The notes: generated from the letters alone by a model not told the origin. A stretch of 64,000 bases of DNA from Halorhabdus amylolytica (GCF_004944975.1 NZ_SPQG01000010.1:1-64000); one strand, 5' to 3'. Positions 1 to 64,000 are shown, counted from the first letter of the stretch. Program-made: numbers and translations.

Positions 1-462
1 GTGCGGCGACCCCAACCAGCACCGCGCGCCGACCCGCCCGGAGCGAGCGGCCAGGGCATTCCCCGTTTCGCCCGCGACGCAACTACGTCCGTCGCGGGTC
101 GAAGAGTCCCGGAAGCCTCCGGAAGTCCGGGACCGAAACGGGAGAAGCGCTGGCGCGAGGGCACATTCACTTTAGCCCGGCAGCCCGCCCGCTACTGCAG
201 GCAGGCAGCCCGGAATGGTCGGTCGCGAGCGACGCGGAGGGCGGCAGCGGCGAGCGGGGCGGGCCGTGGCGTACACACTGTCCAGCCGGCCGCGACACTC
301 GACGATCCAGCCACCGTCCTGGCGGACTCAGAAAGGGCGAGGCCGCCTCGGCCGTCCCCCGACTCCGCAAGCACCGCAGGGTCGAGGAGCGCAGCGGTGG
401 TCGCGGGATGCCGAGCGGCCGAGGGCTTTCAGGAGTCGTCTCTGTCGACGAATCCGTGCGCG
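1..462. other. Gene-free GC-rich stretch
   Basis: No convincing gene. The open frames here are very rich in Arg, Ser, Pro and Ala, lack the acidic composition of the other proteins in the window and resemble no family. No tRNA, repeat array or terminator was recognised. Confidence 0.5.
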
Positions 463-723
463 TTACTGGTTCGGTGAGCCGACTGGCTCGTCGAGAGGGA
501 TGTCGACGCCGTCCTTCGTGACGACGACCTCGATCCCCTCGACGATGAATCGAATCTCGACATCGCCGGAGGACGATGCGAGGAGTCGTTCGAGTGCCTC
601 GACGTCGACGACATCGTGGAGCTGGTACGAATCGCTCGGCAGGCCGTGGACTTCCAGGGTTTCGACGATCTCGACGAGAAGATTCGAAGACCGGTCCGTA
701 TCACTCGGGGGTGAGGAATCCAT
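463..723 (-). CDS. HalOD1-like output-domain protein
   Basis: An acidic 86-aa protein that is almost entirely one domain. The pattern L-x-E-I-V-E-T-L followed by a Val-rich strand pair and GIEVVVTKDGVDI resembles the haloarchaeal HalOD1 output domain, usually found alone or fused to response regulators. I chose the internal ATG at 723 because residues before it add nothing to the domain; a start at 738 is possible. It is a single gene leftward of the small operon at 815-1443. Its role is unknown, and a signalling or protein-interaction role is only inference from the domain. Confidence 0.6.
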   Translation of the reverse strand: MDSSPPSDTDRSSNLLVEIVETLEVHGLPSDSYQLHDVVDVEALERLLASSSGDVEIRFIVEGIEVVVTKDGVDIPLDEPVGSPNQ

Positions 724-814
724 CCTGATCTCAACCAATCCAAGGACGAACAGCAGTTAAAAGCGGGGGTTCGACGGCTTGGGAGGTCGCTTCAGAAGAA
801 CGACGAGGTCCTCT

Positions 815-1156
815 TTAGCACTGCTCCGCCGACTCGACGCAGTGGTCTGCTAAGTCTCGCGTCCAGTACGTCGCCGGCCCATCAGGACAGCAGTGCGCAC
901 AGAATTGGAGCGCCCCCTCGAGATGGCCGAGTTCCACGCGGAATCGGGTGAGCGCCGCGAGCGCGTCGACGACGAGCCCGCAGCCATCACAGGCGTAGTG
1001 GTCGCGCTGCTCGGGGTCCGGGGTGACTTGCGTTGCACAGTCGACACAGATCGGGTGACTCACCCGTTCGTCCTTCCCCCAGGTGTACGCGGTGCCGGTG
1101 TCCGTGCCGGGCGGCGCCGCACAGAAGGCACACCCGACGAGCGTTTGTTGGGTCAC
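815..1156 (-). CDS. Small multi-CxxC zinc-ribbon-like protein
   Basis: A 113-aa protein with a GTG start. Four Cys clusters (CAFC near residue 9, CVDC near 37, CDGC near 55 and CAHCC near 80) suggest two zinc ribbons, so it probably binds nucleic acid or protein. The GTG overlaps the stop of the upstream gene by four bases (GTGA), so the two are translationally coupled. The longer open frame extending to 1477 has an Arg-rich shadow composition before this point, which is why I start at 1156. I recognise it only as a conserved haloarchaeal hypothetical that typically travels with its neighbour. Confidence 0.65.
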   Translation of the reverse strand: MTQQTLVGCAFCAAPPGTDTGTAYTWGKDERVSHPICVDCATQVTPDPEQRDHYACDGCGLVVDALAALTRFRVELGHLEGALQFCAHCCPDGPATYWTRDLADHCVESAEQC

Positions 1157-1443
1157 GGCTCCGTCTCGCCGGTGTCCCCGGCTGCCGTCCAGCCCTGGTG
1201 GAAGACGGCGAGCTGCCACAGCGATTCGAATGCTGCCCCGCTGGGCTCGTGTACGAGGACCCGCTCGTCGACGACCGGCGTGACCGTCCCGGCATCGAGC
1301 AGGTCTCGGACGAGGTCCTGTGCCGTCTCGTCGTCGAGATCCGCTGTCGATGGCTGGCGAGCATCCCGATCCTGCGCGAGGAGTTCCCGCTCGAGGCGTT
1401 CGTGATCGTCTGCCGTATCGTCGTGGATATCTGGCCCAGACAT
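1153..1443 (-). CDS. Conserved haloarchaeal hypothetical protein
   Basis: A 96-aa acidic soluble protein starting at the ATG at 1443. The middle (LDDETAQDLVRDLLDAGTVTPVVDERVLVHEPSGAAF) looks like a compact alpha/beta domain: a helix followed by a DERVLVHEPSG strand pair. There is no signal peptide or membrane helix. It is the first gene of a two-gene unit with the zinc-ribbon protein, with a 4-bp overlap. Function unknown. The intergenic stretch upstream carries direct and inverted repeats that could control this pair. Confidence 0.6.
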   Translation of the reverse strand: MSGPDIHDDTADDHERLERELLAQDRDARQPSTADLDDETAQDLVRDLLDAGTVTPVVDERVLVHEPSGAAFESLWQLAVFHQGWTAAGDTGETEP

Positions 1444-1675
1444 ACGTATCAGGGGGCAGGACACGACCTGCCCGCACCCATCCTGGGGCGCGACAAACAG
1501 CTCTCTTGAGCCCCGCTCGTCCGTTCTGCTACGACGACTGCTCGACCCTCCACGCCTCACGCCATCGTCTGGGTGGCAGCTCTCCACCCTGGCCCGCGGC
1601 CTGGCACCTCGGCCCTGTTGGCCGCGAACGCAACTTTAGGCGGCCACCCCCACCACATATCGGTTGATTTTCCTG

Positions 1676-1856
1676 CTGTCTAGTAGCCGAATTCGGCCCC
1701 AAATCGCAAGACAGCGATACCTGACACCAGATTTTGGGAGCTGTCCAGGGACTCACTCGTTAGTGAGTCTGGTGTCTAGTGCTGCCGTCCTGCGATTTGC
1801 GGACTCAGAACGATCCCTATAATATCTGGTGTCTAGAACAAGTCAGGGCTGGTGTC
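1676..1856. repeat. Cluster of TCTGGTGTCTAG direct and inverted repeats
   Basis: The 12-mer TCTGGTGTCTAG occurs at 1768-1779 and 1825-1836. Its 9-bp core appears inverted as GACACCAGA at 1723-1731, a partial copy CTGGTGTC lies at 1849-1856, and CTGTCTAG at 1676-1683. CAAATCGCA (1700-1708) is inverted as TGCGATTTG (1791-1799). The cluster may be an operator array, a recombination site or an origin of transfer; nothing in the sequence decides between these. Confidence 0.6.
1751..1768. repeat. Perfect 7-bp hairpin inside the repeat cluster
   Basis: ACTCACT at 1751-1757, loop CGTT, AGTGAGT at 1762-1768. It lies directly next to a TCTGGTGTCTAG copy, so it could be part of a protein-binding site or a nick-site hairpin. 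There is no T-run, so a terminator is less likely. Confidence 0.55.
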
Positions 1857-1890
1857 AGCCGGTCCAGCCGGGCGATTGGAGAGGAAGCGT

Positions 1891-3906
1891 CTATTGGTCA
1901 AACGAAACGAACTGTTTCGCCCTGTCCAGAGGGGACTGGTTCTCGTCCCGATCTTCTTGCTTCGGCTCTTGCTCGAACTCACGTTCTTCGAGAGCAGTTT
2001 CCAGCCGATTGCGTTCGGAGCGTACGGTAGCGAGTTCTGATCGGAGCTGGTTGACCTCCGCTTCAAGTTCCTTGATTCGCTCCGATTTCTCCTCCAGTTC
2101 GGACTCGAGACGCTCGACCTTCGCTGTCAACAGCCGGTTCTTTTCGCGGAGGTGTGCCCGGTCCAAGTCACCAGGTCGCTCGTCGCTCGGGAGAGCATCA
2201 GGGATCGACTCCGACTCGTCGTCAGCTGTGTCCTCCTCGGGCGTGACTTGCTCTCGCCCGTGGTTCAGGCCCGCGTCTTCGATGGCTTCTAGCGTCTCGT
2301 TGTAGGTTTCGTAGCCGGGGAACCCCTCGTAGGTTCCATCCTCTCCCTCGCGATCGACGAACGCGTCCTCGGGACAGACTTCAAGCGCGACAGCCGCTTT
2401 CCGAACGGCCCAGAAGGGCATCTGGTCATAGGTTCCGCCGTCGACGCGGTCTGACCCGGCCTCTGGAATCCACACTGGAATGTCGTAGCCGGCGTTCCGC
2501 AGTTCGTCGACGGCCGCCCAGTAGTCGTCCCCATCGAGGTCCGCATCGGCGTCGGAGATAATCCCCGTCGCGAGCGCCATCAGTTTCGCTGGCCCGCCGC
2601 CGGCGTTCACCTTCGAATCGCCGAAGGTGTTGGCCTGTTCGTCGACGAAACAGGACTGCCCGCTCTCGCTGTGGCGCCAGCACGGGTCGAACTGCGGCCG
2701 CGGCTGGTTCGGATCCGTATCGTAGGCATCACTCGCGTAGTGGCGGGCGATCTCAGTGATATCGATGTTCTCGACGGCCTCATAGACGTCCTCTTTGAAC
2801 GGCGTAATGGGGCGACCTTCGAGGGCACCATCTAGTTCCTTCAGTCGCTCTTCACGTCGCTGGAGCGCCGCCTCACGCTGGCGCTGTCGCTCCCGTTCCC
2901 GCTCGCGCTCCGCTTCGACCCAGGCCTCCAGCGTTGCCCGCCACTCGTCGTGGTCCTCGTAGAGATCCGGCCAGAGCGTCGCGACCAGCGAGTCGACGCA
3001 GTCCGTGTGCTGGACCCGCGTGAGGTCGTCGGCCCAGTTGACCGCCTGCTCGATGAGGGCGTTGTCGACGGTCTCGAACGGACGGAGCTCGTAGCGGACG
3101 TCGTCGGTCGCGATGGGCGTGACGACGGCATCGTGGTCGGCGTGAACCGACAGCGGCGGCTTGTACTGCCGGTTCTTGTTGTTCACCCAGTCGGGCTGGA
3201 TGATGTCGCCGGCGCCGGCGACGCGCTCGTTCACACGGGTTTCTGCCTTCTGGAGCCACGCGTTCGAGCGGTCGAGAAACTCGTCGAAAACCCGTTCGAG
3301 CGCATCCGGATCGTCGCTGAAATGATCCGCAATCGGGAGCGTAGCCTCCGGGGCCCCGAAGACGTACGCACCCCCGACGGAGTCCAACGCATACACCGCG
3401 TCCCGCGTGCCGTAGAGCGTCGCGTACTCCTCGATGTAGGCGTCGAGCGTTCGCTCGACGAGCGCCTGTATCTCGGCATCGAGGTCACCACGCTGCGGCT
3501 TGATATCGTCAGCGAGGTCGATATCGCCCCAGGCGGGAACCGCCCGGAGGTCGGCATATCCGGGGGTCGGGGGCTCATCCTGCCAGACAGTCGTCCCCTC
3601 GGACTCGTCGTAGCGACAGGGTTCCCATTGCTGGAAGGCAGACGGTGTCTTGTAGGTGGTGACGGCGTAGAGCGTCCGTTCGAGGCGGTCGTGGATCTCG
3701 TCGTAGTCACGATCGAGGCGGGCGACCCGCCCGCGCTGGTAATACCCGGCCTTGATCGCCTCGACGTCGTCGTGGTCGCGTTTGATGTACCACCCGACGA
3801 AGTCGTTCAGCCCGATAGTCGGGTAGTCACTGACGGTCGCCAGCGCCTCGTAGACGGGTTTGGCGCGACGGTAGTGCTCACTGATGGCTGCTTCGGAGAG
3901 CGTCAT
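1891..3906 (-). CDS. AEP-superfamily primase-like protein of the transfer operon
   Basis: A 671-aa acidic protein. The N-terminal half carries motifs in the order expected of archaeo-eukaryotic primases: WGDIDLADD near residues 126-134 (D-x-D metal motif), VGGAYVFGAP near 178-187, and RQYKPPLSVHADH near 246-258 (basic residues then S-x-H). An Arg/Glu coiled coil (335-365) follows, then a segment with a Trp/Cys motif and a GGGP turn (430-470), and a long C-terminal coiled coil (600-655). Family assignment is inference from motif order. It is the last gene of the transfer operon, 39 bp after the coupling ATPase, which suggests a DNA-processing or priming role on the transferred strand. It has no relaxase HUH or Tyr motif. 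Confidence 0.6.
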   Translation of the reverse strand: MTLSEAAISEHYRRAKPVYEALATVSDYPTIGLNDFVGWYIKRDHDDVEAIKAGYYQRGRVARLDRDYDEIHDRLERTLYAVTTYKTPSAFQQWEPCRYDESEGTTVWQDEPPTPGYADLRAVPAWGDIDLADDIKPQRGDLDAEIQALVERTLDAYIEEYATLYGTRDAVYALDSVGGAYVFGAPEATLPIADHFSDDPDALERVFDEFLDRSNAWLQKAETRVNERVAGAGDIIQPDWVNNKNRQYKPPLSVHADHDAVVTPIATDDVRYELRPFETVDNALIEQAVNWADDLTRVQHTDCVDSLVATLWPDLYEDHDEWRATLEAWVEAERERERERQRQREAALQRREERLKELDGALEGRPITPFKEDVYEAVENIDITEIARHYASDAYDTDPNQPRPQFDPCWRHSESGQSCFVDEQANTFGDSKVNAGGGPAKLMALATGIISDADADLDGDDYWAAVDELRNAGYDIPVWIPEAGSDRVDGGTYDQMPFWAVRKAAVALEVCPEDAFVDREGEDGTYEGFPGYETYNETLEAIEDAGLNHGREQVTPEEDTADDESESIPDALPSDERPGDLDRAHLREKNRLLTAKVERLESELEEKSERIKELEAEVNQLRSELATVRSERNRLETALEEREFEQEPKQEDRDENQSPLDRAKQFVSFDQ

Positions 3907-3945
3907 CTGGTGTGCTCCTGCACCTCCTGAGCGGGGGCGAAACGA

Positions 3946-6900
3946 CTACGCACTGGCATCGCTCGATTCCTCCTGGTCGCCGACGTCGGCCAGCTCGATT
4001 CCGACGTAACAGCGTCGCGTCTGGCCGTCCAACCACTTCTTGTCACGCTCGAACTGAGCGTAGTCGCGAAGCGTCCGTGTGAATCGGTTTTTCGGCTTCA
4101 CCTCGTACTCCCCGGCCTCAGCATACTGCTCGTACGCATCGTAGACCTCAGCGACCGCGACGACCCCGTCGTCGGATTCGGTGAGACGGTCCCTGACGAA
4201 TGCCCGAATCCCGTACGGGTCCGCCTCATCGTCTTCTTGCGCGTCGGAATCGGTCGAGTCACTCGGGGGCTCCCCTGCCGGATGGAGCGTCCCGTCTTGG
4301 ATCGCGTCCACGAGTGGCGGAACGCCGGTAGCCGTCTCCGTGTCTGGCGTGTGGATGTCCAGCGTCTGGTCGTCCCCGACAGTCGCAATAGCATACGAGC
4401 GCTCCGTATAGTCCGGAACGGGCAGGTCGGTACTGGGCACGAACGGGCGCTTGACGAGCACCCAGTCCGATTCGAACGCCTCACGTGACTCGTAGGACTC
4501 GGGCAGTTCCCCCGGCCTGAAGACGGTGTAGGTCTCGCTCTCGGCGTCGTAGCTGTACGTCGCCGGGAACTGGTCTTTCGACACGGCGTCGAAGGAGTCG
4601 ATCCGGGCGTGTTGGTCCCCGGCACTATCCTCCAAGACGAACGCACCGTCCCGCTCGAACCAGCGGGTGTGGCGACTACCACCGGTGGCCGGTCGGACGG
4701 CCGTCACCCCATCCGCGGCTCGCGCACCGCCGTTGAATGTGACGTTGTGGTTCATCGTATACAGCCGCGTCTCACCGGAGGAGAGCTGATTTCGCGGCTC
4801 ATCGAGAATTTTCGCAAGCCGGTCGGCGATCTCGGCGGCTGGTTGATCGTCGTGGTCTGCGACGACAAACAGCGGAATTCGCTTCTGTTCTTGGGCCTTC
4901 CGAAGATTCGAGAGGACCTTCGACGGACGGACGTGGGTAGTGGTTTCGACTTCGACCTGGAGCTCCCAGTCGAGGTCCGCATGCGTCGCGATAGCGTCGG
5001 GACGGGACTCCCCGTTCTGATCGAGGACCTCCACAGAGAATCCCGCCGCTGCGAGCGCACGCTCGACCGTTTCGAGGACTGCATCGTGGTGGTCGCCCCC
5101 GCCGGTCGGTGACGTCGACGTATCGGGCGTGGCTGCCTGTTCACCCTCGTCTGTGAGCCGACACTGCACCGACGATGCCCCATCCGGGAGATCGACCTCG
5201 ATGAGCGAGGACGCCTCCCGCACTTCCGGCAGCGTCTCGTAGCCCTGCGCCTCGATGGTGCCTTCCTCGATGCGCGAGAGCAGTTCCTCGTCGACGTCCT
5301 CGACGGACACCCAGCCGTTCGTCTCGCGGACGTCGTTCGACAGCTGGACGGCGCGGATCGCCCGGGCCATCGCGACCTCCAACGGCAGGTCGTCGGCGTT
5401 CTCCAGAGCGACGTCAGTCGCCGCGTCACGGCTCTCAACGGTCGTGCCGCCGGCCACTCCGTACTCCTCGCGGGTATGCTCGTGAACAGCCTCCAGGGCG
5501 TCTTGGAACCGCTCTTCCTGCGTCCCGGTCAGAGGTTGCTCGCTATCGGGATGACCGGGTGGAATCGGGAGGGGTTCGATACTGAACGGGTCGGGGCCGG
5601 TTTCGCCGAACTCAGGACTCGGGAGCTGGGCGATCCACTCGCCACGCGGGAGCGAACTGATCCGATTCTTGAACTCGACGGGATCCATCGCCTCGTGTGA
5701 GAGTGCTTCGGCGATGTCGGCGTCGACGGCGATCTTCCCGACGAGCGGACTGCCGATGTTGTTCAGGACGTTCAGGTAGACCTCGCGGTTGCCGGCCTCC
5801 TTCATCTGTTCGGGGAACTGCGTCACGAGTTCGATGGACAGCCGGAACTCCCGCCCCTTTTCGAGCAGCGTCGTCAGCGTATCCGAGACGACGACAGACG
5901 ACGCTTCGTCGATGAGCAGGTTCGCTACGTAGTCGTCCGGCTTGCGGGCCAGCTCGTCGCCGTCGCGACGCTTGACAGCGTCATAGAGCTGCGTCAGGAT
6001 GACGCCGGTCATCACGCGGGCGGCCTCGTCGCGGAGATCGCCCAGATCGAAGATGACCACCTTGTCCTCGTCGAGGAGGTCGCGGAAGTCGAACTGTGAC
6101 TCGGTGTTGTTGAAGATTCGCCGGAGGTGAGCGTCCTGCGTGATGTAATCCATCCGGTTGCTGATGCCGCTCACGACGTTCGAGAACGTCGCCGGGTTCG
6201 AGCGCAGGTGTCGCTCCAGTTTCTCGGCCACCTGCGGGTCGCTCGCCCGGGGCGCGTCCTCCGGCGTCGGGTCCGGGGGGCCGGCGGCGTGGAACTGCGT
6301 GACTGCGTGTTCGAGCTGGTCGTGCGTGAAGTAGTCGACGTCCTGCCGGAAGTGCCCGTTTTCGAGGCCGTACTCCTCGTCGTACATCGCCTTGATGAGG
6401 TACTTGATGAGCGTCGGCGAGGCGATGGCGTCCTCGTAGCGCTCCGGCCCCATCACGAGTTTGATGAGCTCCTCGTAGTGGTCGGCCTTGTCCTGGATCG
6501 CGTCAACCCGACGGACCCCATCCTCCAGCGCCGGCGTGATGTCGAAGAACGCGAAGCCAGGCAGGATGTCAGGCACCGAGAAGTGGAGGACGTTCTCCTC
6601 GAGGTCGTCGGTGCCGAAGCGCTTCGCGTGAGCCCGCATATAGTTCTCGGGGAGGTTCCCGCCCTTGGAGTCGATCAAGAACACGGGGCCCGTGGTCTGG
6701 TCGTACAGGGAGAGCGCGTCGTTGATCAGGGCGACCGATTTGCCGGCGCCGCTCTTCGCGAACCGGCCGACGTGGAACGGAAGGAGATGCGGGGGAATCC
6801 GCATCGGCTCCGGCGTCGGCGTGCCGTCCTCCCCGAGCCCGCGGCCGATCGCCATCCCGGCGTCTGTGAACGCATCCATGTGGTCCTGCGCGGGGAGCGG

Positions 6901-8274
6901 CAGGGGTGTCCGGCTCTCGGGTTCGGCGTCGGAGCCTCGCCCGCCCTCGGTCGTGAGCTCGGTCGCCGGCGGGACGACCACGAAGTTCGCCAACTCATCC
7001 GGCCCGAGGACGAGATCGGGGCGGGTCTTCCGCCAGTCGCTCTTGGTCGTCAGGCTGGCGTTGAAGACGCGGTCGGCGTGCTTCGTAGCCCGCCGCCCCT
7101 TTCGGAGCCCGCGGCGGACGCGCTTCGGTCGGAGCCGATAGTGGGCCCCGTTCAGGTGGTCGAACACGGACCCGATATCGTCGAGACGGTGGTCGACGCG
7201 CTCGCGCTGCCGGTCAGAGGCTACGAGCGAGAGCGCTCGCATATTCACCGTGAACGTGTGCTGTGGCTCTTTCTCGTCGATGGCCTCGACGCGCTCCCGA
7301 CCGCCGATGTCGAGGTATCGGCGCTGGCGGCCGGTATTCGAGGGACTCTGTGGTTCGTTCTCCGTGTTTCCGAGGAGCTCCCCGAGGAACCAGTCGACGA
7401 TCCGGTCCTCGCCCTCGCGGAGTTTCCGCTGGCGTTCCCGTGCCTCGTGTGTCCAGTCCGGCTTCCGCTGGAAGAGCACCTGAAACGCGATCGGGTGTTC
7501 GGCGCGGGTCAGTTGGTCGATGAGTGATGCGAGCGGCGCCCGTGCGTTGTCATCGTCCTCGCCTTCAGTCTCCGTGAACTGCGGCAGCGTCGTCATCCAG
7601 TCTTCGCGTCGGGCCGCCTTCCCACACCAGGTGATTCCCAGCGGTGTCGTCTCCTCGACGCTCGGGGGCGTGTGATTCGGTTGCTGCCGGACCTCAGGCT
7701 CGGAATCGGACGGTGGGCTCGTCCTCAGATCGTCACTCGACTCGGTCCCGAACAATAACTCAGCGTCGTCGTCTGCCGATGTAGTGCTCTCAGAAACCAC
7801 GCTCCCACCGTCGCCGACTGGCTCTTGGCTTGTAGCATCGAAGGCCTCCTCAGACGCCTCAGTATTCATCTCGGGACGGTCATCGCCCCCGGCACCGCTA
7901 TCGTGAGCTGGCTCTGCTGTCGACGGGAGCAGCTTCGCTTCCAGGTCCAGGGTAACCCGCTCGAACGTCACAGTCGGTGGATACAGCGTCCGGAGGCGCT
8001 CCTCGAAGGCATCCATCCGCCGGTCGGCGCCGTAGTAGAACTCGACCGGCTCGTCCGCGCCCTCGCTCACTGCGAGGAATTCGAACACCGGCGGCGGATC
8101 GCCGAAGGGTCCGATACCGTTGAGAAGCCCATCGTTGCCGGTATCAAGGCCGTGGAGGCCGGCGAGCTGGCGAACCACAGTCTCCGGTGCAAGATCACTC
8201 CGGGACGGCGTGATTCGGATGTACTCGTCACCGCTGTTCGCAGCCGTGGGGTCTGACGGACGCTGCTCAGTCAT
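3946..8274 (-). CDS. VirD4/TraG-like coupling ATPase
   Basis: A huge P-loop ATPase (1442 aa from the ATG at 8274; a GTG at 8304 is the alternative). The Walker A motif GRFAKSGAGKS sits near residue 505 and is followed by FLIDSKGG. Later come VVIFDLGDLRDE and LLIDEASS (Walker B) and an LVTQFPEQM sensor segment, as in VirD4/TraG and HerA-type DNA pumps. It would couple DNA to the secretion channel. The N-terminal 450 residues are acidic and low in homology signal. After the ATPase comes a domain with RPDAI, LQVEVETTT and PLFVV spaced like a PD-(D/E)xK nuclease core (about 1080-1150). It overlaps the virB4-like gene upstream by 8 bp. It is about twice the usual VirD4 length. Confidence 0.85.
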   Translation of the reverse strand: MTEQRPSDPTAANSGDEYIRITPSRSDLAPETVVRQLAGLHGLDTGNDGLLNGIGPFGDPPPVFEFLAVSEGADEPVEFYYGADRRMDAFEERLRTLYPPTVTFERVTLDLEAKLLPSTAEPAHDSGAGGDDRPEMNTEASEEAFDATSQEPVGDGGSVVSESTTSADDDAELLFGTESSDDLRTSPPSDSEPEVRQQPNHTPPSVEETTPLGITWCGKAARREDWMTTLPQFTETEGEDDDNARAPLASLIDQLTRAEHPIAFQVLFQRKPDWTHEARERQRKLREGEDRIVDWFLGELLGNTENEPQSPSNTGRQRRYLDIGGRERVEAIDEKEPQHTFTVNMRALSLVASDRQRERVDHRLDDIGSVFDHLNGAHYRLRPKRVRRGLRKGRRATKHADRVFNASLTTKSDWRKTRPDLVLGPDELANFVVVPPATELTTEGGRGSDAEPESRTPLPLPAQDHMDAFTDAGMAIGRGLGEDGTPTPEPMRIPPHLLPFHVGRFAKSGAGKSVALINDALSLYDQTTGPVFLIDSKGGNLPENYMRAHAKRFGTDDLEENVLHFSVPDILPGFAFFDITPALEDGVRRVDAIQDKADHYEELIKLVMGPERYEDAIASPTLIKYLIKAMYDEEYGLENGHFRQDVDYFTHDQLEHAVTQFHAAGPPDPTPEDAPRASDPQVAEKLERHLRSNPATFSNVVSGISNRMDYITQDAHLRRIFNNTESQFDFRDLLDEDKVVIFDLGDLRDEAARVMTGVILTQLYDAVKRRDGDELARKPDDYVANLLIDEASSVVVSDTLTTLLEKGREFRLSIELVTQFPEQMKEAGNREVYLNVLNNIGSPLVGKIAVDADIAEALSHEAMDPVEFKNRISSLPRGEWIAQLPSPEFGETGPDPFSIEPLPIPPGHPDSEQPLTGTQEERFQDALEAVHEHTREEYGVAGGTTVESRDAATDVALENADDLPLEVAMARAIRAVQLSNDVRETNGWVSVEDVDEELLSRIEEGTIEAQGYETLPEVREASSLIEVDLPDGASSVQCRLTDEGEQAATPDTSTSPTGGGDHHDAVLETVERALAAAGFSVEVLDQNGESRPDAIATHADLDWELQVEVETTTHVRPSKVLSNLRKAQEQKRIPLFVVADHDDQPAAEIADRLAKILDEPRNQLSSGETRLYTMNHNVTFNGGARAADGVTAVRPATGGSRHTRWFERDGAFVLEDSAGDQHARIDSFDAVSKDQFPATYSYDAESETYTVFRPGELPESYESREAFESDWVLVKRPFVPSTDLPVPDYTERSYAIATVGDDQTLDIHTPDTETATGVPPLVDAIQDGTLHPAGEPPSDSTDSDAQEDDEADPYGIRAFVRDRLTESDDGVVAVAEVYDAYEQYAEAGEYEVKPKNRFTRTLRDYAQFERDKKWLDGQTRRCYVGIELADVGDQEESSDASA

Positions 8275-10354
8275 CCTCCTGAGAGGCAGTGCTGGTTGGG
8301 TCACCGCCGTCGGCCCGAGCGCCGGCGGGGCGACTGTCCGGGCTCGTTACGCTCGCACTCGACTCGGGCTCGAGTTCGGCGACGTCCGCAGCGCCGCCGT
8401 CGATGACGTGCGCCTCGTAGTCGCTGGCTCGAATCCGAAGCGGGAACCAGCCCTCCTGGTCGATGCCGACGAGCGCCTCCGAGTACCCGTCCTCGTCCTC
8501 CCCCGCCTTCGCAGAGGTGACCCAATTTACCTGCCGCTCGCTGAGGTCGAACCACTTGGCAATCTTCTCTTTCTCCTCGTTGACACGGTGGAGGACAGTC
8601 AGTGAACAGAGGTTCGCGATGGTGCGTGCCTCCGGCGTCAGCGCGAATTCACCCCCCGTTTGCGTGATGAATTCGAGGCTCAGATCGAAGTGACGGCTGT
8701 GCCGGACCGCCGTCTCCAGGAAGTCCAGCGAGACGGCGTCGTTCATCAGGTAGTGCGCCTCGTCGATGCAGAAGACGACGCGCTTGTCGGTCTGCTTGAC
8801 CCGCTCGTACACGCTGTTGAACAGCACCTGCATCATCAGGCTGGTTTCCGCCCGGCCACGGGTACCCTCCTCCTGGTGGAGATCGAGGTAGATGACCTTC
8901 GAATCGAGGTCGAACTCGGAGGGGCGAGCAAGGTTCTCGAGTTCACCGCCCTCGCGGAACGACGGCCGGAGGTCCTTGAGCAGCGACTGGGCATCCGACT
9001 GGACGGCTTCCTGCTCGCCCTCAGTGACGTATCCGTACTCCTCGGGGTCTTCGACCATCTCCTCGAGGACCGTGATGACGTCGTGAATTGTGGGCGAGTC
9101 CCGGGTGTGCGTCTCCGGGTCGCGGGTGATCCCGCGCTTCTCGTAGGCTTCCTGGACGGCCCGCCGAAGCGTCTGGTTGCGCTCGCCGAGTGGGTGGTCC
9201 GCGACGTGCTCGAAGAACGTCGCGAAGAAGGTCATCACCCAGTTGATTTGCTCACCCCACGGGTCGATGTCGTCGACCTCCTGTAGGACGTGGTCGGGTG
9301 TCGGCTTGATCTCCAGTGGATTCAGCCCCCGCCGGCCACCGACCGTGATGCGCTCGCCATCGAGCGCCTCGTTGACGCCGGCGAACCCCCGCATCGGGTC
9401 GAGCATAATGACGACCGTATCCTCGTCGAACATCGCCCGCCGCACCAACCGAAGCTTCGTCGCGAATGATTTGCCCGCGCCGAGCCGGCCGATAACCATC
9501 ATACAGTAGCCGGTTTGCCGCTTGAAGCGGTCGAGGATGAGCGGGCTCGAATTCAGCGCGTACGTTCCGTACTCGATGCCGGGTTCGGCGAACGCCCCGG
9601 CCACGAAGGGGAACATCGCGCCGACCGCCCCACCGAGCATCGGCGTCTTGCTGTCGAGCGTCTCGTTGAACTGATCGAGAGCGATGGGGCTCGCTGAGGT
9701 GAAGGTCTTCAGCTGTGACCACCGTGGCGTCACCGGCGTCAGATTCGCGGGGGCCTGCCGGGCCGTCGTCGACACCGACTCGGCGTCGATATTCTCGCGG
9801 TCGTCGCCCCGGACCGTGAAATACATCGAGACGTCGAACGCCTGCATCGTCGTGTTCCGGAGGACGTCATACATCTCCTGGTGGTCCTCGAGGTCTTTCT
9901 CGACGCCCCGGGCGCTCGCACGGTGTTTCTCGGTCAGGTACTCGTGGTCGGCTTCGAGGTCCTCGATCTTATTCTCCAGCGAATCCAGCGTCTCTCGCGT
10001 GTCACGAGGGTCGATGTGGATGCTGACATCCGTCTGCTGGGTCTCGGCGGCTGCGTACAGCTTTTCAAGGAAGCCGTCCATCGGCGCATCGGGGTACTCG
10101 CCGACCCACAGGCTCTGCGCCCACTGGGTGTCAGTCCTGAGAGCGCTGGGTGTTCGCTCGATACTCGATGGCGAGACGACTGTCTGGTGGATTTCGGGGA
10201 TGCCGTCGACGGCCTCACCGTCGGCTTCGTAATCAACAGTGAGCTGGGGCTCGTCATCTTCTGGCTCCTGTTCGTCGGAGACCTCGTCTGCGGTCGCCTC
10301 GTCGTCAGTTTCCGAACTGTCCGAGCCGGTGAAGGGCAGTAGGTTTCCAATCAT
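8267..10354 (-). CDS. VirB4/TraC-like secretion ATPase
   Basis: A 695-aa ATPase that would power pilus assembly or DNA export at the cytoplasmic membrane. Walker A is GRLGAGKS at residues 289-296, followed by VVIMLDPMRGF. Walker B is VVFCIDEAHYLMND, then FITQTGGEF and a C-terminal segment TVLHRVNEEKEKIAKWF that is typical of VirB4 proteins. The first 50 residues are very acidic. Its start overlaps the end of the upstream PrgI/VirB3-like gene by four bases, and its end overlaps the coupling-ATPase gene, so the three are probably co-translated. Assignment to the VirB4 family is firm; the substrate is inferred from the operon. Confidence 0.9.
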   Translation of the reverse strand: MIGNLLPFTGSDSSETDDEATADEVSDEQEPEDDEPQLTVDYEADGEAVDGIPEIHQTVVSPSSIERTPSALRTDTQWAQSLWVGEYPDAPMDGFLEKLYAAAETQQTDVSIHIDPRDTRETLDSLENKIEDLEADHEYLTEKHRASARGVEKDLEDHQEMYDVLRNTTMQAFDVSMYFTVRGDDRENIDAESVSTTARQAPANLTPVTPRWSQLKTFTSASPIALDQFNETLDSKTPMLGGAVGAMFPFVAGAFAEPGIEYGTYALNSSPLILDRFKRQTGYCMMVIGRLGAGKSFATKLRLVRRAMFDEDTVVIMLDPMRGFAGVNEALDGERITVGGRRGLNPLEIKPTPDHVLQEVDDIDPWGEQINWVMTFFATFFEHVADHPLGERNQTLRRAVQEAYEKRGITRDPETHTRDSPTIHDVITVLEEMVEDPEEYGYVTEGEQEAVQSDAQSLLKDLRPSFREGGELENLARPSEFDLDSKVIYLDLHQEEGTRGRAETSLMMQVLFNSVYERVKQTDKRVVFCIDEAHYLMNDAVSLDFLETAVRHSRHFDLSLEFITQTGGEFALTPEARTIANLCSLTVLHRVNEEKEKIAKWFDLSERQVNWVTSAKAGEDEDGYSEALVGIDQEGWFPLRIRASDYEAHVIDGGAADVAELEPESSASVTSPDSRPAGARADGGDPTSTASQEDD

Positions 10355-11364
10355 GATTTGGTGATGACGGGGGACGTGCGGAGCGCCTGTTCGGGGTCGC
10401 CGTACTCGATTTCCGTACCGCTCCAGTATTCCGCGATTAGGCGGGTGAGTTCGGCCGCATCGACGGGGCGCGTGTCACACCCCTCGATGCCACGCAGGCC
10501 GCGCTCGACCCGCCGGCGCCGCTCGTCCAGTTCCTCGAGCATCGCGGCTCGCTCCTCCTCTTCCGGCGGCGCCGTGACAATCTGGACGAGGATGCCCAGT
10601 ACGGGGATCCCAGCGAGCTTTTCGAGGAGGCTGGCCCGTTCGTACCGGACCTCCTCGGGCCGCACCGGGATCAGGACGTAGTGGTCGCGGATGGTCATCT
10701 GGCGCTGCGCCAGCTCTCGGTCGTACCAGTCGACGTAGTGCTCGATGAGCGCCTGGAGTTTCTCGTTAGATTTGACGTCGGGGTCGCTCAACCGGTCTTC
10801 GTACCGCCCGACGTACTCGTCGGCGGGGAACGCCTGCGTCGTCGAGTAAATCTGGATCGGGAACTCGACGGTCGTATTGACGAAGTCCTGGAAGGCCTCT
10901 GCCTTCTGGGCCCACTCCTCGTCGGTCGCGAGCGCCATGGTCGGTGGCGACACCTGCACCGCGCCGACGAGGGCCCGATCCGTCCGCTCGATGGCGTCGT
11001 GTCGCGGGTAGACGCGCTCGACGTGGGTGTACTCCTTCGCCTCCTCGTGGGCGATCTCCGTCTCGCTGCGGTGGAAGTTCACGAACAGACCGAGCCAGTC
11101 GAGACTGTTGGTGTAGCCCGGTGTGAGGTAGACGAACAGCCCACCGAAGGCGATCGCAATCGCTGCGAGGGGGATTGTGAGGGCAGACACCGGGATGCCG
11201 CGGACCGTGAGCGACGGTGGGATAACGACCTGCGTCACCAGGACTACCAGGACACCGGGAAGGCCCGCAACGGCGAGGTCCGTCAGGGAGTACTTCCCGA
11301 GGAACTGGGTGTCGGTACCGAGCGACTTCGGAATTCGTTTTGCGGGGTCAGTTGCGGAGCTCAT
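10351..11364 (-). CDS. PrgI/VirB3-like membrane protein
   Basis: A 337-aa protein. The N-terminus has hydrophobic segments near residues 30-52 and 55-85 with a short charged gap, as in PrgI/VirB3 proteins. A soluble part then resembles the amino-terminal domain of VirB4-type proteins (EYTHVERVYPRHDAIERTD and a long helical hairpin rich in Glu and Arg around 250-290). It lies between the VirB6-like channel gene and the virB4-like gene, the usual place for VirB3. A 4-bp overlap couples it to the ATPase. The precise fold is inference. Confidence 0.65.
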   Translation of the reverse strand: MSSATDPAKRIPKSLGTDTQFLGKYSLTDLAVAGLPGVLVVLVTQVVIPPSLTVRGIPVSALTIPLAAIAIAFGGLFVYLTPGYTNSLDWLGLFVNFHRSETEIAHEEAKEYTHVERVYPRHDAIERTDRALVGAVQVSPPTMALATDEEWAQKAEAFQDFVNTTVEFPIQIYSTTQAFPADEYVGRYEDRLSDPDVKSNEKLQALIEHYVDWYDRELAQRQMTIRDHYVLIPVRPEEVRYERASLLEKLAGIPVLGILVQIVTAPPEEEERAAMLEELDERRRRVERGLRGIEGCDTRPVDAAELTRLIAEYWSGTEIEYGDPEQALRTSPVITKS

Positions 11365-11367
11365 GGT

Positions 11368-12729
11368 TTACTGGATGTATCGGGGCGGGTCGTCTCTCGA
11401 CTCGCGATTCCGGTTCCGCGGCTGCGGGTCGCGGAGAGCCTCGTCCCGCTCGAACTCTCCGCTCCCGTCGTTGTCACCGCCATCCCCGCCAGAGCCGGTA
11501 CTGGCGGTCGAGCCACCGCCGCCGCCACCGGAGCCGCCTTGCCCGCCGTCTCCGCCGCCGTCCGTAATCGCCTCGCGAAGACGGGAGCCGGTCGTGTTGA
11601 GGCGCTGGCCGGTCGCGTGCGCTCTGGAGTCACCGGAGTTCAGCACGTACTGCCCTCCGCTCTTGACCGCCGGCTCGTCGCGCACTCCACGGACGAAGTT
11701 CTTCCCGCCCTGCTTCGCCGACTGTAGCCGTTCCCGGCCTCTGGACAGTCGCCCACGAGCCTTCTGCGCCGAGACGTGCCGGGCGGCCCGATCGGCGATG
11801 AAGAACAGAGCCCCCGCCTGCCAGAAGAGGATGAACGGCGACGCCACGGCAACCAGCGGGATGATGAGCGCAGTCAGCCACGCTCCGAACTCGCCGGCAG
11901 ATGGGCCAATGCTGGTCCCGAGGATATCGCCAAGCCGGAACAGAAGGGCGACTGGAACCGTCATAAACAGGAACGGCACGTAGAAGCCCGCGAGCTTCTT
12001 CATAAACTTCGAAGCCAAGGCGAAGGGACCGACTCCCGGAATCCAGAAGACGATGAGCAACGGCATCAGGAAGACGAACAGGTAGAGCGCGAGGTGACGA
12101 GCCAGGTAAATCAGACCGATGAGAACGAACAGGATGAAGTTCGTCGACAGGGCGACGACTGTGCCGAGGACTCCCATCGTCGAGAACGACAGGGTCTGGA
12201 AGAGGGTAATATCGGAGACGGAGGGCACAAGGAACCCCGCCAAAGCGTCCATAAACCGGAGCGAGAGGGCTGCGATCCACCACCACGACAGGATGCCGAG
12301 CAGCCCCGAGAAGGCTCGTTTCTTCAGCTTCGAACGATGGTAGCCATTGAACAGGTGGCTCGTCGACTCGAGGAAAATCACAATCCCGAGAGAGAGTCCA
12401 TACAGCGTGAGGGTCAGCGGGATCATCGTCTCCCAATAGAAGTCGTAGATTCGAGGCCAGGCACCGTTCGAGGGAGCACTGAAGACAGAATCGGGATGTG
12501 GGGTTCCCACGACAGTTCGCAGAACAGCATCGCCGTGATTCTCGATAACCGTCCGAATAGGGCTGAACAGAATCCGGAGTAGTTCCTGAATCGCCCCAAT
12601 GATGATATCACCGAGGGCACCACCGTCGCCGCCCCCGTCGCTTTGTGCAGCCACTGGAGCTGGTCCGAGAAGAAGTAATCCGACGAGACCCGCGACAGCC
12701 GAGACCACTCGTCGACGAACCCTACGCAT
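11368..12729 (-). CDS. VirB6/TrbL-like polytopic channel protein
   Basis: A 453-aa membrane protein. The start is the ATG at 12729, which overlaps the previous gene by 8 bp and opens directly into a signal peptide (MRRVRRRVVSAVAG..., cleavage near PVAAQ). About six or seven hydrophobic helices follow (including LTLYGLSLGIVIFL, LALYLFVFLMPLLIVFWI and AWLTALIIPLVAVASPFILF), and then a basic and Gly/Ser/Asp-rich cytoplasmic tail. This layout fits TrbL/VirB6 inner-membrane channel components. The long disordered Gly-rich tail (about residues 385-430) is unusual. Confidence 0.7.
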   Translation of the reverse strand: MRRVRRRVVSAVAGLVGLLLLGPAPVAAQSDGGGDGGALGDIIIGAIQELLRILFSPIRTVIENHGDAVLRTVVGTPHPDSVFSAPSNGAWPRIYDFYWETMIPLTLTLYGLSLGIVIFLESTSHLFNGYHRSKLKKRAFSGLLGILSWWWIAALSLRFMDALAGFLVPSVSDITLFQTLSFSTMGVLGTVVALSTNFILFVLIGLIYLARHLALYLFVFLMPLLIVFWIPGVGPFALASKFMKKLAGFYVPFLFMTVPVALLFRLGDILGTSIGPSAGEFGAWLTALIIPLVAVASPFILFWQAGALFFIADRAARHVSAQKARGRLSRGRERLQSAKQGGKNFVRGVRDEPAVKSGGQYVLNSGDSRAHATGQRLNTTGSRLREAITDGGGDGGQGGSGGGGGGSTASTGSGGDGGDNDGSGEFERDEALRDPQPRNRNRESRDDPPRYIQ

Positions 12730-13621
12730 CGTCACCACCACCAGGTAGTAGTTCGATGTCGACGTTCTTGCAGGGATGCTGGACGGCGGCCTGGTCATCG
12801 ATATGGTAGCCGCCGGTTAGATCAGCGCGAATCGGCTGTTCAACATCACCGTGCGGGGTTTGGACGACTACGGTCAACTCGACAGAACCCCCCTCGCACG
12901 AAACCGAATCGTCGTCACTGATGATCAGCACTCCACGTCCCTTCAGGAATCTCTGCTCGGTGTTGGGCTGAAGGAACTCCTCTTGTGGATCCTGTGGACG
13001 TTCAAACCTCGTATCGGCGATCCCATCTCCTTCGATAACCTCCGGCGCATTCGAGTACGGGGCGTTTCGGAACCCAATATTGTAGACCCACGTCGGCCCG
13101 GAACCGGTGTTTTCCACCGTGATGAAGAGCCGACCAGTACTGTTCTGGTCACTTTCGTCGACCTCCGGCTCAACATCTACGACGCTAAGCTCCGGACGAA
13201 GCTCAATCGACATCGTATCCGAAGATTCGCCCCTAACAGCGACCAGTTCGTATTCACCGGTATCGTAGGAGCCGCCGGATTTGTAGAGGATCTGGAGATC
13301 TGCAGTCGTCGCCCCTTCCGCGACGGTGGTCTGTTCAAACGTGCTTCCGTCCGGGGCGATCAGATTGAGACGGTCGACATCGTGATCCTCAGCCAGCGTC
13401 ACGACGAGGTTGGGGCCCGTGAATTCGACCTCCTCGAAGACGGAATCAGCGGGTGGGGACGACGTTCCTGTCGGCGATTCCGTCCCATTACCGGGGTTGT
13501 TTGTCCCCGAACACCCGGCGACGCCGGCGAGGAGAGCAGTACCTGACCAGGCTAAGAGACGGCGTCGGCTAATGGACCGCTCAACCTCTCGACCGTTGGA
13601 TGCAGGATTGTCTCTGGTCAT
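12722..13621 (-). CDS. Tat-exported lipoprotein of the transfer apparatus
   Basis: A 299-aa secreted protein. A twin-arginine signal (SRRRLLAWSGTALLAG) leads to a lipobox VAGC, so it should be lipid-anchored on the outer face. The mature part is acidic and beta-rich and carries N-glycosylation sequons. Two adjacent ATGs (13624 and 13621) follow a GGAGGT Shine-Dalgarno at 13629-13634; I prefer 13621, with seven bases of spacing. The ATG overlaps the stop of the surface-protein gene. It is probably an assembly or surface factor for the pilus or channel; no specific family is recognised. Confidence 0.7.
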   Translation of the reverse strand: MTRDNPASNGREVERSISRRRLLAWSGTALLAGVAGCSGTNNPGNGTESPTGTSSPPADSVFEEVEFTGPNLVVTLAEDHDVDRLNLIAPDGSTFEQTTVAEGATTADLQILYKSGGSYDTGEYELVAVRGESSDTMSIELRPELSVVDVEPEVDESDQNSTGRLFITVENTGSGPTWVYNIGFRNAPYSNAPEVIEGDGIADTRFERPQDPQEEFLQPNTEQRFLKGRGVLIISDDDSVSCEGGSVELTVVVQTPHGDVEQPIRADLTGGYHIDDQAAVQHPCKNVDIELLPGGGDDA

Positions 13622-15324
13622 CATAGGGACCTCCATGGGGGCCAAATCCGCCACCCGGTGATTCGGTCGACGAAGAACACCGCAAGGAGGAACAGCGAGA
13701 CCGGCACGCCAATCCGGAACAGCGTCGACACTATCTGGAGCACTGAGCCTTGCAGCAGCACGGTGTCCGAGTCACCGGTATAGCCGGGGGGATTGAGCCA
13801 CCAGTGACCCGGTTCGTATCGGGCCGACACACCGCCTAGGGGCCGTTCAATCGTCGTCGTAACGGTTCCGTTGCCGGTTGTGTTCAACCGCTGTCCGTTG
13901 ACGACGACGTAGCCGTCCCGTTCGTTGGTATTGATTGGTGCGCCGGTATTCGCGTTCTGGAGGATAACCCGGACGGTGACGGTGTCTTCGGTCTGGTTCA
14001 CCACCTCCAGGGTGAGGTTGCTCTCGTAGATTTGGATTCGAGCGAACTCATCGGCGGGCCGTTCCGCCTCGACACCTCTGACGAGGCCCCACGCACGGAC
14101 GGTCTCGGGCTGTTCGTCAGCCGTGGCCCGCGTCGCGATGCCGTAGCTGGCCGTGTACGGCTCCGTGAGGACATCCAAGTGAACGTTCGACGGGAGCGTC
14201 GGCGGCGACGTCGACGTTCCGTACACGTCCAGTATCGTCACGTTCTGACGGGGCGACGGCGTCGGCCCCGTCTCAATGGGATACGCGTTCACTTGGAGTG
14301 GATGGAGCGGCGAGTGAGCAGTCCGCTGTCCATCGTCCGAGCTGTAGACCAGCGTATCCCAGTCCTTGTCTCGGGCCGAGTAGAACCGCCAGACACCCCG
14401 GACGTCACCGTTTGGCAACTGGTAGCCGAGCCACGGCTGGTTCTTGTAGACGACGAGGCCGAGGTCGCCGTTCGGATACTCGGCGATGAAGCCGGCGACC
14501 GCGAGGTCGTACTTCGTGACCTCGATGGAATCGGTCACCGTGACGTTCTCGGTCGGGTATGATACGGAACTCTCCCAGTTGGTGCAGTCGCCCTCGTCGT
14601 TGTGGGCAGTACAGGTCTCAACCTCCTTCCGAAGCCGAACCGAGATGTTCGCCTGGAGCGTGAGTTGGTGCTCCTCACCGGCGTACCCATCCAAGGAGTA
14701 CGATAGCGCCGGCGTGTGAGACCCACTAGCCGTCGTCTCTTCGTCACCGTCGACGAGGAGTTTCGTCTCCTCGATCTGGTGGCTCTCGAGACTCCAGTAG
14801 ACGCGCCGGTCGCCGGAAGTGTCGTCTGGCGGCACCGCAACCCGGTAGTCGACGGTCCCGCGGAGCGTTCCATCTGGGGCGACGTAGAGCGGCTGTCGCG
14901 ACGGCGACAGGCGTGCTCGTGTGGACGGCTGGACGGCGAACACCTCGGTATAGGCTTCCTTGATGAACTGGCCGCTGGAGAGGTCGGCATCGGGCGGATG
15001 GATCGACACGGAGCTGTTCGTCGCCGGGAACTCCTGGTGGTCACCCCGGTTCCATTGCTCGACCGCCCGCGGGGGCGAATCAAACGGGACATCGGTCCCC
15101 TCGCCGAGCTGCTTGACTGCCGACCCGTTACTCAGGTTCGCGCCGTCGGTTGCGCCGTCCTGATCCCCCGACCACAGTTTGTGAAAGGTCTCCTCCGGGA
15201 CGCCGTGGTCGGTACTGTTCGGGGGATGGGCGACCGCTGGAACGGCGGCTGTCGATGCGACGAGGACGGCGGACATGACGAGTGCGAATCCTGGTGCGTG
15301 GTTAGAATCCACAACTCGTGCCAC
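13621..15324 (-). CDS. Secreted surface glycoprotein with C-terminal membrane anchor
   Basis: A 567-aa protein. It has a signal peptide (LVMSAVLVASTAAVPAVA), an extracellular domain with many N-x-S/T sequons, a paired-Cys segment near residue 240 (CTAHNDEGDC) and a C-terminal helix VPVSLFLLAVFFV with a short basic Trp-rich tail. This places most of it outside the cell. It overlaps the pilin-like gene by 23 bp. An internal ATG at 15273 is a possible shorter start. It may be an adhesin or surface component of the mating apparatus; that is inferred only from its position. Confidence 0.7.
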   Translation of the reverse strand: MARVVDSNHAPGFALVMSAVLVASTAAVPAVAHPPNSTDHGVPEETFHKLWSGDQDGATDGANLSNGSAVKQLGEGTDVPFDSPPRAVEQWNRGDHQEFPATNSSVSIHPPDADLSSGQFIKEAYTEVFAVQPSTRARLSPSRQPLYVAPDGTLRGTVDYRVAVPPDDTSGDRRVYWSLESHQIEETKLLVDGDEETTASGSHTPALSYSLDGYAGEEHQLTLQANISVRLRKEVETCTAHNDEGDCTNWESSVSYPTENVTVTDSIEVTKYDLAVAGFIAEYPNGDLGLVVYKNQPWLGYQLPNGDVRGVWRFYSARDKDWDTLVYSSDDGQRTAHSPLHPLQVNAYPIETGPTPSPRQNVTILDVYGTSTSPPTLPSNVHLDVLTEPYTASYGIATRATADEQPETVRAWGLVRGVEAERPADEFARIQIYESNLTLEVVNQTEDTVTVRVILQNANTGAPINTNERDGYVVVNGQRLNTTGNGTVTTTIERPLGGVSARYEPGHWWLNPPGYTGDSDTVLLQGSVLQIVSTLFRIGVPVSLFLLAVFFVDRITGWRIWPPWRSL

Positions 15325-15724
15325 CGACCACGATGTTGTTCAGGATGAACTGGACAATCTCCGTCCCGAGCGGCGCGACGATCACGCCCCACAGCAGACC
15401 CTGATTCCGGACCGACTTCATCTCCTTCTTCCAGTCCGACCGGCGGGTGAACGGGATCGCCACCGTCGCGCCGAGCGCGAGGACACCGCCGATGAGCGGG
15501 CCGCCGAACTGGATGATGGTGAAGATGTTCTGGATGGTGTCGGCCATATTGGAATCACAGAAGGCGCTGCCGGGATCCGACTGCGCGGCCGCCGTTCCCA
15601 CGAACAGGATCAGCGGAAGGAGCGCCAGCAGAATCGGGCCGATGGACCTGTGGATGATCCGAATGACGGACGTCGATTCCTCAGTACTGGCCGGCGTCTC
15701 GCCGGAGGGGACCTTGGCACACAT
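15302..15724 (-). CDS. VirB2/TrbC-like pilin
   Basis: A 140-aa small membrane protein. It has a long signal-like segment ILLALLPLILFVGTAAAQ with cleavage after AAAQ. Two further hydrophobic helices (FGGPLIGGVLALGATVAI and GLLWGVIVAPLGTEIVQFIL) are separated by a basic loop FTRRSDWKKEMKS. That is the VirB2/TrbC pilin arrangement. It is the first gene of the leftward operon, directly behind the palindromic promoter region. Two Cys residues (FCDSN and the C-terminal TSCGF) could form a disulfide. Confidence 0.7.
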   Translation of the reverse strand: MCAKVPSGETPASTEESTSVIRIIHRSIGPILLALLPLILFVGTAAAQSDPGSAFCDSNMADTIQNIFTIIQFGGPLIGGVLALGATVAIPFTRRSDWKKEMKSVRNQGLLWGVIVAPLGTEIVQFILNNIVVGGTSCGF

Positions 15725-15790
15725 CGTTTGTGGGAAAGGATAGCACGACCAAAAGAGGTCAGAAATTTTGGATGAATTTGGAGTGGTTCA

Positions 15791-15819
15791 AAGTTCTCCA
15801 AGTTCTCTAGAGAAGTTCC
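15791..15819. promoter_or_regulatory. Operator candidate between transfer operon and RHH gene
   Basis: AAGTTCTC occurs at 15791-15798 and again at 15800-15807. The perfect palindrome TTCTCTAGAGAA spans 15803-15814 and is followed by GAAGTTCC. The site lies between the divergent starts of the pilin gene (15724) and the small regulator gene (15864), where a repressor of both would bind. Confidence 0.5.
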
Positions 15820-15863
15820 CATTCTACGGGGATATATGCGACCACATAGCCTGAGTCGAACTA

Positions 15864-16067
15864 ATGTCAGACGCCGATACAGCGCCCAGCACTGGTAGCA
15901 CCGGCTCAGACGTCGACGACGATGTGACCCGAATCAATATGCGAATCCCTCAGGGGAAATACGAGTGGCTACAGAAGGAACTCGACTCCTTCACGAGCGA
16001 TACGGCTCGATTTCAGTATCTCATCCAGTTTTACTCCGATCACAAGGAGGATGACGCCGACTGCTGA
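15864..16067 (+). CDS. Putative ribbon-helix-helix regulator
   Basis: A 67-aa acidic protein. After a disordered Ser/Asp-rich N-terminus it has VTRINMRIPQGKYEWLQKEL followed by a second helix. A strand with alternating residues and then two helices is the ribbon-helix-helix pattern. It faces away from the transfer operon across a palindromic site, so it is a plausible repressor of transfer genes. The family call is by pattern only. Confidence 0.5.
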   Translation: MSDADTAPSTGSTGSDVDDDVTRINMRIPQGKYEWLQKELDSFTSDTARFQYLIQFYSDHKEDDADC

Positions 16068-16087
16068 TCTACGACCGACAGAGCGAC

Positions 16088-16372
16088 TTAGACCTGCAGT
16101 GGAGCAACGATGAGGAGCGGGCAGTCCTCGCCCTCGAAATAGTACTGCTTTACCGTCGTCGCATCCTCGAACTCGTCCGCATCTTCGGGGAGGGTGATCG
16201 TGCGGGCGCTGCTGTGTTCGTGGATCGAGTAGATGCCGAGTTCGGAGAGGCCCTCACACTCGGCGGGATCCAGTTCTCTACTGACCGCCTCTAACCACGC
16301 TTCGACTGACACGGAGGGCCGGTCATCCGGGTCAGCTTCAGAGTGGTTACTGCGGGGACTCGCTTGTGCCAT
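16088..16372 (-). CDS. Small hypothetical protein
   Basis: A 94-aa acidic protein starting at MAQASPRS (16372), the first start that avoids the Cys-rich shadow residues upstream. It contains a Trp-bearing helix (VEAWLEAVSRELDP) and a strand pair (SSARTITLPEDADEFEDATTVKQYYF). It is convergent with the RHH-like gene. No known domain was recognised and no function can be given. Confidence 0.5.
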   Translation of the reverse strand: MAQASPRSNHSEADPDDRPSVSVEAWLEAVSRELDPAECEGLSELGIYSIHEHSSARTITLPEDADEFEDATTVKQYYFEGEDCPLLIVAPLQV

Positions 16373-16495
16373 GATACATTTGCACATACTTGCGCCATAT
16401 CTACTAAATATTGACGGCCAACGTATTTCTTCAATTCAGGTTATGTAACTAATGAAGAGTGTGTCTGACGCAATCCCAATACGTGTCAAGAACGG

Positions 16496-16870
16496 CTAGT
16501 GCGCCGCTTCGAGACAGGCCTGGATATCTCCACCTGTCGGGAAAATCAGGATGATGAGAGGAACGGCCACCAACGACCATCCAACGGGATCCAGCTGGGG
16601 GAGTGGATACGCTGAGAGATAACCGGCGATACCAACCACGACAAGGGGAGTATAGAGAAGAGTCGGAGCAACTGAACCGATCCGAATCGCGAGCGTGGGG
16701 GCGCTCGCTTCGTAGACCGCGTCGACGTATGGGCCTCGTCGATTCAGGCCGAATGAGACAGACTCCGCATAGAGACTGTGGACTGCGTAGTGAGCCGACT
16801 CGTGGAGTACCCAGGCGACGCCACAGGCCACCAGATAGACACCGAAGACCCAGACCGTCTCGTGTAGCAT
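16496..16870 (-). CDS. Membrane HExxH metalloprotease-like protein
   Basis: A 124-aa protein with three to four hydrophobic helices. The first contains HESAH (an HExxH zinc motif, residues 23-27) inside a membrane segment. The last segment has a conserved-looking GGDIQACLE, whose Asp could be the third zinc ligand. This layout recalls the small DUF3267-type putative membrane metalloproteases of archaea. It is a single gene downstream of the xse pair, with a long inverted repeat in its upstream region. Activity is inferred from the motif only. Confidence 0.5.
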   Translation of the reverse strand: MLHETVWVFGVYLVACGVAWVLHESAHYAVHSLYAESVSFGLNRRGPYVDAVYEASAPTLAIRIGSVAPTLLYTPLVVVGIAGYLSAYPLPQLDPVGWSLVAVPLIILIFPTGGDIQACLEAAH

Positions 16871-16947
16871 CGTAGCTCAGACCCGCACGTTTCGAAATGG
16901 ACGAACCTCGTAGTTAAGCCTGCAGGCTGGCTCGGGGCGGACACAAT

Positions 16948-16991
16948 CTTAACCAACAGCACAGCAGGCTACCGGTGAAGTGTTGGTTAAG
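16948..16991. repeat. 11-bp inverted repeat upstream of the HExxH gene
   Basis: CTTAACCAACA at 16948-16958 and TGTTGGTTAAG at 16981-16991 are exact inverted arms 22 bases apart. The site is 78 bp upstream of the HExxH gene start and 31 bp past the end of xseB. It is either an operator or the terminator of the xse operon. Confidence 0.55.
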
Positions 16992-17021
16992 GCTCTGGCG
17001 ATTTGTCGACGCCACCGGCGG

Positions 17022-17204
17022 TCACTCGATCTCGATGACCTCGCCGTCCCCGTCTTGGAGCTGTTCCCGGATTTCAGCTAGCAGTTCCTGGCCCTCGTCG
17101 TAGAGTTCACGCCCGTCCTCGAGCGACACCTCGTCCGCATCGAGCTGGTCGATGATCTCCTCGACGCGGTCCATCCGGCGTTTGATGTCGGGGTCCTTCG
17201 CCAT
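17022..17204 (-). CDS. xseB: Exonuclease VII small subunit
   Basis: A 60-aa acidic helical protein. It is essentially a two-helix hairpin (MDRVEEIIDQLD and LEDGRELYDEGQELLAEI), the XseB fold, with the characteristic S-L-E-x-x-x-x-L-Y-x-x-G arrangement. It starts one base after the stop of the large-subunit gene, so the two form an operon. XseB wraps the large subunit's helical arm to make the single-strand exonuclease. Confidence 0.85.
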   Translation of the reverse strand: MAKDPDIKRRMDRVEEIIDQLDADEVSLEDGRELYDEGQELLAEIREQLQDGDGEVIEIE

Positions 17205-17205
17205 C

Positions 17206-18258
17206 TCAGATCACTCCTAACCAGAGAGCGGTGATGAGCAACAGCAGCAGGAGGAGGACGGCGATTGCGGCCTTGTAGTAGACCGGCGGAAGGCCCTCGG
17301 GGGCCGTCGCCTCCTCGACTGCCTCGGCCAGTTCCTGTTCGTGTTCGTGCTCCTGCTCGAAGGTCTCGTAGGCGGCCTCCAGTTGTTGCTCCAGCGGCTC
17401 GATCTCACTGGCGAGGAAGTCATTTCGGGACTTCGCGATGTACTCGCCGGCGGCAGTCGGCGTGATCGCGGCCATATCCGCAACCCGATCCGCGATCAGT
17501 CGGTCGTCAGTATGACCGATGGCAGTCACGATCGGCGTGTTCGTCGTGAAGATCGCTTCCGCGACCCGCTCGGTGTTGAACGCCTGGAGGTTCGAATCGC
17601 TCCCACCGCCCCGACCGACAATGATGGCGTCGACGTCCTCCGAGCGGTCGAGATGGTGAATGCCGTTCGCGATAGACGTCGGCGCGTTCGACCCCTGGAC
17701 GGTTGCGTCCTTCACCAGGATGTCGACGGTGGGGTCCTGTCCGTGAATCGCGTTCTGGATGTCGTACCGGGCGTCTCCTCGAAGGGACGTGACGACGCCG
17801 ACCCGCTCCGGGAACGCCGGCGGTTGCTGTTTCTGCTCGTCGTCGAACCAGCCACGCTCTTCGAGTTCGCTTCGCAGTCGCTCGACGGCAGCCGCCTGGT
17901 CGCCGTCGCCGACGACGATCACTTCCCACGGTTTGAGGTCGATTTTCCCACCTTCGACCCAGTAGTCGATATCGCCCTCGAGGATGACTTCGGTCCCGTC
18001 CTCGAGGTCAGCGTCCATCTCCCGGTAACGGTTCGCCCAGATCATGCAGGGGAGCTCGGCCTCGCCGTCGGTGAGCGTGAAGTAGAGCGCCGTACTGTTC
18101 TTGTGGAGGTCAGTGACCTCGCCGATACAGCGGACACCGTTGAGGGCAGGCGTGTCCTGGACGACCGACGCGATCCGGTCGTTCAGCTGTGACACGCTAA
18201 GGACCTCTCTCGCATCGGGTTCGACCGCCTGCCGTTCGGTATCCGGTGCGTCCGCCAT
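17206..18258 (-). CDS. xseA: Exonuclease VII large subunit with C-terminal membrane helix
   Basis: A 350-aa single-strand DNA exonuclease subunit. The N-terminal OB-fold (LSVSQLNDRIASVV...GVRCIGEVTDL...ALYFTLTD) and the catalytic signature GRGGGSDSNLQAFNTERVAEAIF with VTAIGHTDDRLIADRVAD are clear. A coiled-coil arm (EIEPLEQQLEAAYETFEQEHEHEQELAEAVEE) is much shorter than in bacterial XseA, which usually exceeds 400 aa. The protein ends in a hydrophobic helix AAIAVLLLLLLLITALWLGVI, so the enzyme may sit on the membrane. It is followed by xseB. Confidence 0.85.
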   Translation of the reverse strand: MADAPDTERQAVEPDAREVLSVSQLNDRIASVVQDTPALNGVRCIGEVTDLHKNSTALYFTLTDGEAELPCMIWANRYREMDADLEDGTEVILEGDIDYWVEGGKIDLKPWEVIVVGDGDQAAAVERLRSELEERGWFDDEQKQQPPAFPERVGVVTSLRGDARYDIQNAIHGQDPTVDILVKDATVQGSNAPTSIANGIHHLDRSEDVDAIIVGRGGGSDSNLQAFNTERVAEAIFTTNTPIVTAIGHTDDRLIADRVADMAAITPTAAGEYIAKSRNDFLASEIEPLEQQLEAAYETFEQEHEHEQELAEAVEEATAPEGLPPVYYKAAIAVLLLLLLLITALWLGVI

Positions 18259-18333
18259 CTCCGTTTCCTAACTTCTGAACAGGAACCTCAAAAAGCTACG
18301 TTCGAGTGCCGGGGTTGGCTGCGTTACGCAGGC

Positions 18334-18501
18334 CTACAGGTCGCGGGGCTGAACCGTCTTCCGGTCGTTGGCCTCGGCACGCTCTGCGGCGTCGTCGAGC
18401 AGTTCGGCGACCTCTTCGTTGAGGGCGTCGTAGAAATCTGGCGAGACGTTGTGGTCCGAAAGTGCGTCCTTCACGGCTGCTTTGACGATTAGGTCAGACA
18501 T
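18334..18501 (-). CDS. DUF1931-type histone-fold peptide
   Basis: A 55-aa protein that begins MSDLIVKAAVKDAL and ends NDRKTVQPRDL. The helix-strand-helix layout with a terminal TVQPRDL matches the short haloarchaeal DUF1931 histone-fold proteins. It may bind DNA or act as a nucleoid or regulatory subunit. It lies between xseA and a PadR gene and is divergent from the latter. The assignment rests on recall of the family sequence pattern, which is distinctive. Confidence 0.75.
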   Translation of the reverse strand: MSDLIVKAAVKDALSDHNVSPDFYDALNEEVAELLDDAAERAEANDRKTVQPRDL

Positions 18502-18635
18502 TCCATCGCGGATTTCTCCTGTCCACCATATAAAGGTTCGAAGTTCTCACGTAGTCTTCCTGACCAGTTACGCCGAATTCGCCTCTGAGTACCAGAGAGA
18601 ACATATGCCACCCCTCAAAAATAGGGAACAGGCAG

Positions 18636-18932
18636 ATGCACGATCTAACTGGGTTCCAGCGGGATATCTTGTACGTAACCACCGGGCTCGAGGAACCACA
18701 TGGGCTCGCAATCAAGGACGAACTCGACGACTACTACGAGCAGGAGATCAATCATGGCCGCCTCTATCCGAATCTCGACGATCTCGTCAATAAAGGACTG
18801 CTGGAGAAGGGTGAACTCGACAAGCGGACGAACGTGTATACGGTCACGCAACGGGGATTACGGGAAATCGAGGCGCGACGTGAGTGGGAAAGTCAGTATT
18901 TAGAAGATGTGAACGCACCCACTCCGTCGTAG
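18636..18932 (+). CDS. PadR-family winged-helix regulator
   Basis: A 98-aa DNA-binding protein. LTGFQRDILYVTTGLEEPHGLAIKDELD is the PadR first helices, and INHGRLYPNLDDLVNKGLLEKGELDKRTNVYTVTQRGLREI is the recognition helix and wing, including the typical GRLYPNLDDLVNKGLL motif. It is 53 bp upstream of the Fic/Doc-fold gene on the same strand and is likely its regulator. A TATAAAG element lies about 100 bp upstream in the divergent promoter region. Confidence 0.85.
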   Translation: MHDLTGFQRDILYVTTGLEEPHGLAIKDELDDYYEQEINHGRLYPNLDDLVNKGLLEKGELDKRTNVYTVTQRGLREIEARREWESQYLEDVNAPTPS

Positions 18933-18985
18933 AATCATTATAAAAACGGGACTGCTTTACCCACTTCCCACGAATCCACAGTAAG

Positions 18986-19873
18986 ATGGCTCGGCTCGTC
19001 TTCTATCACCACCCCCAGGCCGAGAATTTCTCACTCAAATATAGCTCGGCATCGGTGGCAGAAATCCTGTCTCAGCGAGAGCAATCCGACGAGTCGACAA
19101 AGCTCATCGGGTACCCCTTTGACACACCGGTCTATGTGCTCTACGAAGGCGAGTCAGAGATCGAATCTGCCCAAGAGGTCGACTTCGATCAGGAATGGCT
19201 GAGCGACCGTATTCGTGACCTCCCCCGTGCTGGGCAGGTTGTCGCATTCCGATTAGTAGAGTTGCTCGAAGCCGCGGTCGATGTTCGCGATGAGGATGAG
19301 TTCCGGCTCTACAAGGAGTTCGAACCGCAAAAGATCCAGCAGGCACTCGATCACGTCTCTTGGGGAGATCCACTTCCGATTGTCGCTGGAGAGGTGATGT
19401 CGAATTTGATCCTCCGACATTCCCTCCCAAATGCGAATCACCGAACTGGCATCGCGATGCTGCAGTTCTGTATTGAGAGTGTGGACCCGGATTTTGAGAT
19501 GCCACGAACGCACGTCGACGACGATACCTGGCGAGAGTGGGTCAATCCCTATATTGTTGATTCTAAGCGTCTCATCACGGTCCGCCGGAACAACCTCCGT
19601 TTCAAGCAACTCGAAGAGCTGGACGTCGACCTCGTCGAACGGAAAGATGGGATCCAAATCCGGTTAGCCGAGTTCGAGCTGGATATGCACTGGCGAGAAG
19701 CCCTCACAGAGTATGCTGGGCAGCACGAATCCCACTGTACGGACTTCGCGCAGGCAGTTCTCGAACGAGCAGGACGGGACGATCTACTTGACCGTCAAGG
19801 ACCAACGAAACAAGAGTTCATCACGTATCTGGAGAACGGACTGGTCGAACGAGACTTCAGAGAAATGTTTTGA
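18986..19873 (+). CDS. Fic/Doc-fold protein
   Basis: A 295-aa protein with HSLPNANHRT at residues 145-154. This matches the active-site loop of Doc-type Fic proteins (H-x-F/L-x-D/N-A/G-N-x-R-T), which transfer AMP or phosphate to proteins. The catalytic His, the Asn pair and the Arg are present, while the usual Asp/Asn-Gly-Asn-Gly of AMPylating Fic enzymes is not, so Doc-like phosphotransfer or a divergent reaction is possible. The first 100 residues are unrelated to Doc (126 aa) and may be a substrate or antitoxin domain. No separate small antitoxin is seen; the PadR gene upstream is the only partner. Confidence 0.65.
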   Translation: MARLVFYHHPQAENFSLKYSSASVAEILSQREQSDESTKLIGYPFDTPVYVLYEGESEIESAQEVDFDQEWLSDRIRDLPRAGQVVAFRLVELLEAAVDVRDEDEFRLYKEFEPQKIQQALDHVSWGDPLPIVAGEVMSNLILRHSLPNANHRTGIAMLQFCIESVDPDFEMPRTHVDDDTWREWVNPYIVDSKRLITVRRNNLRFKQLEELDVDLVERKDGIQIRLAEFELDMHWREALTEYAGQHESHCTDFAQAVLERAGRDDLLDRQGPTKQEFITYLENGLVERDFREMF

Positions 19874-19978
19874 TCAGTCGCGAAGCTCGGCGACCGACTG
19901 ACCAACCTCACGGACGTGTTCACTTCGCTCGAGGTCGAGTTCCTCGGCGAGGTAGTCAACCGTCTCTTCGAGGCTCAT
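19874..19978 (-). CDS. Very small hypothetical peptide
   Basis: A 34-aa acidic helical peptide starting MSLEETVDYLAEEL. It is convergent with the Fic/Doc gene, with stops directly abutting. Its start is the only ATG that avoids Cys/Arg-rich shadow sequence. It could be a genuine mini-protein or the remnant of a longer gene. Confidence 0.35.
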   Translation of the reverse strand: MSLEETVDYLAEELDLERSEHVREVGQSVAELRD

Positions 19979-20194
19979 ATCGGAATGAAGTCCGTCTAAC
20001 GGTATAAACCTAGTGCTGGCGCAACAATGTCGCCCATCAGAGGAAGCGTCTGTGTATACCAAACTTCGCACCCCTCGGGATAACTGTGGAATCGGTGACC
20101 GCATAGCGATACCCACCGAAATCACGCAGTGTCGCCATTTGCTGTCCATTAACCGAACTCAATTGAAAGAAGCTCCGAAGCGATCGGGAGCGTT

Positions 20195-22477
20195 TCAGTC
20201 TGCAGGTTGTGCGTCAGTCGCTGGTGTCCCGCTTGGAAGCTCGGGGATGGACAGGTCCACGCGGCGGAGCAGCTGAGCGTTGATCGCGACGATTACTGTA
20301 CTCAACGACATCAGAAGTGCACCCACAGCGGGGGACAGCAGAATCCCAATCGGTGCCAACACGCCTGCTGCGAGCGGAATCGCGAAGACGTTGTAGCCGG
20401 CGGCCCAGACGATGTTCTCCTGCATCTTCCGGTAGCTCGCCTTACTGAGCTTCACCAGCCGAACGACGTCCATCGGGTTGTTCTGCACGAGAATAACGTC
20501 GGCCGACTGGACCGCGACGTCGGTGCCACTCCCGATCGCAATGCCGACGTCGGCTCGCGTCAGCGCCGGCGCGTCGTTGACGCCGTCGCCGACCATCCCC
20601 ACGAGTTTGCCCTGGTCCTGGAGTTCCTGGACTTTCTCGTCCTTGTCTTGGGGTAGGACCTCCGCGAACACCGTGTCGATGCCCAGTTCGTCGGCGACAG
20701 CGTTGGCGACGTCCTGGGAGTCCCCAGTCAGCATCGCCACCTCGATGCCCAGATCGTGGAGGGCGTCGACGACGCGGAAACTCTCCTCGCGGATCACGTC
20801 GGCCATCGCGAAGGCGGCGATCAGCTCTCCGTCACGAACGAGATACACCACAGTCTGGGCGTTCTGACCGGCCTCGTCAGCGAAGTGCTGGAGATGGTCG
20901 GGAATTTCGCTATCGAGTTGGGCCAACAGGTTCGGGCCACCGACGTACACCTCGTTTCCGTCGACATTCGCCCGGACACCCTTGCCTTTAATCGCCTCGA
21001 AGGCTGTCGCGTCAGGAGTAGTTACATCTCGCTCGTCGGCGGCCTCACGGATCGCTCGGGCGATCATGTGTTCGGAGTCACTCTCGACGGCTGCCGCCAG
21101 CCCGAGCGCGTCGTCCTCGTCAACGCCGTCGACGGTCGCCATATCCACGACGCCGTGTTCACCCTCAGTAAGCGTCCCTGTCTTGTCGAAGATGATGGCA
21201 TCCAAGTTCCGCGCGTCCTCCATCGCAATTCGGTCGCGGACGAGCATCCCGTTGCGCGCTGCAAGTGAGGTGTTGATCGCGACGACCAGCGGGATGGCGA
21301 GCCCGAGGGCGTGTGGGCAGGCGATGACGAGCACCGTCACGACTCGCTCGATGACCGTCGCGTCGAACGAGACTGCGACCGTCCACGCAATCGCGGTCAC
21401 GACTGCCGCCCCGAGCGCGACGTAGAACAGCCAGCCGGCCGCCCGGTCGGCCAACACTTGCGTCTTGGACTTGCTCTGTTGAGCTTCCTCGACGAGGCGC
21501 ATGATGCCCGCGAGTGTTGTCTCCTCGCCCGTCGCACCGACGCGAACACGGAGACTCCCGTCGCCGTTGATGGTGCCGCCGATGACCTCGTCGCCAGGCT
21601 CTTTCGAGACGGGCTTGGACTCGCCGGTGATCATCGACTCGTTGACGTCGGAGTCACCCTCCTCGACGGTGCCGTCAGCAGGGACACTCGCGCCCGGCCG
21701 GACGAGCACGAGATCGCCTTCCGAGAGCTCACTGACGGGAACTTCTTCGGTCTCCCCGTCGTCGGTGATACGCTCGGCGGTGTCTGGCATCAGTTTCGCC
21801 AGTTCGTCGAGCGCGCTGGAGGCCCGCCGGACCGACCGCATCTCGATCCAGTGGCCCAGCAGCATGATGTCGATCAGCGTGACGAGCTCCCAGAAGAACG
21901 CCGACTGCGTCGGGAACACCACGCTCGCGAGGCTGTAGACGAACGCGACGGTGATCGCCATCGAGATGAGCGTCATCATCCCCGGCGACCGATCTTTCAG
22001 CTCCGGTACCGCCATCTGGAGGAACGGCATCCCACCGTACGCGAAGACGATGACCGCGAAGACGGGGTTGATCCACTCGCTGCCCGGGAACGCGGGGACG
22101 GAGAACCCGAGCCACTCCTGCAGCATTTCGCTGTATAGCAGGACTGGGATCGACAGGAGCGTCGAGACGAAGAAGCGCCGGCGGAACATCTGCTCGTGGC
22201 CCTTGTGCATCCCGCCATGCCCCTCACCGTGGCCCTCATGGGAACCGTGGTCGTGTCCTTCGCCCTCGTGTCCAGCGTGCTCGTGCTGCTCGTCGAGCAC
22301 TGTCTCACTCTCCGCAGCAGGGTGTGCCTCTTCTTCCAGTAGGTCCTGTTCTACCCGCTGCTCGTCCGACTCGGCGTCCGATTCATCCTGCTCGCCGTGT
22401 TCGTGCTGGTGACTGCTGTCGTCCTGCTGGTGTTCCCCTCCAGGGAGATTCTCATTTGTATCTTTGTGGTCGTCCAT
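20195..22477 (-). CDS. copB: CopB-type copper-transporting P-type ATPase
   Basis: A 760-aa P1B-ATPase that exports copper across the cytoplasmic membrane. The N-terminal 95 residues are rich in His, Asp and Glu (for example [20 protein letters not shown]) and likely bind copper. The helix-6 motif is CPHALG, which marks the CopB subgroup instead of CPC. DKTGT, the TGDSQ motif, GDGVNDAP and an SEHM variant of the usual SEHP motif are all present. Eight membrane helices are expected. A separate HMA chaperone gene lies just upstream on the same strand. Confidence 0.92.
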
Positions 22478-22567
22478 AGCCCATATTCTCTGTAGAGGTG
22501 GATCCGCTGGCCCCCTGAATCTTCCCCACTGAACTGTACAGCAGGACCAGCGTAGCGAAGCTTCAAA

Positions 22568-22587
22568 GACAACGGTTGGCCGTTGTC
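22568..22587. terminator. Hairpin between copZ-like gene and copB
   Basis: GACAACGG, loop TTGG, CCGTTGTC: a perfect 8-bp stem 22 bp past the chaperone stop and 91 bp before the copB start. It may terminate or attenuate the chaperone message. There is no strong T-run. Confidence 0.4.
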
Positions 22588-22608
22588 TCGGAGTGGTCCG
22601 CGCGATTC

Positions 22609-22806
22609 TCAGGCGTAAGCGGTGTACCCGGCGTCTTCGACGGCCTCCACGAGAGCTGTGACATTTGCCTCACCATCGACGCTCGCCTGTTCGCTCTCCC
22701 TGTCGACGGTCACGTCAGTCACGCCGGATACCTCTTCGAGGGCCTCTTCGACCGTCTGCTCACAGTGACCGCACGTCATGCCTTCCACGATGATCGTCGT
22801 CGTCAT
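22609..22806 (-). CDS. copZ: CopZ-like HMA metallochaperone
   Basis: A 65-aa heavy-metal-associated domain. GMTCGHCE near residues 9-16 is the CxxC metal site, and the acidic betaalphabeta-betaalphabeta pattern follows. It starts at MTTTII (22806). It would carry Cu(I) to the CopB ATPase downstream. A TTTGAATCTAAA-type palindrome lies about 72 bp upstream. Confidence 0.88.
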
Positions 22807-22877
22807 ACAGGGATACACACGGCCTCCTCTCTTTAGCGGATTTCCCCTTCGATCATACTGATATCGTGGGGCTCAAA

Positions 22878-22891
22878 CTTTAGATTCAAAG
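22878..22891. promoter_or_regulatory. Candidate copper-responsive operator
   Basis: CTTTAGATTCAAAG, an imperfect palindrome similar to the TTTGGAATCCAAA site upstream of copA. It is 72 bp from the copZ start, nearly the same distance as at copA. Confidence 0.4.
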
Positions 22892-22952
22892 CGATACCTG
22901 CGGCCGTAACGAACTAGACATCGGATGCGCCAGGTGTCAATAGCGAGAAGGC

Positions 22953-23348
22953 TCAAGTATCGTTGTGACGCTCCCTGTACGTCTTCGCCGCTAAAAAGAC
23001 ATAGAGTGCGCCGATAGCCCGAATGCCCAAGCGGAATCGCTCGTTCCATTCTATCGACTCTGGACGCTCGTACAGGAACGCGGTGGCAAATCTCTGATAC
23101 AGGTCGGGAAATAAGAGGACTATCGCGCCGAACACGCCGGTAAGATTCATCAGCAACGCGTATGCTCGCCCGTTAAAGAGTGAAAGCGCAGCTATCAGAA
23201 CACCCTCCGACCGGACTGCTGGACGTATCCACCCTCTCACTGTTCCCTCGTCTGGATTCGAAATCGCGAGTTTCTCGAAGAGCTCGACGATTTCGTCCGG
23301 GAACAGCGCTGAGATAGCGCCGAGGACACCGACGAGTGTTCGAATCAT
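22953..23348 (-). CDS. Small haloarchaeal membrane protein
   Basis: A 131-aa protein with three to four hydrophobic segments (LVGVLGAISALFPDEIVELF, SEGVLIAALSLFNGRAYALLMNLTGVFGAIVLLF and RLGIRAIGALYVFLAA). The repeated VGVLGAISALFPD/TGVFGAIVLLFPD pattern suggests an internal duplication. It starts at MIRTLVG (23348). No family is recognised and there is no metal motif. Confidence 0.55.
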   Translation of the reverse strand: MIRTLVGVLGAISALFPDEIVELFEKLAISNPDEGTVRGWIRPAVRSEGVLIAALSLFNGRAYALLMNLTGVFGAIVLLFPDLYQRFATAFLYERPESIEWNERFRLGIRAIGALYVFLAAKTYRERHNDT

Positions 23349-23485
23349 ACGATATGGTACGACCGATATGGATATAACTCCCACTGCGACGCTACACTAT
23401 CGAGAACGAGGGGAGTCCGAACAGTAGCGGCTTCGAACCGGGCACGACGCGCAGAGGCCGCTTGTCGAATGGGCGTCCTGAATCC

Positions 23486-23761
23486 TTATGGATTCGGGGC
23501 ATACAGGGCGTAGAGGATAGACAGCATCCCGGCTGCGGTGACGAGTGCTGCGACGAATCCTGCTTCGAAGATCGACACCTGGAGGAGTTCGAAGAGGACG
23601 CCTTCAAGGAGGCCGCCAAGCCCGACCAATGCGAAGCCGGCGGCGACGTACAGGAGTAACTGCGTGTGATGCCGTTGGTATCCGCGATAGGCCTGGTAGG
23701 CGATCACCAGCGCCAGGGCGGTCGTGAACAGCTTGCCGATGACGAATAACGTGTGTTCCAT
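23486..23761 (-). CDS. Small membrane protein next to an HTH regulator
   Basis: A 91-aa protein with three hydrophobic helices (LFTTALALVIAYQAY, LLLYVAAGFALVGLGGLL and AGFVAALVTAAGMLSILYALY). It begins three bases after the stop of the winged-helix gene, so the two are one operon. This gene pair, a small membrane protein plus a wHTH protein, recurs in haloarchaea, but its function is unknown to me. Confidence 0.65.
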   Translation of the reverse strand: MEHTLFVIGKLFTTALALVIAYQAYRGYQRHHTQLLLYVAAGFALVGLGGLLEGVLFELLQVSIFEAGFVAALVTAAGMLSILYALYAPNP

Positions 23762-23764
23762 GAG

Positions 23765-24115
23765 TCAGTCTCCCCGCATTTCCTCGAAGATGGACGTAAT
23801 CCGGTCGGCGGGGTCCGGCCGAACATCGATCTGCACGTCGAAGCCCTCTGCTTGGAGGAGTACTTCGACACGCTCGAGTCGCGCCTCGTACTCGCTGTAG
23901 TGCCGTCCGCCGGGGTCGACGTGCGTGTACTCCTCGAGGAGGCCCTGCTCGACGAGGCGGGTGACACGCCGCGAGACGGTCGGGCGTGACATATCGCATT
24001 CCTCGCTGAGCTCCTTCGCGGAGAGTCGGTCGGTCTTCGTCGCCACGAGGATGTTGCGGGCGTACTCGTCGTCGAGTGTGGCGAAGATGTCCGACGGGTC
24101 GGCCTCCTCAGTCAC
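23765..24115 (-). CDS. Winged-helix transcriptional regulator
   Basis: A 116-aa ArsR/MarR-type HTH protein. LSAKELSEECDMSRPTVSRRVTRLVEQGLLEEYTHVDPGGRHYSEYEARLERVEV contains the recognition helix (SRPTVSRRV) and wing. It is divergent from the DoxX gene at 24230. The intergenic site TTCTGACTCAGAA could be its operator and would control both sides. Confidence 0.8.
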   Translation of the reverse strand: MTEEADPSDIFATLDDEYARNILVATKTDRLSAKELSEECDMSRPTVSRRVTRLVEQGLLEEYTHVDPGGRHYSEYEARLERVEVLLQAEGFDVQIDVRPDPADRITSIFEEMRGD

Positions 24116-24157
24116 ACGTCCGTACTCGCTACAGGAGGGTAATATAGCCCGCCGGTT

Positions 24158-24170
24158 TTCTGACTCAGAA
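24158..24170. promoter_or_regulatory. Palindromic operator between wHTH and DoxX genes
   Basis: TTCTGACTCAGAA is a perfect palindrome around a central C. It is nested inside GCCGG (24151-24155) and CCGGC (24173-24177) arms in the 114-bp divergent promoter region. Confidence 0.45.
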
Positions 24171-24229
24171 CGCCGGCTCGCTATTATATCGTCTCTACCC
24201 GCCTACTGATAGTTGAAGGTGCAATAATT

Positions 24230-24790
24230 ATGTCCACACTCGACTCCGGCATGAACCAGCTTGAGAGCAGAGTCGGCGGCCTGACCGTCGGCGGGAAAGT
24301 CCACAGCCTCAGCGCGTGGTTCGTGCTGGCGCTCCGTCTCATGATGGGCTACGCGTTCGCGTACTCCGGCTTCACGAAGATCACCGGCGAGTTCGCGGCC
24401 GGCGGCTACCTCTCGAACGTTGCGGCGACGAACGGCAACCCGCTGGCGGGCCTGTTCGCGTGGATGGGTTCGACGCCGTGGTTTGTCGAGTTCGCGAACG
24501 TCGCCGTGCCGTACGGCGAGCTGTTCATCGGCCTCGGCCTCCTCGTCGGCGCGTTCGTCCGCCTCGCGGCGTTCTTCGGCGCGCTGATGATGCTCATGTT
24601 CTACTTCGGCAACTGGGACATGGGTCACGGGTTCATCAACGGGGACTTCGCGTACATGCTCGTGTTCCTCGCGGTCGCCGCGTTCGCCGCGGGCCGCATC
24701 CTGGGCCTCGACCAGTACATCGAGAACTACGACGTCGGCGGCGAGACGCTCGTCGAGCGCTACCCCGCCCTCGAATACATCCTCGGCTAA
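24230..24790 (+). CDS. DoxX family membrane protein
   Basis: A 186-aa protein with four hydrophobic helices. ALRLMMGYAFAYSGFTKI, VAVPYGELFIGLGLLVGAFVRLAAFFGALMMLMFYF and the closing segment are DoxX signatures (small quinone-linked membrane proteins). Its 28-bp spacing to the SHOCT gene downstream suggests an operon. Its exact role in the metal island is unknown; a membrane redox or quinone role is inference from DoxD/DoxX. Confidence 0.85.
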   Translation: MSTLDSGMNQLESRVGGLTVGGKVHSLSAWFVLALRLMMGYAFAYSGFTKITGEFAAGGYLSNVAATNGNPLAGLFAWMGSTPWFVEFANVAVPYGELFIGLGLLVGAFVRLAAFFGALMMLMFYFGNWDMGHGFINGDFAYMLVFLAVAAFAAGRILGLDQYIENYDVGGETLVERYPALEYILG

Positions 24791-24818
24791 CCACGCCGAG
24801 ACCGTTGGGAGTACAACA

Positions 24819-25217
24819 ATGCAAAATCCAATTCAAGCACGCGGGATTCGTTCTCTGGGATTCATCGTCGTTGGGGCACTGACTCTGGCCGTCGTCGCCG
24901 GAATGGCGCTAACGCACGCGACCGTCCCAGAATCAATGATGTGGAGCTGGCACGACGGCATGTGGAACAGCGGCCACATGGCCGGCTGGGGTGGCTGGGG
25001 CTGGGGGATGATACTGTTCGGGCTCCTGTGGATGGCACTTCTGATCGCCCTCCCAGTCTACGCCGTTTACTGGCTGACAACGCGGTCCCCTACGGACGGC
25101 CATACTGATGACAGCGCACTCGCTGTTCTCCAAGAACGGTACGCTCGTGGCGAAATCGACGACGAGGAGTTTGATCGCCGTCGCGCCCGCCTGGTGTCCG
25201 ACGACGATCGTTTCTGA
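24819..25217 (+). CDS. SHOCT-domain membrane protein
   Basis: A 132-aa protein. It has an N-terminal signal/TM helix (LGFIVVGALTLAVVAGMALT), a Met/Trp/His/Gly-rich outer segment (MMWSWHDGMWNSGHMAGWGGWGW) and a second helix. The C-terminal SHOCT motif is LAVLQERYARGEIDDEEFDRRRARL. The Met/His-rich outer loop could bind copper. Three related SHOCT proteins lie at 40.9-43.3 kb. Confidence 0.8.
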   Translation: MQNPIQARGIRSLGFIVVGALTLAVVAGMALTHATVPESMMWSWHDGMWNSGHMAGWGGWGWGMILFGLLWMALLIALPVYAVYWLTTRSPTDGHTDDSALAVLQERYARGEIDDEEFDRRRARLVSDDDRF

Positions 25218-25228
25218 CCGCGTTGGTG

Positions 25229-28012
25229 TTACTGTCTGAGGAGGCGTCTGAGGACGTAGTGGAGGATTCCGCCGTGTTCGATATAGGTTACGGCGGCCGG
25301 CGTGCCGACCTGTGCTGTGACCGGGAACTCGACAGTCGACCCGTCCGCACGCTCGGCGATAACGGTCAGTTCGTCCATCACGTCGAGCCCGTCATCGAGG
25401 CCGTGGATCGTGAAGACCTCCGACCCATCCAGACCGAGAGATTCCCACGAGTCGCCATCATCGAACTGCAGGGGAAGCACACCCATGCCGACGAGGTTGT
25501 CGCGGTAGATGCGCTCGTAACTCTCGGCGATGGTTGCGCGGACACCGAGCAGGTCCGTTCCTTTCGCCGCCCAGTCCCGGCTAGACCCAGTTCCGAACTC
25601 CTCGCCAGCCATCACGACGAGCGGTATCCCCTCGTCCCGATAGCGGCGACTGGCTTCGAACACCGTGGTTTGTTCGTCGGTCGGGTGGTGGATCGTGTAG
25701 CCACCCTCGACGTCGTCGAGCATCTCGTTCTCGATTCGGACGTTGGCGAACGTCCCCCGCATCATCACCTCGTGATTGCCCCGACGTGCGCCGTAGGTGT
25801 TGAACTCGTGTGGCTCGACACCGTGATCGAGCAGCCACTGACCTGCGGGGAGGTCGGGACCGAACGGGCCGGCTGGACTGATGTGGTCGGTCGTAACGGT
25901 ATCGCCGAGCGTCAGTAGACAGCGTGCGTCCTCGATATCGGCGACGCCGGGTTTCTCTACCGGGAAGTCCTTGAAGAACGGCGGTTCACGGATGTATGTC
26001 GAGTCCTCATCCCACTCGTAGACGTCACCCGTGGGCGCGTCGAGAGCAGCCCATCGCTCATCGCCCTCGAACACGGAGGCGTACTTCTCCTCGAACATCT
26101 CCGGAGAGACGTTCTCGTGGATTGCGGCCTGCACGTCCGCTGCGTCCGGCCAGATGTCCGCCAGATAGACTGGGTTACCCTCATCGTCAGTGCCCAGCGG
26201 CTCGTGTTCGAGATCGATGTCCATCCGCCCTGCGAGCCCGTAGGCGACGACGAGCGGCGGGCTCGCGAGGTAGTTCGCGCGGATCTTCGGGTGGATACGC
26301 GCCTCGAAGTTCCGGTTCCCGGAGAGAACGCTCGTCGTCCAGAGGTCGTGGTCGTCGATTGCCTGCTCGATGGGATCGGGAAGCGGCCCAGCGTTACCGA
26401 TACAGGTGGTACAGCCGTAGCCGACGACGGCGTACCCGAGCTCTTCGAGATACGGAAGCAGCCCCGATTCTTCGAGATACTGCGTGACGACACGGCTACC
26501 CGGTGCGAGACTCGTCTTGACGTACGGCGGGACGTCTAGGCCTTTCTCGACGGCGTTCTGGGCGAGCAGTCCAGCAGCGATCATCACCGACGGGTTCGAC
26601 GTGTTCGTACAGCTCGTGATGGCGCTGACGAGGACGTCTCCGTGTCCGATTTCGACCGTCTCACCGTCGAGGTCGACCTCGACACGTTTGGTTAACGGGT
26701 GCAGTTCCGATTCGGGTTCGACCTGAACGCCACCGTCGGTCTCCGCATCAGCTGCACCACCCTCACCGAGCCACCGCTGCAAGGCGTCCTCGTCGACATC
26801 ATCGAGGTCGTCCTCGAACTCCCCGTGGAGAAGTCCCCGGAAGCTCTGTTTCACGTCCCCCATCGGAATCCGGTCCTGTGGCCGCTTGTGTCCGGCCAGA
26901 CTCGGTTCGACTGTCGAGAGGTCGAACTCGACGACCTCAGTATATTCTGGTTCCTGTTCCCCGAACAGCCCTTGGGCTTCGAGGTACTCGCGAACGAGGT
27001 CGACGTGGTCGGGATCACGCCCGGTGAGTTCGAGATACTCGAGCGTCTGCTCGTCGACCGGGAACATACTGATCGTCGAGCCCTGTTCGGGCGCCATATT
27101 GGCGATCGTGGCCCGGTCGGGGACTGTGAGATTCTCCACACCGGGACCGAAGAACTCCACGAACCGGTCGACGACGCCGACCTCGCGGAGTCGTTCGGTG
27201 ATGTGGAGCACGAGATCCGTAGCCGTCGCGCCCTCGGGTAATTCGCCTTCGAGACGGACGCCGACGACCTCGGGGAGTTTCATCGTGACCGGTTGACCGA
27301 GCATCGCCGCTTCCGCTTCGATGCCGCCGACGCCCCAACCGACCACACCGATGCCACCGATCATCGGGGTGTGGCTGTCCGTGCCGACGAGCGTGTCCGG
27401 CAGGAGCCAGTTCTCGCCGTCTTGCTCGCGGGCGTGGACGACCCGACCCAGATGTTCGAGATTCACCTGGTGGACGATACCGGTCCCCGGCGGGACGACG
27501 TTGAAGTTCTCGAAGGCGTTCTGCGCCCACTTGATCGCGCGATACCGTTCGGCGTTTCGCTCGTACTCCAGTTCGACGTTCTTCTCGTAGGCGTCCTCGG
27601 AGTCGAAGTAGTCGACCTGGACGCTGTGGTCGATCACGAGATCAATAGGAATCTCCGGTTCGACCAGGGTGGGATCTCGGTCTTTGCGGTCGACCTCGGA
27701 TCGAAGGGCCGCCAGGTCGACGACTGCGGGTACACCGGTGAGATCTTGCAGGACGACTCGTGATGGAGAGAACGGAACCTCTGCGTCCGGTACGTCTGGC
27801 TTCCAGCCAGCAGCATTCTTGACATCCGCTGCAGTAACAGTTTCGCCGTCGGCGTTCCGGAGCACCGACTCAAGCAGAATACGGATGCTCACAGGGAGCG
27901 TGTCGAGGTCACAGAGCCCCTGCTCTTCGAGTGCTCGAAGATCGGCCATCTTGTACGTCGTCCCGTCGACGTCGAGCTCGCGGACGGCATCGAACGGAAG
28001 TGTATCAGTCAT
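25229..28012 (-). CDS. acnA: Aconitate hydratase (AcnA/IRP type)
   Basis: A 927-aa Fe-S dehydratase that interconverts citrate and isocitrate in the TCA cycle. The iron-sulfur ligands appear as SAITSCTNTSNP and GYGCTTCIGNAGP, and the C-terminal swivel domain has AGEEFGTGSSRDWAAKG and EFNTYGARRGNHEVMMRG. I start at MTDTLPFD (28012). It is convergent with the SHOCT gene and lies between copper genes, with an HMA chaperone gene 72 bp upstream. Copper ions are known to damage solvent-exposed Fe-S dehydratases, so a spare aconitase here may be a tolerance gene; that link is inference. Confidence 0.93.
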   Translation of the reverse strand: MTDTLPFDAVRELDVDGTTYKMADLRALEEQGLCDLDTLPVSIRILLESVLRNADGETVTAADVKNAAGWKPDVPDAEVPFSPSRVVLQDLTGVPAVVDLAALRSEVDRKDRDPTLVEPEIPIDLVIDHSVQVDYFDSEDAYEKNVELEYERNAERYRAIKWAQNAFENFNVVPPGTGIVHQVNLEHLGRVVHAREQDGENWLLPDTLVGTDSHTPMIGGIGVVGWGVGGIEAEAAMLGQPVTMKLPEVVGVRLEGELPEGATATDLVLHITERLREVGVVDRFVEFFGPGVENLTVPDRATIANMAPEQGSTISMFPVDEQTLEYLELTGRDPDHVDLVREYLEAQGLFGEQEPEYTEVVEFDLSTVEPSLAGHKRPQDRIPMGDVKQSFRGLLHGEFEDDLDDVDEDALQRWLGEGGAADAETDGGVQVEPESELHPLTKRVEVDLDGETVEIGHGDVLVSAITSCTNTSNPSVMIAAGLLAQNAVEKGLDVPPYVKTSLAPGSRVVTQYLEESGLLPYLEELGYAVVGYGCTTCIGNAGPLPDPIEQAIDDHDLWTTSVLSGNRNFEARIHPKIRANYLASPPLVVAYGLAGRMDIDLEHEPLGTDDEGNPVYLADIWPDAADVQAAIHENVSPEMFEEKYASVFEGDERWAALDAPTGDVYEWDEDSTYIREPPFFKDFPVEKPGVADIEDARCLLTLGDTVTTDHISPAGPFGPDLPAGQWLLDHGVEPHEFNTYGARRGNHEVMMRGTFANVRIENEMLDDVEGGYTIHHPTDEQTTVFEASRRYRDEGIPLVVMAGEEFGTGSSRDWAAKGTDLLGVRATIAESYERIYRDNLVGMGVLPLQFDDGDSWESLGLDGSEVFTIHGLDDGLDVMDELTVIAERADGSTVEFPVTAQVGTPAAVTYIEHGGILHYVLRRLLRQ

Positions 28013-28083
28013 AGTATCTACACCTGGGATTGGCAGTCGTATCAATCCCTCTCCGAATCCGATTCGACGAGAATCGGGATTTG

Positions 28084-28281
28084 TTACGCAGAGGCATCGT
28101 ATCCAGCGTCTTCGACCACAGTCACAAGCTCATCCCGTTCAGCGGACCCCTCGACCGTCGCGGATTCTGAGTCACGATCCGCAGTAGCGGACGTAACCCC
28201 CTCAACTTCTTCGAGTGCCTCTTCGACGGTCTGCTCGCAATGTTCACAGGTCATTCCTTCGACGGTGATTGTCTGAGTCAT
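28084..28281 (-). CDS. copZ: CopZ-like HMA metallochaperone
   Basis: A 65-aa HMA domain with GMTCEHCE as metal site, starting at MTQTITV (28281). It is close in sequence to the chaperone at 22609 and is probably a paralog. It is divergent from the Lrp-TRASH regulator gene and shares its upstream region, which is expected for a copper-induced chaperone. Confidence 0.88.
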   Translation of the reverse strand: MTQTITVEGMTCEHCEQTVEEALEEVEGVTSATADRDSESATVEGSAERDELVTVVEDAGYDASA

Positions 28282-28324
28282 ATCCATTCGTAGATAGGGG
28301 CGAGTATTCTATGTGGTTTTCTGC

Positions 28325-28371
28325 TTAGAATCCAATGTTGTCGCAGCCCTAGATCACCGATTTCGAAGGTG
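28325..28371. promoter_or_regulatory. Divergent copZ/copR control region
   Basis: TTAGAATCCAA at 28325-28335 resembles half of the TTTGGAATCCAAA motif. TCACCGATTTCGAAG at 28354-28368 closely resembles the arm TCACAGATTTCGGAT of the palindrome at 41978-42010. The outer CACC and GGTG of CACCGATTTCGAAGGTG are also inverted. Both sites lie between divergent starts. Confidence 0.4.
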
Positions 28372-28415
28372 TGTTGTGGGCAACAATAATGTATCCTGCG
28401 AGACGAAGCGGTCGT

Positions 28416-29006
28416 ATGCGCGATTTGGATGAAACCGACTTAGAAATCCTCTCGTTACTCGCTGATGACGCCCGCCGCCCGTTCAGCGATATTGGCGAGG
28501 AGGTCGACTTGTCGGGGCCAGCCGTTTCTGACCGGGTAAAGCGATTACAGGAAGCTGGCATCATTAACAACTTCACGATTGACGTCAACCGGGCTCATCT
28601 CCGAGCTGGTGTACCGGTATTTATTCAGGCCGAAATCGGCTCAGCGTCGTTGGAGGCCGCCCGCGAGCGGGCTCGAGAGTCAGATGGCGTTGAACACGTC
28701 TTCACGACCTCCGAAGGAGATCTTTGGTTCTATGCCCGTGTTGAAGCCCAGAACGTACGTCAGTGGGTAGATGGACTCTTTAACGAGATCGATGTAGCAG
28801 ATTACACCGTCACACTAATTGACGAGCTTGAATGGACGCCGTCCGTTGATGGCGTCGAATTTGCACTCACCTGTGCTGAATGTAACAATACCGTTGATAA
28901 TCAAGGTGAAACGACGAGAATCGACGGAGAGATCTATCACTTCTGTTGTCCGTCCTGTCTCACACGGTTCGACGATCGGTATCAGCGACTCGAAGAGGGA
29001 GCGTAA
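28416..29006 (+). CDS. Lrp/AsnC regulator with C-terminal TRASH metal domain
   Basis: A 196-aa regulator. It has an N-terminal Lrp-type HTH (LDETDLEILSLLADDARRPFSDIGEEVDLSGPAVSDRVKRLQEAGII), a middle ligand or dimer domain, and a C-terminal CAECNN...YHFCCPSCLTRF metal site of TRASH type. Such Lrp-TRASH proteins are the known copper-dependent regulators of archaeal cop genes. It starts at MRDLDETD (28416) and ends 95 bp before copA, which it probably controls together with the divergent chaperone. Confidence 0.88.
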   Translation: MRDLDETDLEILSLLADDARRPFSDIGEEVDLSGPAVSDRVKRLQEAGIINNFTIDVNRAHLRAGVPVFIQAEIGSASLEAARERARESDGVEHVFTTSEGDLWFYARVEAQNVRQWVDGLFNEIDVADYTVTLIDELEWTPSVDGVEFALTCAECNNTVDNQGETTRIDGEIYHFCCPSCLTRFDDRYQRLEEGA

Positions 29007-29014
29007 CGCTGTCT

Positions 29015-29027
29015 TTGGAATCCAAAT
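29015..29027. promoter_or_regulatory. Candidate copper-responsive operator upstream of copA
   Basis: TTTGGAATCCAAA is a palindrome around a central A, lying 74 bp upstream of the copA start and just behind the Lrp-TRASH gene. Related sites lie upstream of two chaperone genes, the YHS gene and the thioredoxin gene. Confidence 0.45.
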
Positions 29028-29100
29028 TTTCCTGCAGTCGAAACCCCGCCTCTCGAAGCAGTAAATCGCCTAAACCTAGACCCCGTATAGTAGAACAAGC

Positions 29101-31707
29101 ATGACAAGCCAAACAATCCATCTTGATATCACGGGAATGTCCTGCGCCAACTGTTCGGCGACGATCCAGGACACTCTCGAATCGCTCGACGGGGTATCGG
29201 AGGCGGATGCGAACTTCGCCACCGACGAGGGTTCCGTCACCTACGACCCTGAAGAGGTATCGCTCAAAGAAATCTACGACGCGATCGACGAGGCCGGGTA
29301 CGGCGCAGTCTCTGAGACGGTAACGATTGCCATCTCCGATATGACCTGTGCCAACTGCGCCGAGACCAACCAAACCGCTCTTGAAAATATTCCGGGCGTC
29401 GTTAATGCGGAGGTCAATTACGCAACCGACGAAGCACAGGTCACCTACAATCCTGCGGAAGTATCTATTGGTGCGCTGTACGATGCTATCGAGGAGGCTG
29501 GCTACTCGCCCGTCCGCGAAGATGGTGCCGACGAAGAGTCGGGCCAGGACGCACGAGATGCCGCCCGTCAAGCCGAAACTCGGAAACAACTCAGGTTGAC
29601 CCTCTTTGGGGCAGTGTTATCGGCACCGTTGCTCTTCTTCCTCATCGACAATTATCTGCTCGGTGGCGCGATCGTCCCTGAAGCCGTCTTCGGTGTGGAA
29701 CTTGGCTGGGTTGAGTTCCTCCTCGCCACGCCGGTACAGGCGATCCTCGGCTGGCCGTTCTATAAGAACTCGTACAAGGCGATCGTGAAGAACGGCCGCG
29801 CCAATATGGACGTGCTGATTGCGATCGGTTCAACAACGGCCTATCTATACTCTGTGGCAGTCCTTGCTGAACTCATTGCAGGTGGACTTTATTTCGACAC
29901 GGCAGCCCTCATCCTCGTGTTCATCACGTTGGGTAACTATCTCGAAGCTCGGTCGAAGGGCCAAGCGGGTGAGGCCCTCCGAAAGCTCCTCGAAATGGAA
30001 GCCGAAACGGCGACCATTGTCCGCGAGGACGGCAGTGAAGAAGAAGTTCCACTCGAAGAGGTCACAACTGGTGACCGGATGAAAATTCGTCCAGGTGAGA
30101 AGATTCCCACAGACGGTGTCGTTGTCGACGGTCAGTCTGCCGTCGACGAGTCAATGGTCACTGGCGAATCTGTGCCTGTCGAGAAAGAGGAGGGCGATGA
30201 GGTCGTCGGCTCGACGATTAACGAGAACGGCGTCCTTGTCGTGGAGGCGACGAAGGTTGGAGAAGACACGGCCCTCCAACAGATCGTCCAGACAGTCAAG
30301 GAGGCCCAGTCGCGCCAGCCCGACATCCAGAATCTCGCCGACCGCATCTCCGCGTACTTCGTGCCTGCGGTCATCGCGAACGCCCTTCTCTGGGGTGTCG
30401 TCTGGTTCCTGTTCCCCGAGGCTCTCGCTGGCTTCGTCGACTGGCTCCCGCTGTGGGGTCAGGTTGCTGGCGGCCCGGCCCCGGTCGGTGGGACCGTTTC
30501 AGTCTTCGAGTTCGCGATAATTGTCTTCGCGTCCTCGATCCTCATCGCCTGTCCCTGTGCGCTGGGGCTGGCGACGCCCGCAGCGACGATGGTCGGGACG
30601 ACGATTGGTGCCCAGAACGGCGTCCTGTTCAAGGGCGGTGACATCCTCGAACGCGCAAAAGACGTCGACACGGTCGTCTTCGACAAGACGGGCACCCTCA
30701 CGGAGGGTGAAATGGAACTCACCGACGTGGTCGTCTTTGATAGCGATGGAAATGTGGTGACTGACGGTGGCGAGCCGACCCCAGATGGTGGACAGCTCAG
30801 CACCCGTGAGCGCCTCTCAGAGGATGATGTGCTTCGACTGGCGGCGATAGCTGAAAGCGGCAGCGAACACCCGCTCGCCCGTGCAATCGTCGAAGGGGCC
30901 GAAGAACGCGGCCTGGACGTGACTGAGCCTGACGACTTCGAGAACGTTCCGGGCCACGGGATCAAAGCAGTCATTGGTGACAGCGAGGTGCTGGTCGGCA
31001 ACCGCAAGCTGCTGCGGGACAACGGGATCGACCCCTCTCCCGCTGAGGAGACGATGGAACGCCTCGAGAACGAGGGGAAGACGGCGATGCTGGTCGCCTA
31101 CGAGGGGGAGCTCGTGGGTGTGGTCGCCGACGCCGACACAGTGAAGGAAAGCTCCAAGCAGGCTGTCACAGCACTCCAAGAGCGGGGAGTTGACGTGATG
31201 ATGATTACGGGCGACAACGAGCGAACTGCCCGTGCGGTCGCTAAACAGGTGGGTATCGACCCGAAGAACGTCCGCGCAGGAGTCCTTCCTGAGGACAAGT
31301 CCAACGCGGTCGACAGTATTCAAGACGAGGGCCGGCAGGCGATGATGGTCGGTGACGGCGTCAACGACGCTCCGGCACTCGCGGTCGCACACGTCGGGAC
31401 AGCAATCGGCTCCGGCACCGACGTCGCCATCGAAGCTGCAGACGTCACGCTGATGCGAGACGACCCGCTCGACGTGGTAAAGGCGATCCGAATCTCAGAC
31501 GCGACACTCCAGAAGATCAAACAGAACCTCGTGTGGGCGCTCGGTTACAACACGGCGATGATTCCGTTAGCGTCGCTCGGCCTCCTCCAGCCCGTGCTCG
31601 CTGCAGCAGCAATGGCGTTCTCGTCGGTGTCGGTGCTGACGAACAGTCTCCTGTTCCGGCGGTACACCCCCGATCACGACTACAAGCTCTTCGGATTTCT
31701 TCGCTAA
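29101..31707 (+). CDS. copA: CopA-type Cu(I)-exporting P-type ATPase
   Basis: An 868-aa ATPase. Two N-terminal HMA domains carry MSCANC (residues 13-18) and MTCANC (81-86). The membrane CPC motif is [13 protein letters not shown], the phosphorylation site is [10 protein letters not shown], the nucleotide domain has SEHPLARAI, and the hinge is GDGVNDAP. This is the CopA (group 1B-1) architecture for Cu(I) efflux. It is preceded by the Lrp-TRASH gene and followed 17 bp later by a small wHTH gene. Confidence 0.95.
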
Positions 31708-31724
31708 CCGTCACCTCTAGATCA

Positions 31725-31949
31725 ATGTCGAATATTTCCCGGCACACGGTTCGAAGGTACCTCGTCGAGACAGCCAGTAGCGAACCGACATACCTCCGGG
31801 CTCGCGAGATTGCCAGCGACCTCGACGGATCTCCCAAGGCAGTCGCGCAGTATCTCAGCCAGCTCCAGGACGAACTCACAATCGTTTCACTCGAACAGTG
31901 GGGGCGCTCGAAAAGCACGACGTGGCGATTGGAGGTGAACGGGTCGTGA
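31725..31949 (+). CDS. Small winged-helix protein (DUF7123-like)
   Basis: A 74-aa protein. YLRAREIASDLDGSPKAVAQYLSQL is a helix-turn-helix and LTIVSLEQWGRSKSTTWRLE the wing. The closing WGRSKSTTWR pattern matches small haloarchaeal DUF7123-type HTH proteins. It begins 18 bp after copA and its stop overlaps the GTG start of the next gene, so it belongs to the copA transcript. Confidence 0.65.
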   Translation: MSNISRHTVRRYLVETASSEPTYLRAREIASDLDGSPKAVAQYLSQLQDELTIVSLEQWGRSKSTTWRLEVNGS

Positions 31950-32947
31950 GTACTGTCACCCGCCGCGTCGAGACTGTCCTTCCGGAGACCGGCTCACGCG
32001 AGTGGTGGGCGCTGTACCTGCTGGCCCCGCTCGTCCTCCTCGGTGGGGGCATCCTCGTGTTTCCGACGTTGGTCTACGACCGGTTCATCTGGCAGTATCT
32101 CTGGGGACCAGTCGTCGCCGATGCGGCCGGTCAGCCAGTCACGCACGAGGGGGTTCGTGCTGTCCAGGGCTACAACGCGGTGAACACGGTAATCTACCTC
32201 GCGGCAGTCGTATACAGCCTCCCCGGACTACGTGCGTATCTCGACCAACTCGACGTCACGTTCGACGCACGACTGGCCTACGGGTTCGCTCCGATCATCA
32301 TCGCAGGTGGGGCGATGCGCGCCCTCGAGGATCTCGGGCTGCTCGGGGACTACGCGGTGTGGTTCATCACGCCATCGATTTACATCGTCGTCACCGCTGT
32401 CACCATCCTCGCGCTCGGTGTCGGTGCACTCTTGCGTGACCAAAATATCGGATCTATCCCGCTAACAGTCGGGCTCGTCGGGTCGGTGTGGGCTGTCGGG
32501 GCCGTCTGGTGGGCTGTTTGGCACGGCCTCTCGACATCGACCCCACTCCGCCTATGGGTTCCTGTCGCGACGACGGGGATAGCGCTCGGCGTAACCGCAC
32601 TCTACTACTGGGGCGCGAGTTTCGTCAATATCACACACCTTCGACACCCGCTAATTCTGCTGGCCGTTTTCGGCCAGTTGTGGGACGCTGCGCAGAATCT
32701 CATCGGTGTGACGTTCCTCGGCTACTCCCCAAAGCTGGTCGTGACGAATCTCGTGTACCAGGCGACTGGATTCTCCGGATCGACGTTCGTGCTGAAACTC
32801 GTCGTGACTGTCGGCATCGTGTGGTATCTCGCCGATGCGAAAGAGGAGATGAATCACACGTGGTGGTGGCTTATGACGTTCTTCATCGGAGCGATCGGAC
32901 TCCCGATGGGCGTTCGTGGGTCACTTCGGATGCTGTTGGGAGCTTAA
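31946..32947 (+). CDS. DUF63-like polytopic membrane protein
   Basis: A 333-aa protein with about eight membrane helices. It starts with GTG at 31946, overlapping the upstream stop (GTGA). Segments such as YLLAPLVLLGGGILVFPTLVY, ALEDLGLLGDYAVWFITPSIYI and NITHLRHPLILLAVFGQLWDAAQN are typical of the haloarchaeal DUF63 family. Conserved acidic and His residues sit in helices (HLRHP and WDAAQN). The biochemical role is unknown. A second DUF63 gene is normally chromosomal; a copy in a copper operon is unusual. Confidence 0.8.
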   Translation: MSTVTRRVETVLPETGSREWWALYLLAPLVLLGGGILVFPTLVYDRFIWQYLWGPVVADAAGQPVTHEGVRAVQGYNAVNTVIYLAAVVYSLPGLRAYLDQLDVTFDARLAYGFAPIIIAGGAMRALEDLGLLGDYAVWFITPSIYIVVTAVTILALGVGALLRDQNIGSIPLTVGLVGSVWAVGAVWWAVWHGLSTSTPLRLWVPVATTGIALGVTALYYWGASFVNITHLRHPLILLAVFGQLWDAAQNLIGVTFLGYSPKLVVTNLVYQATGFSGSTFVLKLVVTVGIVWYLADAKEEMNHTWWWLMTFFIGAIGLPMGVRGSLRMLLGA

Positions 32948-32975
32948 CGATGGCCTCAAAGATTGGCAAAAACCG

Positions 32976-34151
32976 ATGACACGAACGTCCAAAATTGCGG
33001 TAATAGGTGGAGGGATGGCCGGGCTTGCAGCAGCTGCTGGATTCGACGACGCTGGATTCGTCGTCGAACTATATGAGCGGCAGTCCTACGATAGCAAACG
33101 CGTTAATTGCGGAGAAGCGATGACAGCGGTATCGAAGATCCCACTCGAGCCGACTGTAGAGAACGGCTTTCTCAATCCGCTGCCAGCGATGGAAGTGGAG
33201 GTGTATGACGGAATCGACGCCGATCGCCACCGCACTGGAGCCGGCACCTTTCCTGCTGCGGATACATATATAACGGACCGAAATGTCGTTGAGCAGTCCT
33301 GGGCAGAACAACTCTCAGAGAAGGGTGTTGACATCCACGAAAACCAGTCTATCACACGGACAGATTTCCACGAGTTCACCGATGAGTATGATCTCGTCGT
33401 TGATGCAACCGGTCAGCCATCACTCTCTAGTAAAGCGCTCGGAACAACCAACGAGTATTCAGGATATATGGTAGCGCTTAACAGTGATGTCGAAGGGGAC
33501 TTCACCGAGTTGTACCCGAACAGCCGGATAATTCTGGAGAACTATACAGGGTACTCGTGGGCATTCCCGAAGACATCGCAACGAGCCAACGTTGGTATCG
33601 GCTGGACGGTCAGTGACCGGCCTAGTGATTATATGAAGGCATTGAGGGAAGCCTGTAAGCGGAATGGGTGGCCAGTCCCGTCGCAGGAACGGACGAACGT
33701 CGCAATCATTCCCGAGGGACCCAGTCTCGATCCCGACAGAACCTATCTACCGGAGCATTCCGTCGTACGGGTTGGTGATGCTGCGGGGATCGCAAACCGA
33801 CTCACTGGAAAAGGAATTTCACAGGCCGTTGAATCGGGATTCTTGGCCGCAGAGTTGGCTAACAGCGGCCAATTACACAATTTTCCTGACAGTTTATATC
33901 AGAGGATGAAAACGGAGTACATTTTCGCCACAGTTGTGAGATACTTTCTTGAAACTCGTAATCCCAAGGTTCTGGGAGCAGCAATTCGTGCCGCTGCCGG
34001 GATCGATATTGAAGACGTTGACCGGTCTCCGAGTACAGTTCTACTGCGTCTCCTCCGCCACCCTGTTTTGTTTGCCCGTATTTTCTCGAGACGACGAGTT
34101 TTAAACCGTGTCTATGGAGGAATGACTAACCAATGGGAGTTGATTAATTGA
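32976..34151 (+). CDS. Geranylgeranyl-reductase-like FAD oxidoreductase
   Basis: A 391-aa flavoprotein. GGGMAGLAAAAGF is the N-terminal dinucleotide fold, and VRVGDAAGIANRLTGKGISQAVESG is the FAD-binding C-terminal motif of geranylgeranyl reductase/digeranylgeranylglycerophospholipid reductase-like enzymes. It starts at MTRTSKIAV (32976). Base composition is less GC-rich than in its neighbours, hinting at a different origin. The substrate is not predictable; isoprenoid double-bond reduction is the family theme. Confidence 0.75.
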   Translation: MTRTSKIAVIGGGMAGLAAAAGFDDAGFVVELYERQSYDSKRVNCGEAMTAVSKIPLEPTVENGFLNPLPAMEVEVYDGIDADRHRTGAGTFPAADTYITDRNVVEQSWAEQLSEKGVDIHENQSITRTDFHEFTDEYDLVVDATGQPSLSSKALGTTNEYSGYMVALNSDVEGDFTELYPNSRIILENYTGYSWAFPKTSQRANVGIGWTVSDRPSDYMKALREACKRNGWPVPSQERTNVAIIPEGPSLDPDRTYLPEHSVVRVGDAAGIANRLTGKGISQAVESGFLAAELANSGQLHNFPDSLYQRMKTEYIFATVVRYFLETRNPKVLGAAIRAAAGIDIEDVDRSPSTVLLRLLRHPVLFARIFSRRRVLNRVYGGMTNQWELIN

Positions 34152-34214
34152 CATCCGCTCGAGTTAAATTCTCAGAATCTGTTAGCTACTGGGAGGATCG
34201 GTAAGTACAGAGGA

Positions 34215-34355
34215 TTAAATCAGCAAATGGAGTCCCTCAAGCGAATTTTCCGAGATCCAGAATTCGGTGGGCTCGGCTTCATCAGTGTTCCCGCTTACAC
34301 GCCCCAGCACACAATCAGTCCGTAGAGGGTGACCGAATTCCTTCTTGAGAATCAT
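34215..34355 (-). CDS. 46-aa hypothetical protein
   Basis: A small acidic peptide that starts MILKKEFGHPLRTD and ends SLEGLHLLI. A GAGGTGA Shine-Dalgarno sits five bases before its ATG, and the composition is coding-like. It lies in an otherwise empty stretch between the FAD oxidoreductase and the second DoxX gene, on the opposite strand. No family recognised. Confidence 0.5.
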   Translation of the reverse strand: MILKKEFGHPLRTDCVLGRVSGNTDEAEPTEFWISENSLEGLHLLI

Positions 34356-34470
34356 CCAACTCACCTCGGATATCCGCGTTCCTGAAATGAGCCCCGACTC
34401 TTAGAAATCACGAACACCATCAATCTTTTTTACTACATCTGACAAAATCAGCCGTGAGGTGAAGTATGCC

Positions 34471-35004
34471 ATGTCAACTCAATCCATCCGTACGAATTTT
34501 CTCGGAACCGAGACGTCGTTCTCGGTCTCGGGAGCCTGGTTGTCGTATTGGATCCTGCTGCTCCGGCTGACCGCCGGGTGGTGGATGCTCCACGCTGGCC
34601 TTGACAAAATCTGGGCGTGGCCCTTCGACGCCAGCTGGTTCGTCGGCGGAGCCGCTCAGGGCACGATTCTCGCCCCCTTCGTCACGCCGTTCAGCGACGG
34701 CATCCTGTTGGCGTTCGTCAACGTGGCGGTACCGCTTGGGCAAACCGCCATCGGTCTCGGGCTGATACTCGGTGTCCTCACGAGGACCGCCGCCTTCTTT
34801 GGTGCCTTCATGATGCTGTTCTTCTACTTCATCAACGGCTACGGTGGCGGCTGGGCCAACGGTATGGTCACGGGTGAACTCCTTGGGATCATGGTCTTCG
34901 GAACCATTGTGGCACTTGGAGCGGGCGGCGTCCTGGCAGTCGATAACCGCCTGCGTGAGATGGAACTGTTCGAGAACACGCGATTACGGAAACTCCTCGG
35001 GTGA
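34471..35004 (+). CDS. DoxX family membrane protein (second copy)
   Basis: A 177-aa protein with four hydrophobic helices. LLLRLTAGWWMLHAGLDKIWAW and VAVPLGQTAIGLGLILGVLTRTAAFFGAFMMLFFYF are DoxX signatures. The ATG at 34471 follows a GAGGTGA Shine-Dalgarno, so I reject the GTG at 34459. It is followed 6 bp later by a two-helix membrane protein, so they form an operon. It is a divergent paralog of the DoxX at 24230. Confidence 0.82.
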   Translation: MSTQSIRTNFLGTETSFSVSGAWLSYWILLLRLTAGWWMLHAGLDKIWAWPFDASWFVGGAAQGTILAPFVTPFSDGILLAFVNVAVPLGQTAIGLGLILGVLTRTAAFFGAFMMLFFYFINGYGGGWANGMVTGELLGIMVFGTIVALGAGGVLAVDNRLREMELFENTRLRKLLG

Positions 35005-35010
35005 CTACCA

Positions 35011-35298
35011 ATGAGTGACTTATCAACGGCAGACCAAATCGCCATGTACGTCGGCGGTGGCCTGGTTGTCTTGGGCGTCGTCGTGATCGGCCTGCTCGAC
35101 ATGCTACTGGGAGCCGGGCACCCAGTCGATAGCGAGGGAGCAATCGAACACGCTGCAGTGGTCCCCATCGACATTAGGGCGGGCATCATCCTGCTCGGCT
35201 TGGTGATTTGGGGACTCGTCGCCGTTTACAAGTTTGCCGCAGGGTCGGCACCGTCGGGATCGACTACGGGCCAAACCCCATCCGGCATGGACGACTAG
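35011..35298 (+). CDS. Small two-helix membrane protein
   Basis: A 95-aa protein with helices MYVGGGLVVLGVVVIGLLDML and IRAGIILLGLVIWGLVAVYKF, joined by a His-containing outer loop and ending in a Ser/Gly-rich tail. It begins 6 bp after the second DoxX gene and is probably a partner of it. No domain recognised. Confidence 0.6.
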   Translation: MSDLSTADQIAMYVGGGLVVLGVVVIGLLDMLLGAGHPVDSEGAIEHAAVVPIDIRAGIILLGLVIWGLVAVYKFAAGSAPSGSTTGQTPSGMDD

Positions 35299-35562
35299 TT
35301 CAACAACTCAGTCCGTGGAGCCATTTGCCAGTTAACTTTTCGCGTTGCTCGCACTAACGTCCATCTGATGCACCTAAACGTGAAGACAAACACGATTTTT
35401 AGGAGTAGCCCTGTCGTTTCTTGGTTTTCCTTCTGGTCAGTACGCGCGCTTTATTCAGCAGAACGAACTTAACACTCTTTGGTTTGGTAGAAGAAACGGG
35501 GATTAATACGCAATTAGAATTTCCGAATTTAAGACTGAAATTAGTATATTACAAATAATATT

Positions 35563-36084
35563 TCAATATAGCCTTGACTTCCGATTCTGGTTTGTCTTTC
35601 GAAGAAAGGTGTACGGGTGTTTTTTCAATTCAGCTGTCCTTCGGTTAATCGTTAGAACGGGGTAATCTGCTTCCTCGATCACTTGAGCTGCGACGCTTCC
35701 CTGTAATAGCCGACGAATGCCAGTCAATCCTCGTGTCCCCATTGTAACAAGGTCGATGTCAGTCACCTCAGTGTATTTGAGAATCTCCTGCTGAGGTTGA
35801 CCAAAGCTCAACGTAGTTCGGACAGGAACGTCCAAGGTCGCTGCCTTCTCCGTAATGTCCTCCAAGAGCCGAGTTCCCCGCTGTTCCCAAGAGTCAGTGA
35901 CCTCTTCCCACGTGAATCCAGGCCGACTCGAATAGGACTGTTCGGAAATGATAAAAAGTCCATGTAGGGTTGCATCATACCGTTTAGCAATTTGTAGCCC
36001 ATGTTTGAAGGCCACAGATGCCTCGTCGTATCCATCCGTAGGCACGAGAATATCTGTGAACTGACTAGTAGATATAGTAGGCAC
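35563..36084 (-). pseudogene. Universal stress protein gene with 5' end removed by an IS630 insertion
   Basis: A UspA-fold protein. It has ILVPTDGYDEAS at the N-terminus, the VTMGTRGLTGIRRLLQGSVAAQVIEEADYPVL nucleotide-binding motif (G-x2-G-x9-G-S), and ends in LTINRRT. The only start now available is a GTG at 36084 that lies inside the end of the IS630 element and touches the transposase stop. When the element and one TA are removed, the frame continues into 37132-37159 and gives MDPSDPVGELSTSQF..., a natural start. The gene is therefore an interrupted stress-protein gene whose remaining part could still be translated from the IS. Confidence 0.8.
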
Positions 36085-36592
36085 TAGAAGTAATTGCTCA
36101 CTTTAGGAACAGAGAGTTTGTCGAGAGCGGTGTCGATCGCTGTTGTTAGCTCGTCGAGCGAGTCAAAGAAGCGGTTGCTCAGAGCCTTTTGCAACTGTCT
36201 CCAGCATTCTTCGACCGGATTCAACTCCGGTGAATACGAGGGTAACGTCACGAAGGCGAGGTCGTCACGGGCCGCCAGGTCCGTGACGGCCGACGCCTGG
36301 AAATACGGCGCTCCGTCCAACACGACGATCAAGTTATCTTCGAATTCTTCACATAATGCTAAAATAAAATGTTTTGCGTGGTCGGCGGTGACGTACTCCT
36401 CAAATCGGGAGAAGAAGCGATCACCGTCCTCGGTGATCGCGCCCAGCAGACACGTCCAGTCGCGTTGGCCAGAAAGTTTGACGGATGGCCGTGTGCCGCG
36501 CGGAAACCACGCGGCACGCGGCTCAACTTGCACGGATTTCTTGGTTTGATCGATACAGACTACGGTGGCGTCCATCTCCCGCCGCTTTTTTT
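36084..36592 (-). CDS. IS630 transposase, DDE catalytic part (-1 frame)
   Basis: The catalytic domain read after a frameshift. It has the first Asp in VVCIDQT, the second in VVLDGAPY and the Glu in SPELNPVEECW, which is the IS630 DDE triad with its NPVEECW motif. There is no good independent start, because the frame before the A7 run at 36586-36592 is shadow sequence. It is therefore expected to be made by -1 slippage from the upstream HTH frame, giving one protein of roughly 330 aa. Confidence 0.8.
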
Positions 36593-37084
36593 GAGTTCTT
36601 CGTGGAACGTTTCTTGCTCGTCCTCGTCGGCTTCGGCGGCTTTTCGGCGCGGTTTTTGATAACTCAATCCCGCTTCTTTCAGCAACCGCCGGCAACTCGG
36701 GATTGAGTACTCGACGCCGTAGGTTTCTTCGAGATATTCCTGAGCAAGCGCCGGCGTCCACGCCGGCGCGTGAAGCCCGACTGCTTCAGGTGGTTCGTGA
36801 ACAGTTGCTTCGAATTCTCTTTGCTGTGATTCTGATAGCTTTCGTTTTCTCCCAGTTCGTTTATCATCAGATACAGCCTGCTCAAGCGACTCGTCAGTGT
36901 CGAGTCGCTTGAGCCAGCTATAGATTGTGCGCCGCTGAACGTCGTACCACTCGGCTAGCTCGGTCTGCGTAACACCGTTCTTGTACGCAATAGCCGCTAA
37001 GAGTCGCTGTGTCGGCTTCTTCTCGTCCACGTTGTCAAGGGCATCTTGCAATTCCTCGACGGAGATCTCGTCGAGATGATCCAT
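36560..37084 (-). CDS. IS630 transposase, N-terminal HTH part
   Basis: A 174-aa frame with a helix-turn-helix: GVTQTELAEWYDVQRRTIYSWLKRLD is a clear HTH, followed by a second (HAPAWTPALAQEYLEETYGVEYSIPSCRRLLKEAG). The frame ends just past the A7 run, with LKKSGGRWTPP as its zero-frame tail. The start at MDHLDEI (37084) is 45 bp from the right end of the element. Read with the -1 frame it forms a complete IS630 transposase. Confidence 0.85.
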   Translation of the reverse strand: MDHLDEISVEELQDALDNVDEKKPTQRLLAAIAYKNGVTQTELAEWYDVQRRTIYSWLKRLDTDESLEQAVSDDKRTGRKRKLSESQQREFEATVHEPPEAVGLHAPAWTPALAQEYLEETYGVEYSIPSCRRLLKEAGLSYQKPRRKAAEADEDEQETFHEELKKSGGRWTPP

Positions 37085-37131
37085 TATCTCCTACAACACT
37101 CTGCGGGCAGAAAGTTCTAACGGTTACTATA

Positions 37132-37453
37132 ACTCTCCTACCGGATCAGAGGGATCCATATCAGGTATCGTCAAGACAGGAAGGGTCTTCACTGCTCGTG
37201 ATTGTCGTGTGGTGGATCGTGACCCATAGGTTTAGAATTGGTTCAGACTCCAGTATTTATATAGGACACAGATAGGAATCCGTTGGTATACTCGAACGAT
37301 AGTTCGGGATTGTGAGGTACTAACCGTTGATTGTGGAGTCAGAAAAGCCAAACCGTGCAGCACGGCTCAAATCGCTATGTATCCCGACTTTGGATTGCTA
37401 AGAACAAATTGCTTGATTCAGGCCCTCGTACCATTGATGTGGGGTGAAACCGA
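37132..37453. other. Gene-free stretch with small palindromes
   Basis: Bases 37132-37159 are the detached 5' end of the stress-protein gene. Beyond it lie the hairpin CGAAC-GATA-GTTCG (37293-37306), the palindrome CCGTGC-A-GCACGG (37353-37365) and TTTGGATTGCTAAG (37389-37402), which resembles the copper-operator candidates. A TATTTATATAGG promoter-like stretch is near 37254. Confidence 0.5.
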
Positions 37454-37594
37454 ATGGCAACTGATCCAGTCTGTGGAATGGACGTCGATGAAAGTGATCC
37501 GGCGGCCACAGCTGAGTACGACGGTCAGACGTACTACTTCTGTGCCGAGGGCTGCAAGGAGACGTTCACCTCGACACCGGAGGAGTACGTCTAA
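37454..37594 (+). CDS. 46-aa YHS-domain protein
   Basis: A single YHS metal-binding domain: DPVCGMDVDESDPAATAEYD followed by YYFCAEGCKETF, with the Cys pattern C-x(n)-C-x3-C. Such tiny YHS proteins are typical of copper and zinc resistance loci. It has its own upstream region with a TTTGGATTGCTAAG element and is followed by the second Lrp-TRASH gene. It probably acts as a small metal carrier. Confidence 0.85.
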   Translation: MATDPVCGMDVDESDPAATAEYDGQTYYFCAEGCKETFTSTPEEYV

Positions 37595-37653
37595 CCGTCA
37601 CACCCCACACCTGCGTCGTAGCTCCCCCACACCCACCCCCATTCCGCCTTTCG

Positions 37654-38256
37654 ATGACCCAACCAGAACTTGACGACACGGATCGCGAAATCCTCCGTCT
37701 TTTAGCGGAGAACGCGAGACGACCCTACAGCACTATTGCTGAGGCTGTAAATCTTTCACCCCCGTCCGTTTCAGCACGCGTCCGTCAGTTGGAGCAAGAA
37801 GATGTCATTCGTCGATTCACCGTTGATCTCGACCTCACACAGTACGAAAACCGGATACACGTCATGGTACGCCTCCAGCCTGAGCTCGGAAAGACGGATT
37901 CTCTTCGAGAATCGATCCTCGAGACCCCAGCCGTAGAACACGTATTCACAACTGCGGAGGGCGAAATCGTAGCTGTTGCGACGCCGCCGCGGAATACAGT
38001 CGGAAACTGGGCGCAGCAATATCTACCACTGACTGACGTGCGGCGATACGACGTACAACTGCTGTCGAACGCTGCTCAATCAGCGTATGCCGAGGGGACT
38101 GAATCCGCACTCAAATGTGCAAATTGCGGAACCACTGTCGGTGAAGACGGACTAGCCACCCGTGTCGGTGGTTCACTCCAGCAGTTTTGCAGTGAGAACT
38201 GTGAAACAACGTATAGGGAACAGTATACAGAAAGTCAAGAGAAATCTGATGCTTAG
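37654..38256 (+). CDS. Lrp/AsnC regulator with TRASH metal domain (second copy)
   Basis: A 200-aa regulator. The HTH is LDDTDREILRLLAENARRPYSTIAEAVNLSPPSVSARVRQLEQEDVI. The C-terminal metal motif is CANCGTTVGEDGLATRVGGSLQQFCSENCETTY, a TRASH domain. It is 60 bp after the YHS gene and about 110 bp before an ABC transporter operon, so it probably senses copper (or a related metal) for that transporter. It is paralogous to the regulator at 28416. Confidence 0.88.
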   Translation: MTQPELDDTDREILRLLAENARRPYSTIAEAVNLSPPSVSARVRQLEQEDVIRRFTVDLDLTQYENRIHVMVRLQPELGKTDSLRESILETPAVEHVFTTAEGEIVAVATPPRNTVGNWAQQYLPLTDVRRYDVQLLSNAAQSAYAEGTESALKCANCGTTVGEDGLATRVGGSLQQFCSENCETTYREQYTESQEKSDA

Positions 38257-38364
38257 AGTCTAGCATTAGCTGTATACTCAATTCCTGATTGCTTACGAGT
38301 TTGCTGCAAATAGTTTTGATTTGAAACAGTAATCGCAGTGAATTAGAAGCGTGTGTATACACCT

Positions 38365-39096
38365 ATGGAAGCGTCCACAACCACCAAAGGAGAAGCTACA
38401 AGCAACAAGGTACTCGTCCGTGCTAATGAGATTGAAAAAACGTACGGATCGAGTTTTCCATTTACGCGGTCAGTGACCGTCCTCACCGATGCCGATCTCG
38501 AAATTCGGACGGGGGAAATCGTCGGGATCGTCGGCGCGAACGGGTCGGGCAAATCCACGCTCATGAACATCCTCGTCGGTGTCCTCGAACAGGATTCCGG
38601 AACAGTCGAACGGACGGGAACCGTTGGCTGGTGTCCACAGGAACCACTGCTTTACGACCGCTTGACGGTCGGAGAGACGTTCCGACTGTTCGGTTCCGGA
38701 TACGGAATGACCGCCGAAGAAATCGACGAGGCCAAACACCGCTTGGCGTCGAAACTCGATTTCGAGCAGTACCTTGACTACCGAATCGACCAACTCAGTG
38801 GTGGAAACCGGCAGAAAATCAATCTCAGTATCGCCCTGATGCACGATCCGGACGTCCTCATGCTGGACGAGCCCTACACTGGATTCGACTGGGAAACGTA
38901 TCTCACGTTCTGGGATCTCGCCGAGGAACTCGCTGCCGACGGAACAGCTGTCACGATGATTTCACACCTGATCGAAGAGCAAAGTCGTCTCGACCGCATC
39001 TATGAGGTTCGTGACGGACAGGTCTACGACGTGACTGACCAGGAAGGCGAGACTGATGCAACGGCCAGTGAACGGGGGGAAGAGACCGATGAATAG
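38365..39096 (+). CDS. ABC transporter ATP-binding protein
   Basis: A 243-aa ATPase. It has Walker A GANGSGKST, Q-loop PQEPLLYDRL, signature LSGGNRQK, Walker B VLMLDEPYTGFD and an H-loop MISHL. The start is the ATG at 38365; the GTG at 38353 is less likely. It energises the two membrane proteins that follow, overlapping the first by 8 bp. The lack of a substrate-binding protein suggests an exporter. Confidence 0.9.
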   Translation: MEASTTTKGEATSNKVLVRANEIEKTYGSSFPFTRSVTVLTDADLEIRTGEIVGIVGANGSGKSTLMNILVGVLEQDSGTVERTGTVGWCPQEPLLYDRLTVGETFRLFGSGYGMTAEEIDEAKHRLASKLDFEQYLDYRIDQLSGGNRQKINLSIALMHDPDVLMLDEPYTGFDWETYLTFWDLAEELAADGTAVTMISHLIEEQSRLDRIYEVRDGQVYDVTDQEGETDATASERGEETDE

Positions 39097-39826
39097 GGTT
39101 TGGACGGGGATTCGGGCGAACGTCTCCACCTTCCTCAGAACCCCCCTGAATGTTGTCCTAGCACTTCTCCTTCCGATTGTCGTTATCGAAGGCTGGGGAC
39201 AAGCAATGGCTGGGTTACCAAGTATGCCGACGGTCGAGGCGATTCCGATCGAGCTAGGTCGCCTTCTCGGAGCGATATTCGGGGTCGCCATCATTGCCGG
39301 CCTGATGGGACTCGCGCAGATGATTAGTGCGCGTGCAGCCGATCGGCGACTCGTTCAGACAGGCTATCCACCCCGAACACTGCTTGCGACTCGATTAGCG
39401 GCGCTCGGAGGAGTGACCGTTGTCGTGGCTGCCGTAAACTACGGCGTTCTCTGGCTGACGATTTCACCGGGAGCCCCTGTCCTGACGTTCGTATTCCTCG
39501 TACTTGCCGGCCTCGTCTATGCGTTTCTTGGCGCACTCGTCGGGGCGCTCCTTCCACGACTGTTCGAAGGCTCGCTCGTCGTGGTGTTCCTTGCAATGAT
39601 GGATGCGTTCCTCAGTGGCGACAGTCCGCTGGCCGCCGACGTTCCCGAGTTCGTGGAATACTTCCCGCTCTATCATCCAAAGGAACTCCTTCAGGAGGCG
39701 ATGTTCCAAGGCACATATACGACGGGTGATCTCGGCTTCGTCGCCGGATACCTGCTAGTCCTGCTTGTACTCGTCACCGCAGTGTTCGGAGTGACGATGC
39801 GCACCAGTGGTGGGTGGTCCGCATGA
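39089..39826 (+). CDS. ABC-2-type permease subunit 1
   Basis: A 245-aa membrane protein with about six helices (LNVVLALLLPIVVIEGWGQAM, GAIFGVAIIAGLMGLAQMI, LLVLLVLVTAVFGVTM and others). ARAADRRLVQTGYPPRTLLATRLAALG is an ABC-2 permease-like coupling segment. Its ATG overlaps the ATPase stop (ATGAATAG), and it overlaps the next permease by four bases. Confidence 0.82.
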   Translation: MNRVWTGIRANVSTFLRTPLNVVLALLLPIVVIEGWGQAMAGLPSMPTVEAIPIELGRLLGAIFGVAIIAGLMGLAQMISARAADRRLVQTGYPPRTLLATRLAALGGVTVVVAAVNYGVLWLTISPGAPVLTFVFLVLAGLVYAFLGALVGALLPRLFEGSLVVVFLAMMDAFLSGDSPLAADVPEFVEYFPLYHPKELLQEAMFQGTYTTGDLGFVAGYLLVLLVLVTAVFGVTMRTSGGWSA

Positions 39827-40575
39827 GTCGTACGACAACGGCGTTCACAATCGGCATCAAAGAACAGGCGCGAAACTACGTCCTCGTCGCTCTACTGGTC
39901 GTCCTACCGGTCTCGTTCATCACGTTGGCGTTCGCAGTCACCCAGGACGTCGAGATGCCGGTTCGGACGCTCGTCGACGGTGAGACGGTGACGGTCATGC
40001 GAGGGATGCCTGAGGTCCACGGCGTGATTATGACGCCGATTACGAGCGCCCTCATCGCGGGACTCGCCGGGTTGTTCCTGATGCGAGAAGCCAAAGACAC
40101 AGACGGTCGTCTGGCAGTCGCCGGCTATCGTGCACGACAGGTAATCACTGCCCGGTTTGGGGTCCTCGCAGCAATCACTCTCATCGTTACCGGCGTCTCA
40201 GTCGGCGTGATGCTCGTCGATTTCCAGCCTGAGCATCTCTGGTGGTTCGTCGCAGCGATGCTCGTCGTCTCGGTCACGTATGGTCTCATCGGGATGCTCG
40301 TCGGGGCCGTTTTCGACCGCCTAGCCGGGATGTGGCTAATGCTGATTCTCCCGATGCTCGATATCGGACTCTTCCAGGATCCGCTGTTCATCCAGTCCGA
40401 GCCCGAATGGTGGATGAAACTACTCCCCGGCTATTGGCCCGTCCGTGTGATGGTCGATACCGGACTCACAACGGACGTAGATACGACTCTCTCATTGGTG
40501 TGGGCTACTGGATACCTCCTCCTCGTAGCTGTCCTCACAATCGGCGTCTACTACCGAATTACACAGGAGAAGTAA
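39823..40575 (+). CDS. ABC-2-type permease subunit 2
   Basis: A 250-aa membrane protein with about six helices. LFLMREAKDTDGRLAVAGYRARQVITARFG parallels the segment of the first permease, so the two are a heterodimer pair. It ends in a helix LLLVAVLTIGVYY. The layout (one ATPase, two permeases, TRASH regulator) recalls NosFY-type or copper-linked exporters; the substrate is inferred only from the neighbours. Confidence 0.82.
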   Translation: MSRTTTAFTIGIKEQARNYVLVALLVVLPVSFITLAFAVTQDVEMPVRTLVDGETVTVMRGMPEVHGVIMTPITSALIAGLAGLFLMREAKDTDGRLAVAGYRARQVITARFGVLAAITLIVTGVSVGVMLVDFQPEHLWWFVAAMLVVSVTYGLIGMLVGAVFDRLAGMWLMLILPMLDIGLFQDPLFIQSEPEWWMKLLPGYWPVRVMVDTGLTTDVDTTLSLVWATGYLLLVAVLTIGVYYRITQEK

Positions 40576-40859
40576 GATCAGGCCAGTAGACTACTTACTC
40601 CGGTAACTGTAGGGGAGAAGACCCAAACAGCACTATATCCAGCTTCGCTCAATTGGATAGTTTGACTCGGATTTCACTACGACCGTCTGATCGGGCAAAC
40701 GGTTCGGTGGACTCTGGTTGCTGCTGTGTCCCTCGTTCTCTGGGCACCGATGAGTGCGGCTTACGTTCCGCGGAGAAGTGCCGCGGCGTAGGAACAGGTC
40801 TTCGAAGGACTCCTGAGCGAGGGACCTCAGGCGTGTAGAAATGGCGACGACACCGCGCC

Positions 40860-41606
40860 TTACCGAGATGGGTCTTCACTCCCAGTCTCCAACCGTTCAC
40901 GACGCTTCTGGAACTCTTCTTCGTCGATCTCGCCTCGTGCGTAACGACGTTGGAGGGTTTCCATAGCGGAATCGTCACTCTCTGGAGGTGCATCGCCTCG
41001 ACCCATTGCCCAGTAGAGGAAGCCGCCGACCAGCCCCAGCATCCCGAGTGCCCCGCCGACGAACGGCAGCCCACCGAACCATCCACCGTTCCGGCCGTGC
41101 ATCATCCCTGGACCCATCATTCCGCCATCGGTACTCCCACTGCCGTCGACGTCCGAGCCGACGGCAACGGCGCCGTTCTGGACGATCGTTTCGCTGTCTG
41201 GGACCTCGCCGTCCGGGATCGGGCTGTCTTCAGCTGGACCGCCAGGGCTACCAACGACGATGCGACCGACCATGCCGACCGTCTTGTGAGGGATGCAGTA
41301 GTAGTCGTACGTTCCGGGCACCTCGAACGTGTGCTCGAAGCTCCCCTGCGAGATGGTCCCGCTGTCGAAGGCGGTGGCGTCGGCGGGAACGCGGTCCGGA
41401 TAGGCCGTCGCCGAGTGAGCTCCGGCTGCTATCTCGAAGCGGACGGTCGTGCCAGGTTCGACGTGGAGCCCGATCGGGTCGAAGTAGTTGTTGCCCATCT
41501 TCACGACGGGCGTCTCCTGTGCGGCGACTGGTTGGGTGAATCCCGCACTCGCGACTGTGCCAGCACCGAGCGCTCCCAGGAACTGGCGTCTACTGTAGTC
41601 TGTCAT
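40860..41606 (-). CDS. Halocyanin-type blue copper protein fused to a SHOCT domain
   Basis: A 248-aa protein. A Tat signal (SRRQFLGALGAGTVASAG) directs export. The cupredoxin domain follows with type-1 copper ligands His64 (GAHSATAY), Cys104 (YYCIPH), His107 and Met112. After a Met/Gly/His-rich linker (GGMMGPGMMHGRNGG) come a membrane helix and a SHOCT motif (LQRRYARGEIDEEEFQKRRERLE). Its copper site faces outside and its SHOCT tail inside. It starts at MTDYSRR (41606), 19 bp after the thioredoxin gene stop. Confidence 0.88.
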   Translation of the reverse strand: MTDYSRRQFLGALGAGTVASAGFTQPVAAQETPVVKMGNNYFDPIGLHVEPGTTVRFEIAAGAHSATAYPDRVPADATAFDSGTISQGSFEHTFEVPGTYDYYCIPHKTVGMVGRIVVGSPGGPAEDSPIPDGEVPDSETIVQNGAVAVGSDVDGSGSTDGGMMGPGMMHGRNGGWFGGLPFVGGALGMLGLVGGFLYWAMGRGDAPPESDDSAMETLQRRYARGEIDEEEFQKRRERLETGSEDPSR

Positions 41607-41625
41607 TGTAGCTGGTTGGCTTCTG

Positions 41626-41934
41626 TTATCCACGGATGATGCTGGCGAGCCGGTTCGTGAGTCCGGGCGATTGCTGGCCGGCGCTCTCGATGGCAGCCTC
41701 CAATTCGTCCCGGTCGACGATGCCGATGAACTCGGCCGTCTGTTCCCCGTTTGCATACACGAGCGTCGTTGGCGTCTTTCGGACACCGTACTCCTCGGCC
41801 GTCTCCAGATCGGTCTGGATGTCGACCTCCCGGAACTCGACATCCGGATACGCATCTTCGATACCCTCGTTTTTCTCTCGCTGCGTTGCGCACGCTCCAC
41901 AAGTCTCCTGTGTGAACAGGATAACTTCCGTCAT
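41626..41934 (-). CDS. Thioredoxin/glutaredoxin-like protein
   Basis: A 102-aa protein with a redox CGAC at residues 12-15 (FTQETCGACATQ), a cis-Pro in TPTTLVYANGE and the betaalphabeta...betabetaalpha thioredoxin order. It is in the same direction as the halocyanin gene and probably co-transcribed. It could keep Cys residues of copper proteins reduced. A perfect inverted repeat lies 44 bp upstream. Confidence 0.85.
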   Translation of the reverse strand: MTEVILFTQETCGACATQREKNEGIEDAYPDVEFREVDIQTDLETAEEYGVRKTPTTLVYANGEQTAEFIGIVDRDELEAAIESAGQQSPGLTNRLASIIRG

Positions 41935-41977
41935 AGTAGCTAGTATGGTCTTATGCTTTTAGCACACTTCTATTCAC

Positions 41978-42010
41978 ATCCGAAATCTGTGAGGGTCACA
42001 GATTTCGGAT
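41978..42010. promoter_or_regulatory. Perfect 15-bp inverted repeat upstream of the thioredoxin gene
   Basis: ATCCGAAATCTGTGA, loop GGG, TCACAGATTTCGGAT. The right arm is followed by TCCAAGGGG, so GGATTCCAA overlaps the copper-operator theme. It could be an operator 44 bp from the thioredoxin start, or a terminator for the upstream SHOCT gene. Confidence 0.5.
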
Positions 42011-42057
42011 TCCAAGGGGCCGGACGTGAGTAACGCCGGAGGTTGGTGGTCGGACCG

Positions 42058-42411
42058 TCACTCCGAGCGTTCGAGCTTGTTCCGACGCGCCTCGAACTCT
42101 TCCTCGGTGAGATCTCCGCGGGCGTATGCCATACGCAGCTCCTCCATTGCGGGATTCCGCGACGACTGCGATGCCGTCACGCGACGGAAGACGAGATATC
42201 CGCCACCGAGCAGGAGGAGGAGGAAGACCAGCTGGACGAGCATCCCGACGAGTGGCCACCAGCCGCTGGTCGTCCCGTATCCACCCATCATTCCACCGTA
42301 TCCCATCATCCCGCCGAATCCCATCCCCATCGTGAGCAAGGGGAGGACGATGATCGCCCCGAGGATGAGGAGGACGATGGTTGTGGTGTCGAGTTGGTTT
42401 GATGATGTCAT
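42058..42411 (-). CDS. SHOCT-domain membrane protein
   Basis: A 117-aa protein with a first helix (IVLLILGAIIVLPLL), a Met/Gly/Tyr-rich outer loop (GMGFGGMMGYGGMMGGYG), a second helix (LVGMLVQLVFLLLLLGGGYLVF) and the SHOCT motif (ELRMAYARGDLTEEEFEARRNKLE). The MMGYGGMM loop is a plausible low-affinity copper site. It is four bp after the DUF302 gene stop, so one operon. Confidence 0.8.
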   Translation of the reverse strand: MTSSNQLDTTTIVLLILGAIIVLPLLTMGMGFGGMMGYGGMMGGYGTTSGWWPLVGMLVQLVFLLLLLGGGYLVFRRVTASQSSRNPAMEELRMAYARGDLTEEEFEARRNKLERSE

Positions 42412-42414
42412 GGT

Positions 42415-42831
42415 TCAGATCTCGGTCGATGATTCGAGTTCGTCCGCGACGCTGGCGAGAACGCGTTCGAACCGGTCGTGGACCTCGTTCGCGATCGAGT
42501 CGAGTGCCTCGTTGTCGGCGATGCCGACGAGCTGTTGTGGGTCGACGGCACTCACCATGACCTCGCCGCCGTCGGTTTCGTAGACAATGACGTTACACGG
42601 GAGGAGTGCGCCGAGTTCGATCTCTTCGTTCAGGCCCTCGTGTGCCAGCCCCGGGTTGCACGCACCGAGGATGCAGTACTGTCGAAACTCCTCGCCGAGT
42701 TTCTCCTCGAGCGTCGCTTGGACGTCGATGTCACAGAGGACGCCGAATCCTTCGTCTTTGAGCGCCGCAATCGTCGTGTCGACGACGTCGTCGAACTCAC
42801 CGGTGACTGAAGTCTGTATTGTGTATTCCAT
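42415..42831 (-). CDS. DUF302 protein
   Basis: A 138-aa protein of the DUF302 family: GFGVLCDIDVQATLEEKLGEEFRQYCILGACNPGLAHEGL contains the family's conserved Cys-containing loop (ILGACNPGLA). DUF302 proteins often accompany thioredoxin-like and metal-stress genes. Cys residues at CILGAC and LLPCNVIVYE could bind metal. It is upstream of the SHOCT gene in the same operon. Confidence 0.85.
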   Translation of the reverse strand: MEYTIQTSVTGEFDDVVDTTIAALKDEGFGVLCDIDVQATLEEKLGEEFRQYCILGACNPGLAHEGLNEEIELGALLPCNVIVYETDGGEVMVSAVDPQQLVGIADNEALDSIANEVHDRFERVLASVADELESSTEI

Positions 42832-42926
42832 GAAGTATCATACCCCGTCTACGGGGTTAACGGTTGGGTGCCGCAACGGCGGCCGTTGGGAATATGATGT
42901 ATCGGCTGGAACAGCAGCTGCTCCAG

Positions 42927-43280
42927 TCATCCGGTGCGTTCGAGCTGTTCTCGCCGCCGATCGAATTCGTCATCCGAGAGCTCTCCGCGGGCGTAGCGCT
43001 CACGGAGAACCGACAGCGACTGCTCTTCGTTCCCACCGGAGCCTCGATTGAGGAGCGCATAGACAATGTAGAGCGGAACGGCGATGAGGAGCCCCATCCA
43101 GAGGAACCCCCAGAGCCCCATCGCTCCACCGAAGAGGCCCCAGCCGCCCCCCATCATGCCGCCGCCGTAGCTCCCACTACCGTGGGCAACAGCCGGTCCA
43201 GTCGCCGCAACTAGCAGCGGGACGGCGAGGATCGCGAGTCGCCGAGCAGTGCGTCCGATGTGAGTGGTGAGTTGCGTCAT
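42927..43280 (-). CDS. SHOCT-domain membrane protein
   Basis: A 117-aa protein with a signal-like helix (LAILAVPLLVAATGPAVAHGSG), a Gly/Met-rich segment (GGGMMGGGWGLFGGAMGLWG), a second helix (LWMGLLIAVPLYIVYALL) and a SHOCT motif (LRERYARGELSDDEFDRRREQLE). It is the third free SHOCT protein of the island and stands 57 bp past the Met/His-rich secreted protein. Confidence 0.8.
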   Translation of the reverse strand: MTQLTTHIGRTARRLAILAVPLLVAATGPAVAHGSGSYGGGMMGGGWGLFGGAMGLWGFLWMGLLIAVPLYIVYALLNRGSGGNEEQSLSVLRERYARGELSDDEFDRRREQLERTG

Positions 43281-43337
43281 TATCTTGCGTTGGTGAGTTG
43301 TGGTGTTCGATTGGAGCGATCGAAACGGCCAGAGCCG

Positions 43338-43658
43338 TCAGCAGTGGCCCTGCCCGTACATCCCGCCGTTGTAGCCGTCGTCAGCCCCGTCGTGGTATTC
43401 CCCGTCAGCCATGTCCTGGGCCATCTCGTCGACGGTCACACCCATGTGCGACTCCATCCACTCGACGCTACCCGGGCCCATGTGTTCGGTCATCTGTGCC
43501 TCCATCCAAGTGGCCCATTCATCTGCGGTGGCATTGTCCGTAGGCGCGTCGTCAGCGGTCGTTGCGTTGTCGTGTGCGCTGACTGCCGGTGCGGCGAACG
43601 CGAGTCCGACAATCGCGAGCGCCACGAGCAGCCACCGGCCGAGTTTGAAGTTGGTCAT
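43338..43658 (-). CDS. Secreted Met/His-rich protein
   Basis: A 106-aa protein with a signal peptide (LLVALAIVGLAFAAPAVSA). The mature acidic part has WMEAQMTEHMGPGSVEWMESHMG, with M-x3-M and H-M pairs, and a tail MYGQGHC. Such Met/His clusters bind Cu(I). It has no known domain; an extracytoplasmic copper scavenger is the likeliest role, by inference from composition and neighbours. Confidence 0.7.
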   Translation of the reverse strand: MTNFKLGRWLLVALAIVGLAFAAPAVSAHDNATTADDAPTDNATADEWATWMEAQMTEHMGPGSVEWMESHMGVTVDEMAQDMADGEYHDGADDGYNGGMYGQGHC

Positions 43659-43826
43659 TGTCTCTCTCCTCGGTTACTCGTAGGCCTGCTCGGGAGTTAT
43701 CGACATGGGTGTGAATCCATACAGGAGAACGTTCGAGAACGTCTATAACATCTTCTAACCGTTTTGCTCGAGGGAGACCGTTCATACCTACGGAATTCGA
43801 GAGGGAGAGCGCCCGATAGATAGCGA

Positions 43827-44426
43827 CTATTTTCCCGGTTGTTGCTGCCGAAGGTCATCACTCGGATACACACGATAGGTCCGACCCTGTCGTTCCCGAT
43901 ACAGCAGACCTCGCTCCTCGAGTGAACTCACGGTCTGGCTTACTTTACTCTTCGAGAACTCAGATCGATCCCGAAGTTCAATCTGCGTGATTCCGGGGGA
44001 GTTCAGGACGGGTTCGAGGACGCGTCGTTCATCATCCGGTAAGAGATCGAGAACGCGTGCTTGGGGGTCCGATTCAGGATTGATAGACGTCGCCGGTGCA
44101 GCGTCATCATCCATCGACGTAGCTGTTGCCGCCGATGTCTGTGCAGGATCGACAGGCGCCGTTGTGTCGGCCACTTCTGGATCGGTGAGTTCTCCCCGGA
44201 CCACGTAATAGACGCCACCGATAACGCCAGCAACCAGCAGGGTTCCAACCACGTACCAGAGGGGGTCTGGGCCGTGCATCGTTCCCATAGATGAACCCAT
44301 CATTGACCCCATCGATTGCTCGATAGCCCGACGCTGTTGATAGGCCCGCCAACTGAGTACCCCGCCGGCCAGGAGAACGAACCCGAGAAGCACACCGACG
44401 ACAGTATCTGCTCGACGGCGATTCAT
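43827..44426 (-). CDS. Membrane-tethered winged-helix protein with Met-rich outer loop
   Basis: A 199-aa protein. Helix 1 (residues 8-26) and helix 2 (56-77) enclose a loop with SMGSMMGSSMGTMHG (38-51). A disordered acidic linker (78-120) leads to a cytoplasmic winged helix: VLEPVLNSPGITQIELRDRSEFSKSKVSQTVSSLEERGLLYRERQGRTYRVY (about 135-190). A basic N-terminus puts the loop outside and the HTH inside. The Met/His loop could sense copper outside and alter DNA binding inside. It has its own promoter region upstream of a Met/His-rich gene. Confidence 0.7.
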   Translation of the reverse strand: MNRRRADTVVGVLLGFVLLAGGVLSWRAYQQRRAIEQSMGSMMGSSMGTMHGPDPLWYVVGTLLVAGVIGGVYYVVRGELTDPEVADTTAPVDPAQTSAATATSMDDDAAPATSINPESDPQARVLDLLPDDERRVLEPVLNSPGITQIELRDRSEFSKSKVSQTVSSLEERGLLYRERQGRTYRVYPSDDLRQQQPGK

Positions 44427-44505
44427 ATGACAGCCCCGAGTTGCGGGATTTGACTATTCATACCGTCTATTTGAGCGCAGTAGGTGTGACAATTGCGGAT
44501 TGAAA

Positions 44506-44529
44506 CTGTGATGATGAACCCCATCACAG
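44506..44529. terminator. Hairpin downstream of the YHS permease
   Basis: CTGTGATG, 8-base loop, CATCACAG: a perfect 8-bp stem 22 bp past the permease stop (44552, minus strand). It is the likely end of the permease transcript, or part of the regulator promoter region. Confidence 0.4.
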
Positions 44530-44551
44530 CGGATGAACCACAGTGCGATCA

Positions 44552-45946
44552 TCAGTGGTCATGATCGTGATCGTGGCTCGATATTTGCGGGCTTTGATTA
44601 GTAAATTCCGTTGGTTCTTCTTCGAACGTACGCTTGCATTTCTTTGAGCAAAAATAGTACGTCGTCCCATCGTGGGACGCACTCGGGCCCTCATCGTCGG
44701 TTCGCATCCCGCACACCGGATCTCGATACTGACCTGGTGCGCCGAGTCCCCGCCGGTAGACATACAGAAGGAACCCGGAGAGCGCAAAGGCGATAATATT
44801 GAGGTAGAACGTGTAGTTGAGCTCGAAGTACGTCTGTTCAGTCGCCGTCTCGCCGCCCGCCAGATCTGGAACGATACCCAGCGCGTCGAACAGCAGCTCC
44901 ATGAGGAAGCCGGTGAACGCCATCGTGACGAAGAAGACGCCGAGGATGTACAGCATCACCTTCCAGCCGTAGTACTTCCGGTAGACGTTCAGGACGGGCA
45001 CGGTGATGAGGTCGGCGTAGACGAACGCGATGATCCCGGCGAAGCTGACGCCACCACCCCAGAGCGCGACGGCGAACGGGACGTTGCCCATACTGCCGAC
45101 GAAACTGAGGACGGCGATGATGACGCCCATGACGGCGTTCTCGGCAGTCACGAGCAGGCCGTCGCCCTGAATGAACAGCGTGTTCCACACCCACTGCGGG
45201 ACGAAGACGATGACGAACCCAGAAATAAGGAAGCCGGCGACGATGTCTTTCCAGATCATCGACCACTCCTTGCGGTACTGATTCCCGACCTTGTACCAGC
45301 CACCCCACGACAGCAACTCGTCACGCCACCCGCCGCTACTCGACGTCTCCTGGCGATAGGTCTCCATACAGCCCTCCGAGCAGAATTTGAGCGTCTCACC
45401 GCCGTCGGTCGTGAGCGTGTACTCGTCTTTCCCCTCCATCCCGCAGGTGGGATCTTCCGTGACGCCCGCCTGGTGGTCGCGCTCGTTGAGCTTCTCGCGG
45501 ACTTCGTTAAACAGGTTTTCGGGAAGCGTGAGGTGGACGATGGCGGCCATGACGGCGATGAGAATCAGGCCGCCGAGCAGTTCCGCGACGAGGAACTCCC
45601 AGCCAAGCAGGATGAGAATCATCAGCCCTAGTTCGACGATGAGGTTCGTCGACGCGAACATGAACGCGAGGAAGTTCACCGCGTGCGCCCCCTTCTTGAA
45701 CAGGCCCTTCCCGATGGCGACGGCGCCGAAACTACAGCCACTGCTTGCTGCTCCGAACACAGTCGCCTTGGTAAGTCCAGTTAGATCGCCCTCACCCAGC
45801 ACCTGTGCCATCCGCTCCTTCGAGACGTAGACCTGGACGAGACTCGTAATCGTGAGGCCCATGATGATCGCCCACGCCGCCGTCCAGAGAAATCCGACAC
45901 CGATACGAAGGGATTCAAGAACTCCGTCGATTATCGTCGCCTGCAT
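44552..45946 (-). CDS. DUF318-type permease with two YHS metal motifs and His tail
   Basis: A 464-aa membrane protein. Permease halves with GAASSGCSFGAVAIGKGLFKKG and GSMGNVPFAVALWGGGVSFAG are the ArsP/DUF318 conserved loops. Between the halves sits a YHS motif (DPTCGMEGKDEYTL...LKFCSEGCMETY, about 168-200), and near the C-terminus a second (DPVCGMRTDDEG...YYFCSKKCKRTF, about 405-440), followed by SSHDHDHDH. It may export a metal or metalloid handed over by YHS sites. The family assignment of the permease is by recalled motifs. Confidence 0.8.
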   Translation of the reverse strand: MQATIIDGVLESLRIGVGFLWTAAWAIIMGLTITSLVQVYVSKERMAQVLGEGDLTGLTKATVFGAASSGCSFGAVAIGKGLFKKGAHAVNFLAFMFASTNLIVELGLMILILLGWEFLVAELLGGLILIAVMAAIVHLTLPENLFNEVREKLNERDHQAGVTEDPTCGMEGKDEYTLTTDGGETLKFCSEGCMETYRQETSSSGGWRDELLSWGGWYKVGNQYRKEWSMIWKDIVAGFLISGFVIVFVPQWVWNTLFIQGDGLLVTAENAVMGVIIAVLSFVGSMGNVPFAVALWGGGVSFAGIIAFVYADLITVPVLNVYRKYYGWKVMLYILGVFFVTMAFTGFLMELLFDALGIVPDLAGGETATEQTYFELNYTFYLNIIAFALSGFLLYVYRRGLGAPGQYRDPVCGMRTDDEGPSASHDGTTYYFCSKKCKRTFEEEPTEFTNQSPQISSHDHDHDH

Positions 45947-46274
45947 AGGTGTATCATTGTAGGGATCATCTATTGCGGTTTTGATTAGAATATACTGCCT
46001 ATGAGGGTATCAGTACTATGGCATCGTAACCGTCGGCCATAGATGATCTATCGTGAAGAGGGGAAAACATTGCAAACCTCCACAAGCTCCACGGAATCCG
46101 ACTTCAGATTCAAAAGGGGAATCTGATTAAATCACGCCGACGTATTAGAGGCTAATGGGACCAGTAGAGACCGATGATATCCCAAATGAGGGGAACACCA
46201 CCTGGAAGAACAGCCTTCGCCGGCCTGCTCGGTTGTCCAGTACGGTAACTGTCACATCCACTTCCTAATTTACG
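45947..46274. other. Gene-free promoter region
   Basis: 328 bp between the divergent YHS permease (start 45946) and amidohydrolase (start 46275). It contains an AT-rich stretch near 45975-46000 and AGATTCAAAAGGGGAATCT near 46106-46124, an imperfect palindrome (AGATTC/GAATCT) that resembles the copper-operator candidates. No gene is convincing; a 37-codon frame at 46155-46268 has shadow-like composition. Confidence 0.45.
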
Positions 46275-47741
46275 ATGGCTGTCGATCTGGCAATCCATGA
46301 TGCACTCGTTCTCACAGCCGACGAGCGGAACCGCCTGTACGAGCGCGGCACAGTATGCATCACCGATGGCTGTATCGAAGAAGTCCGACCATCACGTGCA
46401 GGAGACGGAGAATTAGAAGCGTCCACCGTTATCGACGGGAACGGGAAACTGGTGATGCCGGGGTTGGTGAACGCCCACACGCACTTGGAGATGACACCGC
46501 TCATCGGTGCGTTTAGCGAACTCGAGCTGACGGAGATGCTTGGGAGTGGGACGGCCTTGTTTAACAGATTAGGGAACGGCGAATTCGAGTACCTCGTCGA
46601 GGCAGGCGTCGAGCTCGCAGCGCTCAATTTCCTCTTGGGCGGTGTCACAACCGTGAACTCGATGGACGCACGGCCTGCCGCAGGTGCAGAGGCGTTCGGG
46701 GAAGCAGGGCTCCGCGGATTTTTCGGCCCGGCGATCTCGGACCTCTTCTGGGACCAACCAGTCGATCAGCAGTTCTCCCGTGCTCGCGAGTTCGTCGAAA
46801 CGTACCACGACACGTACGACGGCCGAATCAGGGCGACGATCTGCCCGCACGACGACTGGTCGTGTACCCGGCAGCTGTGGGAACGGACCGCATCCCTCGC
46901 CGCAGAGTATCCGGACCTGCTCGTCCACACGCACTTGCTCGAACTCGAGGAGAGTAACACGATGGCACGAGCGAACGGTGGCGAGGACTCGGTAGGATTG
47001 CTCGACGACGTTGGACTCCTGGACGACCGACTGGTCGCTGCTCACTTCCGCCTCGGCGACGAAGAGGACATCCAGCGAACCGCCGAGGCGGACGCGGCTG
47101 TTGCGCACTGCCCGTCCGTCTTCTGTTACTGGAATCCGGACGGGGAGACGCAGTGGACGCCCGTTCCCGAGCTTCGAGCCGCCGGCGTCGACGTCGGAGT
47201 AGGGATTGACGACCACTACTGGCACGACTCGTACAGCATGTTCGGTGAAGCGCGGCAAGCTCGGCTGGCGGCAAATCTCAAGCGTTCAGCCGGGCAGTTC
47301 GACTCGATGGAACTGATACGAATGCTCACTATCGAGGGCGCACGCGCGCTGGGGATGGGCGACGAGATCGGCAGTATCGAAGCGGGAAAGCGCGCGGATA
47401 TTATCCTCCTCGACGTCGACAAACCGAAGTTCACGCCACTGACCAACGTTCCCGCACACGTCGTGAACAACGCGGTCCCGGCCGACGTCGAGACAGTGAT
47501 CGTTGACGGCGACGTCGTCCTCCGGAATGGTGTGCCCGAGACAATGGACTCGGACGACGTGCGACAGCGAGTAAATCAGGCTGTCGAACGCTTCATGGAC
47601 GAGACAGGCTGGGAGTTAGACATTGGTGGTAGTGAACCGCCGACCAGCATCGAGACTGTACGGGACCTCCCAAAGCGTGGCCCTGCGCGACTCCTGACTC
47701 GCCTCGCGATGCAATCCGCGCGTGATCGGTTCTCCTTCTAA
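46275..47741 (+). CDS. Amidohydrolase of the MtaD/SsnA/TrzA type
   Basis: A 488-aa metal-dependent hydrolase. NAHTHLEM is the H-x-H metal site after a LVMPGLVNAHTH strand, with HTHLLELEES, AHFRL and VGIDDH as the later His and Asp ligands. The C-terminal GSIEAGKRADIILLDVD is the family end motif. The likely substrate is a deaminatable or hydrolysable N-heterocycle, as in 5'-methylthioadenosine/S-adenosylhomocysteine deaminases; it is not decidable. It is a passenger gene in the metal island. Confidence 0.85.
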   Translation: MAVDLAIHDALVLTADERNRLYERGTVCITDGCIEEVRPSRAGDGELEASTVIDGNGKLVMPGLVNAHTHLEMTPLIGAFSELELTEMLGSGTALFNRLGNGEFEYLVEAGVELAALNFLLGGVTTVNSMDARPAAGAEAFGEAGLRGFFGPAISDLFWDQPVDQQFSRAREFVETYHDTYDGRIRATICPHDDWSCTRQLWERTASLAAEYPDLLVHTHLLELEESNTMARANGGEDSVGLLDDVGLLDDRLVAAHFRLGDEEDIQRTAEADAAVAHCPSVFCYWNPDGETQWTPVPELRAAGVDVGVGIDDHYWHDSYSMFGEARQARLAANLKRSAGQFDSMELIRMLTIEGARALGMGDEIGSIEAGKRADIILLDVDKPKFTPLTNVPAHVVNNAVPADVETVIVDGDVVLRNGVPETMDSDDVRQRVNQAVERFMDETGWELDIGGSEPPTSIETVRDLPKRGPARLLTRLAMQSARDRFSF

Positions 47742-47770
47742 GACCCTGCCAGCGTAGGGGTGGTTCCCCC

Positions 47771-48295
47771 TCAGGAATTTCTGTGGGCGCGAACGAACGC
47801 ACGTCGCAGGACGGTCAGAAGAACGTACGTCTCGTACTTCTGGGTCTGGCAGTGCTCGCAGGGCTGCATATCCTCGACGATCTCCTCAATAGCGTCGTCG
47901 TACTCGTCGGTGAGCGTAGTGAGCGCGTCCGTGATCTGGGGCTGGGCAGCGTCGATCATCTCCTCGACGGCGGCGTCGGCCGAATCTGGTAGTGAGTACG
48001 AGAGGACGATCGTGTTCGCGTGGTAGTACTTCGTCGTCCCACCACGCCCCTCCTCGAAGCGAACGACGTCGACGAGGCCCGCATCCCGGAGCTCGTTGAT
48101 GTGATGGCGGACCGTGTTCTCCGTCCGGTCGATGCCGCGATCGTCGAGGCGTTCGTGGACCTCGGTCGCAGTTAGGGCTTCCTCGGACAGAATGTCGAGG
48201 ACCATCGCCCGCATCGGCTCGTCGATGGCGTCCGAAATCCGAGTGTCTCGTACCGCGATGTCGTCGAGACGGTGGTCGGTATCGGAATCACTCAT
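47771..48295 (-). CDS. ArsR-like regulator with CxxC C-terminus
   Basis: A 174-aa DNA-binding protein. MRAMVLDILSEEALTATEVHERLDDRGIDRTENTVRHHINELRDAGLVDVVRFEEGRGGTTKYY is a winged helix. The C-terminal MQPCEHCQTQKYE carries a CxxC that could bind a metal. I start at MSDSDTD (48295). It is divergent from the HMA and Zn/Cd ATPase genes, and the 200-bp space holds an AT-rich promoter (TATCATATAAAAAATACTTA, about 48447-48466). It probably represses them. Confidence 0.82.
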   Translation of the reverse strand: MSDSDTDHRLDDIAVRDTRISDAIDEPMRAMVLDILSEEALTATEVHERLDDRGIDRTENTVRHHINELRDAGLVDVVRFEEGRGGTTKYYHANTIVLSYSLPDSADAAVEEMIDAAQPQITDALTTLTDEYDDAIEEIVEDMQPCEHCQTQKYETYVLLTVLRRAFVRAHRNS

Positions 48296-48496
48296 ACGAG
48301 GACTGAGCGCGAGCACGCGGGAAAAGGTAGCGGGGCAGGAGTCGGGTAGGTGTCTGTCGAGGTATCCAGTACAGGATGGACCCGCGATAGCGAAAGCCCT
48401 AGACGACCCGTTTGACTGTTCCAACGACTCGTATCCGAATTCAAACATATCATATAAAAAATACTTATTGAGGTACGGGCACTATCTCAAACTGTA

Positions 48497-48712
48497 ATGA
48501 GCGACACAACCCAATTCCGCGTCCTCGACTTCGACTGCCCGACCTGCGCGAGTACCGTCGAACGCGCCCTGTCGAACGTCGACGGCGTCCAGCACGTCGA
48601 AGTCCACTACGCGACCGGCCGCGTCGAGATCGAGTACGACGACAGCGTCGCTGACCCCGACGCCTTCGCAGAGACCATCGAAAACCAGGGGTACACTCCC
48701 CAGCCCGCCTAA
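48497..48712 (+). CDS. HMA metallochaperone for the Zn/Cd ATPase
   Basis: A 71-aa HMA domain. FDCPTCAS (about 12-19) is the metal motif, here DCPTC rather than MTCxxC, as in zinc/cadmium partners. It ends four bp before the ATPase start, so it is a free-standing copy of the usual N-terminal metal domain of the ATPase, which lacks one. Confidence 0.85.
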   Translation: MSDTTQFRVLDFDCPTCASTVERALSNVDGVQHVEVHYATGRVEIEYDDSVADPDAFAETIENQGYTPQPA

Positions 48713-48716
48713 CACT

Positions 48717-50636
48717 ATGAACAAACAATCGATCACGCAGTACTACCGGAACCACCGGAAGGCCATCGTCACGGCGACAAGCGGCCTGCTGTACGGCGGT
48801 GGCTGGAGTCTCGGCTACCTCACGAGTTTCGAGATGGCAAGCGCCGCCATCCTCGTCCTCGCGACGGTCGTGGGTGGCTACGACATCGCCAAGACCGCTT
48901 ACCACGAGGTCACCAACCGGACGCTCGGCATCAAGACGCTGGTGACGCTGGCCGCCATCGGTGCTATCGTCATCGGGGAGTACTGGGAAGCCGCCGCCGT
49001 CGTCTTCCTGTTCAGCCTTGGCAGCTACCTCGAAGGCCGGACGATGCGGAAGACCCGGACGGCACTTCAGGAGCTACTGGAGATGACGCCCGACACGGCG
49101 ACCGTCCGTCGCGACGGGACACTCCAAAAGGTCTCCGCCCGCGATGTCGAAGAGGGCGAAGTCGTCGTCGTAAAGCCGGGCGGGAAGATCCCGGTCGACG
49201 GAACCGTCGTCGACGGCGAGAGCGCAGTCAACCAGGCGCCGGTCACCGGCGAGAGCGCGCCCGTCCACAAGGCCGACAGCGACGAGGTGTACGCCGGGAC
49301 GGTCAACCAGGAGGGCGCGCTAGAAATCCGGACGACGGGAGCGGGATCGGATACGACTCTCGAACGGATCATCCGTCGCGTCGAGGAGGCCCAGGAGGCT
49401 CAGTCGCCCACGGAGAGTCTCATCGACCGGTTCGCGAAGTACTACACGCCGGCCGTCATTGCCCTGGCTATCGGCGCGTACGCGGTCACGCAGAACGCGA
49501 TCCTGTCGCTGACGCTGCTGGTCATCGGCTGTCCGGGCGCGCTGGTCATCGGGCCACCGGTCAGCATCGTCTCGGCCATCGGTAACGCCGCCCGGTCGGG
49601 CGTGCTGATGAAGGGCGGCGAACACCTCGAACGCGCCGGCAAGATCGATCTCGTCGCCTTCGACAAGACGGGGACGCTCACGAAGGGCGAGACCACCGTC
49701 TCCGGTATCGAGGGGTTCGGCGTCGCCGCCGCCGACGTCCTCTCGCTCGCAGCGACCGCCGAGAAGAAGAGCGAACACCACCTCGCGGACGCCATCGTCG
49801 ACATGGCCCGCGAACGCCAGACGGCTGCGACGGACGGTGGAGCGACGGTCGCCCAAGCGGACGATACGGACGTGGGGCGCAGGTCGGTCCCCGATCCCGA
49901 CGACTTCGACGTGGTCGCCGGCAAGGGCGTCATCGCCCATGCCGATGGCCAGGAAGTCGTCGTCGGCAACCGCGCGCTGCTGGACGACCGCGACGTCGAT
50001 GTCCCCGATCGGGTCGCCGACTACGTCCGCGAGCGTGAGGGGCGCGGCGAGACAGTCGTCCACGTCGTTCGGGACGGGGACATCATCGGCGCGATTGCGA
50101 TGCGGGACGAGCTCCGGGAGGCCGCTCCTGGGGTCGTCGCGGCGCTCCAAGACGCTGGCATCGAGACGGTGATGCTCACCGGCGACAACGAGCGGACGGC
50201 CGCTGCCGTTGCCGAGGAGGTCGGTATCGACGAGTACCGTGCCGAACTCCTCCCCGAGGACAAGCAGTCCGTCATCGAGGGCTACCAGGCCGACGGCCAC
50301 GTCGTCGCGATGGTCGGCGACGGCATCAACGACGCGCCATCGCTGGCCACTGCCGATGTCGGCATCGCGATGGGTGCTGCGGGAACGGACACCGCTATCG
50401 AAACGGCTGACATGGCGTTGATGGCCGACGACCTCGAACGCATCCCGTACGCGGTCAAACTCAGCAAGGCGACGCGCTGGAACGTCCTCGAGAACGTCGG
50501 GCTCGCGGTGCTGACCGTGACCGTCCTCCTCGCGGGCGTGCTCACCAGCTACGTCACCCTCGCGTCGGGAATGCTGGTCCACGAGGCCAGCGTCCTCCTC
50601 GTCATCCTCAACGGGATGCGACTGCTCCGCTACTGA
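48717..50636 (+). CDS. Zn/Cd-type heavy-metal P-type ATPase with CPG motif
   Basis: A 639-aa P1B-ATPase. The membrane motif is IGCPGALVIGPPV, with CPG where CPC is usual. DKTGTLTKGE, MLTGDNERT, GDGINDAP and SEHH (instead of SEHP) are present. There is no N-terminal HMA; that role is played by the gene 5 bp upstream. The metal is likely zinc, cadmium or another divalent ion, inferred from the chaperone motif and divergent CxxC regulator. Confidence 0.88.
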   Translation: MNKQSITQYYRNHRKAIVTATSGLLYGGGWSLGYLTSFEMASAAILVLATVVGGYDIAKTAYHEVTNRTLGIKTLVTLAAIGAIVIGEYWEAAAVVFLFSLGSYLEGRTMRKTRTALQELLEMTPDTATVRRDGTLQKVSARDVEEGEVVVVKPGGKIPVDGTVVDGESAVNQAPVTGESAPVHKADSDEVYAGTVNQEGALEIRTTGAGSDTTLERIIRRVEEAQEAQSPTESLIDRFAKYYTPAVIALAIGAYAVTQNAILSLTLLVIGCPGALVIGPPVSIVSAIGNAARSGVLMKGGEHLERAGKIDLVAFDKTGTLTKGETTVSGIEGFGVAAADVLSLAATAEKKSEHHLADAIVDMARERQTAATDGGATVAQADDTDVGRRSVPDPDDFDVVAGKGVIAHADGQEVVVGNRALLDDRDVDVPDRVADYVREREGRGETVVHVVRDGDIIGAIAMRDELREAAPGVVAALQDAGIETVMLTGDNERTAAAVAEEVGIDEYRAELLPEDKQSVIEGYQADGHVVAMVGDGINDAPSLATADVGIAMGAAGTDTAIETADMALMADDLERIPYAVKLSKATRWNVLENVGLAVLTVTVLLAGVLTSYVTLASGMLVHEASVLLVILNGMRLLRY

Positions 50637-50664
50637 CCACGAGACACGATCACAACCACAACTC

Positions 50665-51318
50665 ATGACATCGAATTCGACTGCGACTGACACGACCCAG
50701 ACGAGAACCAATTGGCAGGTCGACTACGACGCCGACCCGATCGAAATCCGCGACCCCGTCGCGGAGGCCCTCGGCGTCCTCGAACCGGGCGAGCCGTTCG
50801 TCGTCACCTACCGGGACGCGGTGAAAGAAGCCGGACACTCCTGTCCGACAGCCTCGGGTGCCTATCGGATCGTCCAGCTCGGGCTCGACGCCCTGTATCC
50901 CGACGACTATCCAGTCCGGAGCGAAATCGAGGTCCAGACGGCCGGCCCGCAGGACGATGCCGCGTACGGCGTGATGAGCCGCATCATCTCGTACGTGACT
51001 GGCGCGACCGGCGATGACGGATTCAGCGGGCTCGCCGGCGGCTATGGCGGCCGCCGCGACCTCCTGCGCTTCGACGCGTTCGACCCGGACACGGCGGACC
51101 CGACGTTCCGGTTCCGGCGAACCGACACGGACGAGACCGTCGAAGTGACCTACCACGTCAGCGACGTTCCTGACGGTGGACCCGCAATCGGGAACCTCCA
51201 AGGGATTCTCGACGAATCGGCAACTGACCAGCAACGAGAGGCTTTCGCTGACGCCTGGCACCGCCGGGTACAGGTCGTCCTCAGCGACGACTCGCTGTTC
51301 ACCGTCGACGCGGTGTGA
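50665..51318 (+). CDS. FmdE-like protein
   Basis: A 217-aa protein. AGHSCPTASGAYRIVQLGLDAL and GPQDDAAYGVMSRIISYVTGATGDDGFSG match the FmdE domain, found with molybdenum-enzyme genes and other metal loci (GH-x-C-P site). It is 28 bp past the Zn/Cd ATPase and probably in its operon. The metal role is inference; it may bind a released cation or act in metallo-enzyme handling. Confidence 0.7.
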   Translation: MTSNSTATDTTQTRTNWQVDYDADPIEIRDPVAEALGVLEPGEPFVVTYRDAVKEAGHSCPTASGAYRIVQLGLDALYPDDYPVRSEIEVQTAGPQDDAAYGVMSRIISYVTGATGDDGFSGLAGGYGGRRDLLRFDAFDPDTADPTFRFRRTDTDETVEVTYHVSDVPDGGPAIGNLQGILDESATDQQREAFADAWHRRVQVVLSDDSLFTVDAV

Positions 51319-51351
51319 ACGCGACGGTCTACCCCTCTCACTCGAAATAAG

Positions 51352-52587
51352 TTACTGCGGTACACTATCGATCTCCTCAAGGGCCTCAGTAGCGACATCA
51401 CCTAACTCACCAGCCTCGATATGCGAGTACCGCTCACGAACCATCTCCTCAGAATTATCGAGATATCGGGCCGCCACAGTATATCCGAATGCCCGGACCA
51501 GAACCTCGCCCATGCCACGACGGCCACCGTGCGGAGCAAGATAATCGTGTTTCGGATGGTCGATGTCGATCTCCGCGGCCTCCGAGAGTCGTTGGAGAAT
51601 CGACCGTGCGCCGTCCGTCGTGATCGACGGCGGCCGAATGTCCACATCGAGCGCCAGCAGCAGGTCGCGAGCGTACTCCGCACGGCGTTCAATGATTGCT
51701 TCTGGGCGTTCCCCTCGTTCGGCGAGGTTTTCCCGGACGAGCCCTGCGAGCGTCCGTTGGTCGAACGTCGGAAACACCGGCCAGCGCTCCGTTGGTGGGT
51801 CCATCAACTGGCGATAGCTTCGCAACGGCGAGATCACCGGATCGGGAAGGCTCGCGGCATCCCATTGCTGTTTCTTCCGGTAGACGTCCATACTCCCGTC
51901 GTCGACGGAGAGGTCCTCCCAGCGGACGCCGCGCCGGCGCGGGTCGTTCGGATCGCGGAGGAGTTCGCCAACGCGGACGGCGGTGTACGCGAGGACAAAC
52001 ACCAGCGCCCGGTCACGAGCCGCCTTCAACGCCGCGTAGCGTGCTCGCTGCTTGTCGAGGGGATCAGTATCCTCCGGGAGTGTCGTGTACGCCTCGACGG
52101 CGTCGCGGGCCCGTTCGTCGACGTGACGGGTGAGGGCGTGGCGCTGTTCGGACGTCCAGGCCTGCTGGTCGCCGGGCTTGCGACCGTCGTCCTCCGGCAG
52201 CGGCGCCATCGCACTCGCTCGCTGCGCGTAGTGGGCCTCAAGATATCCCTCGTTGACGCACCAGCCACACCACGCAGAGATATAGCGGTAATAGGTTTGT
52301 ACCGTGTTCTGCTTGAGTCCCCGATCTCCACCGAGATGCCGGGCATACTCCCGGAACACGCGTTCGTCGAGATCGTCGAAGGTCGGCTCCCGGTCGACGT
52401 CGTCGGGGACGATCCCGGTCCAGTCGTCGGCGCCGCGGTCGCCGGCGGCCCACTCGGCGAACCGTTCGAGCTCGCGTGCAGCGTTACGTCGATAGTTCCC
52501 ACCGTCGCCGCCGCGGCCTTTCCCCTTGTCTTGGAGGTAGCGCTCGTAGCTGTCGTCGAGCGGCGTCGAAAGCGCTCGGTCAGGCAT
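51352..52587 (-). CDS. Tyrosine recombinase (phage-integrase family)
   Basis: A 411-aa site-specific recombinase. The core-binding domain is near the N-terminus (LERFAEWAAGDRG...RVFREYARHLGGD). The catalytic Arg is in AVRVGELLRD, HGGRRGMGEVL is the H-x-x-R box, and ARYLDNSEEMVRERYSH holds the catalytic Tyr near residue 395. It starts at 52587 after a GGAGG Shine-Dalgarno. It is convergent with the FmdE gene. No att site or tRNA was recognised beside it, so it may resolve the replicon or move an element. Confidence 0.9.
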   Translation of the reverse strand: MPDRALSTPLDDSYERYLQDKGKGRGGDGGNYRRNAARELERFAEWAAGDRGADDWTGIVPDDVDREPTFDDLDERVFREYARHLGGDRGLKQNTVQTYYRYISAWCGWCVNEGYLEAHYAQRASAMAPLPEDDGRKPGDQQAWTSEQRHALTRHVDERARDAVEAYTTLPEDTDPLDKQRARYAALKAARDRALVFVLAYTAVRVGELLRDPNDPRRRGVRWEDLSVDDGSMDVYRKKQQWDAASLPDPVISPLRSYRQLMDPPTERWPVFPTFDQRTLAGLVRENLAERGERPEAIIERRAEYARDLLLALDVDIRPPSITTDGARSILQRLSEAAEIDIDHPKHDYLAPHGGRRGMGEVLVRAFGYTVAARYLDNSEEMVRERYSHIEAGELGDVATEALEEIDSVPQ

Positions 52588-52735
52588 TCACCGGCCCTCC
52601 ACCGTCCTGCGGGCCCGGTCTCGGTGCCTCTACCCCGGGGGAAGCGCCGTCGTGAGGCGGTTGCAGCATTCGTGCTTCACCGACGGCGGCGGGGTACTTC
52701 AAAGTGGTCGTGATTACCAGAATAATCAGGACCAT
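52580..52735 (-). CDS. Short peptide upstream of the recombinase
   Basis: A 51-codon frame overlapping the integrase start by 8 bp. It begins MVLIILVITTTLKYP and ends with a Pro/Gly-rich tail. The overlap suggests translational coupling, but the sequence could also be an in-frame shadow; no family is recognised. Confidence 0.3.
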   Translation of the reverse strand: MVLIILVITTTLKYPAAVGEARMLQPPHDGASPGVEAPRPGPQDGGGPVNA

Positions 52736-53036
52736 CGAGTACAGAAATCTCATAACCATTTTTCCGATGATAGAAGGGTTCTATCCCCTGAAATTCGGAT
52801 TTGACCAACGGTATAAACCATATACCGATATACTAAAACCGCGACCGAACAGTTGAGACTACAGGGGGTTTAGCAGGGCTGTGATGCGTGAATTTGACCG
52901 ATTCGGCCAGCGAAAACTGCTCCAGATGGCTTTCCAAGCGGCTATTCCTGTCACATACTCAATCACATGGGCAAATTTTCGAGACTTCCAGCAGCGTAGC
53001 CACTTAGCGGCACGCTAACCCGAACAGAGTTGCTCA
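52736..53036. other. Intergenic stretch beside the IS4-type element
   Basis: About 300 bp, with an AT-rich, TATA-containing stretch near 52800-52845 (GGTATAAACCATATACCGATATAC). The right part probably belongs to the IS end, but exact inverted repeats were not resolved. Confidence 0.4.
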
Positions 53037-54713
53037 CTACCCGATTCCAGTCTCTTTCTTCAACAGTGTCAGCGTGTTGTCAGCCGTCACCATCGGGGAG
53101 TGTTCGTACTCACCAGTCAACTCGACCTGTACAAGCAGATCAACGGCACGCCAGATTGAGTACAGGAGACACGCGAATGCGAAGTAGAAGAACCGTAGCC
53201 CGAAATCTTTCGACGTCGTCGCCGCCATGAACCGCTTGATCGACCGGTACCCGCTCTCGATCTCCCAGCGATCGCCGTACTCCGTGAGGTGACCACTCCC
53301 GCAATTCGTCATGAACACTGAATACTGTCGATGGTCGTCGTGCTCTGAGTCCTCTTTTCGACGATAGATCAGCGTCGTCTGGTGCCACTCGTTCTTTCCG
53401 AGATGGAGTTTCCGGTCGGTTTCATACCGATCCTTGTCACGCTGGAGCAACCGCTTGGCCTGGGCTTTCTCGCTGGTCTGCATCCGCTTCGGAACGACGT
53501 AAGAGAGCCCGCGCTGGCTGATCCTCTCCAAGACGTGCTGACTGTCGAACTCTCGGTCCATCAGCAAGTTATCGACGTGGACGAGCTCTTCAGCCGAATC
53601 CAGCAGGTCCTCGACGATCTCCTTTCGTGACTCGCCTTTCCGTACCGGGCGCGCGTCCAGCACGATTGGGACGGCGTTCCCGACCAGCTGGACCGTTGCC
53701 CACTGATAGGCATACTCGTCGGTCTGCTCTTTCGTCCCGATAATCTCGTCTTCGTGGCCGGTTCGGTCGCCCGTGAACGGATCGGCTTCGGTGATGTCGA
53801 TGGCGACGACCCCTGCTCGGAAGAACTCCTCCGTCGCTGCTACCTCACCCAACAATTGGCCGATAGCCTGCCGATACATTTCCCGAATCTGTTCGATCGA
53901 GAGATCTCGAATGTGCTCGCGATGGGTGTGACCGAGTGGTGTTCTCTTCCGGGTCGACTCGTAGACGAAGCTGCGAGCGCCTTCATTTGCGGCTAAGTTC
54001 TCTCGGAGCCCCAGATACGTTTGTAAGTCCCAGTACGCGTTCTCGTGGATCTCACAGCCCCCACCACGGTCCAACGAGAACGCTGGGAAGACGACGCGGC
54101 TGACGTGGTCAGTGAGCTTCTCCGCCTGGTCCAAGACAGTCTGGTCGTCCGGTTCCGGCTCGTCAGAATCGTCGAGGCGGTGTTGCAGCTTTCGCTCTGG
54201 TTCATGGGGAACATCGACGCCCGCATTCTGAGCCTTAATCAGAATCGTTCGAGCAGCGGTCTCGACGGTTTCGCGAAGGTCTGTGGTGAAGCGTTGGTTC
54301 CAGCTGCGCCACAGCGTCGACTGATCAGGAACCGTGTCCAACCCGATTCCCTCACTGAGTTTTGGGTGAGAACCGAGATACTCGACCAGGGGTGTTTCGT
54401 GGTCCCATCCGTGAAGTTCCTTCAGGACGAACACGCGAAAGAGCGTGTCCATCTCGTAGCGTGTTAGCCCTCCATAGCAGTCATGCGTGTTGAACCGAAA
54501 GTAGGCTAGCGGGAGTTCACAGACGAACTCCTCGACTGAGACGTGGCTATCGTGTCTGAACCACGTCGCCGAGACAACGCGAATATCCGATTCCAATCCT
54601 GCAAGTGAGGTTCTATCGTACAGTGGTGTCGAATCATACACCGGATAATCAACGTGTGACTGCCGTGCAATCCGACGAAACACGGTTCGGTTAGACTTTG
54701 GGGATTGGGACAT
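53037..54713 (-). CDS. IS4-type DDE transposase
   Basis: A 558-aa transposase from MSQSPKS (54713). The first Asp is in AIDITEADPF, the second in LLMDREFDS, and the IS4 signature Y-x2-R-x3-E-x6-K appears as YGDRWEIESGYRSIK. An upstream HTH-like region (residues 60-130) binds the ends. The long coding region makes the whole element about 1.9 kb. Ends were not resolved. It separates the integrase side from the arsenic operon. Confidence 0.85.
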   Translation of the reverse strand: MSQSPKSNRTVFRRIARQSHVDYPVYDSTPLYDRTSLAGLESDIRVVSATWFRHDSHVSVEEFVCELPLAYFRFNTHDCYGGLTRYEMDTLFRVFVLKELHGWDHETPLVEYLGSHPKLSEGIGLDTVPDQSTLWRSWNQRFTTDLRETVETAARTILIKAQNAGVDVPHEPERKLQHRLDDSDEPEPDDQTVLDQAEKLTDHVSRVVFPAFSLDRGGGCEIHENAYWDLQTYLGLRENLAANEGARSFVYESTRKRTPLGHTHREHIRDLSIEQIREMYRQAIGQLLGEVAATEEFFRAGVVAIDITEADPFTGDRTGHEDEIIGTKEQTDEYAYQWATVQLVGNAVPIVLDARPVRKGESRKEIVEDLLDSAEELVHVDNLLMDREFDSQHVLERISQRGLSYVVPKRMQTSEKAQAKRLLQRDKDRYETDRKLHLGKNEWHQTTLIYRRKEDSEHDDHRQYSVFMTNCGSGHLTEYGDRWEIESGYRSIKRFMAATTSKDFGLRFFYFAFACLLYSIWRAVDLLVQVELTGEYEHSPMVTADNTLTLLKKETGIG

Positions 54714-54817
54714 TACCAAGTGTTGAGCCAAAACAGGGTCAAGAGTGCCTCATATCTGCGTCTAAGATAGAACAACGAGATCAACACCGCAGGTACCGAT
54801 CGGTGTGACGAGGGTTG

Positions 54818-55258
54818 CTACGTCGATCCGAGTTCATCGAAGAGGTCGTTTACCCGTCGTTCGATTTCGTCGCGGATGCGACCGACCTCAGCAGCCGACT
54901 TCCCGTCCGGGTCGTCGAGATTCCAGTCACGGTTCTCGCCCGCCCATCCCGCGGGACAGACGTCGTCGGCCGAACAACCCATCGTGATGACGTAATCGCT
55001 CCCCTGTGTTTCCTCGAACGCGATCTCCCGAGGTGTCCGTCCCGAGATATCGATGCCAACTGCGTGCATCGCCCGAACCACCTCGTCGTGGACATGGTCA
55101 GCAGGGCGTGTTCCACCAGTTATGATTTCGATTTCGTCCTGGAGTCCTCGCTGTTCAACTTCTCGCTGTGCGAGCGCGTAGGCCATCTGCGAGCGACCTG
55201 CGTTCTGCACGCAGACGAAGGCAATTCTCAGCGGTTCGGATTCTGTGTTCTCATTCAT
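54818..55258 (-). CDS. arsC: Arsenate reductase (thioredoxin-coupled type)
   Basis: A 146-aa LMW-phosphatase-fold enzyme that reduces arsenate to arsenite. The P-loop CVQNAGRS has the nucleophilic Cys and Arg. A second redox pair is in MGCSADDVCPAG, where the Cys-x5-Cys matches the Cys82/Cys89 relay of thioredoxin-coupled ArsC. It overlaps the second ArsC gene by 8 bp and belongs to the arsenic operon. Confidence 0.88.
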   Translation of the reverse strand: MNENTESEPLRIAFVCVQNAGRSQMAYALAQREVEQRGLQDEIEIITGGTRPADHVHDEVVRAMHAVGIDISGRTPREIAFEETQGSDYVITMGCSADDVCPAGWAGENRDWNLDDPDGKSAAEVGRIRDEIERRVNDLFDELGST

Positions 55259-55721
55259 GTGTTACGTAGTTCGCGCGACGCTCCGCCTGTGTCGGCAGCT
55301 CGTCGAAAAGTTCGATCACCTGCTGTTCGATTTCGGTACTGATCGCCCAGACAGACTCCCGATCGGAGTCTACTGGGTCGACAAACCCCCAGTCTCGAAC
55401 GACGACTCCGGGTGGAAGGTCCTCGATTGACAGTGCACAGCCCATCAATACGATAAAATCGCACGCCTCGAGCGACTCACGGGTGATCTTCGTCGGTGAC
55501 CGGTCAGATAAGTCGTAGCCTTTCTCAGACATCACCTCTATGACGGTCGGATGTATCGCGACAGCGGGATCGGTCCCACCAGAAACGATCTCGATGTCAC
55601 TTCGCATCTGAACCTGAACTTGGGTTTCGGCGAGCGCGGCGGCGATCTGGCTCCGGCCTGCGTTCTGCACGCAGACGAACCCGAGGCGAAGCGGACCGAG
55701 GGTGTCTGTGTGTGATACCAT
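55251..55721 (-). CDS. ArsC-like protein lacking the resolving cysteine
   Basis: A 156-aa paralog of the gene downstream. It has the P-loop CVQNAGRS, but the relay segment reads MGCALSIEDLPPG, so only one of the two redox Cys remains. It may work as a phosphatase or with another reductant, or be a degraded duplicate. The ATG at 55721 follows a GGGGAG Shine-Dalgarno; an earlier ATG at 55736 overlaps the ACR3 stop. Confidence 0.75.
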   Translation of the reverse strand: MVSHTDTLGPLRLGFVCVQNAGRSQIAAALAETQVQVQMRSDIEIVSGGTDPAVAIHPTVIEVMSEKGYDLSDRSPTKITRESLEACDFIVLMGCALSIEDLPPGVVVRDWGFVDPVDSDRESVWAISTEIEQQVIELFDELPTQAERRANYVTHE

Positions 55722-55735
55722 CAGTGGCTCCCCCA

Positions 55736-56902
55736 TCAGTCGTCTTCAGCGGGCGGTGGGGAGGAAGAGGTGCTGAGCTGTCCGGTTGTGGCACCACTCC
55801 AGTCGAACTTGCGCTGGAAGTACAGCGCCACGTTGACCAACGCTAATAGGACCGGGACCTCGATGAGCGGGCCGACGACGGTGGTGAAGGCGACGCCGGA
55901 GCCGACACCGAACACCGCGACCGCCACCGCAATCGCGAGTTCGAAGTTGTTCGAGGCGGCGGTGAACCCAATGGCCGTCGTCGTCGAGTAATCCGCGCCG
56001 ATGCCCCTACCCATCCCGAAGCTGACGAGGAACATCACGACGAAGTAGATCGTCAGCGGGACGGCGATCAGGAGGACGTCACCGGGCGAGGCGACGATGT
56101 TCTCGCCTTGCGTGGCGAACATCACGATGACCGTAAAGAGGAGCGCAACGAGCGTGACTGGGTCGATCTTGGGGACCAACGTCTCGTCGTACCACTCCTC
56201 GCTCTTGGCTCGCGTGCCGATGTACCGCGTGAGGAACCCGCCGATGAACGGGATGCCGAGGAAAATAACGATCGCCTGGAACACCTGCATCGGCGTCACA
56301 TTGAACGTCTCGATGCCCGCGACGAGCGTTTCCATCCCGAGCAGTGGCGGGAGGAATAGCCCGAAGAACCAGACGTAGACACCGTACGTGACGATCTGGA
56401 AGAGGCTGTTGAACGCGACCAGCCCAGTCACGTACTCCGTCGAGCCTTCTGCGAGTTCGTTCCAGACGAGGACCATCGCGATACAGCGGGCCATTCCGAT
56501 GAACACGAGGCCGAGGAAGAACTCGGGACGAGCAGGCAGGCCAGGCACGAGTCCACTGAAGAAGATCACAGCGAGTCCGAACATAAGCGTCGGGCCGATC
56601 AACCAGTTTTGAATTAGGCTTAGTCCGAGCACACGCCAGTTGCTGAACACGGCCCGCAGTTGGGAGTAGTCAGCCTTCGCCAGCGGCGGATACATCATCG
56701 CGATGAGGCCGATTTCGACGAGATGGAAGTCCTGAATCGGCTGGGTTACCGACGGGGCGACGAATCCGAGTCCCACGCCGACGGCCATCGCACCGAGAAT
56801 CCAGACGGTGAGGTACTTATCGAGGAAGTCCATCGACCGCGGGTCGCCACAGCTCTCACAGTCGCAGTTCGGCCCATGGTCGTGAGCATCGACGTTACTC
56901 AT
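55736..56902 (-). CDS. ACR3-type arsenite efflux permease
   Basis: A 388-aa membrane protein with ten helices. GMARCIAMVLVWNELAEGS, NWLIGPTLMFGLAVIF and AASNNFELAIAVAVAVFG are ACR3 signatures, and the Cys in ARCIAMV is the conserved essential one. It exports As(OH)3. The N-terminus has DHGPNCDCESCGD, a small Cys cluster. The gene overlaps arsR by 8 bp. Confidence 0.93.
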   Translation of the reverse strand: MSNVDAHDHGPNCDCESCGDPRSMDFLDKYLTVWILGAMAVGVGLGFVAPSVTQPIQDFHLVEIGLIAMMYPPLAKADYSQLRAVFSNWRVLGLSLIQNWLIGPTLMFGLAVIFFSGLVPGLPARPEFFLGLVFIGMARCIAMVLVWNELAEGSTEYVTGLVAFNSLFQIVTYGVYVWFFGLFLPPLLGMETLVAGIETFNVTPMQVFQAIVIFLGIPFIGGFLTRYIGTRAKSEEWYDETLVPKIDPVTLVALLFTVIVMFATQGENIVASPGDVLLIAVPLTIYFVVMFLVSFGMGRGIGADYSTTTAIGFTAASNNFELAIAVAVAVFGVGSGVAFTTVVGPLIEVPVLLALVNVALYFQRKFDWSGATTGQLSTSSSPPPAEDD

Positions 56903-57293
56903 CGGTCACGCTCCCCTCGAGGACAGTGATAAGCGCGACAGCCCGGTTTGTTGCACGGTACTTCTTCCACCGGCCATCTTTTCGGCCCGAAACGAGTCCT
57001 GCATCGAGAAGTTTCGAGAGCGCGTGGCTGAGCCCGCTCTCGGTCACGTCGACGACCGCATTCAGTTCACAGACGCAGAGTTCCTCTTGTGCGGCAACGA
57101 GCACACGGACGAGCGTATATCGTGTCTCGTTGGAGAGTGCTGAGAGCACATCGAGTTCAGCGTTCACCTGCGCTGTCCCGAGTGCTGCTTCGAGGGTGCT
57201 GAGTTCGTCGAGGCGGCGCTCAACATCCTCGTTGCGACACTCCCCGAGTTCATCATCGAGATAGCGGCGAAGTCGTTCTGTAGTTTGTGCCAT
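56895..57293 (-). CDS. arsR: ArsR arsenite-responsive repressor
   Basis: A 132-aa winged-helix repressor. ELCVCEL is the As(III)-binding pair on the DNA-binding helix, and DVTESGLSHALSKLLDAGLVSGRKDGRWKKYRATN is the recognition helix and wing. It starts at MAQTTE (57293). It is first in the operon with ACR3 and two ArsC genes and divergent from a RidA gene. An inverted repeat just upstream is a candidate operator. Confidence 0.9.
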   Translation of the reverse strand: MAQTTERLRRYLDDELGECRNEDVERRLDELSTLEAALGTAQVNAELDVLSALSNETRYTLVRVLVAAQEELCVCELNAVVDVTESGLSHALSKLLDAGLVSGRKDGRWKKYRATNRAVALITVLEGSVTDE

Positions 57294-57303
57294 CAATATC
57301 GAC

Positions 57304-57319
57304 TTGAGTAGATTCTCAA
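57304..57319. promoter_or_regulatory. Candidate ArsR operator
   Basis: TTGAG-N6-CTCAA, 11 bp upstream of the arsR start. A related element (TTGAATATACTCTAA) lies about 94 bp further right, just upstream of the divergent RidA gene, suggesting the repressor controls both. Confidence 0.45.
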
Positions 57320-57435
57320 TTAATTGTTGCGGTATAGCCGAGGTATTGTTCACTCAAGCGCCTCACAGTGCGGTGGTGCTCGAGAATCGAGAACAGACGG
57401 AAAACATTATACTTGAATATACTCTAAATCAAAAT

Positions 57436-57855
57436 ATGGAGGCGAACTCAGTGACCGAATCACAGCTAAGTCGTGCCAGTGAGAGTAGCCGCAAGCAGCG
57501 TGACGGAACAAAATTTATCGGCGGCTATGGCAAGAAAACGGGAGATTCGGACCTCCTCTTCATCGAAGGCCAACTGCCGGAGGATGGAGACCGGATCGCG
57601 AGCGATGCATCCCCTGTGCGTCAGCTCGAATTGTGTTTAGGAAACCTCGAAACCCAGCTTGAACGGCACGGGAAAGAAATGAGTGACGTTCTGCAGCTCA
57701 CCCTGTATCTCGCTGAGATGGATGCATACGAGCGTGTGAATGACGCCTATGAGCAGTACTTTGATGAGACGTATCCAGCCCGAACGACGATCGGCGTCTG
57801 TGAACTGCTCGGCGATGCTGCAGTTACCGTGGATGCCGTCGTCGCCATCGAATAG
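57436..57855 (+). CDS. RidA/YjgF family protein
   Basis: A 139-aa protein. LLFIEGQLPEDGDRIASDASPVRQLELCLGNLETQLERHGKEMSDVLQLTLYLAEM and ARTTIGVCELLGDAAVTVDAVV match the RidA fold (imine deaminase; trimeric, with a GVCELL-type Cys). It has its own AT-rich promoter (ATTATACTTGAATATACTC). It is divergent from arsR. Confidence 0.85.
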   Translation: MEANSVTESQLSRASESSRKQRDGTKFIGGYGKKTGDSDLLFIEGQLPEDGDRIASDASPVRQLELCLGNLETQLERHGKEMSDVLQLTLYLAEMDAYERVNDAYEQYFDETYPARTTIGVCELLGDAAVTVDAVVAIE

Positions 57856-58140
57856 AGCCGAGAGGTCGTTGCAGCTACCTTCACGGATAAGTTGGATCAG
57901 ATAAACGGGCGATGTTCGCCACCGGTTTCATCCCGCCCAGTATCTGCCCAATTCTATACCAATAGAGTCGAGCGGAACCGTATGCATTGAGACTGCCAGT
58001 CTCAACTGTTGCGCGACCGCCGTTCGGACCCGGTTCTGAGAATAATCGCAAGACTGCAAGCAGATAGCTTGCTACACAATCTGCATAATGTACAATGCGC
58101 ACAAAATTTGAATGGTGAGGAAAATCAGCCAAATCCAATG

Positions 58141-58626
58141 TTAGTCGTTCGTAGCTTGCTCGCTCAGCATCTCAACAACTTCCTGAACACGTTCCTCATC
58201 GGCTTCGATACCACGCTCCCGGAGGATCTGGAGGGCAACCTCATCACCGTGGTCCGCAATTACCCGGAGACACGCATCTTGAAACTCTCTTCCCTCAAAC
58301 TCGGGAACATCAAACATAGAACACGCAGCAGTTACCGATGATCGCATCCGGGTGACGCCATCCCACGTGTCCTCCCGGACATAGAAGCCGTGCATATCGG
58401 TCTCATCAAAGGAGAAGGCCGGTCCACCGGTGGATTCGTCCACATCCTCCTCATCCTGCTCAGGAATGGACTCAGTCTCCGACTCTGTGTCCTCAGTAGT
58501 TATCTCTTCATCCGGTTGCGGTTCATCCTGGGCGTCAGTACGTTCGTCGTCATCCGATTCGGCTCCTTCCTCCGTTTGTTTGAGCTGTTCAGCGACGTCC
58601 CCGAAACGGTCGTCCTCATTAGGCAT
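58141..58626 (-). CDS. Acidic partition-partner protein
   Basis: A 161-aa protein, the last gene of the par operon, overlapping parA by 8 bp. Its first 70 residues are almost purely acidic and low in complexity. The C-terminal half (FYVREDTWDGVTRMRSSVTAACSMFDVPEFEGREF...) is helical and may bind DNA or ParA. It has no ParB HTH; it plays the adaptor role by position only. Confidence 0.6.
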   Translation of the reverse strand: MPNEDDRFGDVAEQLKQTEEGAESDDDERTDAQDEPQPDEEITTEDTESETESIPEQDEEDVDESTGGPAFSFDETDMHGFYVREDTWDGVTRMRSSVTAACSMFDVPEFEGREFQDACLRVIADHGDEVALQILRERGIEADEERVQEVVEMLSEQATND

Positions 58627-59491
58627 GGCTGTGTTCCTCCACGAGGTCCGCTAAGTGATCGAAATTCGGGATCTGGTCGCAATCTTCGTCGAACTCCGAG
58701 ACCGGCATTCCTTGCTTGAACGCGCGAGAAATCGCGGTCCGTTCGCGAATCCCTGGCTTCGGAATACTATCGATGGTGCGTTCCGAATCATCGAGGGCAT
58801 CGAAGATCTCCGGGTCCACACGAGCGTACTCGGGGACGAATGAACCGAACTCCCGGTTGAGATTTTCAACGAGAGTCCGATGCTCGTTGCGTTGTCCCAT
58901 TGTTTCGCGAATCATATTCGGAGTGACTGCGAGGATATCCAACCCGATATTCTGCCGGATTGGGGAGATCTGGCGTTCAATCATCTTATTGAGGCCGTTG
59001 ATCGAGCCAGCACGCGGGATTAGCGGGATTATGACGCGCTGGACGGCGATGAGGGCATTGTCGGAGAGTTTCCCACGGCCGCCTGCGGCATCAATTATCA
59101 CGTAGTCGTATCCGTTTTGAATGAGCGGATCGACGACGTTCCGTCGAAGCTTCACGTCTGCGAACCGTTCGTCCTTCAGCCTCGTCTCGACGTTCTCGAG
59201 CTCGTTACTCGACGGGAGTAGGTGAACGCCGAAGTCCGTCTCGATAAGCAGGTCTTCGGGGTCCTCACCATCGATAAGGGCGTCACCGAGGTTCGCATCT
59301 CGGTCGTACGCATCGTCGTATCCCAACTGGGTCGTCATGTGCCCGTCCTTATCCAGATCCAATAGTACCGTCTCATGGCCACGAGCAGCGAGTCGATCAG
59401 CGATGTTGAGCGCGATCGTGGATTTCCCTACCCCTCCCTTGAGCAACGAGACAGCTGCTCCGGGGAGCCCTTCAAACTCGTCAGCACTCAT
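58619..59491 (-). CDS. parA: ParA-type partition ATPase
   Basis: A 290-aa Walker-type ATPase. VSLLKGGVGKSTIALNIAD is the deviant Walker A (with the extra Lys), DLDKDGHMTTQLGYDD the next motif, and DYVIIDAAGGRG Walker B. It segregates plasmid copies by patterning on the nucleoid. It is followed by an acidic partner and preceded by an AT-rich repeat array that may be the centromere. Confidence 0.92.
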   Translation of the reverse strand: MSADEFEGLPGAAVSLLKGGVGKSTIALNIADRLAARGHETVLLDLDKDGHMTTQLGYDDAYDRDANLGDALIDGEDPEDLLIETDFGVHLLPSSNELENVETRLKDERFADVKLRRNVVDPLIQNGYDYVIIDAAGGRGKLSDNALIAVQRVIIPLIPRAGSINGLNKMIERQISPIRQNIGLDILAVTPNMIRETMGQRNEHRTLVENLNREFGSFVPEYARVDPEIFDALDDSERTIDSIPKPGIRERTAISRAFKQGMPVSEFDEDCDQIPNFDHLADLVEEHSHA

Positions 59492-59514
59492 AGCTCAGCA
59501 CCCCGTAAGAAGCG

Positions 59515-59880
59515 GATTTTGTACATTTTGTAGGTAATGTACATTGGGTAGATGTTGAAGGTTGCGCGAGTTTTGTCGATAATGTACGTTTTGCACTGGT
59601 CATACGCGGTCAATGATGCTCGTCCATCTTAATTCTGTGCCAGACAGATTGCGTACGCCATCTACACAATCTACATTTTGTACATTACGTAGATTGTTGG
59701 CACAATCTCAATTGGCATAATCACCGTCGACCCTACGCAATCTACATAATTTAGATAATCAGCATTTCATACGCATTCATCACAATCTTTGCCACCCACA
59801 CGAACCAATTGAAGAAGCCCAATTTACATTATCTACATTATTCACATTATGCAGATTGGCTATGAGATCTACATTCTTCA
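59515..59880. repeat. AT-rich iteron-like array upstream of parA
   Basis: Recurring words CTACATTTTGTACATTACGTAG (59670-59692), CAATCTACATAATTTAGAT (59739-59757), TTTACATTATCTACATTATT (59823-59842), GATCTACATTC (59866-59876), TGTACATTTTGTAGG and AATGTACATTGGGTAGAT (59520-59553). The common core is (T/C)ACATT(A/T)T. Clustered short repeats beside parA suggest the partition centromere or an origin. No replication initiator gene is visible in the window. Confidence 0.65.
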
Positions 59881-59958
59881 GTCATTCAATGGGAGAGTCC
59901 CGAGTGATAGAACTCAGACAGAGCCGTTCTACCCCGTCTTCTAGTAAGACCTTTAGCT

Positions 59959-59978
59959 GTTACCGGATTATTGGTAAC
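59959..59978. promoter_or_regulatory. Palindromic operator at the AbiE-like operon start
   Basis: GTTACC-N8-GGTAAC, perfect 6-bp half-sites, ending 6 bp before the first ATG. It is suited to binding by the HTH protein encoded immediately after. Confidence 0.5.
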
Positions 59979-59984
59979 TACCAG

Positions 59985-60659
59985 ATGTATGAGGTTCTCG
60001 ACGACACGGCGGCACAGACTATCCTCGCCATCGAGAGTGGTGACTCCATCCGCCGTGTCGCCCAACACCTCCACACGCCCTACGAGACAGTGAGACAGGC
60101 CGTCAATCGGCTGGAAGAGGCAGGCTACGTTTCCTATGATGACGGCCTCACTGTAGTCGACGAGCGCGTACGCGACGCAGCGCTCGAGCTCGTCGCTGCC
60201 AGCGCTGGCGTCAGTCCACCCTCCATCGAGGAAACATACGTCATCCCACAATTCGGTGACTGGCCGTTCGCGTTCACGCGGATCGACGCCGTCTACGTGT
60301 GGACTCAGGGCGGCTACCAAGTCGGTCGCGAGCCCAACGACTATCCACTGTTCCTGGCTGTTCGTGAGCAGGACGTCGACGCCTGGGAGGGGTTCTTCGA
60401 GTCCTTCGACCTCCCGACCGCATTCGAACGACAGCCCCGAGACGAGCTTAGCGGACCGCTACAGATGGTCCTCGAGCCACGCGCGTCACTCGATATCGAG
60501 CACGTCGAAGGGTACCCGGTGATACCGAGAGCAGAGACGATCGAGTACATGCGCGAGAACTACGCCCAGTTCCAGTCGGCGCTGGCGATGCTCGACCGGA
60601 TGTACGAGGACCTTGACCTCGGCGTCACGTATCGAGAGACCGAACGGGCGCAGCCATGA
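59985..60659 (+). CDS. AbiEi-like antitoxin with HTH domain
   Basis: A 224-aa protein. It starts at MYEVLDD; RRVAQHLHTPYETVRQAVNRLEEAGYVSYDDGL is an N-terminal winged HTH. The rest is an alpha/beta domain. Its stop overlaps the next gene's ATG (ATGA), typical of TA pairs. It is followed by an AbiEii-like nucleotidyltransferase and preceded by a palindromic site, so it likely represses its own operon. Confidence 0.7.
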   Translation: MYEVLDDTAAQTILAIESGDSIRRVAQHLHTPYETVRQAVNRLEEAGYVSYDDGLTVVDERVRDAALELVAASAGVSPPSIEETYVIPQFGDWPFAFTRIDAVYVWTQGGYQVGREPNDYPLFLAVREQDVDAWEGFFESFDLPTAFERQPRDELSGPLQMVLEPRASLDIEHVEGYPVIPRAETIEYMRENYAQFQSALAMLDRMYEDLDLGVTYRETERAQP

Positions 60660-61351
60660 GCTTCAACAACCGAAGTGACGCGCTCATCGAACTGCTCGAG
60701 GAGCTCACCAAAGAGGGCCACGAGTACGTTCTTGTTGGCGGCTACGCTGTCTCAGCATTCAATGCTCGCTTCTCCACGGACCTCGATATCGTCGTCGCGC
60801 CGGATTCCAAAGCTGACTTCGTCGAGTTCCTCGAACAGCGGGGATTCGAGAAAACGGACAGCCACGCCAAAGAATGGTTCTACGACACCGAAGTAATCGA
60901 GTACGAGAAGCGGCTCACGCCGCAGCAGCCGATCGGCTTCGATCTCCTGGTGAACGGACTCGCGTGTCGCCAGACGGAGGCACAGTGGTCGTTCGACTAC
61001 CTGTACGACCACAGCCACCAACAGGAGGTGAGCGGAGGCACAGTGACGACGACAGCCAGAGTGATCGATGGGGCCGTCCTCGTGGCGGCAAAGCTCCACA
61101 GCGGCAGAGAAACGGACCTTCGGGACGTCCTGGCGGTCGCAGAAGAGAGCGACCTCAACGCTGTCACGCCTCACCTTCGGCGAGGGGACGACGATGCGCT
61201 ACGGGAGCAGCTTGAGCGTGGACTGGAGATCATAGAGAGCGATGAACTCAAGCACGGGTATCGGAGTGACTTCGGGGCCTCAGCAGTCTCAGAAGAAACG
61301 GTCACCGCTCTCCAAGAGTATCTGTCTGCACAGATTAACCACCTGAGCTGA
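60656..61351 (+). CDS. AbiEii-like nucleotidyltransferase toxin
   Basis: A 231-aa nucleotidyltransferase-fold protein. VLVGGYAVSAFNARFSTDLDIVV is the family's GG/(Y)A...T-D-D metal site, and VNGLACRQTEAQWSFDY a supporting strand. It resembles AbiEii-type nucleotidyltransferases that target tRNA acceptor ends, paired with the HTH gene upstream. It may stabilise the replicon or block phage infection. Confidence 0.75.
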   Translation: MSFNNRSDALIELLEELTKEGHEYVLVGGYAVSAFNARFSTDLDIVVAPDSKADFVEFLEQRGFEKTDSHAKEWFYDTEVIEYEKRLTPQQPIGFDLLVNGLACRQTEAQWSFDYLYDHSHQQEVSGGTVTTTARVIDGAVLVAAKLHSGRETDLRDVLAVAEESDLNAVTPHLRRGDDDALREQLERGLEIIESDELKHGYRSDFGASAVSEETVTALQEYLSAQINHLS

Positions 61352-61435
61352 AGCGGTCGGGACCCCCTTGATCGGAAATGAAGATAGGGTCCTTCAGCGG
61401 TGCTTGCAGTCAGTCAAAAAATTGGAGGGGCGGTG

Positions 61436-61741
61436 TCAGTCGACCGTCGCTAACACACGGACATCCGTAGCTGAGTGTCGTTCCCGTTCAGTACGAGCAC
61501 CATGCTCGCGGAGGAACTCATCAATACGGTCGGCAAGGGACTCCGCGTCCTCTCTATCAACGTGGACGATCAGCGTCGGATGTTCCTCGTCGCTGTTCTC
61601 AATCACGAGCGAGACATCCTTGAATTCGTCCGGCTGTCTATACGCCTCAAACTCATCGGCGACCTGGTTGGCCAGGTCGTCGAGTACCTCAATCGGTTCC
61701 TTTGTCATAGATTGTATTTCGGCTTTGGAAGGTTGTGTCAT
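61436..61741 (-). CDS. Small acidic hypothetical protein
   Basis: A 101-aa protein from MTQPSKAE (61741), or MTKEPIEV at 61708. It has an alpha/beta pattern: a long helix (EVLDDLANQVADEFEAYRQ), strands DVSLVIEN and TLIVHVDR, and a second helix (ESLADRIDEFLREHG). No domain recognised. It heads away from the AbiE pair and is the last gene of the minus-strand block up to 63998. Confidence 0.55.
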   Translation of the reverse strand: MTQPSKAEIQSMTKEPIEVLDDLANQVADEFEAYRQPDEFKDVSLVIENSDEEHPTLIVHVDREDAESLADRIDEFLREHGARTERERHSATDVRVLATVD

Positions 61742-61865
61742 CGCGAGCGCGTGAAGAAAACGTGACGTGACTTTCAGAACCACCTCCATCAGACAAACGC
61801 GAACGGAGCCTTCTCACACCGATGGTTTACCGAGAAGAAGACCGATCCGCAGAAGGGACAACAGG

Positions 61866-62300
61866 TTAGAGTGCTCGCGGATCGCTATCGACAATGCTCG
61901 CAAACGCGACGTTCTCCTGAACTTGTTCGATTTCGACTGTTGGCTCGTCGCCGGGCTGAGCGCCGGGAACGATCACGACGTACCCCCGTTCGACTTTCGC
62001 AATACCGTCTCCTTGATCACCGACGGTTTCGATTGTCACGTCGCGCACTTCTCCCTCATCAACAGGAGGACCAGATGAATCATGGCTCGTGCTCCCCTGA
62101 GAGGCGGGATGCCGTGGGGCCTGTGGAGATGTTGATTCAGCTTCGGAGGAGGAATCAAGGAGAGCGATGCGGTACGTTTCATCACCGGTCAGCGCCCCGT
62201 GCTTGATCTCACTCGGAGGAATCTCGATGACGAAAGTGCCATCCTCCTCCTTAATTTTCGCAGTGAAAAGCGAACACAGGGAGTCTGATATTTCTACCAT
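61866..62300 (-). CDS. TRAM-domain protein
   Basis: A 144-aa protein. The C-terminal TRAM motif (VDEGEVRDVTIETVGDQGDGIAKVERGYVVIVPGAQPGDEPTVEIEQVQENVAFASIVD) binds RNA. The N-terminus (VEISDSLCSLFTAKIKEEDGTFVIEIPPSEI) matches haloarchaeal TRAM proteins. It starts at MVEISDS (62300). A Ser/Pro/His-rich linker joins the parts. An RNA-chaperone-like role is expected. Confidence 0.88.
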   Translation of the reverse strand: MVEISDSLCSLFTAKIKEEDGTFVIEIPPSEIKHGALTGDETYRIALLDSSSEAESTSPQAPRHPASQGSTSHDSSGPPVDEGEVRDVTIETVGDQGDGIAKVERGYVVIVPGAQPGDEPTVEIEQVQENVAFASIVDSDPRAL

Positions 62301-62357
62301 AACTGGGTTTGATACTGGATACAATTAATCGGTCTCTTTGAGAAGGAGCGAACTGGA

Positions 62358-62924
62358 TCAGCTGTCCTCAGCTGGTTCTTCCCAAGGAATGTCTCGCTTA
62401 TGGACTACAGCGAGCTTCGAGTCGTCATCATCTTCCATTGCACTGAGACCACGCTGGACGAGAGTGTGAACCTGCCCAGCAGACTCCGGGAACGAAAATT
62501 GGTCATCCTCCGCATCAGCACGGAGTTCCAGATAATGGAGGTACAACCTGAACGTCGTATCTGCTCCGATAGGCCACCAAATCGTCCCTATCTGCTCATC
62601 TACCTGATTGTCCCAATGCTCTATGAGTTCACGGATATCGTCGACGAGCTCCTCCCCAGAAGTGCGAAGGCGGAGGGAGTATTCCCGATCCCGCTCCATA
62701 TCTTCGATTATATCCTGAAGGAAAGGCTCAGCCTCCAAGGCGGTAGGTGAGGTCTGATCCGCTTTTAGAAGGTGTTCTAACGCCCGAATTTCTTCACGCC
62801 GAGCGGCTACAGCGTATGCGACATTGTACTTGTCCTCGGGGAAGATTTCGTGCTGACTCGGTTGCTGTGCCTGAGGGACAGTATCCCCGGTGGATGAGCT
62901 AAATAAGGTGTCAAAGAGTCCCAT
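62358..62924 (-). CDS. Hypothetical helical protein
   Basis: A 188-aa acidic protein from MGLFDTLF (62924). A long helical region (EDKYNVAYAVAARREEIRALEHLLKADQTSP...DREYSLRLRTSGEELVDDIRELIEHWD) is followed by a Trp-rich segment and a second helix. No family recognised. It lies between the TRAM and PIN genes, all on the minus strand. Confidence 0.5.
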   Translation of the reverse strand: MGLFDTLFSSSTGDTVPQAQQPSQHEIFPEDKYNVAYAVAARREEIRALEHLLKADQTSPTALEAEPFLQDIIEDMERDREYSLRLRTSGEELVDDIRELIEHWDNQVDEQIGTIWWPIGADTTFRLYLHYLELRADAEDDQFSFPESAGQVHTLVQRGLSAMEDDDDSKLAVVHKRDIPWEEPAEDS

Positions 62925-63015
62925 ACGCTTCGTCCGGACGGCACCCATAAGTACTTCCTGTCAGAGTGGACCTCAGCTCCGGCGACAGTGTACCTTCTAA
63001 CCAGTCGTTGCGTAA

Positions 63016-63813
63016 TCAGAGGATCTCGTGTGAATCCTGACCGACCTGGGAACGCGTATGAAACTCATCCAAAATATAGAGGATTGAAACATCAAATAAT
63101 GACGTCAGCTGTTGCTGATATCGGACAATGTCTTTCTTATCTCCGGTCACAATACGCTGAAGCACATCGCGTTCTGCAAGCCCTATGGCGTCAAGAAGCC
63201 ACTGAGAGTCTACTGGAGGTATCCGGGACTCTCGAATTCCGATGTGCTCCTTGACTAGACCGCGAGCGCGCTCCTGATTGTCATAAGTTGACGACATGAC
63301 GTGGACAGCATCCATTAGTGCGTCTTTCCGCTCCTTTGCGTCGTGGAGAACACGATCTCGAAGATCTTCGACACACCGTTTCGCATTCCGTGGGGTGATT
63401 TCACGCGAGGAGAAGTAGTCCTGGAAGTGTCGAACAAAGTGTGGCTTGGCCTGACTTCGAACCTCAATATTATCGAAGAAAATCTCTAAGATCCTCTCAA
63501 AGGAAAGCCCATCGTAGCGCTGTAAATCGATTTCTCGGTTGTACATTGGGATATTATCCTCGACGTTCTCTTGAAAGTCTTCAAGAACGGTCCCGAACAC
63601 GCCATCGGTATCGTCAGAGTCAACCTGTAGCTGATCGGGGTCAGACACAACTCGAGGCGCTCCTTGTGGACGGCTGCAATACTCGTAGATCACAAACTCA
63701 CTCGTGAAGAGCGTGTTATGACCGTCTAGGATACGCTCTGCTTCTACGGCCCACCGATCGTGAGAAAACGTGAGTCCAATGAGGACGTTAGTGTCTACGA
63801 AGTATCGAGTCAT
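63016..63813 (-). CDS. PIN-domain RNase-like toxin
   Basis: A 265-aa protein. FVDTNVLIG is the PIN N-terminal Asp motif, FVIYEYCSR supplies the Glu, and ERKDALMDAVHVMSSTYDN the later Asp residues, so a PIN endoribonuclease site is complete. The protein is longer than the usual 130 aa, with an insert of about 100 residues. Its ATG overlaps the stop of the upstream gene (ATGA), as in VapBC pairs. Confidence 0.78.
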   Translation of the reverse strand: MTRYFVDTNVLIGLTFSHDRWAVEAERILDGHNTLFTSEFVIYEYCSRPQGAPRVVSDPDQLQVDSDDTDGVFGTVLEDFQENVEDNIPMYNREIDLQRYDGLSFERILEIFFDNIEVRSQAKPHFVRHFQDYFSSREITPRNAKRCVEDLRDRVLHDAKERKDALMDAVHVMSSTYDNQERARGLVKEHIGIRESRIPPVDSQWLLDAIGLAERDVLQRIVTGDKKDIVRYQQQLTSLFDVSILYILDEFHTRSQVGQDSHEIL

Positions 63814-63998
63814 TGGCCCGGATGGAGATCTTCGTGCGCAATTCCCCGGCGTTCAAGAATCGGAGCAACAAGTTCGTCAGCTGCACTCCGTTCAGATTCG
63901 AGTTCAGTCGGTAATCCAGAAAATTTCGCATCAAGGTCTTCCTCTTCGAATTCGTCAAGTTTCTGAATCGCAGAACTCCGAGCCTCCTCAAACGAGGT
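63810..63998 (-). CDS. Probable VapB-like antitoxin, truncated by the window edge
   Basis: The last 62 residues of a protein that runs past base 64000. TSFEEARSSAIQKLDEFEEEDL...LPTELESERSAADELVAPILERRGIAHEDLHPGQ is acidic and helical. It overlaps the PIN ATG by four bases, the expected antitoxin position. The N-terminal DNA-binding part is outside the window. Confidence 0.5.
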   Translation of the reverse strand, partial: TSFEEARSSAIQKLDEFEEEDLDAKFSGLPTELESERSAADELVAPILERRGIAHEDLHPGQ

Positions 63999-64000
63999 TA

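Follow-up and report, generated by a model that had tools for sequence, protein, structure and literature searches.

A haloarchaeal transfer operon with an interchangeable primase slot, a candidate relaxase domain in its coupling protein and a candidate oriT

The conjugative primases of bacteria include RP4 TraC and ColIb Sog. Relaxases of the MOBC type, such as TraX, combine a fold of the PD-(D/E)XK superfamily with a winged helix, and the site bound by TraX consists of direct repeats at some distance from nic, according to one review (PMC12857230). In the archaea, the same review and a second one (PMC6563490) report no known relaxase on conjugative plasmids, and haloarchaeal VirB4 and VirD4 genes have already been noted in mobile elements (PMC9259645). 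The part of the literature that we covered holds no description of the three features on which this analysis centers: a primase slot after the gene for the coupling protein, a nuclease-like domain in that protein, and an associated DNA element.

The stretch of DNA analyzed here (the window; 64,000 nucleotides of Halorhabdus amylolytica, GCF_004944975.1 NZ_SPQG01000010.1:1-64000) lies at the start of a 119-kb contig, of which it makes up the first 64 kb. Over its first 21 kb, the window is 99.9% identical to a 186-kb plasmid of Halobellus limi. As originally predicted, positions 1891-15724 contain eight co-directional open reading frames, all on the minus strand, that overlap by 4-77 bp or are separated by gaps of 3-39 bp. 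The operon comprises a VirB2-like small pilin candidate of 140 aa with hydrophobic segments (15302..15724), a secreted or surface protein with a C-terminal transmembrane segment (13621..15324), predicted earlier to be a surface glycoprotein, a lipoprotein with the lipobox LLAGVAGCSG (12722..13654), a VirB6/TrbL-like membrane protein (11368..12798; PF19590 TrbL_3, 1.8e-16), a VirB3-like membrane protein of 337 aa (10351..11364) that precedes VirB4, the VirB4 ATPase (8267..10354), a VirD4-like coupling ATPase of 1452 aa (T4CP; 3946..8304) and an AEP-like primase of 671 aa (1891..3906). The VirB4 product matches the NCBIfam VirB4, CD1110 and TraC models with E-values of 3e-50 to 5e-26 (VirB4_plasma, 3.3e-50; conju_CD1110, 2.9e-45), and curated models likewise uphold the identities first proposed for VirB6 and the T4CP. 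The VirB3-like identity is plausible but weak, since the sole match, to the TrsD/TraD family (3.9e-5), falls below the cut-off. The pilin, surface protein and lipoprotein were called from sequence features, the pilin also from its position, and returned no family match in Pfam and NCBIfam searches. The same gene order is found on Haloarcula marismortui plasmid pNG600 and on other plasmids.

Several neighboring features were also recorded. The operon is adjoined by xseA, encoding the exonuclease VII large subunit (17206-18258, minus strand), together with xseB, an arrangement also seen on pNG600; their products are a possible partner in single-strand processing. A 295-aa protein (18986-19873, plus strand) contains the Fic-like stretch LPNANHRTGIA with no Pfam match, and in Haladaptatus a protein annotated as Fic is encoded at a similar position of a related operon (L023). 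The same genome harbors a second system whose T4CP belongs to the same clade (clade A), on a contig of 158,379 bases (G000:C25) with the AEP at 1913-3679 (plus strand) and the T4CP running from 155783 to the contig end; this contig is apparently a circular replicon that was opened between its T4CP and primase genes.

The original prediction that no recognizable relaxase lies beside the operon was borne out across the whole genome, where profile searches with five relaxase families yielded nothing over the cut-off: PF03432, PF03389, PF01076 and PF13814 had no match, and PF08751 produced a single sub-threshold match (E 0.1). No relaxase figures among the 25 most frequent of the 101 Pfam families matched by the 84 open reading frames of the contig. 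Furthermore, MOB-suite typing labels all ten plasmid relatives identified in PLSDB as 'non-mobilizable'.

A candidate for the relaxase activity, which the original prediction had missed, is provided by the T4CP itself. This protein matches the Pfam T4SS-DNA_transf (3.8e-5, over the cut-off), TraG-D_C and HerA models, and its C-terminal 540 residues contain a nuclease-like domain (4744..5109, minus strand) with residues H1073, D1103, E1118, E1120 and K1129. In 24 T4CPs from four clades, the H, the D and the two glutamates of the ExE motif are the only invariant columns of the C-terminal domain, and the lysine is invariant within each clade group. The H..D..ExE..K order, with E1118-V-E1120, corresponds to the ExE variant of the PD-(D/E)XK nuclease pattern, with D..ExE invariant as in MOBC relaxases. 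The domain is preceded by a probable winged helix (5110..5340, minus strand), assigned from the sequence pattern ..NGWVSVEDVDEELL..CRLTDEGEQ, and weak PadR/HTH matches fall on this region in T4CPs of clades C and D. The protein also has a C-terminal Pox_D5-type winged helix (4006..4206, minus strand; PF03288, 2.5e-4, over the cut-off), and its residues 1378-1441 match a PHROG DNA primase family (3.9e-5).

Profile-profile alignment (hhalign) of the domain from clades A and B with that from clades C and D scores weakly, yet brings the H, D and ExE residues together. No nuclease family in Pfam, PDB or PHROG matched the domain, nor did PF13814 (Replic_Relax). A match to a B12-binding family occurred in only one of 15 members and was not taken as real. 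The predicted structure of the T4CP C-terminus (pLDDT 39) gave only noise in Foldseek, and the AlphaFold model of the primase is similarly poor (pLDDT 44), because few relatives, all of them close, were usable for either protein. On these patterns of conservation, we regard the winged helix and H..D..ExE domain as a candidate relaxase domain, and a better candidate than the primase, without holding it to be a member of the MOBC family.

To place the window operon among its relatives, we surveyed the surroundings of about 60 T4CP relatives, which occur in 184 of the 292 genomes of the class, by searching all open frames with profiles; a primase was assigned to the slot if it was the next gene on the same strand and lay within 0.4 kb of the T4CP gene. 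This survey supports the membership of the AEP-like primase in the transfer operon, a link conserved far beyond the plasmid of the window. In clade A, all eight loci carry a primase of the window type. In clade B the slot is filled by an NrS-1-type PrimPol at 20 of 22 loci, the exceptions being one locus with an IS transposase in its place and one with the primase 1.75 kb away; in clade C, PriS followed by PriL occupies it at every one of 20 loci. For clade B, a representative aligns with the solved NrS-1 primase across the PrimPol and helix-bundle domains (1.6e-41), and clade C PriS matches PriS in the PDB at 1.3e-5; the PriL-like gene, which has no Pfam match, was called by its cysteine pattern.

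A quick tree of 67 T4CPs groups the PriSL loci in one clade and requires two changes for the AEP label, since a Natronomonas T4CP whose adjoining primase is 84% identical to that of the window groups with PrimPol-bearing T4CPs. The slot has thus been refilled more than once, its position being kept while its content changes. Because related plasmids are non-independent samples, the locus counts overstate the number of events, of which the tree gives at least a few. The gene arrangement itself is solid: in haloarchaea, the position following the T4CP gene is a dedicated primase slot, interchangeable in content according to the T4CP clade.

Two further arrangements were noted in the survey. The clade D T4CPs (L098-L112), many of them on large contigs, are nuclease-like fusions mostly without VirB4 nearby, so the fusion of ATPase and nuclease may have other uses; at about half of these loci an NrS-type PrimPol is encoded no more than 4 kb away, in most cases convergently. 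In Halarchaeum (L024, 13866-15074), VirB4 is immediately followed by an NrS-type primase without an intervening T4CP, so the association of the primase may be with the channel operon and not with the T4CP alone.

Downstream of the window primase gene lies a conserved noncoding block (1577..1890, minus strand), the clade A form of a candidate oriT or single-strand initiation element. It is composed of iterons of the TAGACACCAG type in both directions (TAGACACCAG at 1769 and 1826, TGACACCAG at 1849 and one inverted copy at 1722), a CGCAAGAC core (CGCAAGACAGCG at 1705) and a G-rich block (AAAATCAACCGATATGTGGTGGGGGTGGCCGCC, about 1602-1671). Members of the pNG600 family keep the element in an unchanged orientation, at distances of 0.2-7.7 kb downstream of the primase gene. 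The clade B element has the same layout and occupies the gap of about 170-390 bp between the T4CP and primase genes; its iterons differ between groups (GTTACGGCA, GTTCCACCC, TGTCCAGGCA), and it often has a ACGCAAGAC core in addition to the hairpin CCAACTAGTATAGANGGGGGGTNCCCCGTTGG.

The iterons thus vary in sequence between groups and the hairpin is kept with paired changes, its outer stem switching from A-U to G-C in five sequences and from C-G to U-A or A-U in six. Pair counts were mixed, with three of five measures beating all 500 shuffles and two not doing so, partly because the clade A rows are out of register. A hairpin profile matches 21 of 22 clade B loci and, weakly, two further loci (L114 and L116), and has no match in the other loci surveyed, clade C included; if the element is an oriT, it is therefore not universal in this form. 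Rfam holds no match for it. Across the 292 genomes, the hairpin core pattern has 32 matches, compared to none for the reversed control, and 28 of them lie beside a T4CP: 26 at about 230-680 bp from the T4CP match (one after allowing for an incomplete T4CP match) and two beside T4CP fragments. One further match lies by a PrimPol only, and three (L180, L181, L183) by neither within the stretch examined. The last of these, a possible mobilizable unit of 7,280 bases with the element at 4638, encodes a ribbon-helix-helix protein and an Orc1/Cdc6 protein, the gene for the latter lying about 0.7 kb from the element.

With its repeats and hairpin adjoining transfer genes, this cis element is a candidate oriT on sequence grounds; it is also a possible replication origin. 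An alternative that we rate as possible but less likely than not makes it the plasmid's origin of replication, or else the promoter or leader from which the primase gene is expressed: in clade B the element immediately precedes the primase gene and includes the TATA-like AACTAGTATAGA, iterons are typical of replication origins too, and one copy lies near Orc1/Cdc6. A primase promoter does not account for the clade A element, which is downstream of the primase gene, or for copies found alone, and the elements of Halococcus and of L114 and L116 follow the T4CP with no primase adjoining. In Halococcus dombrowskii, a full element follows a T4CP of 42% identity that retains the D and ExE residues, and an AEP, whose tail is found by the tail profile described below, is encoded 85 kb away. 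The persistence of the element with the T4CP in the absence of an adjoining primase argues against a mere primase promoter and in favor of a cis-acting transfer site.

The primase itself shows the motif order originally reported, with D128xD130, GGAY (178-181) and S253xH255, and when relatives as distant as 36% identity are aligned, D128, D130, SVGGAY (176-181), D239 and the NR and H255 of the NR..PLSxH255 context (P-L-x-H255) are invariant. The core corresponds, at 53% identity, to the N-terminal region of the pHTUR06 primase-helicase, a protein of 1285 aa in which an AEP part is followed by D5_N, an SF3 helicase domain and Pox_D5. No Pfam, NCBIfam, PHROG or PDB model matches the core; in an hhalign comparison with the archaeal PriS profile, 'NRqYK.PLSiH..hDaVVtPI' aligned with 'kRLIRLPgSLHgktgl.VtPl' exactly at the sxH motif, with a weak score. 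The motifs and the domain company make the assignment to the AEPs well supported at the sequence level. The original prediction had further proposed that the primase might stand in for part of the relaxosome, and this idea was dropped because the protein has no nuclease signature; moreover, its core derives from replication primase-helicases, and the slot accepts three types of primase whose sole common feature is priming or polymerization. The primase probably does not replace a relaxase.

In viral contigs, the searches found one distant AEP relative (38%; IMG/VR contig L027), within a 1343-aa protein with the helicase-like motif DAPTSLGKSH, and no T4CP. In Halococcus thailandensis (L013, 28-12694), an AEP with a helix-bundle domain lies beside genes for DUF499, DUF7680, a DUF1156 methylase and a SNF2/PLD helicase, surroundings that look like a defense island.

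The C-terminal tail of the window primase (1891..2244, minus strand) is made up of a coiled coil (REKNRLLTAKVERLE...), an acidic linker and a basic amphipathic end (SPLDRAKQFVSFDQ). The slot PrimPols have a tail of similar build, with a coiled coil ('YLxEKNRLLxxRVxxLE') and a linker leading to a basic terminus such as SLLSRTRRLFSGNSE. An HMM built from the tails of 18 NrS-1-type primases recovers the window tail at an E-value of 4.8e-17, and none of 200 shuffled tails passes. The pHTUR06 protein and the L012 homolog have no such tail, and phage NrS-type relatives match the PrimPol up to about residue 325, without the tail. The two single-gene primases, the AEP and the NrS-1-type PrimPol, have unrelated cores and a homologous tail, which may serve as a device for docking to the transfer machine.

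These features bear on the alternative that the slot protein is the plasmid's vegetative replication primase, placed in the operon through co-regulation of replication and transfer and having no part in the latter. The closest stand-alone relatives are indeed replication proteins of the pHTUR06 type, primases are common among the replication genes of mobile elements (PMC5862659), and the orphan element of L183 neighbors Orc1/Cdc6. This explanation predicts neither three types of primase right after the T4CP nor a tail common to two unrelated cores and missing from the pHTUR06 protein. Genes for Orc1/Cdc6 proteins are moreover already present on the contig, and we consider this explanation unlikely. 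As a remark only, it is attractive to think of a split primase-helicase, made up of the AEP and the T4CP's Pox_D5 helix, in which the T4CP would have replaced the SF3 helicase.

Taken together, these data suggest, with a probability that we put at about one half, that haloarchaeal plasmids possess a conjugation module with its own DNA-processing set, consisting of a T4CP-borne nuclease, a candidate oriT and an interchangeable primase. In this module, the T4CP would gather the plasmid and, judging by homology, pump DNA through a VirB2/3/4/6-type channel. Its winged helix and H..D..ExE domain would bind the plasmid-specific iterons and, in place of a free relaxase, cut or nick beside the conserved hairpin, much as MOBC relaxases do with a restriction-endonuclease fold. 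The adjoining primase, held to the machine by its coiled-coil and basic tail, could then initiate complementary-strand synthesis on single-stranded DNA that has been transferred or displaced, whether in the donor, in the recipient or in both cells. More tentatively, the relaxase may be hidden in the coupling protein, such that recognition and nicking of an oriT made of repeats and a hairpin, and pumping of the strand, all fall to one polypeptide, and a tail-docked, interchangeable primase restores the duplex.

The T4CP might instead pump double-stranded DNA, with the nuclease-like domain linearizing or trimming it and the primase repairing single-stranded ends. Double-stranded transfer has been suggested for Sulfolobus conjugative plasmids, which lack relaxases (PMC6563490), and in Thermus the HerA-like TdtA works with a NurA-like nuclease (PMC5365140). 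A constant primase beside the T4CP and a cis element with repeats and a hairpin fit single-strand transfer better, and we judge the double-stranded alternative improbable. That the ATPase-nuclease fusion and the primase form a defense or DNA-repair complex instead of a conjugation system is very improbable: most clade D fusions do lie on large contigs and lack a neighboring VirB4, and PADLOC models of HerA-like defense ATPases do match the P-loop domain, but these are P-loop matches, and clades A to C lie in operons with VirB4, clade A also with VirB6.

Returning to the module proposed above, its T4CP domain, primase and DNA site suggest a way for conjugation to begin and end in archaea in the absence of a known relaxase, and a relaxase within the T4CP, if true, would complete a DNA-processing module for archaeal conjugation, the first to be known in full. 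Residues D1103, E1118 and E1120, the DNA site and the primase are all testable, on widespread plasmids of which some reside in cultured Haloarcula and Haloferax strains. Furthermore, mobility typing, by which the relatives are 'non-mobilizable', probably underestimates how many haloarchaeal plasmids are mobile.

Among known systems, the pNOB8-type plasmids of Sulfolobus and pT33-3 of Thermococcus resemble the window operon in having VirB4 and VirD4 and no known relaxase; a primase slot and a T4CP-linked nuclease domain go unmentioned for them in the passages of PMC12857230 consulted. Transjugation in Thermus likewise pairs a hexameric ATPase (TdtA) with a nuclease (NurA) and no relaxase, and differs in that these are separate proteins of an integrated element that transfers chromosomal DNA, with no mention of a primase in the passages of PMC5365140 consulted. 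The MOBC relaxases TraX of pAD1 and MobC of CloDF13, compared through PF13814 and their description in PMC12857230, combine a winged helix with a restriction-endonuclease-like active site, as the T4CP domain may also do, whereas the haloarchaeal domain is fused to the coupling ATPase and has no detectable sequence similarity to them (PF13814 negative).

On the primase side, the clade B slot protein resembles the NrS-1 primase-polymerase (PDB 7RR3, 6K9A, 6A9W) but has an additional coiled-coil and basic tail, lacks a helicase and follows the T4CP; the window primase belongs to another AEP family. Compared to the pHTUR06 primase-helicase, whose N-terminal part it resembles, the window primase has no helicase and has gained the tail, and a Pox_D5-type winged helix is found on the neighboring T4CP. 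A tie between primase and transfer is also known from the bacterial MOBQ relaxase-primases and RSF1010 RepB' (PMC12857230, PMC5862659). Whereas the bacterial conjugative primases are fused to the relaxase or sent through the channel, the haloarchaeal primases are encoded beside the T4CP and come in three interchangeable types.
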